Source: a virus. Taken from it: a stretch of DNA of 39,055 bases. The DNA lies in the IMG/VR virus record IMGVR_UViG_3300038485_000133, positions 1 to 39,055 of that record; one strand, written 5' to 3'. The position numbers and the translations under genes are program-made. Position 1 is the stretch's first letter. Each line of letters begins with the position of its first letter. Below, in pieces: positions 1 to 39,055 of the stretch. Under the pieces are notes generated by a model. The model was not told the DNA's origin and ran no database searches. It saw only the letters and a list, made by a program, of their open reading frames with translations.

Positions 1-19
1 TGCAATAACATCAGCAAAG
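1..19. repeat. Terminal direct repeat, left copy (circular join)
   Basis: These 19 bases are identical to 39037-39055. Joining the ends once through this repeat keeps the tail chaperone gene in frame, so the window is a circular or circularly permuted phage genome of about 39,036 bp. The repeat is probably an assembly overlap and not a biological terminal repeat, because it lies inside a coding sequence. Confidence 0.95.
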
Positions 20-54
20 AGTTTGATGCGCTGCGTTCTGAAAAAAAGCTATAA
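1..54 (+). CDS. Tail assembly chaperone, 3' end (continues from 38686)
   Basis: This is the C-terminal end of the gene that starts at 38686 and crosses the circular join. It reads CNNISKEFDALRSEKKL and stops at TAA 52-54. The full unshifted product is 134 aa. The slippery run at 42-48 lies two codons before the stop, so some ribosomes should bypass it and make the longer product ending at 296. This corresponds to gpG of lambda (unshifted) by position and mechanism; sequence homology to lambda is not evident. Confidence 0.85.
   Translation, partial: CNNISKEFDALRSEKKL
42..48 (+). promoter_or_regulatory. Programmed -1 ribosomal frameshift site A AAA AAG
   Basis: In the zero frame the codons at 43-48 are AAA AAG, preceded by A at 42. 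This is the classic slippery heptamer A_AAA_AAG. The -1 frame is open from 42 to the stop at 294-296, with an upstream TGA at 39-41, so a shift can only happen between the TGA and the TAA at 52-54. The position, between tail tube and tape measure genes, is where lambda G/GT and many siphoviruses have this event. I did not identify a stimulatory downstream structure. Confidence 0.88.
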
Positions 55-296
55 GCCGTTTCCTTGCGTACTTCTCTGAAGTTGGCGAGTCTAGTGATTA
101 TGATGTGTATGGCCTATTTAAACCGGCGATAGAAAGATTCCACATAGCTCCTAGTGAGTATTGGAAGATGAGCATCACTGAACTGTATATGCTTTTTGAA
201 ATCACAATCGATGTAAATCAGGACTCTTCATTAATGGTAAATGAAAAGCGCAAGCTAAACGGCATGGATAGAAAAGACTTGAGGAACATACTGTGA
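42..296 (+). CDS. Frameshift extension of tail assembly chaperone (gpGT-like)
   Basis: This -1 frame is open from the slippery site to TGA 294-296. It has no convincing start of its own; the first GTG is at 105, well inside the domain. Fused after the AAG codon at 46-48 it gives a product of about 215 aa. The C-terminal part contains IAPSEYWKMSITELYMLFEI, a helical pattern with paired aromatic and acidic residues like the T domain of tail chaperones that recruits tail tube subunits to the tape measure. Its stop overlaps the GTG start of the tape measure gene in a GTGA, so translation is probably coupled. Confidence 0.85.
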   Translation, partial: KKAISRFLAYFSEVGESSDYDVYGLFKPAIERFHIAPSEYWKMSITELYMLFEITIDVNQDSSLMVNEKRKLNGMDRKDLRNIL

Positions 297-2545
297 GCGA
301 AGAAAGCTTAGTAGTAAAACTAAAAGGCGACACTGCCGATCTAGATAAGAAACTAGCAAGTACAAGTACTGAGCTTGATTCGGTATCAAAGTCAACCGAC
401 ATGGTTGATTCAAGCATCAAGACGATGACAGCTTCTAGCAAAGCTGCTGTAACGTCAATTTCCAACCTAACATCAAAGGGCAAAGACCTAAACGGAACCA
501 TTACAAAGCTTAGCAGTAGTCTGCTAGACGCTAGGGATGCATCTAAAAAGTCTGCCGAAGCTGTTGATAAGCTATCGAAAGAATTGGACTCAGCGAAAGA
601 GTCAGGGTCTGCAACTGCTGAAGAGATTCAAATATTAGAAAAATCACTAGGTGAGGCTAGGTCTGAGTTAACGGAAAATCGAAAGGCAACCAATCAGTTA
701 AATGGTGAGCTGAAAGACGCCAAATCAGAATACTCATCCGTTCAAACCGAAATAAAGGCAACAACTAGAGATTTGGGTAAGCTCAATTCCGAGTCTGACG
801 AGTCATCATCAAGCTTTAGCGTTATGTCTAAGGGTGCCAAATCTGCTGGTAACGCGGTTGCTACAGTAGCTAAAGCGGCTATTGCGGTCGGCACGGCACT
901 AACAACAATGATCACTCTAACCGCAAAGAGTGAGCAGGAATTACAATCACTAAGCCGACAGGCAAAGTTGACCACTGGAGAGTTCGAAGCTCTAGCATTT
1001 TCAACCAAACAGTACGGCATTAACGCCGAACAAGTGGCCGATATCTCAAAGGATATTAGCGATAAGCTTGGTGAGTTTGCATCTACAGGAACTGGCGCAT
1101 TCCAAGACTTTGCTGACGTAACAGGAAAGACCACAGAGGAAGCGCAGGCACTAGCTGCTGAGTGGCAAAACCTATCATCGCAACAAGTTATCCAAGAGAT
1201 TGCAAATCAGCTTGAGGACGCAGGAGCGAGCGCAAATGAAACAACGTTTGTTTTCGAGTCTCTTGGTAATGACTTGTCAAAGCTAACTCCTTTATTTGCC
1301 GATAATGGCAAGGAATTAACCGAGCTAACCAAGCGATACAATGACGTTAATGCCGCCCTATCAATAACACAGCAAGAGGCTGAAGGTTTAACTGAGGCCG
1401 CTACATCGTTTGACTTGCTAACTGACACGCTAGGTAATGCAACAAAGGTTATCTCAGCTCAATTAGCTCCGGCGCTTAACGAGTTCTTTAATGGTGTTAT
1501 AGATGTTGTTCCAGGTGCAACTCAAGTCATCGTTGATTTTATTAACACGTTCAGAGATGCGGAAAACATCGAGAATATCGACTCATTAAACAGATTGATT
1601 GATGAGCAAACTGCAAGCATCGACGAGTTAACGCAAAAGAAAAATGATTACGTTGGCGTTGCTGGCTATAACCGTGATGCTGATGCGGATGAGATTATCA
1701 CCAAAGCCAGATTGAATGGCGAGATACTAACAGAGACACAAAGGCTTGATGAGCTAATTGCCAAGCGTGACGAGGCTCTAGAGCAACAGCAAAACATAGC
1801 GGACGCAGCAAAGGGTAATGGCGGGGTTATCGGTGGCACAATTGGATCTACTTCAGAATCAACAGGTGGTAGTGATGAATTGCAAGCACTGCTAGATAGA
1901 TTTAAATCAGAAGAGCAACTTCTACTTGAAAAATACGAAACCGAGCGAGCAATTGCAGCGGGTAATAACGAACTACTACTTGAGCTTGAGCGTGAATACC
2001 AAGAAAGCCTAAAGGCAATTAGAGACGAGGCAAGGCAAGCAGATTTAGACGCAGACCAAGCGGCTTTTGATGCAATGAATGAGCTAAGGAAGGAATCGCT
2101 TGAGGGCGAAAAGGACAAGGCTGACGCAAATAAAAAGGCAAACAAAGATAAAGAGAAAGCAGAGAATGCTTATGTTGACGTTGCAATCAGCGCTAGCAGT
2201 CTCCTATTTGAAGATAACAAGAATGCTCAATATGCGAATGCCTTTATTAACACAGCCACGGCGGTCACAAAGGCGCTTCCCAACTACCCTTTAGCCGCCG
2301 CAGTTGCTGCAAGTGGAGCCATTCAGTTAGCCTCAATATCTAGCGCATCCAAAGGAAGTGGCGGCGGTAGTGTTTCAGCACCTTCAGACCCAGGACTTGA
2401 GGAAGAAGCACCAACACTCGAAGCTCAAAACTCAGACCTTAACGGAAGTAACCAGACCGTGACAATTAGGTTTGATGACTCAACCGAGCTTGGTGTAGCA
2501 TTTAATAACGCTATTGAGCGCTCAAGACAGGACGGGCTAATTTAA
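293..2545 (+). CDS. Tail tape measure protein
   Basis: This 750-aa protein sets tail length and is ejected on infection. It is the longest tail gene apart from the tip protein and directly follows the chaperone pair. Roughly residues 20-180 are Ser/Lys/Glu-rich coiled coil. A hydrophobic helix follows near residues 185-205 (KAAIAVGTALTTMITLTA), then a helical core, another long charged coiled coil (about 510-620) and a low-complexity Gly/Ser/Pro segment near the C-terminus. The GTG start is chosen because it overlaps the upstream stop and has GAGG about 8 bases upstream. The stop overlaps the next ATG (TAATG). Confidence 0.9.
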   Translation: MSEESLVVKLKGDTADLDKKLASTSTELDSVSKSTDMVDSSIKTMTASSKAAVTSISNLTSKGKDLNGTITKLSSSLLDARDASKKSAEAVDKLSKELDSAKESGSATAEEIQILEKSLGEARSELTENRKATNQLNGELKDAKSEYSSVQTEIKATTRDLGKLNSESDESSSSFSVMSKGAKSAGNAVATVAKAAIAVGTALTTMITLTAKSEQELQSLSRQAKLTTGEFEALAFSTKQYGINAEQVADISKDISDKLGEFASTGTGAFQDFADVTGKTTEEAQALAAEWQNLSSQQVIQEIANQLEDAGASANETTFVFESLGNDLSKLTPLFADNGKELTELTKRYNDVNAALSITQQEAEGLTEAATSFDLLTDTLGNATKVISAQLAPALNEFFNGVIDVVPGATQVIVDFINTFRDAENIENIDSLNRLIDEQTASIDELTQKKNDYVGVAGYNRDADADEIITKARLNGEILTETQRLDELIAKRDEALEQQQNIADAAKGNGGVIGGTIGSTSESTGGSDELQALLDRFKSEEQLLLEKYETERAIAAGNNELLLELEREYQESLKAIRDEARQADLDADQAAFDAMNELRKESLEGEKDKADANKKANKDKEKAENAYVDVAISASSLLFEDNKNAQYANAFINTATAVTKALPNYPLAAAVAASGAIQLASISSASKGSGGGSVSAPSDPGLEEEAPTLEAQNSDLNGSNQTVTIRFDDSTELGVAFNNAIERSRQDGLI

Positions 2546-3363
2546 TGTTTATAAGCACATCTAATTTATCAAAGGTCGCCACAGTAACCGAAGTTCCAGA
2601 GTCGCTAACCCAGGATATAATGGTTATTACTGATGGTGATTACTCATCAACTTACACAGCCACACTTTCGGGGCAGTTGACGATAAAGTTTACCTTTCCA
2701 ACTCCGCAAGATATTGAGTACATAGCCTTTGGTGGTACGAATATATCAAGGAAGGATAGACTGGTAATTACATCGATAAACCCTGACGAGCTGCTTGATG
2801 TTAATGTAAATGAGCTATTCGACTCTAACGCTGAGCAATTGTTTGCATTGGCATCTGGCCAGATTGATGACACAACACTAGGCCTTGATGAGTCGAGAGT
2901 TATCGTTTATAAGGTTGACCTAGAGCAAACGCAGGAAGTTGAGATTACTATCTACGGTCAAGGTCAGATTCAAATATCTGAAATTGCCATGGGTAAGCTT
3001 TACGAAGTTCCACGCGGTGAGCAATCTGGATACAATAGAAGCTGGGCTGTGCCAAACATTAGAGCAAGATCAGCAACCAGCTTGGATGGAGCTCCAATTA
3101 ACTTCGTGTATGAAACAGGCACCCAAACAGCAACGCTAACGGTTCCTAATAATCTAATGTCAGACTATGAAGCTGAAAACGGATGGCGTGACATGCTAAA
3201 ATACACCTCAAGAAACACATTCTATGTGCTTGAGGATGATAATAAGTTTCATAGTTACGCTGGATTCTCAACAACTGGAATGTCAACCAAGGCCCACTCG
3301 CAAACTAGATTGCTTGGCGTATCTCAACTTACATTCAATACCTTTTCTGGGACTGTTATTTAA
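2545..3363 (+). CDS. Tail tip protein (distal tail-like), 272 aa
   Basis: It lies between the tape measure and the large tip protein, with TAATG stop/start overlaps on both sides, so it is made in step with them. The sequence is beta-rich, without signal peptide or membrane segment. Phrases such as AFGGTNISRKDRLVI and a C-terminal half that reads like a compact beta-barrel suit a baseplate or distal tail component. I do not recognise the family with certainty. By position it corresponds to the M/L/K/I region of lambda or to Dit of other siphoviruses; the function is inferred from position only. Confidence 0.6.
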   Translation: MFISTSNLSKVATVTEVPESLTQDIMVITDGDYSSTYTATLSGQLTIKFTFPTPQDIEYIAFGGTNISRKDRLVITSINPDELLDVNVNELFDSNAEQLFALASGQIDDTTLGLDESRVIVYKVDLEQTQEVEITIYGQGQIQISEIAMGKLYEVPRGEQSGYNRSWAVPNIRARSATSLDGAPINFVYETGTQTATLTVPNNLMSDYEAENGWRDMLKYTSRNTFYVLEDDNKFHSYAGFSTTGMSTKAHSQTRLLGVSQLTFNTFSGTVI

Positions 3364-5909
3364 TGGCTTACTTAAACGATTTCGAACAATCGCATTATGT
3401 TATCTATGAGTTAGTGCTGCCGTACTGTACGGTTTGCACCCCCAGGGAAAACATCGACGGAACCTGGCACACTCCGCCTATGTGCGTTGAGCCTAGTGAT
3501 GCGGAATACTCTCTATTCTTCACTAGAGGAAAGACCCCATACGTATCGCTTCCCGGTTTATCGATATCAGGGAAAAGTAGACTAAACTCAACGATGTTCA
3601 GAGTTGTTACAGGTGCAAGCGTTACAACATCAAAGGCAAAAGCCGGCGGCCTTGCGAGTCGCGGGACAATGTCAATGACATGCGCGGATGAAAAGAGCGA
3701 CCCAGGCCCTATTGAATTCACCGAGGAAGGGACCCTTTTCGGTAAACTAATAGCACGCAACATTCTTGAAGGAAAGAAAATCATCACTCACTATTACTCA
3801 ATAGGACGTGACGAGGTAACGCCAGTTGAAGTAAGGACAGAAACGCACTACGTTACCAATGCAACACTTAGCGCTGGAGTGTTTACGCTTAACGCAAAGG
3901 ATGCATTAAAAGACCTTGAGGCATTCTCTCAGCAATTCCCAACGCCGGGAGAGGTTACGCTAACCGCCGACATTGACGATTCTCAAGTGACCTTTGATAT
4001 TAGTGATGCAACAGATTTCCCAGAAAATACTTATTTTAGGATGGGCGCTGAGCTATTCCGAGTTGATTCAGTGGTTGGTAATGCAATCACAGTTGATGCG
4101 CGCGGTCACACTCGCACAAGCTCAATTGATGGCCGCGTACTTTACAAATCAAACAAAGAATCTCACGACGCAGAGTCTACACTTCAACCGTGTCGCCTAC
4201 TAGATGGTGAGCCGCTTGCTGATACCCTTCAAGCTATCTTTAATGAGGTAGGATTACAGGACTTTGTAAACTACACGCAATGGAATGATGACATCACTCA
4301 GTGGGATGGTGACGCCTTGCTATGGGGTATCATGTCAGAGCCAGAAGATGCAAGCGACCTTATTGATGACTTACTAGAGGTATTCTTGGTTGATATGTGG
4401 CTAGACCAAGCAACACAAAAGGCTTTTATCTCAACTAACAGCAACTGGAAGCAACCGGAAGTTTCATTTATCGAAGGAACTGACGTTCAGAATTACAAAG
4501 TCACAACAAGGGATAACACTCGATTCAGTCGTGCTTACATTCTTGCCGGGAAGGCTTACCAAGCTAGCAATGACGACAGCACAAACTACTCTAGACTAAT
4601 AAGCTCATCTGATTTTGAGTCAGAAACCCCAGATTTTTACGGCTCAGTTAAGCTTAAAGAGTTCGACCCTGTTCAGTGGATTAGCGGCGACTCAGCAACC
4701 CGCCTAACATCTCGATACATTCAGCGATACTCCGACACTCCAAGGGAGGTGGCGTTTGACATTGAAGAGAGAAAGATTCAAGGAATTACTATTGGTAGCG
4801 TGATTGAAGTTATAAGTATCGATAAGCAATCGCCATCAGGTGCAACATTAACAAGTAACGACCGAGTTCAAATACTAAAGCTACAACCCAACCTGAATGG
4901 AGTTGGCCGTAAGTACACAGCAACAGCGCTTGCTTATACGCCACTGTTCGCAACCGATCCGAACGAGGAGCAGTTTGTTACATTAACCGGCAGTATTCGC
5001 TCAATTAACCTAGCAACATATGTAGGCGCGCCGACTAACATCCCGCTAAACTACACGTTCATATTTGACGGTTGTGAAATTGGATCTGCGGAAGAGTCAT
5101 CAACGTGGCTTGCATCTGTAAGAGCTGGAGCTTGGCATCCTGATAGCAGAATTAGAATTATATGCACAAACAATACAGTATGGAGCGCTAAGGGTGGCAA
5201 TGGTGGCAGTGTTAGCGTTTACGTAAATGAGACATGGACAAATCCATCAATAAGCACAACAAATGCGGATAGCGGCGCAAATAGCTACGAGTCAAACGGA
5301 ATAGAAACGGAGATATACCTAAACTACACAGCTCTAGGTTACACAGCAGTTTCAACGCTTCTATCTGCCGGAGGTGGTTCTGGTGGTTCTGGAGCTTACG
5401 CATATGCAACAATCGTTACTGGTGGTGGTGATTTAACTGAATCTGTTAGTGTGTCAGTTTCATCATCAGGCTCTGGTGGTAACGGTATTCCTTCTGGATT
5501 CGCTGGCGTTTCACTTCTTGATGACTTCGGCTTAGTGCCTACATATCACGATAAATACACTCACAAATTTGATGGTTTTGATGGCGGGATTGATTTCGGT
5601 GGTGTTGGCGCTGGTAGTTCTTACTCTTATCAAAACGGTTCCGGTGCAGTTGCATCTGTTTCTGTGACTGCAATATCATCAGACGGCGGCCTTAGTTCTG
5701 ACGCGCTTCCATCGCAAGACAGTGCATCAGCGAGTGGTAACACTGAGGTTTCAATTTCGGAATCTGGAAATTCTGGACTGGCGGGTTTCTCAGTATCAGG
5801 CGCATTAGCACCTACAGACATAACCGTTTATAATCTATCATCAGAGTCAGCGAAATTTAAACCCGGTCGCTCAGTTGCTGGTGTTGACTACACACTAATT
5901 GATTCTTAA
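3363..5909 (+). CDS. Large tail tip / central hub protein, 848 aa
   Basis: The N-terminal 550 residues have mixed alpha/beta composition typical of a tail hub, including acidic repeats such as ITQWDGDALLWG. A Cys cluster lies near residues 21-40: CTVC, then a further Cys after a Trp-His-Thr-Pro-Pro stretch. After about residue 600 the composition changes to Gly/Ser/Thr-rich beta repeats (GGGSGGSGAYAYATIV), typical of an exposed fibre or receptor-contact domain. It takes the place of lambda gpJ, but I see no clear J similarity. It overlaps the previous stop (TAATG) and is followed by a short gap with a good AAGGA site for the tail fibre gene. Confidence 0.7.
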   Translation: MAYLNDFEQSHYVIYELVLPYCTVCTPRENIDGTWHTPPMCVEPSDAEYSLFFTRGKTPYVSLPGLSISGKSRLNSTMFRVVTGASVTTSKAKAGGLASRGTMSMTCADEKSDPGPIEFTEEGTLFGKLIARNILEGKKIITHYYSIGRDEVTPVEVRTETHYVTNATLSAGVFTLNAKDALKDLEAFSQQFPTPGEVTLTADIDDSQVTFDISDATDFPENTYFRMGAELFRVDSVVGNAITVDARGHTRTSSIDGRVLYKSNKESHDAESTLQPCRLLDGEPLADTLQAIFNEVGLQDFVNYTQWNDDITQWDGDALLWGIMSEPEDASDLIDDLLEVFLVDMWLDQATQKAFISTNSNWKQPEVSFIEGTDVQNYKVTTRDNTRFSRAYILAGKAYQASNDDSTNYSRLISSSDFESETPDFYGSVKLKEFDPVQWISGDSATRLTSRYIQRYSDTPREVAFDIEERKIQGITIGSVIEVISIDKQSPSGATLTSNDRVQILKLQPNLNGVGRKYTATALAYTPLFATDPNEEQFVTLTGSIRSINLATYVGAPTNIPLNYTFIFDGCEIGSAEESSTWLASVRAGAWHPDSRIRIICTNNTVWSAKGGNGGSVSVYVNETWTNPSISTTNADSGANSYESNGIETEIYLNYTALGYTAVSTLLSAGGGSGGSGAYAYATIVTGGGDLTESVSVSVSSSGSGGNGIPSGFAGVSLLDDFGLVPTYHDKYTHKFDGFDGGIDFGGVGAGSSYSYQNGSGAVASVSVTAISSDGGLSSDALPSQDSASASGNTEVSISESGNSGLAGFSVSGALAPTDITVYNLSSESAKFKPGRSVAGVDYTLIDS

Positions 5910-5918
5910 GGAAATAAT

Positions 5919-7781
5919 ATGGCTGTTACATTTACAAGAACAGGCGCGCAGATTGAAGAGATTCACAATACTGTTGACGACCCAAAAAGCAACGCGCAAT
6001 TTAGTGACGACATTCGCACAATTGCGGGTGAGTATCGCGGATTATGGCCAGATACAGGCGGAAGCGCTAACAAAGGCGACACATACCAGACTCAAGTTAG
6101 TGGTACACCTACAGGAAAATACTTTACAGCCCTGCAAATTACAACATCAGCACCAGAACCTGAAGGGGTTAATTGGCGCGAGTCAATTAATGGCACTGAC
6201 GATCGATACATAGCATCATTCGAAAGCTTGGCAAATATGATCTCAGGAACTGTTAATGGAATCTCTGGGTCTATCACGCCCAATGAAAACCACACGTACT
6301 ATGTTAGGGAGCTAAACGAGACATATACGGTAACATCCGTAGCTGATGGTGGAGTAGCATTATCTGGAGGGCTATATGCCAGAAAACAACCAAGCGGAAT
6401 TGAGGTAGAAAGTGACGCCGGGCTTTCGCAAATTCTTAGATCTATTAATCACGACGCTCGCACAAACGTAGTGGTCATTGGTGATAGTATCACCGAAGGT
6501 GTTGCTGCCACTGAATGGAAAGCTCGATACGTTAATCAATTCATGCAATCCTTACAGAACTCTGTATCTCAAGGTTATAGATATTTCGGCAATGCACGTA
6601 TTAGTAAGGATTTTGACGACACCAACAAAAGCACTACAGGTACATTCATTTCGAGTGGCGTGGTCAATGACGCATTACAACTAGATGACGGAGAGACAAT
6701 TACACTAAATAACTATCAAGCTAGAAACTTTGATGTGATTTACAATGCGGACTTGAGCTCTGGAGCCCTAGAGCTTCGCGTCAATGGACATCTAGCAGCA
6801 ACGCATTCAATTTCGGGCTCTGGGCAGCAAACCTCATACCCTTCACTATCTCTGGTTCAAGACACTATAGAAACCGATGCAATCACAATCACTAGTAGCG
6901 GAGGCTCTGTAGTGGTTAATAGTCTTTCCGTACTGGCTCACTCTATTGATTCGACACCTTCACAATACGGATTTATCATCCCTCGTAGCGGATGGGCCTA
7001 TCAAAACTTCAACACATCGTCACAAATGGATCTTATTGCTGAGTACAGTAACTTTGCAAACAAAGAGCGATGCACTTTTTTCATCATGCTAGGTACTAAC
7101 AATATTTACAATACAGGGTACAACAACACTCCATCTGAATACTTAACTGAAATGAGTAAGTTAGTTGACGGGCTTACTTCACGCGTGTCTGGGTCACACT
7201 TCTACATTAGCGTGCCGCCAAAGGGTGGAAGCTCTTGGAGTCCTATAGCTCCATATGTTTATGAGGACTATGTAGCCACTATTCTCCGGTACTGCTCGGA
7301 AAACGGTCATACCCCTATTCGGTTTGACCTTGTTGATTTTGCCGGAAAAGGTCTCATACCCGACGGGATTCACCCTTCAGATGATGGTATGGCGCTAATG
7401 TCTAAGGTGGTTTGCGATACAGTAGGGGTGGAATATAACCCTGATATTTACTCGCGATACGAGTCAGTGAATAAGGTTGTAAAAGGTATTGCTACTTACA
7501 ATGACCTATGGAGTCCGTTGTCTAGTTTTTCAGCTAAGGTAATAGAGAATAACGGGCTTGTCAGCATGACAGGGTTTGCAAACCAGAACGCATCAACAAG
7601 CAGAGTAATGTGTACACTTCCTCCGCAATATAGACCCGTAAGTAGAGATATATATACAACATGCCAAACCCAATCGGGACTTGAAACTTTAGTGATATAT
7701 CAAAACGGGGACATTGAAGTCGGGAACCTTCCTGGTGGCTGGGTTAGTCTTGATAGTGTTCACTTTTTAAAACGCTCTTGA
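5919..7781 (+). CDS. Tail fibre / receptor-binding protein with SGNH (GDSL) hydrolase domain
   Basis: This 620-aa protein begins with a short virion-anchoring type N-terminus. Its body contains the SGNH hydrolase signature: block I VVIGDSITEG near residue 187 (nucleophile Ser), block III LGTNNIY near residue 391 (Asn), and block V DGIHPSDDG near residue 480 (catalytic Asp and His). A C-terminal beta domain of about 120 residues follows. SGNH domains in tail fibres usually deacetylate or de-esterify capsule, LPS or exopolysaccharide. The target is not readable here. The gene ends the tail operon and is followed by a strong terminator. Confidence 0.85.
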   Translation: MAVTFTRTGAQIEEIHNTVDDPKSNAQFSDDIRTIAGEYRGLWPDTGGSANKGDTYQTQVSGTPTGKYFTALQITTSAPEPEGVNWRESINGTDDRYIASFESLANMISGTVNGISGSITPNENHTYYVRELNETYTVTSVADGGVALSGGLYARKQPSGIEVESDAGLSQILRSINHDARTNVVVIGDSITEGVAATEWKARYVNQFMQSLQNSVSQGYRYFGNARISKDFDDTNKSTTGTFISSGVVNDALQLDDGETITLNNYQARNFDVIYNADLSSGALELRVNGHLAATHSISGSGQQTSYPSLSLVQDTIETDAITITSSGGSVVVNSLSVLAHSIDSTPSQYGFIIPRSGWAYQNFNTSSQMDLIAEYSNFANKERCTFFIMLGTNNIYNTGYNNTPSEYLTEMSKLVDGLTSRVSGSHFYISVPPKGGSSWSPIAPYVYEDYVATILRYCSENGHTPIRFDLVDFAGKGLIPDGIHPSDDGMALMSKVVCDTVGVEYNPDIYSRYESVNKVVKGIATYNDLWSPLSSFSAKVIENNGLVSMTGFANQNASTSRVMCTLPPQYRPVSRDIYTTCQTQSGLETLVIYQNGDIEVGNLPGGWVSLDSVHFLKRS

Positions 7782-7837
7782 TGAGAATTAAGATAAACAG
7801 GCTCCACAAAACACCACCTAGGCACTAACTTTGCAAT

Positions 7838-7880
7838 ACCCCATAATGACGGATAGAATACTGTTATTATGGGGTTTTTA
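7838..7880 (+). terminator. Rho-independent terminator after the tail operon
   Basis: The inverted repeat 7838-7850 / 7863-7875 has a perfect core (CCCCATAAT with ATTATGGGG) extended by A-T and C-G pairs, and is followed by TTTTTA. Its 3' arm carries the GGGG that would be the ribosome site of the next gene. Confidence 0.88.
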
Positions 7881-7882
7881 TT

Positions 7883-8158
7883 ATGGATGTTAGCATGAGT
7901 GAAGTTAACGAACGGTTAGCTAGAGTTGAGCAAGGTCAAGTGCATCAAGAAAAACAATTAGATAAGCTTGTTAGTGTTACCGAGAAGTTAGCAGATGTTC
8001 ACATTAGGATGTCTAGCCTTGAGGGGAAAGTTGAAAAGCACGAAACAAAGATTTCGCAAAACGAAAAGCAGATTGCAAAATACTCTCTACTTTTCGCTAT
8101 ATTGATTGGGTTCCTTGTTCGTTATTTCCCTGAGTTAAAGGCTATCGTTGGTTTGTGA
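7883..8158 (+). CDS. Small coiled-coil membrane protein
   Basis: This 91-aa protein has a charged heptad-like region (residues 5-65, with repeated E/K/Q and VEKHETKISQNEKQ) and one C-terminal transmembrane segment (YSLLFAILIGFLV). This is the layout of XhlA/BhlA-type holin-associated proteins and of other small phage membrane anchors. The start may be ATG 7883 or ATG 7895. The only SD-like sequence for 7883 is the GGGG at 7871-7874 in the terminator stem. It converges with the leftward LuxR-type gene and overlaps it by 24 bases tail to tail. Function unknown. Confidence 0.7.
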   Translation: MDVSMSEVNERLARVEQGQVHQEKQLDKLVSVTEKLADVHIRMSSLEGKVEKHETKISQNEKQIAKYSLLFAILIGFLVRYFPELKAIVGL

Positions 8159-8458
8159 TTTCCTACGAGTTCTAACCTGACGCGATACTCTTCTTTGCAT
8201 ATCTAAATCTGTAAAGTCTGGGTTAATCGCCATCTCAAGCTCAATTGCTGATGTTGTAGTTATCAGCAAGCAAATGATACCCACCTTAGCCGCCTTGTAT
8301 ATGCACTCTGAAAGTGTTTTAGCTCCAAGCTTACGTTTGATGTTCTTAATTCGCTTATCTATTGCTGAGTGACTAGAGCTATCCTGTGATGCTATCTGCT
8401 TAATCAGCTCACCATTTGCCAGTCTACGCAACGTAGATAACTCCAGTCGTGTTAGCAT
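8135..8458 (-). CDS. LuxR/GerE-type helix-turn-helix regulator (DNA-binding domain only)
   Basis: This 107-aa protein opens directly with a GerE-type HTH: LTRLELSTLRRLANGE, then a recognition region with IDKRIKNIKRKLGAKTLSE and a fourth helix. Family members bind DNA as dimers. There is no receiver or autoinducer domain, so it is probably constitutive or controlled by its own level. A hydrophobic stretch (VGIICLLITT) and a basic tail follow. ATG has AGGA about 6 bases upstream. It is the last gene of a tightly packed leftward operon starting at 9286. Confidence 0.75.
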   Translation of the reverse strand: MLTRLELSTLRRLANGELIKQIASQDSSSHSAIDKRIKNIKRKLGAKTLSECIYKAAKVGIICLLITTTSAIELEMAINPDFTDLDMQRRVSRQVRTRRKSQTNDSL

Positions 8459-8462
8459 AATG

Positions 8463-8561
8463 TTATCCTAGCAAATCTTCACATTTAGATGAATACCAAA
8501 AATTCATCGCCTTACTATCCTTTGCGCATTGAGCGCGGTGTTGCTTCAAAAATTCAATCAT
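8463..8561 (-). CDS. 32-aa peptide, unknown
   Basis: A short frame starts MIEFLKQHRAQC and ends in CEDLLG. It is supported by context: its ATG overlaps the MazG-like stop (ATGA), a GGAG lies at proper spacing, and its TAA is 4 bases before the start of the LuxR-type gene. It is charged and soluble, with two Cys and one Trp. Function unknown. Confidence 0.6.
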   Translation of the reverse strand: MIEFLKQHRAQCAKDSKAMNFWYSSKCEDLLG

Positions 8562-8989
8562 ACAAACTTCTCCAAGTTAGGTTTAACGTAATCCTTACCT
8601 TTCGTGATTTTTCCATTTAAATCAAAAACTGGCTTGCCATCTTCGAACTTAGAAAAGTTACTGCGGTTAATTTCTTCCAGTGCCCCTAGCACATCCATTC
8701 CCATCATATGACCAACACCGACAGCGGTAACAATCTGGTCAACTATAGAATCAAGAATCTCGATTTTCACATCGCTACTAGCTGAGCTTATCATCGCTAA
8801 ATTTTTTAAGTTGCATGTTTTGTACTCATGCGCAATTGACCCAACAGCGCAGCACTCAAAATCATCAGCTAGAGCGGATAACATCTCCGAAAATTCCTCC
8901 ATATGGCAACCTACTTGAATGCAAGCCTGCTCAACCGTAGGCTCTGGAATTGCTTGCTCGAACCATTGTTTTGTTTTTTCTAGTGACAT
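8558..8989 (-). CDS. MazG-like nucleotide pyrophosphohydrolase
   Basis: This 143-aa all-alpha protein has the MazG/PRA-PH superfamily pattern: HMEEFSEML near residue 30 (E-E-x-x-E metal-binding helix) and a second acidic helix ILDSIVDQIVTAVG near residue 80. The C-terminal block FEDGKPVFDLNGKITKG...Y is typical of phage members. The family hydrolyses (d)NTPs to NMP and pyrophosphate. In phages it may clean or shift nucleotide pools or lower alarmones; the substrate is not known here. It overlaps the genes on both sides. Confidence 0.82.
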   Translation of the reverse strand: MSLEKTKQWFEQAIPEPTVEQACIQVGCHMEEFSEMLSALADDFECCAVGSIAHEYKTCNLKNLAMISSASSDVKIEILDSIVDQIVTAVGVGHMMGMDVLGALEEINRSNFSKFEDGKPVFDLNGKITKGKDYVKPNLEKFV

Positions 8990-9126
8990 CTAATCATCTC
9001 CATTCTATGTAATCTATTTGCTTGATATCTCGCCATATTCCTCAAATGAACATGGCGACTTCTACAGCTTGGTTTGGTGTTTGGTCTTTTACTTCCAGAC
9101 CGTTTGCCTCTTCGATTGCCACTCAT
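8980..9126 (-). CDS. Small very basic protein, 48 aa
   Basis: The start chosen is the ATG at 9126, one base after the stop of the previous gene and behind AAGGTAAG. The protein is rich in Arg, Lys and His (begins MSGNRRGKRSGSKRPN), suggesting nucleic acid contact. Its end overlaps the MazG-like start by 10 bases. No family recognised. Confidence 0.5.
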   Translation of the reverse strand: MSGNRRGKRSGSKRPNTKPSCRSRHVHLRNMARYQANRLHRMEMIRCH

Positions 9127-9127
9127 A

Positions 9128-9286
9128 TCACTTACCTTTAAGTTTCGAACCGTGCTTGAATCCAAGTCGATAGCTATTTAAGTAAGTGTGCTTTCTCCAT
9201 CTGAACCAAGGACTTTCAGACTGAGCGTCATCAAAGCCTTGCTTGTAAAATGTTTCGCTTGGTTTCGTTTTGCCTTTACTTCCCAT
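9128..9286 (-). CDS. RMF/CrpP-like small protein, 52 aa
   Basis: The frame starts at ATG 9286 behind AGAGG. It contains FYKQGFDDA and later YLNSYRLGFKHG, separated by an aromatic and basic stretch (PWFRWRKH). This resembles the layout of ribosome modulation factor and the related CrpP-like small phage proteins (short helix with Y-x-x-G-F, then W/Y-L-x-x-Y/W-R). RMF dimerises ribosomes in stationary phase; a phage member might act on host ribosomes, but that is inference from a short motif. It is the first gene of the leftward operon 9286-8135. Confidence 0.5.
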   Translation of the reverse strand: MGSKGKTKPSETFYKQGFDDAQSESPWFRWRKHTYLNSYRLGFKHGSKLKGK

Positions 9287-9317
9287 GTTAATTAACCTCT
9301 CTGATTGGCTTGAGTTA

Positions 9318-9360
9318 ATAATACTAGCCTTGATAAATTAAAACTGTGACCTATACGACA
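9318..9360 (-). promoter_or_regulatory. Leftward promoter with CRP-like site (degenerate)
   Basis: On the minus strand the site at 9360-9345 reads TGTCG-N6-TCACA (two mismatches from the consensus, in the upstream half). A TATTAT -10 box lies at 9323-9318. Centre-to-centre distance is 32 bp, exactly as in the other sites in this genome. The transcript would start near 9311 and serve the operon beginning at 9286. Confidence 0.6.
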
Positions 9361-9364
9361 GATA

Positions 9365-9390
9365 TAAAAAAGCCTCAAATTAATGAGGCT
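9365..9390 (-). terminator. Rho-independent terminator of the leftward lysis operon
   Basis: The stem AGCCTCA / TGAGGCT lies at 9371-9390 with a six-base loop. On the minus strand it is followed by six T (complement of 9365-9370). It lies downstream of the Rz/Rz1 genes in their direction of transcription and insulates the next leftward promoter. Confidence 0.85.
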
Positions 9391-9546
9391 GCGGAAATTA
9401 CGAACAAACAAGAGACCATAAATTGTGCCGCAAAAGTAGAAAGAATGCCATCCTGTCGGGTGTGGATGCACTCGCTGTCAATCACGTTAATCAACGTTAT
9501 TAGACCAAATGCGCTTAAACCTGCGCGGTAGATATGACCACCTCAC
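9391..9546 (-). other. Gap with two short unresolved leftward frames
   Basis: Between Rz1 and the terminator there are two overlapping minus-strand frames. GTG 9546 (immediately after the Rz1 stop) opens a 19-aa frame with basic and aromatic residues (WSYLPRRFKRIW). A different frame, shifted by one base, reads a membrane-like sequence ending in FVISAASLI with no good start. They could be one gene broken by a frameshift, or noise. Nothing else is seen here. Confidence 0.25.
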
Positions 9547-9744
9547 TTACTTACCACAAATACGCTCAATTAATAACTTATTCCTCACAATAGACTCCTT
9601 TGTCTCTTTGGTTAAAACATCATGCACCGATATCGTCACTGGCTGCACCACCTCGCACAGGGCGGGTTGCGTCGCGCAGGATGCTAGAAATATACTCATC
9701 CCCACCATTAGCAATATCTTCATTAACACGCTGCAAAGCTTCAT
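9547..9744 (-). CDS. Rz1: Rz1-like o-spanin lipoprotein, nested in Rz
   Basis: This 65-aa outer-membrane spanin subunit overlaps the Rz-like gene in another frame over 9620-9744, as in lambda Rz/Rz1. It has a lipoprotein signal peptide with hydrophobic core and lipobox LASC, acylated Cys at residue 23, followed by a short periplasmic segment. AAGG lies about 9 bases before the ATG. The mature part would join the inner-membrane subunit to span the periplasm and fuse membranes at the last step of lysis. It is longer and less Pro-rich than lambda Rz1. Confidence 0.82.
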   Translation of the reverse strand: MKLCSVLMKILLMVGMSIFLASCATQPALCEVVQPVTISVHDVLTKETKESIVRNKLLIERICGK

Positions 9745-9862
9745 GCGCTAATACCTTTTCCTCAGCCTCTGAGCGCTTACCACGCTCCGATTGCCATGAG
9801 TTATACACAAAGTATAGCGCTGCAATTAAAGTCAGCACAACACCGCCTAGAATCTCAATCAT
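9620..9862 (-). CDS. Rz: Rz-like i-spanin
   Basis: This inner-membrane spanin subunit is 80 aa from the ATG at 9862. That start is preferred because GGAG stands 8 bases upstream and the codon overlaps the stop of the previous gene (ATGA). It has an N-terminal transmembrane helix (GGVVLTLIAALYFVY) followed by a charged helical region with coiled-coil character. It is shorter than lambda Rz (153 aa). The o-spanin starts inside it in another frame, which is the diagnostic arrangement. Confidence 0.8.
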   Translation of the reverse strand: MIEILGGVVLTLIAALYFVYNSWQSERGKRSEAEEKVLAHEALQRVNEDIANGGDEYISSILRDATRPVRGGAASDDIGA

Positions 9863-10011
9863 TCGGTGCACTCCACTGCCACACCGCAGGCTGCATCTAC
9901 AATTACATCCTGAGTGTCATCACCCAAAACTAGACCATATGACGCAGCGATTGCAGCAACCAGCGCGACCACTGCCGCAACGATTTTCTTACTTACCGAT
10001 GGTTTCTTCAC
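9859..10011 (-). CDS. Small membrane protein, holin candidate, 50 aa
   Basis: It starts at GTG 10011 behind GGAGAG and begins MKKPSVSKK. A hydrophobic helix follows (IVAAVVALVAAIAASYGLVL), then an acidic C-terminus with two Cys. It sits between lysozyme and spanin genes, overlapping the latter (ATGA). One transmembrane helix in a lysis cassette suggests a holin or lysis accessory protein; many such proteins exist in gammaproteobacterial phages. The topology with a positive N-terminus in the cytoplasm is inferred. Confidence 0.6.
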   Translation of the reverse strand: MKKPSVSKKIVAAVVALVAAIAASYGLVLGDDTQDVIVDAACGVAVECTE

Positions 10012-10074
10012 AATACTCTCCCTATAAACATTAATTGATTAACTTGCATTTTGTAAGGTTTGATTAGCACACCT

Positions 10075-10533
10075 TTAAATAAGTCCAGCATATACACTAG
10101 CAATAGATTCACCTCCAATTACTCTAGCATGTCGTTTAGCTCGCTTAGGAGAATCACTACGCGCCCATTTCGAATCTAAAGCCTCTGTAGCTGCCGTTTC
10201 CATGTCATTTATAGATAGCGCTCCAATCATCTTTTTAAAGCGTAACAGGCCGTGAATGCCTAACTGATAGCTCATGCTAATCAACACGTCCTGAACATCT
10301 TTTGATTGATCGATAAACCATGAGAACTTGCAAAGCTTTGTTTCCTCCTCGCTTGCGTGAGTCTCTAGCCATAATCGTGCAACAGGCTCAGGAATCGAAC
10401 ATTCAAAGTTATCAATGTTCACATTTTTATTGGTTAACTTAATGCCATAACCAAATGTCGGATAGCCTAGCGAGTCCAGGTATGGCTTAGCGCGGTATCC
10501 TTCCTCAAAGGCAATAATATTAACGTAACTCAT
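10075..10533 (-). CDS. Endolysin, T4-type lysozyme (GH24 muramidase)
   Basis: This 152-aa enzyme should cleave the MurNAc-GlcNAc bond of peptidoglycan. The catalytic triad spacing matches T4 lysozyme in number: E11 in FEEGYR, D20 in YLDSLG and T26 in PTFGYG. The C-terminal helical lobe ends with RAKRHARVIGGES, typical of the family. There is no signal peptide or SAR segment, so release should need a holin. Unlike lambda, it is encoded leftward and away from the rightward structural genes. Confidence 0.92.
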   Translation of the reverse strand: MSYVNIIAFEEGYRAKPYLDSLGYPTFGYGIKLTNKNVNIDNFECSIPEPVARLWLETHASEEETKLCKFSWFIDQSKDVQDVLISMSYQLGIHGLLRFKKMIGALSINDMETAATEALDSKWARSDSPKRAKRHARVIGGESIASVYAGLI

Positions 10534-10648
10534 TGATATATCTCTCCTGTAAAAGCTTACCTACATCATAACCCGCCATGCTTGCGTAATTCTTAGCATC
10601 TTGCCAGTTTTCAGCACTGCGCATCATCTTAATGTACCATTCACTCAT
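10520..10648 (-). CDS. Small protein, 42 aa
   Basis: The frame begins MSEWYIKMMRSAENWQDA and overlaps the upstream stop (ATGA) and the lysozyme start. Its last codons contain the lysozyme ribosome site region, so it is probably translationally coupled to lysozyme. Soluble, helical; no family recognised. Confidence 0.55.
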   Translation of the reverse strand: MSEWYIKMMRSAENWQDAKNYASMAGYDVGKLLQERYINELR

Positions 10649-10821
10649 TTTAACTTTACCAGTAATTGTTGAGATCCTAAAAACATCGGCTCAAATGTAA
10701 TAACAGAACCCGTATTATACGGAGTTTTCACCATAACAGTTTTATCATCAAACTGCATACCTTCGACAACCTCACCTTTGTGGTGGTCGTGGTAGTTTCG
10801 CATGAATCGATACTTTCCCAT
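10645..10821 (-). CDS. Hypothetical protein, 58 aa
   Basis: It starts at ATG 10821 (MGKYRFMRNYHDHHKGEVV) and overlaps the next gene by four bases. The N-terminus is rich in His, Arg and Tyr and the rest reads as short beta strands (KTVMVKTPYNTGSVITFEP). Part of the tightly packed leftward lysis operon. No function recognised. Confidence 0.55.
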   Translation of the reverse strand: MGKYRFMRNYHDHHKGEVVEGMQFDDKTVMVKTPYNTGSVITFEPMFLGSQQLLVKLK

Positions 10822-10824
10822 AAA

Positions 10825-10905
10825 TCATAAACCTCCCATGTATAAACCGTAAATCACAGTTAAAAACAATCCAACTGAAACCGTGTTACCTATTAACTTA
10901 CCCAT
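10825..10905 (-). CDS. 26-aa single-span membrane peptide
   Basis: It starts at ATG 10905 behind AGAGG and is mostly hydrophobic (VGLFLTVIYGLYMGG). Its position between two packed genes supports it. Such small membrane peptides occur upstream of lysozyme in phages, but a holin role is only a possibility. Confidence 0.5.
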   Translation of the reverse strand: MGKLIGNTVSVGLFLTVIYGLYMGGL

Positions 10906-10906
10906 A

Positions 10907-11074
10907 CTAACCTCTACACTCTTTTGGTCGCTTAATTGGAGTGATGTTAAGTGACTCCATTGCACTCCTAACTGTCCGCTCACTACACTCAAGCATCATT
11001 GCTATTGATGGCGCGCTTCTTTCTGATGGGTGGCAAACTAAAAATAACTTCACCATATCAAGTTTAGTGCTCAT
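10907..11074 (-). CDS. Small HTH-like protein, 55 aa
   Basis: It starts at ATG 11074, which overlaps the end of the upstream gene. The segment SAPSIAMMLECSERTVRSAMESL looks like a helix-turn-helix (A-x-x-L-x-C-S-x-R-T-V), followed by a basic tail. A DNA-binding or regulatory role is likely but the target is unknown. Confidence 0.55.
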   Translation of the reverse strand: MSTKLDMVKLFLVCHPSERSAPSIAMMLECSERTVRSAMESLNITPIKRPKECRG

Positions 11075-11294
11075 TATTTTTAACCCAAACAAACTTATCA
11101 AAATCACGCTCTAATTGCTCGTAAGTGTAAACCACATCGGTCGCCTCAACTACAAAACCATTAAGCTCATCACTCCACATCATCACAAGCTTGGTTAGGT
11201 TGGTATCAATCGCGATGAACCTCTCGCAGATATTACCGTTAACTGGTGGCTTGCTGCATACAACAAGCTCTTTGTTATCTTCAAAGTCAAACAT
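11064..11294 (-). CDS. Hypothetical protein, 76 aa
   Basis: ATG 11294 is preferred because GGAGAG lies about 8 bases upstream; the frame is open a little further. The protein begins MFDFEDNKELVVC and continues with beta-rich sequence (LVMMWSDELNGFVVEATDVVY) then a charged C-terminal helix. Overlaps both neighbours. No family recognised. Confidence 0.55.
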   Translation of the reverse strand: MFDFEDNKELVVCSKPPVNGNICERFIAIDTNLTKLVMMWSDELNGFVVEATDVVYTYEQLERDFDKFVWVKNNEH

Positions 11295-11472
11295 GGATAT
11301 ACTCTCCACTTTGATTATTATGATTGCAAAACTCACTAGCTACAAAGTGAGTAAAGCCAGAATTATAACCAGCTTCATAGCTTGGTGTGTAATCTTCTTG
11401 GTTGGCCAAAGCGTTCCACTTTGATTCTAGCTTAGATAAATTCGCTTCTTTAAATTCCACTAACTTGCTCAT
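11287..11472 (-). CDS. Hypothetical protein, 61 aa, first gene of lysis operon
   Basis: ATG 11472 follows AAGGA. The protein has a Lys/Glu-rich helix and then YEAGYNSGF, a small glycine/aromatic motif similar to that of other tiny phage proteins. It is first behind the leftward CRP-like promoter at 11502-11544 and overlaps the next gene by 8 bases. Function unknown. Confidence 0.6.
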   Translation of the reverse strand: MSKLVEFKEANLSKLESKWNALANQEDYTPSYEAGYNSGFTHFVASEFCNHNNQSGEYIHV

Positions 11473-11501
11473 TGTTTATTCCTTATCGTTTCGTTGAGTT
11501 A

Positions 11502-11544
11502 AATATACAAACAAAACTAATTTGTGTATGTGATGGTCGTCACA
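11502..11544 (-). promoter_or_regulatory. Leftward promoter with perfect CRP-like site
   Basis: The palindrome TGTGA-N6-TCACA lies at 11529-11544. On the minus strand a TATATT -10 box lies at 11507-11502, centre-to-centre 32 bp, and there is no -35-like hexamer. The start would be near 11495, giving a leader of about 23 bases before ATG 11472. It would drive the lysis operon. Confidence 0.75.
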
Positions 11545-11560
11545 GATTTGATGCAGGCAA

Positions 11561-11585
11561 AGAAAAACCCGCTATTAAAGCGGGC
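11561..11585 (-). terminator. Rho-independent terminator of the SSB/ERF operon
   Basis: Stem CCCGCT (11568-11573) with AGCGGG (11579-11584), followed on the minus strand by five T. It closes the leftward recombination operon and lies just upstream of the lysis promoter. Confidence 0.85.
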
Positions 11586-11597
11586 TTGGTTGGCCAA

Positions 11598-12062
11598 TTA
11601 GAAAGGAGGCTCATCGTTTGGATTATTTTGATAACCCTGTTGCGGGTGTTGATACCCCTGGTGTTGTTGAGCGTTATATTGCTGCTGTTGCGGTGCGCTT
11701 TGGTAGCCTTGGTTTTGCTGTGTCGCTTGTTGCTGTTGCGGTTGATTGCCAGTATGCACGAATCCTAGTTTAGCGTCATGAATCTCAATAGATAACACCT
11801 GCCCGTTTTGGCCATCGAAGGATTTAATCTTCTGAGTTGTGCCGCTTAACTCAATCACAGAGCCTTCCACAAGCGCCTGTTGATAGAATTGCACCTGAGC
11901 CGGAGCTTTGGCAAAGATAACAGCTTCGTAGTTCGTGTATTCGTTCTTCTGCGTTTCACGGTCATAGTAACGAACACCAAGTCGAACACCGAAGCCGGTT
12001 GATTCACCAGCTTGAAATTGGTTAGCTGCTTTGTTTAGTTTGCCTGTGATAGAAATTGCCAT
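11598..12062 (-). CDS. ssb: Single-stranded DNA-binding protein
   Basis: This 154-aa protein has an N-terminal OB-fold (about residues 1-105, TGKLNKAANQF to a beta-strand-rich core). A Gln/Asn/Pro-rich flexible linker follows, ending in the acidic tip DEPPF. That tip corresponds to DDIPF of bacterial SSB, which recruits partner proteins. AAGGA precedes the ATG. It is next to ERF and an exonuclease, a typical phage recombination set. Confidence 0.88.
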   Translation of the reverse strand: MAISITGKLNKAANQFQAGESTGFGVRLGVRYYDRETQKNEYTNYEAVIFAKAPAQVQFYQQALVEGSVIELSGTTQKIKSFDGQNGQVLSIEIHDAKLGFVHTGNQPQQQQATQQNQGYQSAPQQQQYNAQQHQGYQHPQQGYQNNPNDEPPF

Positions 12063-12073
12063 TTTTTTATTCC

Positions 12074-12679
12074 TTATTGTGTTAATTCAGATAGTCGTAA
12101 ATCGTATACTTCTTTTGCTTTATCTTGATGTTGCTTGCTTTGCGATAGTTTTTTCCATGCATCTCCGAACGCAGTTTTTAGTGATTGCTCATTCGCACCT
12201 GATGCCTTGTTTGTAAATTCCCCTAGTATCTTATCAAAATCAATCGCTACAGTTTTTACGTGATTCTGTGCATTACTAGTTGCCTGTTGCCTAAACTCAT
12301 TTGTATCAGCGTCTTTCGAGTCATCAATATTATACATGCCGTTCAGTGCGTACTTGCGAGCGTATGAGCTTGTGGAGCCAGTTACCTGCGCGTCATCCAT
12401 ACCTTTCTTGACTAGAGATTCACGAGCAAGAGCGCTAACGCTGTGCGAGTCTGTGCCATTTGTAACGGTAACAGTTGCTTTGACGTAGTACCTATCGCCA
12501 ATCAAAACAATCTCATCACTAACAAACTGAACTAGCCCATGCTCAGCTAGCAGCGGCTTAACTGCTCCCATAATATCTTCGCAGCTTCGGTAGTTGTATT
12601 TCCCGAAAGAATTGAACTGCCCTTTCGGCGCGTTAAGTGTAGCTTGAACCTTAATCAAGCTTGAGTAGAAGTTACTCAT
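12074..12679 (-). CDS. erf: ERF-family single-strand annealing protein
   Basis: This 201-aa protein has the ERF signature: an N-terminal helix with LNAPKGQFNSFGKYNYRS, then beta strands, then the conserved GSTSSYARKYAL near residue 100-110. The C-terminal third is a charged tail. ERF proteins form rings and anneal single strands, circularising the genome or repairing replication forks (P22 Erf model). It sits between the exonuclease and SSB, with which it should cooperate, and its start overlaps the exonuclease stop. Confidence 0.9.
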   Translation of the reverse strand: MSNFYSSLIKVQATLNAPKGQFNSFGKYNYRSCEDIMGAVKPLLAEHGLVQFVSDEIVLIGDRYYVKATVTVTNGTDSHSVSALARESLVKKGMDDAQVTGSTSSYARKYALNGMYNIDDSKDADTNEFRQQATSNAQNHVKTVAIDFDKILGEFTNKASGANEQSLKTAFGDAWKKLSQSKQHQDKAKEVYDLRLSELTQ

Positions 12680-13398
12680 AAGAAATTAATCCTCTTGTAA
12701 ACGTCACGCAATACTAGGACATCTTGACGGCAGTAGCTAACGACATCTTCCGGTTTTGTGATCCATGTATCATAAACTTTTGAACCATCCATGCCTTCGG
12801 TTTTACTCTGAACGCCAAGCGCTTTAGCCAGGTTATCAAGTGAGATTCGATTACCATAACCACACCAAGCTTCCATCGTGCAAAACACATCGCGACCATG
12901 ACGAGCGTGAGGGTTAAAGTAAACATTCGGATTCACATTGTTAATCACACTGCGATGCCAAATAAACGGAATATCAAACTTAGCGTAGTGAGCTACAAAG
13001 CGCCATTCATGCATTCCAATCGAATCGCTTAGCCATTGCCAGAACTCGCGAAGCATTTGCGCCTCACTCATATTCATCTGACTAAACGATAAAATCTCAC
13101 CATCCTCAATAGCAGGACAGATAACACAAATCTCACCCTTAGAGCCATCAAACGAAGTCTTACGCCACTCTTGTTCGCCTTGAATCTTTGCCTGAACAGT
13201 TGCGAACTTATCAATCCATTCCTGTTTTAGTTCATCTACAGTTTTGAATTTAGCGTCAGCGCCAAGCTCTAGAGCCTCGATAAGTTTAGGCTTAGTCAGT
13301 GTTGACGGAACCTTAATCGAGCCTCTAGCATCATCTACAAACTTACCTAGCCCATTAGGTTGAGGTAAGGTTTCGATGTCCGTGAAAATCGATAGCAT
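12676..13398 (-). CDS. DnaQ-like 3'-5' exonuclease
   Basis: This 240-aa protein has the DEDD exonuclease motifs: Exo I FTDIET (D7, E9), Exo II HYAKFDIPFI in the middle (Asp in FD), and Exo III YCRQDVLVL near the C-terminus (Y-x-x-x-D, DEDDy type). Between Exo I and II lies an insert rich in Lys and Glu. It is next to ERF and SSB, so it may process ends for annealing, though DnaQ-like enzymes act 3'-5' and lambda Exo-like enzymes 5'-3'. Stop and start overlap with the neighbours. Confidence 0.88.
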   Translation of the reverse strand: MLSIFTDIETLPQPNGLGKFVDDARGSIKVPSTLTKPKLIEALELGADAKFKTVDELKQEWIDKFATVQAKIQGEQEWRKTSFDGSKGEICVICPAIEDGEILSFSQMNMSEAQMLREFWQWLSDSIGMHEWRFVAHYAKFDIPFIWHRSVINNVNPNVYFNPHARHGRDVFCTMEAWCGYGNRISLDNLAKALGVQSKTEGMDGSKVYDTWITKPEDVVSYCRQDVLVLRDVYKRINFL

Positions 13399-13562
13399 TA
13401 TCGCTCACTCCTATTATCATCAATCTGTTGCTGTGCATATTCTTCACCAGCAGCGTTATTTAAAATTGAGTAAACATACTCGTAAAGACCTAGACCAGCA
13501 CGTTTAGCTGCGTCATTTAAAAGGTCGTAAGTGTTTTTGTCTAAGCTATACAAATCAATCAT
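13398..13562 (-). CDS. Small hypothetical protein, 54 aa, first gene of recombination operon
   Basis: The ATG at 13562 has AGGGGA at proper distance; the frame extends further but without a better start. The protein begins MIDLYSLDKNTYDLLNDAA and is helical, with a charged C-terminus. The pattern resembles ribbon-helix-helix or small antitoxin-like proteins only weakly. It overlaps the exonuclease start. Confidence 0.5.
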   Translation of the reverse strand: MIDLYSLDKNTYDLLNDAAKRAGLGLYEYVYSILNNAAGEEYAQQQIDDNRSER

Positions 13563-13587
13563 TGCATTCCCCTTTCGATTTACACAC

Positions 13588-13630
13588 AGTCTAACCACCA
13601 TCAAACAGACTTACTGTGAACCTCATCACA
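13588..13630 (-). promoter_or_regulatory. Leftward early promoter sharing the central CRP-like site
   Basis: The perfect palindrome TGTGA-N6-TCACA at 13615-13630 is 32 bp centre-to-centre from the minus-strand hexamer TAGACT at 13593-13588 (4 of 6 match to TATAAT). This would start near 13581 and drive the 13562-11598 operon. The weaker -10 makes it less sure than the rightward partner. Confidence 0.5.
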
Positions 13631-13656
13631 AAACAAAAATCACAGTGCGATATAAT
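13615..13656 (+). promoter_or_regulatory. Rightward early promoter with perfect CRP-like site
   Basis: The same palindrome at 13615-13630 stands 31 bp centre-to-centre before a consensus TATAAT at 13651-13656. No -35-like hexamer is present. The predicted start near 13663 gives a leader of about 16 bases to ATG 13679 of NinG, with GGAGG in between. Confidence 0.75.
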
Positions 13657-13678
13657 TTACGAAACAAACGGAGGAAGT

Positions 13679-14311
13679 ATGGCGAACTCAAAACGAAAGT
13701 GCAGTCATTGCAAAGAAAGACAACCGGTAGAAACAATGTTTATCCGTGGTACTCAAGCATTCTGCAATAAAGACCACTACATAGAATACCAGGTAGGAAA
13801 TAAAGATAAGCTTGTGAACAAGGGGCGGCAGATTAAAAGTAAGTCAGCCAGTACAGCTAGGCGGGAGTTCAATAAAAAGGATATCAAGTGGCAGCACAAG
13901 CAGTGCCAGATAACATTTAACAAACTTCGAGTTTTACAAGAAAAGTTATGGTTCCAAGAAAATAACATTGAGCCTTACTGCATTAGCTGTCTAAAACCAA
14001 ATATGGATTGGTGCTGCGGTCACTTCAAAACCAGAGGAAGCCAGCCAAACCTCAGATACGACGAACAGAACACATTTCTTCAATGTAATAGATACTGCAA
14101 TATGGGCTTGAGTGGCAACATAGCAGGCAACAAAAACACTATTGGATACATTGCAGGGCTAAAGCACAGATTCGGCTTGGATCGCGCTACAGAGATTATT
14201 GATTACTGCGAAACAAACACCAAGGCAGCCAAGTTTACATGCGAACAGCTTGAAGGAATGCGCAAGGGTTGGAATGAGGAGATAAGGCGAATGCAAAAAC
14301 TTATAGACTAA
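13679..14311 (+). CDS. ninG: NinG/Rap-like recombination protein
   Basis: This 210-aa protein begins with a zinc-binding knuckle (CSHCKERQ near residues 8-15) and has a C-terminal HNH-like region with CISC, CCGHFKTRG and NTFLQCNRYCN. This is the NinG family of lambda (Rap), a structure-specific endonuclease that targets branched recombination intermediates. The start ATG 13679 has GGAGG 5 bases upstream. Here it stands alone behind the rightward early promoter and its own terminator, not in a nin cluster as in lambda. Confidence 0.88.
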   Translation: MANSKRKCSHCKERQPVETMFIRGTQAFCNKDHYIEYQVGNKDKLVNKGRQIKSKSASTARREFNKKDIKWQHKQCQITFNKLRVLQEKLWFQENNIEPYCISCLKPNMDWCCGHFKTRGSQPNLRYDEQNTFLQCNRYCNMGLSGNIAGNKNTIGYIAGLKHRFGLDRATEIIDYCETNTKAAKFTCEQLEGMRKGWNEEIRRMQKLID

Positions 14312-14315
14312 ACAG

Positions 14316-14340
14316 AGGCTGCCAATTGGTAGCCTTTTTT
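14316..14340 (+). terminator. Rho-independent terminator after NinG
   Basis: Stem 14316-14323 / 14328-14335 (AGGCTGCC with GGTAGCCT, one G-U), AATT loop, followed by six T. Confidence 0.88.
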
Positions 14341-14445
14341 GTGATAGGTAAAACCTTTCAAAATCAAATTAACGATTGAATCAAACGATTGGAGATAAGT
14401 TCTAGGTCGCGCAATAATTAACTCAACCAAACAAGAGGTCGCGAA

Positions 14446-14580
14446 ATGTTTAAAGCAGAAATCATAGATGGCAAATTCACAGTAACTCATTGCGGCGAGG
14501 TGATTGAGCAAAACCCTGACTGGAACTTCTTACAAGAAGCATGGGAAAGGGCTGATGAACTTAACGAGGAAAACCAATGA
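14446..14580 (+). CDS. Small protein, 44 aa
   Basis: It starts at ATG 14446 behind AGAGG (part of a repeated octamer AGGTCGCG). It begins MFKAEIIDGKFTV, with a Trp-containing acidic helix after it (WNFLQEAWERADEL). The stop overlaps the next ATG (ATGA). Typical of small early phage genes; function unknown. Confidence 0.6.
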   Translation: MFKAEIIDGKFTVTHCGEVIEQNPDWNFLQEAWERADELNEENQ

Positions 14581-14696
14581 TAACAACACAGCAATCCTCA
14601 CTAGACCTATGGTTCATACACTTAGACGGTGATGTTTTAACTGGCGGTTGGTTAACAGAAGATGAAGCAATTAACGAAATGGAGCAATACAAATGA
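14577..14696 (+). CDS. Small protein, 39 aa
   Basis: It is coupled to both neighbours by ATGA overlaps. The sequence includes LWFIHLDGDVLTGGWLTEDE, with an acidic C-terminal helix. No known family recognised. Confidence 0.55.
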   Translation: MITTQQSSLDLWFIHLDGDVLTGGWLTEDEAINEMEQYK

Positions 14697-14980
14697 ATTG
14701 GGTAAATATCGAAAAAGAAACGCCAGAGATTGGTGAGTTGGTTTTAGTTTCGTTCATAACAAATATCGGAACGCAGCAAATGACAACGGCGAAGTACAAC
14801 ATCATCAATCACTCAGCGCATGGTGATAACTACCATCCACAGTGGAATGTTGAAGTTTCTGGTGGCCACATACTTAAGACGGTTACTCACTGGTGTGCAA
14901 TCAAGAATCCATTGGTTTGCAAGTGCGGAAAAGTTGACGGTAAAGATTACTGTTACGAAGGCGATTGTTTGCCGTTTTAG
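14693..14980 (+). CDS. DUF551-like protein, 95 aa
   Basis: It begins MNWVNIEKETPEIGELVLV and has VTHWCAIKNP in the C-terminal part, matching the DUF551 layout (W-I-x-V-x-x-x-x-P...V-T-H-W-M-x-L-P). A Cys-rich tail (CKCGKVDGKDYCYEGDC) may bind a metal. DUF551 proteins are common small phage proteins of unknown function. A second DUF551 gene lies at 22464. Confidence 0.7.
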   Translation: MNWVNIEKETPEIGELVLVSFITNIGTQQMTTAKYNIINHSAHGDNYHPQWNVEVSGGHILKTVTHWCAIKNPLVCKCGKVDGKDYCYEGDCLPF

Positions 14981-14994
14981 ATAGGAGAAAGATT

Positions 14995-15270
14995 ATGAGT
15001 GATTTAATTCAGGCGATAAAAGAAAACCAAGACGCATTTATATACACGGCAGAGTGCAGGGCAAGTACAACACCTTGCTTTCAAAATAAGTGCAGTCATA
15101 CAGGTTTAGCTATAGCAATAAGATCTGGTGACTGGAAGAGGGTCAAAGCAATAGTTGAAATGCCAAATTACCAAGTCGCATTTAAAAGGCTTGTTTGGTG
15201 CCTTAACATGCATAGCGACATAGGAAGTAATGAGCACTCAAGAATACTTGAGATTATCGGCGAACAATAA
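14995..15270 (+). CDS. Hypothetical protein, 91 aa
   Basis: ATG 14995 follows AGGAGA. The protein is helical with several Cys (AECRASTTPCFQNKCSHTG) and alternating hydrophobic and charged helices, somewhat like an ankyrin-type helix pair (GLAIAIRSGDWKRVKAIVEM), though one repeat is not enough to call. A hairpin at 15280-15303 (AAGGGA with TCCCTT) follows it. Confidence 0.5.
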   Translation: MSDLIQAIKENQDAFIYTAECRASTTPCFQNKCSHTGLAIAIRSGDWKRVKAIVEMPNYQVAFKRLVWCLNMHSDIGSNEHSRILEIIGEQ

Positions 15271-15314
15271 ACCAAAACCAAGGGATTGCGCGAGCTTTCC
15301 CTTAATGGAGCAAT

Positions 15315-15632
15315 ATGAATAAGAAAATAACACTTACAGATGAAAATTACATAAAGTGCTTCGAGTCAAAATCAACATCGATTCGACTTGGAATTAAAAA
15401 CTTTAATGTAGGGAACTCATCAATAGAGAATGTTGAAACTGGTAATGAAATGGACTGCATGATAACAAAGGTTGAGCTGTTAAAGGTTTCAGACCTTAAT
15501 GACTTTCACGCCGTTAGGGATGGCTTTTGCGGGATAAGAGAGCTCATCGAAGAGCTAAAAAATTGCTACGGAGATATAAGCAGTCAGGACTACATAACAA
15601 GAGTAACATTTAAAACTAAATACAACAAATAG
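15315..15632 (+). CDS. Hypothetical protein, possible ASCH/PUA-like fold, 105 aa
   Basis: ATG 15315 has GGAG upstream. The pattern of N-terminal STSIRLGIKNFNVG, then MDCMITKVELLKVSDL, then a helical segment and a final beta strand (YITRVTFKT) resembles ASCH/PUA-like RNA-binding domains. This is a tentative structural reading without a diagnostic motif. The gene ends its operon before a terminator. Confidence 0.45.
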   Translation: MNKKITLTDENYIKCFESKSTSIRLGIKNFNVGNSSIENVETGNEMDCMITKVELLKVSDLNDFHAVRDGFCGIRELIEELKNCYGDISSQDYITRVTFKTKYNK

Positions 15633-15662
15633 GGCGGATTAATGGAGCGTTGAAAGAAAGAT

Positions 15663-15687
15663 AAGGAGCCTTCGGGTTCCTTTTTTT
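15663..15687 (+). terminator. Rho-independent terminator
   Basis: Stem 15663-15670 / 15675-15682 (AAGGAGCC with GGTTCCTT, one G-U), TTCG tetraloop, followed by a run of seven T. Confidence 0.9.
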
Positions 15688-15703
15688 ATGTCGTTAGATT
15701 GTT

Positions 15704-15790
15704 AATCGATTTTATTCATAGAAATCAGCATATCAATCGATTTATTTCATTTGTAATAATACCCATACATACCCATAATATAAACATACC
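15704..15790 (+). promoter_or_regulatory. Promoter/operator region with direct repeats
   Basis: Two imperfect 16-bp direct repeats (AATCGATTT..TTCAT type) lie at 15704-15719 and 15735-15750, 31 bp apart, or about three helical turns. Next come a TTGTAA-like -35 and a CATAAT -10 with a 17-base spacer, overlapping a second repeat (ATACCCAT twice). No CRP-like site is present. This looks like a separately controlled promoter for the antirepressor-region operon starting at 15805. Confidence 0.45.
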
Positions 15791-15804
15791 AACAAGGAGC
15801 AATC

Positions 15805-16038
15805 ATGAAAAAGCTAAACACACTATTTACAGATTCATCTAAGCAGCACATAGATTCCTTTAGCGATAACTCAATGAATAGTAAGTCCGAGATATCAAGA
15901 GCAGCAATGGCGATAGGATTATCAATGCTATCGGTTGCAAAGTTAAGCATGACAGATAGAGAGTTCTACTCATACATCAACGAAAGCCAAGATATCGATA
16001 ACGACTCACGACCATGCACAAAGGAGGTTATGCAATGA
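15805..16038 (+). CDS. Possible ribbon-helix-helix protein, 77 aa
   Basis: ATG 15805 follows AAGGAG. The middle contains MNSKSEISRAAMAIGLSML, similar to the strand-helix part of small RHH or Arc/CopG-type DNA-binding proteins, with a charged C-terminus. The stop overlaps the ATG of the following antirepressor fragment. It is first behind a promoter with direct repeats, so autoregulation would fit; inference only. Confidence 0.45.
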   Translation: MKKLNTLFTDSSKQHIDSFSDNSMNSKSEISRAAMAIGLSMLSVAKLSMTDREFYSYINESQDIDNDSRPCTKEVMQ

Positions 16039-16695
16039 ACATAGCAATTATCAATATGAAAACGAGCAGCTACGACCTTTGGAAGCAAATTAACGCCTTT
16101 AGGATTGAAGAGGGTGGAAATAAGGTTAGGCATGATGATTTTCTAGCTAGAGTAAAAGACGAGTGCGATGATCTAGGGGTGTGCGAAACTTTCGCAGTGG
16201 AAAAATAAAACGTAATACTAACTAGATACATGTTAAACAAAGACCAAATGCTTTTAGTTGGTATGCGAGAGTCAAAGATTGTTCGTAAAAAAGGTTTTAA
16301 TGTGGATTAAGAAGATTTCAGAGCCTAATGTACCAACCAATTTTGCGGAAGCGCTTCAGTTAGCAGCAGACCAAGCAAAAGCACTTGAACTTGCAGCGCC
16401 TAAAGTGGCATTCGTTGATAACTTTGTTGAGACTGGCACGACTAAGACGCTAAGAGAGACAGCAAAGATACTGAACTACCCAGAGCGCAAGATGATCGCA
16501 CTGATGATTGACCATGACATATTGTATCGAATGTCTGGAAAGCTTTTGCCTTATCAGAAATACCACGAACAAAAGCTATTTGAAGTCAAGACTGGCGAAA
16601 GAAACGGTCACGCATTCACGCAAACAAGAGTTACAACCAAAGGCTTAACATGGCTTGGTGAGAGATACGCAAGCGATTTAATGGAGGATAAATAA
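16035..16695 (+). pseudogene. Broken phage antirepressor with KilAC C-terminal domain
   Basis: Three pieces read as one ancestral gene. 16035-16205 encodes an N-terminal domain (YDLWKQINAFRIEEGG, HDDFLARVKDE) like those of phage antirepressors, and stops at TAA 16206-16208. The same frame continues with MLNKDQMLLVGMRESKIVRK (16230-16289). A one-base frame change in an A6 run near 16285-16290 then leads into VLMWIKKISEP and a full KilAC-like domain ending TRVTTKGLTWLGERYA at 16695. Both lesions lie in A-rich runs, so sequencing error is possible. A strong AAGGAGG precedes ATG 16035, and the distal piece could start alone at ATG 16300. Confidence 0.75.
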
Positions 16696-16772
16696 TGCAA
16701 TGGATAAAACACGACACAGACGCAAATCAAGACGCAAAGTTACAAAACGTTTTACTGGGCTTTATTTATTGA
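16695..16772 (+). pseudogene. N-terminal remnant of a Lin1244/DUF4373-type replication initiator
   Basis: ATG 16695 overlaps the antirepressor stop. The 25 codons read MQWIKHDTDANQDAKLQNVL, which is the highly typical N-terminus of DUF4373 (Lin1244/Lin1753-like) phage replication proteins, and then stop. The rest of the domain is missing. The intact initiator of another type (DUF1376) lies 380 bases downstream, so this looks like a scar of replication-module replacement. Confidence 0.75.
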
Positions 16773-16828
16773 TTTCTTTTCTTGTTTGCAATACTATACT
16801 TATATTCACAAAACAGAGGTTTGAAAAA

Positions 16829-17104
16829 ATGGAAAATAAACTTGTAGCGATGATACTTATATTCCTTGAGGATGGCGAAAAACCAAGGCACAAAGTGACA
16901 ATGAAAATAAGGAATTACCCCAAGGATATGAGAGATGGTGCAATAAGATACATAATGTCTGAAAAACTAGTTCAGCTAAGGGAGTGTAGAGAAAATTGCG
17001 GAAGAGGCAGAACACCAGTATTCATATCACTAACAGAGAAAGGCTCTGAAAGAGTCATGGAGATATCAAGAAGACCTAGACACAAATCAGTATGGGAAAT
17101 ATAA
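16829..17104 (+). CDS. Small winged-helix-like protein, 91 aa
   Basis: ATG 16829 is preferred: it follows AGAGGT and starts the folded part (MENKLVAMILIFLEDGE). The pattern helix, helix, recognition helix (MRDGAIRYIMSEKLVQLREC), then a basic wing (GRGRTPVFISLTEKG) is like a winged-HTH. It lies between the remnant of one initiator and the intact other. A short hairpin (ACCCTG with CAGGGT) follows the stop. Function unknown. Confidence 0.5.
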   Translation: MENKLVAMILIFLEDGEKPRHKVTMKIRNYPKDMRDGAIRYIMSEKLVQLRECRENCGRGRTPVFISLTEKGSERVMEISRRPRHKSVWEI

Positions 17105-17151
17105 ACCCTGCGACAACAGGGTAAATAAGTAGATTCGAGGTAATTATAATC

Positions 17152-17928
17152 ATGCATTACTATAAGTTCAACGTTGCAGGGTGGGCGAAAGACACAAGCC
17201 ACCTATCACTTAAAGAAGAAGCAATATACCTAAGGCTTATCAATTTCTATTACGACCACGAAAAGCCAATACCACTCAAAACCCACTTGGTTTTAAGAAA
17301 GTTGCGAATGGCTGACGAATCGGAAACGGTTGATATTATACTTGAAGAGTTCTTCACAAAAACAAAAGATGGATGGATTCAAAACCACTGCGAAAAATTA
17401 ATAGGCGAATACCAAAAAATGGCAGAGCGTAACAAGAAAAACGCAAAGCTAGGAGGTCGCCCTAAAATCAATGACTTAGCCAAACCGAGTGGGAATCCAG
17501 AAGATAACCAAGAGGAAACCGAATCGAATCCGAAAGGTATCCCTAACTATAAACTAGAAACTAATAACCAAGAACTAGAAACTAATAACCAAGATTCTGA
17601 CTTTGAGCCTTCGGCTCCGCCACCTAAAAAACAATCTTTGGATTACGACAGAATCAAAGAGATATTCAACGCAACACTAACCAAAGCAAGCAACATCGTT
17701 AAGCTGACAGAGAAGCGTAAGAAACTAGTTAAGAAACTATTTGATGATTTCGAATTGAATTATGAGAAATTTGAGAGCTACTTAACGTTTTTGAATGACC
17801 ATCCTGATGCGCAATGGATGTTCGAGAGAAGAATTAAAACGGATGGTAGCGGTCAATTCTGGAATGCTCAGACATTTGAATATTTTGTTGGCGAGAAGTG
17901 TTTTTTAAACGTTAAGGAAAATTACTAG
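17152..17928 (+). CDS. DUF1376 (YdaU-type) replication initiator
   Basis: This 258-aa protein has an N-terminal DUF1376 domain: MHYYKFNVAGWAKDTSHLSL, then EEAIYLRLINFYYD and LRKLRM, a winged-helix domain. A charged linker (about residues 100-165) with two tandem copies of KLETNNQ/ELETNNQ-type sequence follows. The C-terminal domain (about 165-255) has FLNDHPDAQWMFERRI and ends FEYFVGEKCFLNV, like the initiator C-domains of lambda-O-type phages. It should bind the origin and load the DnaB helicase encoded next. GAGG precedes ATG 17152. Its TAG overlaps the DnaB GTG. Confidence 0.82.
   Translation: MHYYKFNVAGWAKDTSHLSLKEEAIYLRLINFYYDHEKPIPLKTHLVLRKLRMADESETVDIILEEFFTKTKDGWIQNHCEKLIGEYQKMAERNKKNAKLGGRPKINDLAKPSGNPEDNQEETESNPKGIPNYKLETNNQELETNNQDSDFEPSAPPPKKQSLDYDRIKEIFNATLTKASNIVKLTEKRKKLVKKLFDDFELNYEKFESYLTFLNDHPDAQWMFERRIKTDGSGQFWNAQTFEYFVGEKCFLNVKENY
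17552..17593 (+). repeat. Two tandem 21-bp repeats in the initiator gene (candidate origin iterons)
   Basis: 17552-17572 and 17573-17593 are identical, rich in A and T, and encode a repeated ETNNQ-type linker. In lambda the origin iterons lie inside gene O in the same linker position between the DNA-binding and helicase-contact domains. A related partial copy (GATAACCAAGA) lies a little upstream. Origin function is inference. Confidence 0.5.
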
Positions 17929-19277
17929 TGAATTACGACAACTACGAACTTGAACTTGTAAGCGCTCTAATGCAGTCAGATGAGACGCCAGACTTTATTG
18001 AGGTGATTGATAAGATTGAACCTGCAATGTTCCAGAACGGCTCATTCAGGCAGATGTTCACAGCAGTAAAGGAGCTGCATTCAAAAGGTTGTGATTTTGA
18101 TGTTCTAGCGGTGGCTGATAAAACAAACATGGACTCGATGGGTCTTGTTGAGATGATTAAGAAGTCTATCGCAACACCTAGACGTGTAAAGACGTTTGCT
18201 AAGAAGGTTAGACAGGGTTACTACCTAAGAACTGCTAGAGATGAGTTCACGCGAGTTATTGAATCAATCGACAATTGCACAGATGAATCAATGATTGGTG
18301 AGATTGCATCGATGGTTGAGTCTGCCGTTGTTAACCTTGTCGTTGAGACTGACAAGAAGAAACCAGTTATTGCCCGAGAGCTTGCTGAGAATTACATGCA
18401 GGTACTTGGCGACAGAATGGCGGGAGAAAACCACGACCGACGATTAAAGTTTGGCATAGAGGCTATTGATGATAAGACTGGTGGTGTTAACCCAACTGAC
18501 CTGATTGTATTGGCTGGCTGTCCGGGCATGGGTAAAACTGAGCTAATGGTCACACTTTCGAATGCCGCTTCTGACGAAGATAAGGGTGCTTTGCTATTCT
18601 CTCTTGAGATGTCAGAGACAGAGTTAATTGAGCGTTCAATTGCTATTGAAGGTTGCGTATCAATTGGTAGCCTCAGAAATCCTCTACACATGAATGATTT
18701 TGAAGTGGCGAAGATTGGTGAGGCCATGTGTAGAGTGAGAGACAAGAAGTTCCACGTTTTAGATCAAGGCGGCCTAACCATTAATGAGATATTCGCTCAA
18801 GCAGTTGACCACAAGGCTAGATATCCAGAAACAAACCTAATCTGCGTGGATTACGCAGGATTAGTTGATACAAGTCAATATCAAGACCAAGTGCGCGCAT
18901 TGGGTGAGGTTGGCAAGAAGCTAAAAGAGCTGGCAAAGAAGATTCAAACGCCAGTGATTCTATTGTCTCAAGTTGTATCAAAGAACGTGGAGCAGCGCGG
19001 AGATAAGCGACCAATGGCAAGCGATCTAAAAGGCTCTAGTGAACTTCAAGACGCAGCTGACTGGATTATCTTTCCGTACCGTGATGTTGTTTATAACGAG
19101 GATTCTCCATGCGCAAACATTGCAGAGATTAACTTTGCTAAAGCGAGACACGGCACTCAAGGCGCGGTTTACATGGAGTGGAAGAATGGACACTTTATTG
19201 AATACGGCCAAGCAGAAGCTGATCACATGGTTAAGCAATCAAAACAATCAGCAGCTAGACCAACTAAAAACTTTTAA
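17928..19277 (+). CDS. dnaB: Replicative DNA helicase, DnaB family
   Basis: This 449-aa hexameric 5'-3' helicase has an N-terminal helical domain (residues 1-150) and a RecA-like ATPase domain with Walker A GCPGMGKTEL near residue 198. It also has GALLFSLEMSETEL (H1a), LICVDYAGLV (Walker B), and a Q-rich motif with PVILLSQVV and KGSSELQDAADWII. The GTG start is fixed by overlap with the initiator stop. The phage has no lambda-P-like loader; the DUF1376 initiator may do this. Downstream are small genes in the same direction. Confidence 0.93.
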   Translation: MNYDNYELELVSALMQSDETPDFIEVIDKIEPAMFQNGSFRQMFTAVKELHSKGCDFDVLAVADKTNMDSMGLVEMIKKSIATPRRVKTFAKKVRQGYYLRTARDEFTRVIESIDNCTDESMIGEIASMVESAVVNLVVETDKKKPVIARELAENYMQVLGDRMAGENHDRRLKFGIEAIDDKTGGVNPTDLIVLAGCPGMGKTELMVTLSNAASDEDKGALLFSLEMSETELIERSIAIEGCVSIGSLRNPLHMNDFEVAKIGEAMCRVRDKKFHVLDQGGLTINEIFAQAVDHKARYPETNLICVDYAGLVDTSQYQDQVRALGEVGKKLKELAKKIQTPVILLSQVVSKNVEQRGDKRPMASDLKGSSELQDAADWIIFPYRDVVYNEDSPCANIAEINFAKARHGTQGAVYMEWKNGHFIEYGQAEADHMVKQSKQSAARPTKNF

Positions 19278-19289
19278 CTAGATAGGTAA
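19272..19289 (+). repeat. 18-bp gene-junction repeat, copy 1
   Basis: The same 18 bases (TTTTAACTAGATAGGTAA) occur at 19272 and 19477. Each copy contains the stop codon of one gene (DnaB here) and the AGGTAA ribosome site of the next. This suggests duplication of a gene-start cassette. Confidence 0.8.
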
Positions 19290-19294
19290 CAATT

Positions 19295-19486
19295 ATGCGC
19301 GAATACAAAAAGACATACTTCGTAGGCAGCAACGGACGACTTTACAGAAAGGAAACCGACTACGCTAACCGTTCTTGGTGGTACATCTTCGAGGCTTATG
19401 GCGATGGAACTGACGGATGGGCTCTGCATGATGGCAAGCCAGAGATTGAATTAACAGAGCGTGAAAATGGCGCGGTTTTTAACTAG
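19295..19486 (+). CDS. Hypothetical protein, 63 aa
   Basis: ATG 19295 follows the AGGTAA of the junction repeat. It is aromatic-rich (NRSWWYIFEAYGDGTDGW) with alternating beta strands and a charged C-terminus, and has no signal peptide or membrane segment. No family recognised. Confidence 0.6.
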   Translation: MREYKKTYFVGSNGRLYRKETDYANRSWWYIFEAYGDGTDGWALHDGKPEIELTERENGAVFN

Positions 19487-19494
19487 ATAGGTAA
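19477..19494 (+). repeat. 18-bp gene-junction repeat, copy 2
   Basis: Identical to 19272-19289. It spans the stop of the 63-aa gene and the ribosome site of the next gene at 19499. Confidence 0.8.
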
Positions 19495-19498
19495 TGAG

Positions 19499-19744
19499 AT
19501 GAAGAATAAGAACGTTAGAAAAATATGGCTTCCATTGGTCAAATCAGTTTTAAATAAGTCAAAGGCGCTTTGCGGCCCAGTAGGTGATGATTCATTTTAT
19601 TTAGATTGGTGTGAATACGATGGAAAGCTAAAGGTATTTCAGCATTTCGAAGAGCCACGGCCTATATATGATGGAACTGTTGGAAAGAAAGAGTACAAGC
19701 TAGGCGTGGTATCACTAACCGCTGACCAGTTGAGAGGTAAGTAA
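19499..19744 (+). CDS. Hypothetical protein, 81 aa
   Basis: It begins MKNKNVRKIWLPLVKSVLN (basic amphipathic helix) and continues with DDSFYLDWCEYDGKLKVF, beta-rich. The gene follows the second junction repeat. No family recognised. Confidence 0.6.
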   Translation: MKNKNVRKIWLPLVKSVLNKSKALCGPVGDDSFYLDWCEYDGKLKVFQHFEEPRPIYDGTVGKKEYKLGVVSLTADQLRGK

Positions 19745-19745
19745 T

Positions 19746-19961
19746 ATGAAATGGCTAAAAAGGTTAAACATAGTTGAGTCTGGATTATTGGGTATATACA
19801 TATCAATGATCCCCGCATGCTTTGTAATGGTCAAGGTTAGCGAGTCTGAAGTCGCAATAGGAGAGCTCGGTTATATGTTCATGATGTGGCCAATGCTATC
19901 GGCAATACCAATGACATTGATGTTTTTAAACTACCTAGCAAATCAGGGCAAAAAGAAATGA
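19746..19961 (+). CDS. Small membrane protein with two transmembrane segments, 71 aa
   Basis: Basic N-terminus, first hydrophobic segment LLGIYISMIPACFVMV, an acidic loop (KVSESEVAIGELG), second segment YMFMMWPMLSAIPMTLMFL, and a Lys-rich C-terminus. Both ends are positively charged, so both are predicted cytoplasmic. The stop overlaps the next ATG (ATGA). Possible superinfection exclusion or membrane effector; no proof in sequence. Confidence 0.6.
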   Translation: MKWLKRLNIVESGLLGIYISMIPACFVMVKVSESEVAIGELGYMFMMWPMLSAIPMTLMFLNYLANQGKKK

Positions 19962-20134
19962 ACAACGTATTTAGAATGCCAAAGCTACACAGAAACTCAC
20001 CAGCAATGGGTAAGATACTCAAGGATATCGAGAAGCGCGGCCATTTTTATTACAACAATGCCAGAGTAAAGCTAGACGAAGCTAACACGAAGGTAGACGG
20101 CGTTTATGTTTATTTGGCATATACGACAGCGTGA
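19958..20134 (+). CDS. Hypothetical protein, 58 aa
   Basis: ATG 19958 overlaps the preceding stop. The protein is soluble, with a basic N-terminus (MNNVFRMPKLHRNS), then a helix and a C-terminal beta strand with VYVYLAYTTA. Its stop overlaps the GTG of ninB. No family recognised. Confidence 0.55.
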   Translation: MNNVFRMPKLHRNSPAMGKILKDIEKRGHFYYNNARVKLDEANTKVDGVYVYLAYTTA

Positions 20135-20625
20135 ATCCAATTGATGAGCTTATAGAGCGTTACGGAGGCGTTTTAATGGCATTTGAGAAGCTAGTAACAA
20201 GTGTTGATGACTTGCACGAGATAAGTGGTTACGCACATGACCACTTTGAGCAAGGAGGTGGAGCGCTCAAGGTTAAGATTACGAACAGTGGTAAGCGGTC
20301 CTTATCGCAAAACTCGTTCCAGCATGTCTGTTACCAGGAGATTAGCAAATACCTGGTAGCTAAGGGGCGAAATGAATGGACTCCAGAGTTCGTTAAGAAG
20401 AACCTCAAAAATAAGATGCTTGGATGGCAAACAGAAACATTCGTTGATGTTAAGACTGGTGAAAGGCGCGAGGTTTGGACACTCAAGAGTTCAAGCAAGC
20501 TAGACAAAGGCGAGGCGATGAATTACATCACTCAGATACTAGATTGGGCTGAGTCTATTGGTTGCCACATCAAGATTCCAGAAGACAGCGAATACATGAA
20601 AGCAATGCAATCTCAAAACATGTGA
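20131..20625 (+). CDS. ninB: NinB (YbcN-like) recombination protein
   Basis: This 164-aa protein has the NinB signature: KRSLSQNSFQHVCYQEISKYL in the middle, EWTPEFVKKNLKNKMLG, VKTGERREVWTLKSSSKLDKGE and GCHIKIPEDSEYM at the end. Lambda NinB (Orf) binds SSB and single-stranded DNA and mediates recombination in place of RecFOR. SSB is encoded in the leftward operon of the same genome. The GTG start is fixed by overlap with the upstream stop. Its TGA lies inside the CRP-like palindrome of the next gene's promoter. Confidence 0.9.
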   Translation: MNPIDELIERYGGVLMAFEKLVTSVDDLHEISGYAHDHFEQGGGALKVKITNSGKRSLSQNSFQHVCYQEISKYLVAKGRNEWTPEFVKKNLKNKMLGWQTETFVDVKTGERREVWTLKSSSKLDKGEAMNYITQILDWAESIGCHIKIPEDSEYMKAMQSQNM

Positions 20626-20663
20626 CACCTATCACAGATGTTGATGGCTAATGATTATATGAT
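20621..20663 (+). promoter_or_regulatory. Promoter with perfect CRP-like site before the methyltransferase
   Basis: TGTGA-N6-TCACA at 20621-20636. The TATGAT at 20658-20663 is 32 bp centre-to-centre. The palindrome overlaps the ninB stop codon. Predicted start near 20670, about 27 bases before ATG 20697. Confidence 0.75.
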
Positions 20664-20696
20664 TTAGCTATCAACTAAAAACAAACAGAAAACAAA

Positions 20697-21671
20697 ATGA
20701 ACGTATTAAGTCTTTTTGATGGAAAAAGCTCAGGGTTTACAGCTTGTGAGTTGGCAGGGATTGAAGTTGGAACGTATTGCAGCGCTGAGATTGATAAGTA
20801 CGCAATTCAGGTAAGTAACGCCATTCATCCAAATCAAACGCGATTAGGTAGCGTTACACAGTGGCTCGATTGGTATGTTGATTGGGCTAGTATCGATATA
20901 ATTTTCGCGGGATTCCCCTGTCAGCCTTGGTCAATGTCTGGTCAGCAGTTAGGTGATGAGGACGAGCGCGGCAAGTTGTTTTGGATAATGCTCGATATTA
21001 TGAAGCATGCTCGCAAGCACAACCCGAAAGTTCAGTTCTTAATTGAAAACGTGAAGATGAAGAAAGAGTTTGAGATTTACATTACCTCACACATGGAAAA
21101 AGAGCTGTTTATGTTCGAGTGCTTTGGTGATGAACCTCAAGATTACCTTGATTCAATTTACAAAAACCAAGGAAAGAAGCCGTTATATAAAACGCTAATC
21201 AACAGCGCCCGGGTATCAGCTCAAAATCGTAACCGTTATTACTGGACCAGTTTCCCAGTTATTCAGCCGAAAGATAAAGGGATTGTGCTTGCTGATATTA
21301 TTGAGAGTGATGTGGACGCCTGTTTTAGTTACTCTCAAAAGTCGATTGATTACATGGAAAGAGGAAATGATAAGTGGATGAAGGCTGGAGCCAGAAGAGC
21401 CGACAGATACACTCAGACGTCAAAGGACGAAAAATCATTTACCTTGACTGCAAATATGTACAAGGGTGTCCCTTATAACTATTTCATGGACGATAACGGA
21501 AATTATAGAAAAAAGACCTTGCGAGAATGCTTCCGACTCCAAACAGTGCCAGAGCATTACATCGATAAGATTTTAGATTGCGGAGTATCTAACTCTCAAC
21601 TTTACAAGATCGCCGGAAATGGATGGACGGACGAGGTTATCGCTCACATTTTGAAGTGCATTCCTAGATAG
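20697..21671 (+). CDS. dcm: DNA (cytosine-5)-methyltransferase
   Basis: This 324-aa enzyme has all main motifs of the C5 family: motif I SLFDGKSSGF (residues 4-13), motif IV GFPCQPWS near residue 75 with the catalytic Cys, motif VI IENV near 116, motif VIII QNRNRYYW near 176, and motif X YKIAGNGWTDEV at the end. The target recognition region lies between VIII and X. No restriction endonuclease is adjacent, so it is an orphan that probably shields phage DNA from host restriction or modifies host regulation. It has its own CRP-like promoter. Confidence 0.93.
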   Translation: MNVLSLFDGKSSGFTACELAGIEVGTYCSAEIDKYAIQVSNAIHPNQTRLGSVTQWLDWYVDWASIDIIFAGFPCQPWSMSGQQLGDEDERGKLFWIMLDIMKHARKHNPKVQFLIENVKMKKEFEIYITSHMEKELFMFECFGDEPQDYLDSIYKNQGKKPLYKTLINSARVSAQNRNRYYWTSFPVIQPKDKGIVLADIIESDVDACFSYSQKSIDYMERGNDKWMKAGARRADRYTQTSKDEKSFTLTANMYKGVPYNYFMDDNGNYRKKTLRECFRLQTVPEHYIDKILDCGVSNSQLYKIAGNGWTDEVIAHILKCIPR

Positions 21672-21680
21672 ATTTAAGTC

Positions 21681-21723
21681 TGTGAGCGCTATCACGGAAG
21701 TTGGTGGATATTGAATTTATAAT
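21681..21723 (+). promoter_or_regulatory. Promoter with CRP-like site before the tandem-HTH gene
   Basis: TGTGA-N6-TCACG at 21681-21696 (one mismatch) with a consensus TATAAT at 21718-21723, 32 bp centre-to-centre. No -35 hexamer. Predicted start near 21730, 22 bases before ATG 21752. Confidence 0.75.
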
Positions 21724-21751
21724 GTATTCATCAACTGAAGAGGTTAATCAA

Positions 21752-22225
21752 ATGGCTAGACCATATAAATTGGCGAGTTATTCGCAAGAAGAAGTAAGAG
21801 CGAAAGTAAAAGAACTGGGAACTATCGCAAAGGCGGCTAAGTTCTACGAATGCGCAGAGAAGACGGTAAGTAATAAGATTGGATTCTTTGTTTATCGCAG
21901 CGTTGACCCCAAGCATCACAAAGAGCTTAAAGAGTTGCTGAAGATTCACACCAAGAGCAGAGTCGGTGAATTGATGGGATACTCACAGAGTCAAATGGAA
22001 TGGTTCACCAAGAAACATAAGATTAAGTGCTCATCGAAAGGTAAGCCAAAGATTGATTCAAGCCTTACCCATTACGAAATGAACAATATGGATGAGGTTA
22101 TTAAGGATTATGCGACCATTTTAGATTGCGCGGATGAATTAGAAGTAAGCGCAAAGACAATCCATCGTCATTTAAAGATTTGCAGAGAGCGTAAACGTGA
22201 AGCGGCTCACGGTTCGAATTTATAG
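21752..22225 (+). CDS. Tandem helix-turn-helix regulator-like protein, 157 aa
   Basis: The start ATG 21752 follows AGAGG; the open frame upstream lies in the promoter leader. Three segments look like HTH units: TIAKAAKFYECAEKTVSNKI (residues 24-43), SRVGELMGYSQSQMEWFTKK (about 70), and ATILDCADELEVSAKTIHRH near the C-terminus. It reads like a sigma/Trp-repressor-like DNA-binding protein. Because its own promoter carries the shared palindrome, it is a candidate for the factor that binds these sites, though host CRP is the simpler choice. Confidence 0.6.
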   Translation: MARPYKLASYSQEEVRAKVKELGTIAKAAKFYECAEKTVSNKIGFFVYRSVDPKHHKELKELLKIHTKSRVGELMGYSQSQMEWFTKKHKIKCSSKGKPKIDSSLTHYEMNNMDEVIKDYATILDCADELEVSAKTIHRHLKICRERKREAAHGSNL

Positions 22226-22249
22226 AAACTGGTAGGGTAGCTTAAGTGG

Positions 22250-22278
22250 GTGCGTCATCGTTTAATCTGGTAACGCAC
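22250..22278. promoter_or_regulatory. Inverted repeat GTGCGT..ACGCAC between genes
   Basis: GTGCGT (22250-22255) and ACGCAC (22273-22278) are perfect complements separated by 17 bases. The element lies 34 bases before the next ATG (22312). It may be an operator or an mRNA hairpin; there is no T-run, so it is not a typical terminator. Confidence 0.4.
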
Positions 22279-22311
22279 ATGTAGTTTAAATTGAATGTTT
22301 AGGGGTGGTTA

Positions 22312-22467
22312 ATGTCTATATTCGACTATGAAGATAAGTTTTACGACCAACTAACAGATAGTCAGCCGGTCGATGTTAGTTGGCATGTATGGGTAAATCG
22401 TTGCTACCAATCATTTATGGATAGCGTAGCAGAGCAAGAATTAAATATGGAGTTGAATCAGTTATGA
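22312..22467 (+). CDS. Small acidic protein, 51 aa
   Basis: ATG 22312 follows AGGGGTGG. The protein is acidic and aromatic (begins MSIFDYEDKFYDQL). The stop overlaps the ATG of the DUF551 gene (ATGA). No family recognised. Confidence 0.6.
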   Translation: MSIFDYEDKFYDQLTDSQPVDVSWHVWVNRCYQSFMDSVAEQELNMELNQL

Positions 22468-22658
22468 GTAAGTGGATTAGTGTTTTTGATGAGCTTCCTG
22501 GTGATATTTGCGATGTTCTTATTTTTGAGGATGATGGATATAGCATTGGCTTGGCTTTTTATAGTTCAGGCGGTGACTTCACTGACCTGCAAGGGGGTTC
22601 TGTTTGGAGTTCTGTAACTCACTGGATGTCACTGCCAGATGCGCCAGAGGTTGAATAG
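22464..22658 (+). CDS. DUF551 protein, 64 aa
   Basis: It begins MSKWISVFDELP and ends with SVTHWMSLPDAPEVE, the classic DUF551 start and end motifs. Compact, shorter than the 14693 copy and without the Cys tail. DUF551 function is unknown. Its last codons hold the AGAGG ribosome site for the following ORF that has no ATG. Confidence 0.8.
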   Translation: MSKWISVFDELPGDICDVLIFEDDGYSIGLAFYSSGGDFTDLQGGSVWSSVTHWMSLPDAPEVE

Positions 22659-22898
22659 ATAACAATAGAAAAGGTACTACTTCAAACTCCACTATGCGCA
22701 TTAGACTTTAAAGCTAACCTTGAGGCTTTAGATGTGCCAGCAAGGTTGATTGAGAATGCAAGTGGGAATCCAAGCCGTTATGTCATATTGGACAATACAA
22801 ACCTAACAACAGAGCAAAGGGTAAGACTAACAAGGCTGCATGATTTGATGTGGTGTCGCATCGATGTGATGGATATTAAATTAAGTGAGGAGTGGTGA
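22659..22898 (+). CDS. ORF of 79 codons apparently starting at ATA
   Basis: The frame runs from directly after the DUF551 stop to TGA 22896-22898 without interruption. It contains no ATG, GTG or TTG near the beginning. AGAGG at 22646-22650 is exactly 8 bases before ATA 22659, where a start is expected. The protein reads as a normal folded phage protein (ITIEKVLLQTPLCALDFKAN.., NPSRYVILDNTNL, LTRLHDLMWCRIDVMDIKL). Its stop overlaps the next gene (TGATG). Either ATA is used as a rare start, or an ATG mutated to ATA, or there is a base error. Confidence 0.6.
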   Translation: MTIEKVLLQTPLCALDFKANLEALDVPARLIENASGNPSRYVILDNTNLTTEQRVRLTRLHDLMWCRIDVMDIKLSEEW

Positions 22899-23140
22899 TG
22901 ACCAGTGTTAAGTGTGAGATTTGCGATAAGTGCGGTAACTATACGAGCTATTCAAGCTCAAGCGGATGGAGTGGTGTAAAAATGTGTAAGTGTAATGATT
23001 CTAGTTTTGATGTTGTTGAGATTAAAAAAGTCGGAGATATAGAAACTACAACCAAGTTCAAATCATACCAAGATTACATTAAGTACAAAGAGCGGACTGG
23101 TGACATTGGCGAGATAATGATTGATATGGAATGTAAATAG
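22898..23140 (+). CDS. Small zinc-ribbon-like protein, 80 aa
   Basis: ATG 22898 follows GAGGAG and overlaps the upstream stop. Cys pairs CEICDKC and CKC in the first 35 residues could bind zinc; a Ser-rich loop separates them (SYSSSSGWSG). The rest is charged beta/alpha. Function unknown. Confidence 0.6.
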   Translation: MTSVKCEICDKCGNYTSYSSSSGWSGVKMCKCNDSSFDVVEIKKVGDIETTTKFKSYQDYIKYKERTGDIGEIMIDMECK

Positions 23141-23145
23141 CAACT

Positions 23146-23188
23146 TGTGACAACCATCACAGACCTAAAGCAATGCGCAGTCTATTAT
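23146..23188 (+). promoter_or_regulatory. Promoter with perfect CRP-like site
   Basis: TGTGA-N6-TCACA at 23146-23161 with TATTAT at 23183-23188, 32 bp centre-to-centre. Predicted start near 23195, about 23 bases before ATG 23218. Confidence 0.75.
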
Positions 23189-23217
23189 GGCTGCGTACTT
23201 AATTGGAGATACTGAAA

Positions 23218-23829
23218 ATGAATAGATGTAAACTTGAAGATTTTGCCGATTGCTATGTTGATGGCAGTAATAATGAAATATCAAGAGCGTTCCAAGAGAG
23301 ATTGTTTTCACTTGGCGCGAAGTGGTTGGACTTCAACGACCAGACTGTTAGGTTCAACAGTGAAATGACACATATTTGCTTTGATGGGAGTAGGATTAGT
23401 TGGAACCCAAGGGGGTATGCGATGGATAATTATAGCAATGAAATTGAAATGGAAGACCTTAAGCAAGAAAAACCAAAACCAACCAAGCTCGTAAAAGTCG
23501 AAGAGTCTATATTTGATTTGAAGGAAGAGTTTGAGAGGGGTGAGTTGTATTTTGATGTTGCTGCCGTTTCTGGAGGCGTGTTTTTCTCAAATGACGAGTA
23601 CGTAAAAATCAACAGTAAAGAGTCACTGTGTGAATGTTACTCAAATGGAAATGTTTACCGACAAGTTGAGATTGATTGGCGTGATGAGCTTGCAGTGACG
23701 GTTAAGGCTACTGGACTTCCATATTCAAGCAATGGAAGAGGCCATATAACTGGAATGAGTTGGAATAGTGAAATTGAGCTCATTGCTATCTGCCACAAAG
23801 TAGCAGAACTAACAGATAAACCAGAGTAA
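23218..23829 (+). CDS. Hypothetical protein, 203 aa
   Basis: ATG 23218 is preferred (GGAG upstream; the frame upstream lies in the leader). Two parts are visible: residues 1-80, with EDFADCYVDGSN and a Trp/Arg-rich beta core (FDGSRISWNPRGYAM), and a C-terminal part after a Lys/Pro-rich linker, with SGGVFFSNDEYVKI and LAVTVKATGLPYSSNG. No signal peptide. No family recognised. It is behind its own CRP-like promoter. Confidence 0.6.
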   Translation: MNRCKLEDFADCYVDGSNNEISRAFQERLFSLGAKWLDFNDQTVRFNSEMTHICFDGSRISWNPRGYAMDNYSNEIEMEDLKQEKPKPTKLVKVEESIFDLKEEFERGELYFDVAAVSGGVFFSNDEYVKINSKESLCECYSNGNVYRQVEIDWRDELAVTVKATGLPYSSNGRGHITGMSWNSEIELIAICHKVAELTDKPE

Positions 23830-23838
23830 GGGGTGGGT

Positions 23839-23931
23839 ATGGGTGATTTTGGATTTTGGATTCTCATGACTATTCTAATAGTGTTATTTTATGGTGAGCC
23901 TGATTTGCACTCATCGTTAGTTCACTTTTGA
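23839..23931 (+). CDS. 30-aa membrane peptide
   Basis: ATG 23839 follows AAGGGGTGGG. It is mostly hydrophobic (GFWILMTILIVLFYG) with a short acidic and polar tail. Last gene before the terminator that separates the early/accessory region from the packaging genes. Function unknown. Confidence 0.5.
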   Translation: MGDFGFWILMTILIVLFYGEPDLHSSLVHF

Positions 23932-23943
23932 ATAAATAAACTA

Positions 23944-23967
23944 AAGCCCACTTAACCGTGGGTTTTC
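23944..23967 (+). terminator. Rho-independent terminator before the packaging operon
   Basis: Stem 23944-23951 / 23958-23965 (AAGCCCAC with GTGGGTTT, one G-U), loop TTAACC, followed by T-rich sequence. Confidence 0.85.
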
Positions 23968-24014
23968 TCATTTCTAGGTATGGTGATATAATCAAGCTAA
24001 TTCGGTTAGGCCGA
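23965..24014 (+). promoter_or_regulatory. Late/structural promoter with 5' hairpin (terminase operon)
   Basis: TTCTCA at 23965-23970 and TATAAT at 23987-23992 with a 16-base spacer. The transcript would begin near 23999. A hairpin TCGG-(TTAGG)-CCGA lies at 24002-24014, almost at the 5' end of the mRNA. A matching hairpin stands at the promoter near 29059. Confidence 0.6.
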
Positions 24015-24040
24015 TTAACATTAAATCATAAGGTGATTAT

Positions 24041-24421
24041 ATGGCTAAGTTGACAGATAAGCAGAGGAGTTTTATAGAGTATTATTGCTCAAATGGATTC
24101 AATGCAACACAGGCTGCAATCAGTGCTGGTTATAGTGAGAAGACGGCTCAAGAGCAAAGCTCAAGACTGTTATCAAATGTTATGATTAGCGATGCTATCC
24201 AGTTGTTTATGGGTAAAGCAACTAAGAAGGCTTTAATAACAACTGAGGACATCGTTAAGAGGCTTATAGATGAAGCTGAATACGTTGGTGAGGGTGCAAG
24301 TCATTCAGCCCGTATAGCAGCCCTCAAGACTCTTACTGATTTCACTGGTGGCTTTGATAACAACAAGCAGAAAGTAGAAAGCAAAGTTCAAACTGTCGAT
24401 GAAAGCAATCTGTCATGGTAA
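24041..24421 (+). CDS. terS: Terminase small subunit
   Basis: This 126-aa protein has the Terminase_2-type N-terminal HTH: LTDKQRSFIEYYCSNGFNATQAAISAGYSEKTA and a helical oligomerisation part (TTEDIVKRLIDEAEYVGEG), with a charged tail. It recognises the packaging site and hands DNA to the large subunit. AAGGTG precedes the ATG. It overlaps the large subunit by 7 bases. Confidence 0.92.
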   Translation: MAKLTDKQRSFIEYYCSNGFNATQAAISAGYSEKTAQEQSSRLLSNVMISDAIQLFMGKATKKALITTEDIVKRLIDEAEYVGEGASHSARIAALKTLTDFTGGFDNNKQKVESKVQTVDESNLSW

Positions 24422-25665
24422 AGCTTGATTTAACGGGCCCTAAGTTAGACCTGCAAAACAACTCCCCTTCATTTATTCCCTACTACGGGAATCTTTCGCG
24501 CTATCAAGTTTTATGGGGCGGAGCGGGTAGTGGCAAGTCGCACAAGGTGGCTAGACGAATATTGATTAGATGCATTGCAGAAAAGCACAACTATCTAATC
24601 GTTCGAAAGGTTAACCGCACACTTAAGCGCTCAGTGTTTACCCTAATGAAAAACATTATCTCTCAATGGTGCCATAACTGGCGCGTACCAATCACATCAG
24701 TGGCAGAGATAAACCTAACCGACCTTACTATTAGATTTCCACATAACGGCTCGCAGTTAATGTTTACCGGGCTTGATGATGTTGAGAAGCTAAAGTCTAT
24801 CGAGGGTGTTACGTCTGTATGGTGCGAAGAGGCAACAGAGTTAAATCAGGAAGACTTCGAGCAACTTGATTTACGTCTGCGTGGTGACCATGGTGTTACT
24901 AAGCAGATAACAATTACATTCAATCCAATATCAGACCAGCACTGGCTAAAGCGCGTATTCTTTGATGACCCTATTGATGATGTGTTTACACTAAAGACAA
25001 CCTTCCTTGATAACAAGTTTATCGATGATGACTATAAGATGGTTATGCAGAACAAGAAGCAAACCAACCCGCGATATTACTCAATCTACGCGCTCGGCAA
25101 TTGGGGTACTGCTGAAGGTCTTGTATTCCACAACGTGAAGTATCGACCAATCAAAGAAGAAGAGTTGGTGGATTGTGAGTTTGTACAGGGTCTAGACTTC
25201 GGTTACACGAATGACCCTACATCATTCAGTCAGTCTTATATCGATGTTAAGAACAAGAAGCTATATGTCTATGATGGGTTTTACGAGAAAGGCTTAAGTA
25301 ACTCAGCAATAGCGGAGAAGCTTAGGGAGATGAAAGCGCACCGGCACCTAACTACATGTGATAGCTCTGAGCCCAAGTCTATTGACTCATTAAAGGCTAA
25401 AGGGTGTAGGGTTAGAGGGGCTATGAAGGGTGCTGATTCTATCAATGCTGGCGTAGACTTCCTGCTTGAGTTTGAGATTGTGGTAAACTCTCATCTGGTG
25501 GAATTTAAAACAGAATTTGAGAACTACGCATGGTCAACCAATAAGGATGGCAAGAAGCTAAACAAGCCTATTGATGACTTTAATCATTTCTTAGACTGCC
25601 TACGCTATTCATGTGAGCATCTGTACATTAAAGCCAAGCGCAAACGCTTCGCAATACACGGGTAA
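24415..25665 (+). CDS. terL: Terminase large subunit
   Basis: This 416-aa packaging motor and nuclease has Walker A LWGGAGSGKSHK (residues 33-44), Walker B with catalytic Glu VWCEEATEL near 135, and a coupling motif with ITITFNPIS. The C-terminal RNase-H-like nuclease has GLDFGYTNDPTS near 258 and DDFNHFLDCLRY near the end. It belongs to the Terminase_3 (PBSX-like) group. Length is normal for the family. Confidence 0.95.
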   Translation: MVKLDLTGPKLDLQNNSPSFIPYYGNLSRYQVLWGGAGSGKSHKVARRILIRCIAEKHNYLIVRKVNRTLKRSVFTLMKNIISQWCHNWRVPITSVAEINLTDLTIRFPHNGSQLMFTGLDDVEKLKSIEGVTSVWCEEATELNQEDFEQLDLRLRGDHGVTKQITITFNPISDQHWLKRVFFDDPIDDVFTLKTTFLDNKFIDDDYKMVMQNKKQTNPRYYSIYALGNWGTAEGLVFHNVKYRPIKEEELVDCEFVQGLDFGYTNDPTSFSQSYIDVKNKKLYVYDGFYEKGLSNSAIAEKLREMKAHRHLTTCDSSEPKSIDSLKAKGCRVRGAMKGADSINAGVDFLLEFEIVVNSHLVEFKTEFENYAWSTNKDGKKLNKPIDDFNHFLDCLRYSCEHLYIKAKRKRFAIHG

Positions 25666-25670
25666 ATACA

Positions 25671-27107
25671 ATGGAAACAAAACTAGACAAAGGTTATACC
25701 GACAACCTCCCATTATGGGCCCAGGTTCGTGCGGCTATTCGAGGTAAGCAAGGGGCTATTAAGTTGCTTGATGGCAATTGTGGTTATTATGGGTTAGTTC
25801 CACCTGCATATCGCGAGACTGTAGAGAACTATAAGATTGTAGATAAGCGTCGCAAGTCATACTTTGCACGCGGTCGATTCTTTAATGCTACCGGTCGAAC
25901 TCATGACGCTTACGTTGGTATGGTTGGCGCAAAACCTGCTGAGACTGAGGTGCCTGATGGTTTAACTGACTTCATGGAAAGTGTTGACGGTGAAAACTCA
26001 ACTATCAATGACTTTGCGCTAGAGATTGCGTCCGAGTTATTGGTTACTGGTCGTTACGGTGTATTGGTTGACCCGCCAAGCAATGAAGGCAAGACTCGCA
26101 GTCAAATGCAGCCTGCTAAACTGATTGGCTACAATGCCGAAGCAATGCCTCATCATGTGGTGTCTGGTGGTAAGTTAGTGCTGGTGGATTTGCTTGAGTT
26201 ATATTGGGAGAAAGAGGGCGATGAGTACGAATGCAAAGAGCAGGTTCGACGTCTTGAGTTAATCGAAGGCATTTATACATCAAAGGTTAAGCGTGATGGT
26301 GATTGGGAATCTATCGTACAGCCTACCATTGATAATAAGACTCTTGATTACATCCCATTCCAGTTCTTTGGCTCAGAGCAGAATAAGCCGATTTACGACC
26401 GCCCGGTAATGTTTGATTTGGCTCATGAGAATATGGGTCACTTCCAATTGAGTTGCGACAACCTGGAGAACTTGCACTATCACGGTCAGGGAATTACAAA
26501 CATCTTCACCGATGATACCGAGTCAATCTCAGAAGCAAACCCTGGTGGTGTTGACGTTGGGGCTAAAGGTGTGAACATTTTCAAAGCTCAAGACCGTGTT
26601 GAGATTCTACAAATCGCCGCTACTGGTGCTATCTCCACAGAAATGGAACGAGTAGAAAAGCGCATGATTATGTTAGGCGCTCAAGTAACTCAAGATGCAT
26701 CGACTAATCAGACCCTAGGCGCAAAAGAGATTGAATCTAATGCGTCAACCAGTCAGTTAAAGCGAATCGCTGTAAACACATCCAAGGGCTTGCAGTGGTG
26801 TATCAAGCAGGCCGCATTGTTCATGAGCATTACTGGTGAGGTTAAAGTAAAAGTTAATGACCAGTTCGTAACTGATGATATGACGGCTCAAGATGTTCAG
26901 TCAGTATTCCAAGCGGTTCAAGGTGGCTCACTACCTCAATCAGTATTGCTTAACACTGCAAGAAAGGCAGGTTATACAGATAAGACCAACGAGGAGCTTA
27001 TTGATGAGCTAAACGAGGAAGGCGCAACTGGTGAGGGTGAAGAGTTGGCACGACTTCGCATGGAGAACGATAACCTAAGAGAGCAATTAAATGGCGCAAC
27101 AGAATGA
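25671..27107 (+). CDS. Portal protein, DUF4055 family
   Basis: This 478-aa protein follows TerL by five bases and precedes the MuF-like gene, which is where portals are. Features such as LPLWAQVRAAIRG, then YRETVENYKIVDKRRKSYFARG, FALEIASELLVTGRYGVLVD, and a long helical C-terminal region with QDASTNQTLGAKEIESNAST fit DUF4055 portals. A dodecamer of this protein forms the DNA entry ring. The end overlaps the next gene by 17 bases. Confidence 0.9.
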   Translation: METKLDKGYTDNLPLWAQVRAAIRGKQGAIKLLDGNCGYYGLVPPAYRETVENYKIVDKRRKSYFARGRFFNATGRTHDAYVGMVGAKPAETEVPDGLTDFMESVDGENSTINDFALEIASELLVTGRYGVLVDPPSNEGKTRSQMQPAKLIGYNAEAMPHHVVSGGKLVLVDLLELYWEKEGDEYECKEQVRRLELIEGIYTSKVKRDGDWESIVQPTIDNKTLDYIPFQFFGSEQNKPIYDRPVMFDLAHENMGHFQLSCDNLENLHYHGQGITNIFTDDTESISEANPGGVDVGAKGVNIFKAQDRVEILQIAATGAISTEMERVEKRMIMLGAQVTQDASTNQTLGAKEIESNASTSQLKRIAVNTSKGLQWCIKQAALFMSITGEVKVKVNDQFVTDDMTAQDVQSVFQAVQGGSLPQSVLLNTARKAGYTDKTNEELIDELNEEGATGEGEELARLRMENDNLREQLNGATE

Positions 27108-28206
27108 TGAATTAGTCGCCATTCAAGCCGAGCACAGCCGCTATATACAGCGGCTTGCTGCTGGTTTGGGTAATGACTCAGACCCTTACATTGATTCTAT
27201 GAGCGATAGGATTACGGATCGTATAAATCGAGAGGTTGGTAAGAATCTAACTCCATTGCGCAGAGAGAATCTGTTAAAGGATATCAATGCGATTGTAAGC
27301 GAGGAATTAACGTCATACACCAAGGAGTTATCGAAGGGTGATTTGGATGTTGGTGTTTATGAAGCTAAGTTCCAAGCTGATGCTATTGCTAAGGTTTACC
27401 CGACTGTTGAGGCTACCGCTACAGTGTCACGTTTAGTAATTAAGACTGAGGCCAATAACACTCTAATCAAACTTGGTGAAGGTTCGTACACTTCATATAA
27501 TCAAATGCTCAAGCAATACGCGGCCGCAAACGCAGAGCAGATAACAAACATTGTTGCTCAGGGTTTTGTTGGTGGGCAGTCCACACGCGAGATAACCAAT
27601 CAAGTATTGGCTGAAGTTGATAATCGAATCGTTAAGACTCGCAAGCAAGCTAGGGGAATCGCACGAACAGGAACCACGCACTATGCAAACCAAGCTAGAC
27701 GCGCATACTTCGAAGAGGAGGGCGTTGTAATTGGCACGCAGAATATTAGTGTTATGGATTCGGTAACGTCTGGTTTCTGCCGGTCTATTGATTTACGCAT
27801 CACACTAAAGACCGACCCGAACTATTCAAAGGCGTTCGCGCCATTTCACAATTTTTGTCGTGGGAGTAATTCGCCAGTAGTTGACGCAAGATATCGCAGT
27901 GATGATGAATCAGGAGAGAGACCGGAAAACTTTAGGGATGCAGAGACTGGATTGTTAGAGCCTGGCACTACATCGAGCAAGAAGATTTACTATGATGCAT
28001 TTAAGGGCTTGGATGCTAAGTCTCAAGACTTGGTATTAGGCCCCACGCTAGGTAGGGCGTTTCGTAAAGGCATCAAAGAAGGCTCACTAACTCCAGAGTC
28101 ATTCGCCAAGTTAACGATTGATGAGAAGAACCTAAAACCCCTTAGTCTTAAAGAGATGGAAGCTAAGGACAACGAACTATCAAGGCTAATCAAATCAGTT
28201 AAGTGA
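27091..28206 (+). CDS. Minor head protein, MuF / SPP1 gp7 family
   Basis: This 371-aa protein has a helical N-terminus and a C-terminal MuF core with GIARTGTTHYANQARRAYFEEEG, VMDSVTSGFCRSID, and AFAPFHNFCRGSNSPVV (Phe-His-x-x-Cys-Arg). The family sits in the head near the portal and may be ejected with DNA. ATG 27091 overlaps the portal gene. A terminator follows. Confidence 0.88.
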   Translation: MAQQNDELVAIQAEHSRYIQRLAAGLGNDSDPYIDSMSDRITDRINREVGKNLTPLRRENLLKDINAIVSEELTSYTKELSKGDLDVGVYEAKFQADAIAKVYPTVEATATVSRLVIKTEANNTLIKLGEGSYTSYNQMLKQYAAANAEQITNIVAQGFVGGQSTREITNQVLAEVDNRIVKTRKQARGIARTGTTHYANQARRAYFEEEGVVIGTQNISVMDSVTSGFCRSIDLRITLKTDPNYSKAFAPFHNFCRGSNSPVVDARYRSDDESGERPENFRDAETGLLEPGTTSSKKIYYDAFKGLDAKSQDLVLGPTLGRAFRKGIKEGSLTPESFAKLTIDEKNLKPLSLKEMEAKDNELSRLIKSVK

Positions 28207-28243
28207 CCTAGCTCACAATTACAAACCGTCGATGTTTAAATCC

Positions 28244-28282
28244 AGCACCCATTAGCTTATTGTTACTGGGTGTTTTAATTTA
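28244..28282 (+). terminator. Terminator after the MuF-like gene
   Basis: Stem 28244-28251 / 28267-28274 (AGCACCCA with TGGGTGTT, one G-U) followed by TTTTAATTT. The loop of 15 bases is long, so efficiency is uncertain. Confidence 0.65.
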
Positions 28283-28300
28283 AATGATAGAGAGCAAAAG

Positions 28301-29002
28301 ATGACAACATATAACAGTTACGAAGCGGCTAAGATTGCCAATCCAGATAGTGAGATTTGGGCTAGCAAGTTAGCTAGATGCGGAAGAGATAATATTTTTG
28401 GTACAAAGGTCTCGCTGGCCGAACTTACAAATAATTACTTTAAATGCAACCCTGCCGACCACTGCATGACAGTTGAGAAGTTCTTGGCTGATGGTAATAA
28501 GTTTGTTGAGGGAGATGTTATTTTTAACACCTACCCAAGACCTACTGTTGATTTTATTTGTGATGCAGACCTGAATAACTACAACGAGCTTGATGAGGAG
28601 GATGATGACAAACGCTACATCCTACGCGCAGCAGCACTAGAGGAAAAGCCTAGCGAAAAGGTTGAGTGGGATGGAGAAGGATTGCAGACTGTCGGTGTTG
28701 AGTGCTGGTTTAACTTTAAGGTTGCTCATCCACAGAAATGCAAGGTTAAGTATATTGGTAAAACAGTTTGTGTTTACGAGTCTGCTGATGGAAATGAATA
28801 TTCAACATTAATTAGTGAGGTTGCATTTTCCAAGATAGAAACCGAACAACAACGCGAAGACCGTCAGCGATTGGAAGCGGCCTATGATTTGTATTGTGAG
28901 TGGAGAGGTGAGATGCACGAGTCGTTTTATGCTTTCAAGCGATGCAATCACGATAACTGGCTAAGTATCGTAGATAAAACCAACTACCGAATCAGCAAAT
29001 AA
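28301..29002 (+). CDS. Moron-like hypothetical protein, 233 aa
   Basis: It lies between the minor head and scaffold genes, with terminators on both sides. The N-terminal half contains WASKLARCGRDNIFGTK and an Asp/Glu-rich stretch (YNELDEEDDD). The C-terminal half has TVGVECWFNFKVAHPQKCKV and KYIGKTVCVYESADGNEYS, like the C-terminal beta domain seen in many small phage proteins, then RQRLEAAYDLYCEWRG. No function recognised. The insertion interrupts an otherwise standard head gene order, as morons do. Confidence 0.7.
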   Translation: MTTYNSYEAAKIANPDSEIWASKLARCGRDNIFGTKVSLAELTNNYFKCNPADHCMTVEKFLADGNKFVEGDVIFNTYPRPTVDFICDADLNNYNELDEEDDDKRYILRAAALEEKPSEKVEWDGEGLQTVGVECWFNFKVAHPQKCKVKYIGKTVCVYESADGNEYSTLISEVAFSKIETEQQREDRQRLEAAYDLYCEWRGEMHESFYAFKRCNHDNWLSIVDKTNYRISK

Positions 29003-29006
29003 AACC

Positions 29007-29036
29007 AAGCCTCGCCATTGTACGGGGCTTTAATTT
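29007..29036 (+). terminator. Terminator between moron and scaffold operon
   Basis: Stem 29007-29014 / 29023-29030 (AAGCCTCG with CGGGGCTT, one T-G), 8-base loop, followed by a short T-rich tail TAATTTG. Confidence 0.7.
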
Positions 29037-29086
29037 GTAAGTATTGACTTTTGAATGTTATAATCATTTCGTGCGGTTAGGTCGCA
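29035..29086 (+). promoter_or_regulatory. Capsid operon promoter with 5' hairpin
   Basis: TTGTAA at 29035-29040 and TATAAT at 29059-29064 with an 18-base spacer. The transcript would start near 29071 and begin with a hairpin TGCGG-(TTAGG)-TCGCA at 29072-29086, with one G-U pair. The loop is the same as at 24002-24014, while the stem bases differ but stay paired. Confidence 0.6.
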
Positions 29087-29111
29087 TACAATTTAGTGCA
29101 TGAGGTGCAGA

Positions 29112-29783
29112 ATGAGCTACAAAGAACTTACGGCGGAAGACTTTGCCGACAAGACCCCAGAAGAGATTGCAACATTAGTCTCTGAAAATGAGAAGGGCTT
29201 GAAAGACAGCCGTGATGATTGGATGAATCAAGCTAACGGTTTCAAGGGTGAGCTATCAACCAAAGATCAAACGATTGAAGAGGCTCGACAAGATGCTGTT
29301 AAGTCTAAGCAAGCCGAGTTAGAGGCTCAAGGTAAGTACGAAGAGGCCAAAGCTCTTGGCGAGAAGGAGCGTACAGAGTTAATTGCCAAGGCAAATTCTG
29401 AAGCTGAAAAGGCTCGCGATATGCTTAAGCAGCGTGATTTATCAGAGGTTCATTCTGACATTATGCGCGGTGTTCATGAAAACTTCACACCAGCAGCTCA
29501 GGCTTTACTGAATGCAAATACAGAAGTTAGCTACGACGAACAAGGTAATAAGAAAGTAACCATTCGTCACGGCGATAAAGAATTTAACACAACTGCTGAT
29601 TTTAAAGAGTTTGCAAAAACAGACCCTACATGGTCGGCAATGTTAAGTGCTCCGAACACTCAGGGTGTAGGTGCAGAAGGCAACAAAGGCGGTCAGGCTG
29701 CTAACGGTAAAATGACACTAACTGAAAAGGCGATGCTCGCCAATTCAGACCCAACTTTTGCTCAACAATTCAATAAGGCATAA
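29112..29783 (+). CDS. Head scaffolding protein
   Basis: ATG 29112 (MSYKELTAEDFADKTPEE) follows GAGG and is better than the longer start. The 223-aa protein is Lys/Glu/Ala-rich with long coiled coils (KGELSTKDQTIEEARQDAV, EKERTELIAKANSEAEKARD) and a compact C-terminal region. This and its place directly before the major capsid gene identify it as a scaffold, needed to assemble the procapsid and then removed. Confidence 0.85.
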   Translation: MSYKELTAEDFADKTPEEIATLVSENEKGLKDSRDDWMNQANGFKGELSTKDQTIEEARQDAVKSKQAELEAQGKYEEAKALGEKERTELIAKANSEAEKARDMLKQRDLSEVHSDIMRGVHENFTPAAQALLNANTEVSYDEQGNKKVTIRHGDKEFNTTADFKEFAKTDPTWSAMLSAPNTQGVGAEGNKGGQAANGKMTLTEKAMLANSDPTFAQQFNKA

Positions 29784-29785
29784 AC

Positions 29786-30793
29786 ATGGCTACTACTCAA
29801 ATTGCAGATATTTATAACCCGTTAGTGTTTGCGGCAGCAGAACAAGAAGCACAAATTGAACTAAACGCATTCCTATCGTCTGGCGTTATGTTTGAGGACC
29901 CTCGAATCACAGCGATGGCGTCTGTTGGTGGCAATATTGGCGAACTGCCATTCTTCAAGCCCCTAGGCACTGAAGAGCCTAACTATTCGGATGATGATCC
30001 AGATAACAAGTCAACACCGAACAAAATCACCAAAGGCATCATGAAGTACCGCCTTGCCAGTCAAAACCAATCTTGGTCTACTATGGACTTAGCAGTTGAC
30101 TTGGCGCTTGAAGACCCAGCAATGGCAATTACTAACCGAGTTGGTAACTACTGGGCTACAACCAATGAGCGCCGCCTAATTCAATCGACTATGGGTATTC
30201 TTGCGGATAACGTAGCGAATGACTCTGGTGACATGGTTGTTAATATTGCTACCGATACTGCTGGCGCTCCTACTGATGCTGAGCTAGTAAGTAATGATGC
30301 AATCCTAGACGCGCAACAAACTGCTGGCGACCATCAAGCAGGCTTTGCAGCAATCGCAATGCACTCAGTTGTTTACAGCCGACTACGTAAGCAGCAATTG
30401 ATTACATTCGTTCGTGATGCAGACAACAACACTCTATTCCAAACATACGGCAATCTTCGTGTAATCGTCGATGACTCAATGAGCGCCGTTGCTGGTACAA
30501 ACCGAGTAACTTACACTACTGTTATCTTTGGTAACGGTGCTATTGCCGCTGGTATGGGTCGCACTAAGGTTCCTTCTGAGCTTTACCGTAATCCAGATGC
30601 TGGTAACGGTGGTGGTGAAGAGCAGATTTACTCTCGTCGCGCTGATATCATTCACCCGCTTGGTTTTGAGTTCACATCTGCGGCTGTTGCTGGTCAATCT
30701 GCTACTCTTGCTGAGCTATCAAATGCAGCTAACTGGAATCGAGTATGGGAGCGTAAGAATATCCCTATTTGCTACCTTCAGACAAACGGGTGA
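29786..30793 (+). CDS. Major capsid protein (HK97-fold, Gp13-like)
   Basis: This 335-aa protein follows the scaffold by two bases. The segment DPRITAMASVGGNIGELPFFKPLG followed by KITKGIMKYRLASQNQSW is typical of Gp13-like major capsid proteins, where an A/G-rich stretch precedes P-F-F/W. NTLFQTYGNLRVIVDDSM and ADIIHPLGFEF belong to the P-domain and C-terminal part. Ends in a Cys-containing short tail. It is followed by a stable TTCG hairpin. Confidence 0.9.
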   Translation: MATTQIADIYNPLVFAAAEQEAQIELNAFLSSGVMFEDPRITAMASVGGNIGELPFFKPLGTEEPNYSDDDPDNKSTPNKITKGIMKYRLASQNQSWSTMDLAVDLALEDPAMAITNRVGNYWATTNERRLIQSTMGILADNVANDSGDMVVNIATDTAGAPTDAELVSNDAILDAQQTAGDHQAGFAAIAMHSVVYSRLRKQQLITFVRDADNNTLFQTYGNLRVIVDDSMSAVAGTNRVTYTTVIFGNGAIAAGMGRTKVPSELYRNPDAGNGGGEEQIYSRRADIIHPLGFEFTSAAVAGQSATLAELSNAANWNRVWERKNIPICYLQTNG

Positions 30794-30826
30794 TCAATGT
30801 AATTGCAAACTAATGGCTAATTAATT

Positions 30827-30842
30827 GAGGGGTTCGCCCCTC
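30827..30842 (+). other. mRNA hairpin GAGGGG-TTCG-CCCCTC after the capsid gene
   Basis: A perfect 6-bp GC-rich stem closed by a UUCG tetraloop lies between the capsid stop and the next gene. It is followed by only two T, so it is more likely a 3' stabiliser that keeps capsid mRNA abundant, or a weak attenuator, than a full terminator. Confidence 0.65.
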
Positions 30843-30857
30843 TTAACTGAGGCTAAT

Positions 30858-31082
30858 ATGGCTAAGAAAGAACTAACAAACAACGAGCACAACGCTGAGG
30901 TTTTTACTAAAATCAAAGCGCTTGAAGATCAAATTGCAGAGCTAAAGTCGACACTAAAGAAAGCTGAACTACCAAAACAAGCCGACTTGAATGAATGTAA
31001 TCGACTTGCTCGACTCGCTAAAACAACTCCGGTTAAGGTTAATCCGAAGTTGGTTTCCGAAGAGTCAGGCATTAAGAAATAG
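30858..31082 (+). CDS. Small coiled-coil protein, 74 aa
   Basis: ATG 30858 follows GAGG. The protein is Lys/Glu/Leu-rich (EVFTKIKALEDQIAELKSTL), a coiled coil, with a basic C-terminal region. Located after the capsid gene, so a head accessory role is possible. A terminator follows. Confidence 0.6.
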   Translation: MAKKELTNNEHNAEVFTKIKALEDQIAELKSTLKKAELPKQADLNECNRLARLAKTTPVKVNPKLVSEESGIKK

Positions 31083-31097
31083 AAACGCTTAATTCGA

Positions 31098-31123
31098 AAG
31101 CCTCCTTTACTGGGGGCTTTTTG
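31098..31123 (+). terminator. Rho-independent terminator
   Basis: Stem 31098-31105 / 31112-31119 (AAGCCTCC with GGGGGCTT, one T-G), followed by T. Confidence 0.85.
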
Positions 31124-31138
31124 CTTAATGGAGGGTGC

Positions 31139-31282
31139 ATGTCTACTTACAAATCACAGAGTAACGAAGGTGAGATTTTGAATGAGTTGCTTAAGGATAT
31201 TGTCATTGCTAATGGTGGAGTCGTGACTGGAAATGACAAATCAACACTTTTAAAAAACTGGCTTACCGCTATAGGGGGTTAA
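31139..31282 (+). CDS. Small protein, 47 aa, paired with the Ig/lectin-like protein
   Basis: ATG 31139 follows GGAGGG. It contains GEILNELLKDIVIANGG, similar to the start of the next protein (NEYLRDILKATEGGGG), so the two may share a small oligomerisation or head-binding motif. It ends one base before the next gene begins. Confidence 0.55.
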   Translation: MSTYKSQSNEGEILNELLKDIVIANGGVVTGNDKSTLLKNWLTAIGG

Positions 31283-31283
31283 C

Positions 31284-32681
31284 ATGCCGAGTGTAAATGA
31301 ATATTTAAGAGATATACTAAAGGCTACTGAAGGCGGCGGGGGTGCTGACGCTCGTGTTGACTGGATGCTTGATACTGATGTTTTTACAGCTCCAGCTATC
31401 GTTTATCCTTCAGCACTTGTTGATGTCAACTCTAGCGGTGTGATCAATCCAATCGTACTTTCTGGTAATAAGCCAATATTATCTTGGGCGGTTGTGTCGG
31501 GTGCACTTCCAAGCGAAATGACACTTGACTCTGGTAGCGGCACAATCACTTACACCACAACCGCAACGACTGGATCGGGTACAGCGGGGATTGTTGCATC
31601 TAACCCTGCTGGAGACTCTGATACTTACCTTCTTGAGTGGGAGATTCGAGAGGCGCAAGGTGCTTCCGAGTTTCTTAATACGCTCAATAAGTATCCTTTT
31701 TTGCGGATCAGCACAAGCAAGAGCACAGAAGCCCAAATCATGCTAAAGCAAGGTTTTCACGGTCGCGTGCAGTCAACAGGCAACGGCACTCTCGTTGGTG
31801 ATGCGTCCTACCCAATCTATGTGGGGGCTAATGGCGATGGCACTTGGAATTACCTTGTTCAGATTGGCGGGTATACCTACTGGATGTTCTACTTAAACTC
31901 AACAACAGATCCACAAAACCTCGCGGATGGATATGTCAGCGATCTTAAAACGTCCTCACTAGGTTACGACTTAGTAACACCTAACACAGATAACGTCACT
32001 GTTGATGGAGTGAACTACCCTTCAGATAGAAGCGATGTTCATTGGGGTTCGGGCATCCGATACATAGATTTTGGTAACGATGCTAGTCTTGATGGCGTGA
32101 TGACAGATGCCGGCTCATGGTCATACGGGTTTAGACTTCAAGAGGATTGGAAACCTGATGGTATGGGTCGGGGACTATTTACTCGTGAGGGGAGAAACTG
32201 GCTCGCTGTAGCTTATGGTCATAGCGGCACTTACTCTGAGATGATGTTCGGCAATGGGGCGTCAAGAACATACGACAGCTCTGAATCGACAACTCTCCCT
32301 AGTGGTGGGTTCCCTGCTGGTTCATTTGTTCGAGTTACATTTGATGGCTCAACGACCAGATTCTATGTTGACGGGGTTATGTACTACGACTATGGAACGA
32401 CAGCGTACTGGGATGGTGCGAGTGCAAACTCACTAAACCTACAGTTCTCAAACAGCGTTAGTGCGAACACTGACTTTTCTAGTCAGAGTTATGAACACAC
32501 TAAGTGGCAAGGCTTGATTGATAGAATCTGGATTTCCAACGGAGTAGTTGAAACCACTGATGATAACGGGACAAGTTACCCATCCGGTGCAACTCATGCT
32601 TGGGATATGTCTGAAACCACTGGATCTTCATTTTCGCCTTCGATTGGGTCTGTGACTGGCATTGGTGTTAATGAGGTTTAG
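31284..32681 (+). CDS. Ig-like / lectin-like (LamG-type) head decoration or fibre protein
   Basis: This 465-aa protein begins with a short head-type helix (MPSVNEYLRDILKATEGGGG). Residues about 45-125 form a putative Ig-like beta domain (SGALPSEMTLDSGSGTITYT.., AGIVASNPAGDSDTY). The rest reads as a concanavalin/LamG-like jelly roll: SWSYGFRLQEDWKPDGMGRG, NWLAVAYG, FVRVTFDGSTTRFYVDGVMY, HTKWQGLIDRIWISNGV. Such proteins decorate capsids and bind sugars or mucus. The position, directly downstream of the capsid gene and not in the tail module, supports a head fibre. Confidence 0.7.
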   Translation: MPSVNEYLRDILKATEGGGGADARVDWMLDTDVFTAPAIVYPSALVDVNSSGVINPIVLSGNKPILSWAVVSGALPSEMTLDSGSGTITYTTTATTGSGTAGIVASNPAGDSDTYLLEWEIREAQGASEFLNTLNKYPFLRISTSKSTEAQIMLKQGFHGRVQSTGNGTLVGDASYPIYVGANGDGTWNYLVQIGGYTYWMFYLNSTTDPQNLADGYVSDLKTSSLGYDLVTPNTDNVTVDGVNYPSDRSDVHWGSGIRYIDFGNDASLDGVMTDAGSWSYGFRLQEDWKPDGMGRGLFTREGRNWLAVAYGHSGTYSEMMFGNGASRTYDSSESTTLPSGGFPAGSFVRVTFDGSTTRFYVDGVMYYDYGTTAYWDGASANSLNLQFSNSVSANTDFSSQSYEHTKWQGLIDRIWISNGVVETTDDNGTSYPSGATHAWDMSETTGSSFSPSIGSVTGIGVNEV

Positions 32682-32684
32682 ATT

Positions 32685-32894
32685 ATGACAGTAGCAAAGA
32701 CTATTTATAGTGGAGTTGCTGTCATTCTCATTGCTGGTTTAATCATGGGTTCTGTGGATGTTTACAGTCAAGTGCAAGCAAATACCAAACACATAAGAGA
32801 CAGCAAAGAGGGTGAGATGTACGAAATCCTGATTGAGATAAAAGCCAATCAAGAGTTTCTAATCAAGCGGTATGACTCCGAGGTTAACCAATAA
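32685..32894 (+). CDS. Small membrane/coiled-coil protein, 69 aa
   Basis: It has one N-terminal hydrophobic segment (YSGVAVILIAGLIMGSV) and then a charged helix (MYEILIEIKANQEFLIKRY). It starts right after the previous stop. The mirror-like layout of the 7883 gene (membrane segment at the other end) may be coincidence. Function unknown. Confidence 0.6.
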   Translation: MTVAKTIYSGVAVILIAGLIMGSVDVYSQVQANTKHIRDSKEGEMYEILIEIKANQEFLIKRYDSEVNQ

Positions 32895-32896
32895 GA

Positions 32897-32925
32897 AAAG
32901 GCCGCTATTATGCGGCCTTTGTTTT
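32897..32925 (+). terminator. Strong rho-independent terminator
   Basis: Perfect 9-bp stem 32897-32905 / 32912-32920 (AAAGGCCGC with GCGGCCTTT), six-base loop, followed by TGTTTTAT. Confidence 0.9.
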
Positions 32926-32944
32926 ATCTGCAAATATAAAAAAC

Positions 32945-32987
32945 TGTGAGCGCAATCACAGCAAGCCTCAGAAGTTTAGATTATTAT
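32945..32987 (+). promoter_or_regulatory. Promoter with perfect CRP-like site before the accessory cluster
   Basis: TGTGA-N6-TCACA at 32945-32960 and TATTAT at 32982-32987, 32 bp centre-to-centre; no -35 hexamer. Predicted start near 32994, about 25 bases before ATG 33019. It makes the 33019-34425 gene group an independent unit within the structural region. Confidence 0.75.
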
Positions 32988-33018
32988 TTACGTCATCAAC
33001 AACGACGAGGTGAATGAA

Positions 33019-33357
33019 ATGAAATATGAAGATATGAGCGATTTTGAGATTAACGGAAGGGTTGGAAAGATTGTCTTTAAGCTTGAAGGTAAAGAATTTA
33101 GAACAAAAAATCCCATGAATAATGTTGTTGAGTTTATAACTGGGTTTGGCGATGAGCGAGAGTTTAAATACTTTAACGGTTGCAACAGCCCATCAGACGC
33201 CTGTCCTATTATTTTTGATAATCGAATTACAGTAACGCCATATGAAGATGAAAATCAGGGCTGGTTTGCAACTTACGATACTTCTTTTTTTATTGATCAC
33301 GAAAATCCACTACGAGCTGCAATGATTTGCTTTCTAAAAATGAAGGATGCTGAATAA
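33019..33357 (+). CDS. DUF2591-like phage protein, 112 aa
   Basis: ATG 33019 follows GAGG and is better than the alternative upstream GTG. The core NGCNSPSDACPIIFDNRITVTPY and the C-terminal NPLRAAMICFLKM match the DUF2591 family of phage proteins (NPSDAWPI...NPLRAAMI). Function of the family is unknown. Its stop overlaps the next ATG (TAATG). Confidence 0.8.
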   Translation: MKYEDMSDFEINGRVGKIVFKLEGKEFRTKNPMNNVVEFITGFGDEREFKYFNGCNSPSDACPIIFDNRITVTPYEDENQGWFATYDTSFFIDHENPLRAAMICFLKMKDAE

Positions 33358-33581
33358 TGAAAGACCACGTAAGAATGAAACTTAATCGCAACCTGCACGC
33401 ACAATTTAAACTTATGAATGGAGGCACTAACGATGAGCGCATGAGTAATCTACTAGCTGATAGTTGGCTTAACTTTAGATTGGTTAAGGATGTTAATTAT
33501 CACAAAGAAACAGCAAGGCAATGGCGCTCTGCAAGCGCCAAAAGAAACGCAACGACATCGACGACATTAACGAGTTCATGA
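33357..33581 (+). CDS. Small basic protein, 74 aa
   Basis: ATG 33357 overlaps the DUF2591 stop. The sequence is basic (MKDHVRMKLNRNLHAQFK), Asn/Thr-rich toward the end. It overlaps the 35-aa frame at 33521 by 61 bases, so its last part could be non-essential. No family recognised. Confidence 0.5.
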   Translation: MKDHVRMKLNRNLHAQFKLMNGGTNDERMSNLLADSWLNFRLVKDVNYHKETARQWRSASAKRNATTSTTLTSS

Positions 33582-33628
33582 AAGTAATGTCTAACATCTG
33601 CCCTGAATACTACGGAGATAACCAATGA
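33521..33628 (+). CDS. 35-aa protein filling an inter-gene gap
   Basis: ATG 33521 follows AAGG. The frame (MALCKRQKKRNDIDDINEF, ending PEYYGDNQ) overlaps the end of the previous gene and the start of the next (ATGA). It contains a basic patch, then an acidic helix. The overlap with the next ATG is the main support. Function unknown. Confidence 0.5.
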   Translation: MALCKRQKKRNDIDDINEFMKVMSNICPEYYGDNQ

Positions 33629-33999
33629 AGAAGATTCAACAGTTCAAACTAAAAGACGCAACCAAGAAGAAAATAAAAGACCAGTTCGATTTACGTATAG
33701 CTTGCTTTCAATCAAACTCACTGCTAGATATGGCCGAGTATTTCTTTGCTAATGGAGTTAAGCGCAAGATTGAGTTTGACGAGCTTACAGAACTTGTGAA
33801 GACCGAGAAAGGCCGAGTTTATACAATGGTGTCGCAACTTAAACTCACTCACGGCTTTGATATCGTGAATTACTCTAAGCGCGGGTGTTCAGGTTCTTAT
33901 CAGCTAGTTGGTTTCACACTTCGCAATCGTGACCAGGAAAAGAAAGTCATCGAAGCCAGCGATAAAAAGCAGCGACTAATCAACAGCGTGTTTTGTTAG
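33625..33999 (+). CDS. Hypothetical HTH-like protein, 124 aa
   Basis: It starts MKKIQQFKLKDATKKKIKDQ and contains a winged-helix-like segment (FDELTELVKTEKGRVYTMVSQLKLTHGFDIV) with a wing (SKRGCSGSYQLVGF). The fold reading is moderate; the rest is basic. It could be a small regulator. Located in the accessory cluster. Confidence 0.55.
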   Translation: MKKIQQFKLKDATKKKIKDQFDLRIACFQSNSLLDMAEYFFANGVKRKIEFDELTELVKTEKGRVYTMVSQLKLTHGFDIVNYSKRGCSGSYQLVGFTLRNRDQEKKVIEASDKKQRLINSVFC

Positions 34000-34007
34000 G
34001 AGTCTAG

Positions 34008-34139
34008 ATGAATGACGACATAGCAGAAGGAATACAAATACCAAACGGTACATTCGTTGAGTTAATAATTGGCGATGGGTTCGTCTACATGATGGACTCA
34101 GAAAGCGGTGAGATTTACGAAGTGTGGCGAGTTCATTAA
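34008..34139 (+). CDS. Small acidic protein, 43 aa
   Basis: ATG 34008 follows AGGAG. The protein begins MNDDIAEGIQIPNGTF and is acidic and beta-rich. Function unknown. Confidence 0.55.
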   Translation: MNDDIAEGIQIPNGTFVELIIGDGFVYMMDSESGEIYEVWRVH

Positions 34140-34158
34140 TGTGATGAACTTAACAGTA

Positions 34159-34190
34159 TGACGCTGACTTTATTGGTAAGGTTAGCGTCA
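34159..34190 (+). other. 10-bp mRNA hairpin between genes
   Basis: 34159-34168 pairs with 34181-34190 (TGACGCTGAC with GTTAGCGTCA, one G-U), loop of 12. No T-run follows, so a typical terminator is unlikely. An imperfect CRP-like site (TGTGA-N6-TAACA at 34140-34155) lies just upstream, with a poor -10 at the expected distance. Confidence 0.5.
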
Positions 34191-34212
34191 GTTAATTAAT
34201 GAGGAAATAGAG

Positions 34213-34425
34213 ATGAGTAATCTTAAGCGCAAAATGTACAAAGCAATGCAAGATTCAAAGTGGTGGCCTGTTGGCGATGAAAGCATTGAAGATATGACAG
34301 AAATTGCCATGGCTGTTACAAGCGAATACACAAACAATATAAATGAAATTCTACTCAGCGGTCTTGATTCGTCAGCAAAGATCGAGTCAATAAAGTTGAT
34401 GCACGAAGACTTAGCAGAAAGTTAA
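34213..34425 (+). CDS. Hypothetical protein, 70 aa
   Basis: ATG 34213 follows GAGGAA. Begins MSNLKRKMYKAMQDSKWWPV with a basic helix, then an acidic helical region (DMTEIAMAVTSEYTNNINEIL). No family recognised. Last gene before a long non-coding region. Confidence 0.55.
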   Translation: MSNLKRKMYKAMQDSKWWPVGDESIEDMTEIAMAVTSEYTNNINEILLSGLDSSAKIESIKLMHEDLAES

Positions 34426-34436
34426 CCAAACCCCAC

Positions 34437-34465
34437 TTTGCATTTGTGTGGAGTGGGTGTATAAT
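34437..34465 (+). promoter_or_regulatory. Promoter of the putative ncRNA
   Basis: TTTGCA or TTGCAT at 34437-34443 and a consensus TATAAT at 34460-34465 with a 16-17 base spacer. It sits directly upstream of the structured RNA and not of any ORF. Confidence 0.6.
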
Positions 34466-34471
34466 TAGATT

Positions 34472-34590
34472 GTTGATTTGGAGTCGTGTCCGAAGATACT
34501 AGAGGGTTTAGGTAGGATTTATCTGTAGCAAAGTACCATCATTACGCCTTGCTAACACGACCAGATAGATCCCGCCTAAGCCCTTTTTTA
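34472..34590 (+). ncRNA. Candidate structured non-coding RNA with pseudoknot and terminator
   Basis: About 119 nt lie between a TATAAT promoter and a six-T run, with no ORF. A 22-bp stem, 34504-34525 with 34562-34583, has only three G-U pairs and one mismatch and ends in TTTTTTA, forming the terminator. Inside its loop a 6-bp hairpin pairs 34526-34531 with 34549-34554. Upstream, GTCGTGT (34483-34489) is perfectly complementary to ACACGAC (34555-34561), which lies inside the big loop and abuts its 3' arm. This gives an H-type pseudoknot that could stack coaxially. I do not recognise a known RNA family. Function unknown. Confidence 0.65.
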
Positions 34591-34889
34591 TTGCCTACCA
34601 CTTATCACTCCAAGTCGCTAATGTCTTTTTAGCGCAGTTTACCATTTCAAACTAAACGCGAAGTTAACCTTTAAAATACAAGCTCTGTGTGCGCCCATTC
34701 ACAACTTGGACCTGATGCCTTTCGAGGCTTGAAGGGGGGATTGAGTACCGCGTTGTTTAGCTCTTAGTAGGAGAAAAGCTAAACTAGACAACGTTGCTAG
34801 AGATAGCACTGTAAGACTTAAAATCTAAAGATTGGTCTATCAGGGGAAAAAGGGCTAGTTGTATCTAAAATTCAATACTGGGGTTAGTT
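34591..34889 (+). other. Non-coding stretch with several hairpins before the HNH gene
   Basis: No credible ORF is seen in these 299 bases. Hairpins visible include CGTTG-TTTAGCT with AGCTAAA-(bulge)-CAACG around 34751-34793, GCCTTTCGAGGC near 34717, and TGCTA with TAGCA around 34795-34808. The density of paired segments suggests a structured RNA or the leader of the HNH gene. Group I intron motifs were sought but the required P7/P3/P8 order could not be made. Confidence 0.45.
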
Positions 34890-35402
34890 ATGGAAAAATA
34901 TGAGCAGTATGCTGAGCTTTCAAAGTTTGTAGGTTATGAGAAAGATACGGGATTATTCTTTTGGAAAACTGATTTGGGTAGAAAAATAAAAGCCGGCTCA
35001 AAGGCTGGTTCGATTGGCGGAGGCGTTAGGAAGTACATCAAGATAGGGTTTAGAGGCAGAACAATGATAGCCCACAGACTGGCTCATGTTATTGTTAACG
35101 GCAAGCTTCCAAGCTCAAAGCTTGATGTCGATCATAAAAATGGAGATTCGCTAGATAATAGATGGTCAAACATATGTGAAGTAAAAACAAGATCTGGAAA
35201 CTTAAAAAACATAAAAACAAGCGCCAAGTCAAACACAGGGCTTAGAGGGGTGAGTAAGGTGCTAATTAATAATAGTGAATACTATGACGTTTCTATGTGG
35301 GATGATGGAAGTAGGGTGTCTAGGAGGAAGTTTACAGACTTCTTTGAAGCTTGCTGTTTTAGGCTGTCGGAGATGAATAGGCTTGAGTATCAAGTGTATT
35401 AG
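34890..35402 (+). CDS. HNH homing endonuclease with AP2-like DNA-binding domain
   Basis: This 170-aa protein carries an HNH_3-type core: AHRLAHVIVNGKLPSSKLDVDHKNGDSLDNRWSNI (His-Asn-His metal site in VDHKNGD). An AP2-like C-terminal DNA-binding segment follows (TGLRGVSK..EYYDVSMWDDG). This is the common design of free-standing phage homing endonucleases that spread by cutting phage genomes lacking them. It sits in a non-structural island next to a structured RNA. The GGGG upstream of the ATG may be the ribosome site. Confidence 0.88.
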   Translation: MEKYEQYAELSKFVGYEKDTGLFFWKTDLGRKIKAGSKAGSIGGGVRKYIKIGFRGRTMIAHRLAHVIVNGKLPSSKLDVDHKNGDSLDNRWSNICEVKTRSGNLKNIKTSAKSNTGLRGVSKVLINNSEYYDVSMWDDGSRVSRRKFTDFFEACCFRLSEMNRLEYQVY

Positions 35403-35457
35403 AATTTAACCTTTTTCACCAATCTCATAAGTACAACTAGCAAAACAAGGAATAAGA

Positions 35458-36123
35458 ATGAAAAAGCTCACAGTAAAAATTGACCATGCAGATAGAATAT
35501 TTTTCGTCGGAGATATTCACGGAGAAATCACAAAGCTAAACGAAAAGCTTGAAGAGGTTGGTTTCGATAAAGAAAGAGATCACCTATTCTCTGTTGGTGA
35601 TTTGATTGACCGCGGCGAAGATAGCTTATCTTGCTTGGCGTTAATTCAAGAGGAATGGTTTAGAGCTGTACGAGGCAATCACGAAGACCTAATGATTAAT
35701 GCTGTTGTTAACGAAAGTGATAATCATCTAGCGTGCTGGCTTCAGAATGGGTCTGATTGGTACTTTGATTTAAATCAAGAAGATCGCATGTACGCTAACG
35801 ACCTAGCAAAGATTGCTAATGATGAGCTGCCTTACGTGATGGAGATTCACCATAGAGACAAGGTGATTGTAATGTGCCATGCAAACTACCCGTCAAACGA
35901 TTACACAGGCAATGTAAGCCGAGATGACCTGCATGATATTGTCTGGGATAGAAGTCGTATCGACAACCTAAAGCGCAATAAGCCAAGTGAAGCAATCAAA
36001 GGTGCTGATTTATTCGTATTTGGCCATACGCCACTGAGAAGCACGCTAAAGGTTGATAACTGCTTATGGATTGATACTGGCGCAGTGTTTGGTAAAGAAA
36101 TGACAGTTATTGAGATTGATTAA
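35458..36123 (+). CDS. PPP-family serine/threonine (lambda-type) protein phosphatase
   Basis: This 221-aa protein has the full set of PPP metal and catalytic motifs: GDIHG (18-22), GDLIDRG (47-53), GNHE (73-76), a His in VMCHANYP near 140, and VFGHTPLR near 187, then WIDTGAVFG. Its size and order match lambda phosphatase (orf221), a metal-dependent enzyme with broad substrates. In phages it may reverse host kinase signals; here it is a moron-like gene outside the early operon. AAGGAA precedes the ATG. Confidence 0.92.
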   Translation: MKKLTVKIDHADRIFFVGDIHGEITKLNEKLEEVGFDKERDHLFSVGDLIDRGEDSLSCLALIQEEWFRAVRGNHEDLMINAVVNESDNHLACWLQNGSDWYFDLNQEDRMYANDLAKIANDELPYVMEIHHRDKVIVMCHANYPSNDYTGNVSRDDLHDIVWDRSRIDNLKRNKPSEAIKGADLFVFGHTPLRSTLKVDNCLWIDTGAVFGKEMTVIEID

Positions 36124-36136
36124 TGCAGGAGTGGGA

Positions 36137-36316
36137 ATGATGGGCAAATTTAAGAGATCAATCTGCAAGGTATATCCATCATGCGAAAAGCCTCCGTATC
36201 ATCACGGGATATTCTACGCAAGGACAGGGTGTAGAAGCATGTATGGACGAAACTCGGTACACCACTGGTTTATGTTCTTTCATATCTTTGGTTTTAGATA
36301 TTCAATTGAATGGTGA
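36137..36316 (+). CDS. Small Cys/Arg/aromatic-rich protein, 59 aa
   Basis: ATG 36137 follows CAGGAG. It begins MMGKFKRSICKVYPSCEKPP and contains many aromatic residues toward the end (HHWFMFFHIFGFRYSIEW), possibly a short membrane-associated part. It follows the phosphatase by 13 bases and may be co-translated. No family recognised. Confidence 0.5.
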   Translation: MMGKFKRSICKVYPSCEKPPYHHGIFYARTGCRSMYGRNSVHHWFMFFHIFGFRYSIEW

Positions 36317-36337
36317 CCAACCTCACAAATCCAAACG

Positions 36338-36395
36338 CCCAATCTGACGCATTAGATAGATTGGGTTATTGAACCTCGCACTCGCGGGGTTTCGT
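36338..36395 (+). terminator. Two tandem terminators after the accessory cluster
   Basis: Stem 1: CCCAATCT (36338-36345) with AGATTGGG (36358-36365), followed by TTATT. Stem 2: AACCTCGC (36372-36379) with GCGGGGTT (36384-36391), ACTC loop, followed by a T-rich stretch. They insulate the head-tail connector operon from the accessory genes. Confidence 0.75.
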
Positions 36396-36420
36396 CATTT
36401 CTGGGGTTAGCATGTATAAT
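36392..36420 (+). promoter_or_regulatory. Promoter of the connector/tail operon
   Basis: TCGTCA (36392-36397), 17-base spacer and a consensus TATAAT (36415-36420). The region (TTTCGTCATTTCTGGGG) resembles the one before terminase (TTTTCTCATTTCTAGG), so the two promoters probably share an ancestor. No CRP-like site. The transcript would start near 36427 and run into the head-tail and tail genes. Confidence 0.6.
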
Positions 36421-36449
36421 AACTACACAACTTAATTAAAGGTAAAATC

Positions 36450-37001
36450 ATGACAATTAATATTATTGTGGAGACAGGGCAAATCGTAAGTGGGGCGAAC
36501 AGTTTCGTTGATTTACCTGACGCACGAACACAGATTGAAGCGCTAGGTTTAACTCTAGATGCTGACGATGAGAAAGCAAAAGCCCAACTGACACAGGGTT
36601 ACTACCAGCTAAAGCGCTCATATCAGAGTAGATTAAAAGGTCAACTTGTTAGCCAAGAGCAAACAGGTATCATGCCGCGCCTGTACGTGGAAGCTAACGG
36701 CTTTAGTGTCGATTCTGATGCAATCCCACAGGATATAATTAACGCCCAGCTAGCGTACGCTGACAGCATTAACAGAGGTGCAGATTTAAACAAAACTGCA
36801 AAGGGTCAAGAGGTATCAAGCGAATCACTAGATGGCGTTGGCTCGAAGACTTACAAATCAGGTTCAAGCTCACGCACTACTCCGCTAGTCCCTGCTGTTA
36901 CTCAATGGCTGCAACCTTACATGAAGTCTAACGGATTGACTCGTGACGACTATTTCTATGATGGTAAAGGCTCAGGTCATGGTGGTCGCTATGGCTGCTA
37001 A
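36450..37001 (+). CDS. Head-tail adaptor (DnaT-like putative connector)
   Basis: This 183-aa protein starts the connector operon behind AAAGGT. It begins with IVETGQIVSGANSFVDLPDA and has ALGLTLDADDEKAKAQLTQGYYQLKR (helical), then YADSINRGADLNKTA, a pattern known for head-tail adaptor proteins annotated as DnaT-like ssDNA-binding in phages. It probably extends the portal for tail attachment. Family name moderately sure. Confidence 0.7.
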   Translation: MTINIIVETGQIVSGANSFVDLPDARTQIEALGLTLDADDEKAKAQLTQGYYQLKRSYQSRLKGQLVSQEQTGIMPRLYVEANGFSVDSDAIPQDIINAQLAYADSINRGADLNKTAKGQEVSSESLDGVGSKTYKSGSSSRTTPLVPAVTQWLQPYMKSNGLTRDDYFYDGKGSGHGGRYGC

Positions 37002-37371
37002 GGACTGGATTGATTTTGCTGACGGGCTAGTTACTGACTTCGGTGTTGAGTTCGGTGAGGGTTCGAATAACCCAACCGTTTACCACATGAAAGAAACTAC
37101 GACAGGCGGCACAAGTCCAATCGACCCGCCGACAGTGACCATTGAAGAGTTTACCATTAACGCTGTATTTACCAATATTGGTAAGTCGGTTATTGATGGC
37201 ACTTTGGTTAAGCAGGGTGACGCTGGTTTGACGATTGCCAATTATCCAACTCAAATCCAACAAGGCGAAACAATCAAGCGCGGAACTGAAGAGTGGGTGA
37301 TGATTACCAAAGACCCTGTTAACCCATACGGCACATCGATTGTGCAGAAACTTATCGTGAGGTTGCGCTAA
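36991..37371 (+). CDS. Head-tail connector protein, 126 aa
   Basis: The ATG at 36991 is chosen because the folded part begins MAAKDWIDFADGLVTDFG; earlier starts overlap the previous gene further. Beta-rich sequence with EEFTINAVFTNIGKSVIDG and QQGETIKRGTEEWVMI. It occupies the slot of a head-closure protein. No clear family hit by eye. Confidence 0.65.
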   Translation: MAAKDWIDFADGLVTDFGVEFGEGSNNPTVYHMKETTTGGTSPIDPPTVTIEEFTINAVFTNIGKSVIDGTLVKQGDAGLTIANYPTQIQQGETIKRGTEEWVMITKDPVNPYGTSIVQKLIVRLR

Positions 37372-37841
37372 TGCCGCTGATTGGTTTGGATAAAGTTGAG
37401 AAGGCGATTGATAATATCGTGCTTGAGGAGAATAAGAGGGTCAAGGCAATTTACACAAAATACCTCTCCGCAATTATCACTATGACTCCGGTACACTTTA
37501 AGGATGGTGGTAGACTGCGTAATAACTGGTTTCTCACCACAGGGAAGCCGAGTGCGAGCTCAAGTAGAAAGGCAGAGGGTGAGGCCGCGACCGGATCCCA
37601 CAATTCAGTATCTAAGATGCCGGAGTTTGTAATGGACAAGACAATATACTTCACCAACAATCTGCCATATGCAAACGTCGTTGAGTATGGCGGGTATCCT
37701 AAGAATCCAAAAAAAGGAACAAATACATCACTAACCAAGGGGAAGCCAACATATCAATTCCTTTCCATTAATGGATATTCAGCACAGAGGCCAAATGGCA
37801 TGGTTCGCATTAACCTAGTTAAGATGAGAAACAAACTATGA
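37371..37841 (+). CDS. HK97 gp10-like neck protein, 156 aa
   Basis: Begins MPLIGLDKVEKAIDNIVLEE (basic helix) and has IITMTPVHFKDGGRLRNNW followed by NLPYANVVEYGG and a C-terminal region with NGMVRINLVKM. The P-V-x-T/H-G-x-L-x-x-x-W and Y-A-x-x-x-E-Y-G pattern is typical of HK97 gp10-like head-tail joining proteins. Overlaps upstream and downstream genes by a few bases. Confidence 0.8.
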   Translation: MPLIGLDKVEKAIDNIVLEENKRVKAIYTKYLSAIITMTPVHFKDGGRLRNNWFLTTGKPSASSSRKAEGEAATGSHNSVSKMPEFVMDKTIYFTNNLPYANVVEYGGYPKNPKKGTNTSLTKGKPTYQFLSINGYSAQRPNGMVRINLVKMRNKL

Positions 37842-38260
37842 TTGATATTTATAACGCGCTAATCACAAGGCTAACCACTGCGACAATCGCAAATATTACC
37901 GACGATGACATAGCGTATGACAATGCAGACTTTGACCCAACAGATAAGGATGCATGGCTATCTACTAACTTCATTCCGGTCGAAAGAAGCACAGAAACCA
38001 AGGATTCCACTGGCAATGTAGATACTGGATTATTTCAGGTAGATGTGTTCGTACCGCTCAATGATGCAAGTGGAGGAACAAAGCGGTATAATCTAAGGGC
38101 GCTTGAGATTGTTAATGACATCCTTGTAGCGTTTGCAGATAACACAAAACTAAACTTTGGCGATGCTGAGGTTTTTATCGGAGGTTCTGGTTTTGCAGCT
38201 CCTCTAATTAGCGAATCTTGGTATCAAATACCAGTGACAATTAACTACACAAGGATTTAA
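37838..38260 (+). CDS. Tail terminator-like protein (DUF4128), 140 aa
   Basis: Starts with MIDIYNALITRLTT and has FIPVERSTETKDSTGNVDTGLFQVDVFVPLND and then RALEIVNDILVAFADNT. This is the layout of DUF4128/tail terminator proteins, which cap the tail tube and join it to the head. It overlaps the previous gene by four bases (ATGA). Confidence 0.78.
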   Translation: MIDIYNALITRLTTATIANITDDDIAYDNADFDPTDKDAWLSTNFIPVERSTETKDSTGNVDTGLFQVDVFVPLNDASGGTKRYNLRALEIVNDILVAFADNTKLNFGDAEVFIGGSGFAAPLISESWYQIPVTINYTRI

Positions 38261-38262
38261 AT

Positions 38263-38676
38263 ATGTCAGGCGAAACTACAGGCACGCTATGCCTAGTTAA
38301 AAAAGGCACTTACGCATCACCAACAGACCTGCTAGGTCAGGGTAATATGTCAATTGAGAACGTTGGCGAACTCATTCCAATTGATAATAAATCATCAGGC
38401 GAATGGATTCGATATTTGGCAAATGCTTCAACGTCGCGAGGCCAGAACGTTACAATTGAATTTGATTCAAATGACGATCCAGCATACAAGCAATTACTTG
38501 CTGACGCTCGAACGCAAACTACTGGCCAGTATGTAATCGATATGATTAGCTACTACTACGAAGGTACTTATATCCCTAGGTTCCCTAGCGAAACGGCCAA
38601 TAAAAACGAACTCCTTAAGGCAACGATTATTTTCGTTGCTGATGGCGAAGTTACTGACGGCGTACCAGTACCATAA
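38263..38676 (+). CDS. Major tail tube protein
   Basis: This 137-aa protein lies between the tail terminator and the chaperone genes. It is beta-rich with no Cys-rich or membrane segment: GTLCLVKKGTYASPTDLLG, then VTIEFDSNDDPAYKQLL and GQYVIDMISYYYEGTYI. Position and size suit the tube protein that stacks in hexamers; homology is not certain by eye. Confidence 0.75.
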   Translation: MSGETTGTLCLVKKGTYASPTDLLGQGNMSIENVGELIPIDNKSSGEWIRYLANASTSRGQNVTIEFDSNDDPAYKQLLADARTQTTGQYVIDMISYYYEGTYIPRFPSETANKNELLKATIIFVADGEVTDGVPVP

Positions 38677-38685
38677 GGAATAACA

Positions 38686-39055
38686 ATGCACATTTGGCTT
38701 TGTAACGTAGAGTACAGAGGCAAGCTTAACCCTGATGCGATTCGCGTATACCGTGAACGCACAGGGGATTGCTTGATTGGCAAGACTCGCGAAGTTCGTG
38801 TTGAGTTCTCAAAGTGCTGTGCATCTCGCGCATCAAATGAAGAGGTTAACGCTCGAATGTCTAAGGTGATGGGGTTTATTGAAATTGCCTACCTAATTCA
38901 TTCAATCGTAATTCAAGAGCAGCCACGCGTAACCATTGAGGAAATTCAAGATGGCATGATTCACGTTGGAGACCTTCCACAAATTGATGTAAATCAAGAT
39001 AAGTCTCAGGGTTACATTCATGTGCTGCTTGATTTATGCAATAACATCAGCAAAG
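38686..39055 (+). CDS. Tail assembly chaperone, 5' part (continues at 20-54)
   Basis: ATG 38686 follows AAGGAA. This window end carries the first 123 codons; the gene continues across the circular join to TAA 52-54 (134 aa in total). An A_AAA_AAG slip site near its end makes a second, longer product. It contains helical segments rich in Ile and Glu (SKVMGFIEIAYLIHSIVI) as expected for a G-type chaperone that coats the tape measure. Confidence 0.85.
   Translation, partial: MHIWLCNVEYRGKLNPDAIRVYRERTGDCLIGKTREVRVEFSKCCASRASNEEVNARMSKVMGFIEIAYLIHSIVIQEQPRVTIEEIQDGMIHVGDLPQIDVNQDKSQGYIHVLLDLCNNISK
39037..39055. repeat. Terminal direct repeat, right copy (circular join)
   Basis: Identical to bases 1-19. 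It lies inside the tail chaperone gene, so one copy should be removed when the circle is closed. Confidence 0.95.

Follow-up and report, generated by a model that had tools for sequence, protein, structure and literature searches.

A candidate family of hypervariable pseudoknot RNAs heading RNA islands of Vibrio phages

Structure and setting of the RNA

The viral record IMGVR_UViG_3300038485_000133, analysed over its full length of 39,055 bases (the window), carries in its accessory region a segment that we regard, on balance, as the gene for a structured RNA of about 115 nt, probably acting in trans, which heads a phage RNA island and belongs to a new hypervariable family. The coordinates of its parts are given in Table 1. 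By sequence comparison, the relatives of the record are Vibrio phages. The accessory region is flanked by a capsid gene (phrog_247, E 9.5e-103) and a head-tail adaptor gene (phrog_477), and the RNA locus lies, as the initial annotation had placed it, between a small gene, here an ORF of 70 aa (34213-34425) that matched no known family, and a gene for an HNH endonuclease. Between two small ORFs further upstream (34140-34199) we noticed an imperfect inverted repeat, TGACGCTGAC...GTTAGCGTCA. A 39-kb contig of a Robiginitomaculum MAG (L040, NVVV01000067.1), perhaps a phage contig that was binned with this MAG, carries a capsid gene whose product shares 81 % identity with that of the window phage.

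The predicted fold consists of a long stem P1 (34504-34525 with 34562-34583, 21 pairs and one A.C mismatch, then TTTTTT), an inner hairpin P2 with a stem of 6 bp (34526-34531 with 34549-34554) and a 7-bp pseudoknot formed by strands a and a', the latter abutting the 3' arm of P1. All of this had been read correctly from the letters by the initial annotation, which described a near-perfect 22-bp stem ending as a terminator, an inner 6-bp hairpin and a 7-bp pairing of an upstream segment with the loop strand next to the 3' arm, in a segment without an ORF and behind a TATAAT promoter. What it overlooked is the hairpin P0, whose loop carries the 5' strand of the pseudoknot. The minimum free energy of -47.3 kcal/mol compares with a mean of -25.2 for shuffled sequences (z = -6.6), and none of 200 dinucleotide shuffles was as good. 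The pseudoknot had also been called coaxial, which was not borne out: judged by chain length, the linker of 11-13 nt in type A would be at or beyond its reach over a straight stack of the pseudoknot on P1 of about 29 bp; more probably the arrangement is folded back or dynamic. A protein-coding reading was rejected, as no plus strand ORF of at least 40 aa covers the RNA and the loops differ in length by numbers not divisible by three.

Table 1. Features of the RNA locus and its surroundings in the window
Feature	Position	Strand	Basis or remark
Promoter/stem-loop joint, CCCCACT...AGTGGG followed by TATAAT; located at the stop codon of the ORF before it	34423..34466	+	reused block
Sigma-70-type promoter, TTTGCA-17-TATAAT	34437..34465	+	consensus match; start near 34472 predicted from spacing
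Whole ncRNA (predicted transcript)	34472..34590	+	fold, topology scan, covariation, covariance model
Hairpin P0, UUUGG/CCGAA	34477..34494 (34477-34481 with 34490-34494)	+	loop contains strand a
Pseudoknot strand a, GTCGTGT	34483..34489	+	100 % paired; 4/7 pairs changed on both sides
P1, 5' arm	34504..34525	+	8/20 counted pairs changed on both sides
Hairpin P2 (TAGCAA/TTGCTA)	34526..34554	+	1/6 pairs changed on both sides, 0 broken
Pseudoknot strand a', ACACGAC, against P1 3' arm	34555..34561	+	covariation
P1, 3' arm and U6, terminator-like end	34562..34589	+	sequence; covariation; U5-U7 in 26/27 members
Noncoding remainder of the island, with hairpins and the 'type I' element	34590..34889	+	in relatives, tRNAs and other structured elements here
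Gene for an HNH endonuclease, behind the island and outside the RNA (context)	34890..35402	+	PF13392 E 1.7e-11; phrog_99 E 1.3e-34

Recurrence of the pairing order and covariation

The order of pairings had been called unlikely by chance. For the one sequence this does not hold: 585 of 20,000 leader shuffles yield an equally good pseudoknot, which makes it only mildly unlikely in the window sequence alone, and relatives were therefore tested. There the claim is upheld by recurrence and covariation. About 27 loci from Vibrio phages and viral contigs retain the identical order of strand a, P1 5' arm, hairpin P2, strand a', P1 3' arm and U-run, with a, P1, P2, a', P1 found in all members. A topology scanner, a script that tests only the pairing order and was used here in strict mode, matched 21 loci including the window itself (L001), all of the same RNA family, and returned no match on either strand of 2.34 Mb of shuffled sequence. 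Searching viral contigs for the base of P1 followed by a T-run gave 44 stretches, 11 of which pass the scanner; an additional stretch from this search, L092, resembles subfamily E, and one further member, L056, was reached via capsid relatives. The members fall into about 15 sequence types, for which we coined letters (A, D, E, J and others), and from type to type the pseudoknot, P1 and P2 have new sequences in the same pairing order. Many Vibrio phages have a nearly identical promoter block, and in many of these it is followed by a very different RNA body with its parts in the same order. Going by these sequences, the RNA is no isolated case and represents a hypervariable family, which the initial annotation missed; the family is surely under-sampled, as loci were found via relatives and exact patterns.

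Compensatory changes in relatives, which the initial annotation had set as its own test, are present. All seven pairs of the pseudoknot form in each of the seven alignable members and four are changed on both sides; over all helices this applies to 13 of 34 pairs (for P1 and P2 see Table 1), a level reached by 0 of 500 shuffles, which is not a strict probability because the members are related. When the partners were slid by 1-3 columns, only 31-49 % of the control positions paired. The main weight lies on these slid controls and on the wholesale rewriting between types rather than on the shuffles. Across types, strands a and a' read GTCGTGT/ACACGAC, GTCGAGT/ACTCGAC, GTGAAGC/GCTTCAC, GTAGTGC/GCACTAC, GTGGTAG/CTACCAC, GTGGTGA/TCACCAC, GTGAGATG/CATCTCAC, TGAGACC/GGTCTCA, GGTGAGAG/CTCTCACC, GTGGAAG/CTTCCAC, GGTCGGAC/GTCCGACC, GTCGAAC/GTTCGAC, TTGAAAGA/TCTTTCAA, TGGAAGGG/CCCTTCCA and ATTGAAC/GTTCAAT. 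We trained a covariance model, with no pseudoknot encoded, on seven sequences from types A, D and J. It recovers the other types, most at E values of 1e-11 to 6e-4 and L092 at only 0.6; it also matches the mirror strand, because P1 is self-complementary.

Strand a usually lies within the loop of the small 5' hairpin P0, the stem of which differs between types (for example UUUGG/CCAAA, AUUUAAG/CUUAAGU, AGCGG/CCGCU and GUAUUGAG/CUCGAUAC). Regarding P0, the picture is well supported only in part: 82.9 % of its cells are paired in the seven-sequence alignment, with no double changes, and the hairpin is broken in type D on the alignment and weak in types G, M_L091 and P. Subfamily E seems to possess an additional long-range helix, likewise overlooked before, in which the linker before P1 can pair with the P2 loop over up to 12-13 bp. 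This helix is rewritten between members, with GCAATTTGGTAGA/TCTATCAAGTTGC in L112, GTAAAATGGTAG/CTATCATTTTAC in L114 and GAAACTTGGTGGA/TCTATCAAGTTTC in L016. The windows for the tests of P0, of this long-range helix and of the one in the downstream element (see below) were chosen by eye after viewing the sequences, and the p values of these tests are therefore descriptive only.

In four loci (L005, L024, L025 and L026) the same promoter block is followed by another kind of 5' RNA, 'type H', whose pairing order is unchanged. Its pairing CTTGACGGGA/TCCCGTCAAG is compensated to CTTGGCGGGA/TCCCGCCAAG in L026, and it has no U-run.

Promoter block and U-run

A -35/-10 pair, scored by consensus match, is located upstream of the RNA in all 27 members scored; the -10 box is mostly TATAAT and ends 12-28 nt before strand a, and the pair is weak in L092. 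At the other end, U5-U7 directly follows P1 in 26 of 27 members, and in L092 a T6 run was seen in the viral-contig scan. The fixed start and end give the locus the look of a small RNA gene. The proposal of an own promoter and a terminator-like end is thus sustained by sequence, and a product of about 115 nt would be expected from it.

The promoter itself appears, from its distribution, to be a separate, reused joint at the stop codons of unrelated small ORFs, a point missed by the initial annotation. The block at 34423-34474 matches most of 314 Vibrio phage records at 89-100 %. It precedes other sequences, without the RNA, in L006, L028 and L029, and occurs twice in L015 (L015:1013 and L015:1381), where it flanks an ORF on both sides. 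T4-type phages reuse promoter/stem-loop cassettes (PeSL) at gene borders, and the joint at 34423-34466 resembles these as a reused promoter plus stem-loop at gene borders; the likeness covers the promoter joint only and not the RNA.

Such reuse at stop codons, also where the RNA is missing, could mean that the whole locus is mere mobile punctuation, a promoter and a terminator reused at module borders in which the RNA structure is incidental. We consider this improbable. The pseudoknot and P1 covary, and a simple terminator has no need of a pseudoknot or a long-range helix. Moreover, promoter sequences are unrelated between several types and the same RNA is found behind unrelated promoters (L007, L068, L076, L094 and others).

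The RNA island downstream

In most members, the roughly 260-500 nt behind the U-run contain no convincing gene. ARAGORN found tRNA genes after the RNA in L083 (Ser and Arg), L113 (phage Seahorse; Trp, Arg and Gly) and L117 (vB_VaM_H2; Met and Arg), and a tRNA-Arg nearby in L115. Those of L083, L113 and L117 begin 0-8 nt past the U-run. In L008 and L068 tRNAs were detected by Rfam only and are not accepted by ARAGORN. Most members have no tRNA behind the RNA, and neither ARAGORN nor Rfam found a tRNA or tmRNA in the window. The sequences suggest that the RNA heads an RNA island, in some phages a tRNA-bearing one, which had also been missed.

In L016, L034 and L114, a 7-bp acceptor-like stem, GTATCTG/CAGATAC, stands right after the U-run. 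The domains in these three loci look tRNA-like without being called as tRNAs, and similar ones occur in L087 and L105.

Usually the next component of the island is a second noncoding element of up to about 290 nt, which is of several types and ends just before a gene (L007, L034, L083, L087, L091, L056, L076, L005 and L114). It belongs to no Rfam family. Some types contain a GCGATAAA-like motif and a long-range helix of 5-10 bp with differing sequence, rewritten between loci (TTAGACC/GGTCTAA, TTAGAGGC/GCCTCTAA and TTAGATACG/CGTATCTAA). There is no fixed pairing of RNA types with downstream elements: at least four downstream types occur behind type A and three behind type C. L112 (phage BT-1011) lacks the downstream element and has only a remnant of the tRNA, but its RNA is intact.

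The U-run immediately before tRNA genes is a point against the reading as an independent noncoding RNA, since placing it there would make poor sense with fully efficient termination. The tRNAs of L113, L117 and L083 need read-through, because there is no room for another promoter after the U-run. Their position is an argument for the main rival, a cis-acting leader (attenuator or anti-terminator) in which the P0 loop would pair with a' before the 3' arm of P1 is made, altering termination at P1 and thereby gating transcription of whatever tRNAs, second element and gene lie downstream. In every case the RNA is placed between a promoter and a downstream RNA or gene, and in nascent folds up to a' the probability of a:a' is 0.8-0.99 in several types. 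However, it is about zero in types E, G and O, by a method that cannot model pseudoknots; a and P1 share no bases to compete for, most members lack a tRNA behind, and L112 retains the RNA in spite of its reduced island. A precedent exists in phage HK022, whose put RNA acts in cis to suppress termination and which is, like the RNA described here, a structured RNA close behind a phage promoter (PMC9378689). Unlike it, put is about 70 nt long, consists of two stem-loops with no reported pseudoknot and suppresses termination, whereas our RNA ends in a terminator-like stem (PMC9378689). Taken together, we hold a cis-acting leader to be possible but rather unlikely. An obligate kinetic switch was rejected, as nascent folding agrees with it in some types and not in E, G and O.

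Comparison with known RNAs

The designation as a new phage ncRNA agrees with the Rfam results. The cmscan of the window against the Rfam covariance models at the gathering threshold gave no match to the RNA, and with lax thresholds the region 34420-34920 and related loci gave only tRNAs and chance-level matches, with no GOLLD, ROOL or ribozyme. A literature search found no description of this RNA. The promoter pattern had no match in bacterial genome contigs and the covariance model R1 had none in a set of 150 genomes from one phylum, that of a marine MAG, both weak negatives; in plasmids the two weak matches (E 0.3) were both inside traI. An omega-RNA-like partner of the HNH nuclease was rejected, as RNA types also precede genes for a DNA methylase, Orf172 and a phosphoesterase.

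From these sequences, the RNA most likely represents a new family among the structured ncRNAs that phages encode at tRNA islands, comparable to GOLLD and ROOL. GOLLD is phage-encoded, ROOL is found in phages and prophages, both often lie near tRNA islands and both are of unknown function; ROOL contains multiple pseudoknots (PMC12286853). Phage tRNA genes nearby, the trait shared with these two, are present in L083, L113, L115 and L117 and not in the window. The family resembles GOLLD as a structured phage ncRNA with a tRNA-island location and a variable 5' part, and differs from it in being about 115 nt long, with a U-run end and no Rfam match, whereas GOLLD is an Rfam family and is often longer than 800 nt. 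ROOL is much larger and forms a nanocage, and it too is unlike our RNA, for which Rfam has no match.

The GOLLD layout raises the question of whether the segment is only the 5' domain of a larger ornate RNA of about 500-700 nt, with a variable 5' domain, a linker possibly containing tRNAs and a conserved 3' domain. In GOLLD itself the 5' region is less conserved than the 3' region and tRNAs sometimes sit in the linker (PMC12286853). In our loci, a variable 5' part, a tRNA-bearing linker and a downstream element with a covarying long-range helix would fit this layout, as would type H, a 5' RNA without U-run ahead of the downstream element. In the window, GCCCUUUUU at the end of the RNA is complementary to AAAAAGGGC (34847-34855) in the downstream element, which also speaks for a larger RNA. 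The same complementarity occurs in L014, L016 and L068, which share this downstream element, but is not general. Nevertheless, almost every member of types A-P has U5-U7 behind P1, the free combination with downstream elements and the case of L112 also speak against a larger RNA, and neither GOLLD nor ROOL is matched in Rfam. We judge a larger RNA to be unlikely. Pairing of the U-run with a downstream A-run was tried as a general feature and rejected, being notable with some downstream elements only.

By description only, the family can further be likened to RNAs C and D of phage T4, small stable RNAs of unknown function in the T4 tRNA cluster, since it too would be a small stable RNA, in some phages next to tRNA genes. 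The nested order P1-P2-P3-P1-P2 of HDV-like ribozymes is identical to the order a, P1, P2, a', P1 of all members, and a:a' often has 7 bp, which might suggest a self-cleaving ribozyme. In HDV-like ribozymes the J4/2 strand, with its catalytic cytosine, lies between the 3' strands of P1 and P2. In type A there is no place for such a strand because a' directly abuts the 3' arm of P1 (0 nt between them). The second helix has more than 20 bp and Rfam gave no ribozyme match, and self-cleavage is very improbable. Another Vibrio phage, ICP1, has a predicted noncoding RNA of unknown role as its most abundant transcript (PMC7567579); both are Vibrio phage ncRNAs, yet those of ICP1 are about 800 nt long and ICP1 lacks tRNAs.

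Proposed function and significance

Under the favoured reading as a probably trans-acting RNA, the host RNA polymerase would start at the sigma-70-type promoter a few bases before P0, and the transcript would fold into P0, the long stem P1 and the hairpin P2, with the P0 loop pairing to the strand between P2 and the 3' arm of P1. Transcription would stop, at least partly, at P1 and the U-run, and the RNA would be the first member of the island, the tRNAs right after the U-run being made by read-through in several relatives. The stable RNA may then bind a protein or assemble, and would be recognised by its shape. As the fold is kept and the sequence is free, an RNA that works by shape is favoured over one pairing with a fixed target. 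The initial annotation had put forward a regulator, a decoy or an antidefence RNA as candidate roles.

More speculatively, and with little confidence, these RNAs may represent a new class of RNA device, hypervariable pseudoknot RNAs of conserved fold at the head of tRNA islands. In such a device the loop-junction pairing and the terminator could set the amount of tRNA and of the second RNA, or complementary loop and junction could allow multimers like those of GOLLD and ROOL.

Noncoding RNAs beside tRNA islands are among the least understood products of phages. A compact family of about 115 nt in isolated Vibrio phages of culturable hosts, among them the V. natriegens phage vB_VnaS-L3 and a Nahant V. 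cyclitrophicus phage, makes deletion, probing and pull-down practical, and the naturally compensated sequence change renders the structure directly testable. The tRNA genes right behind the U-run pose a concrete question, namely how the expression of tRNAs is controlled in these phages.
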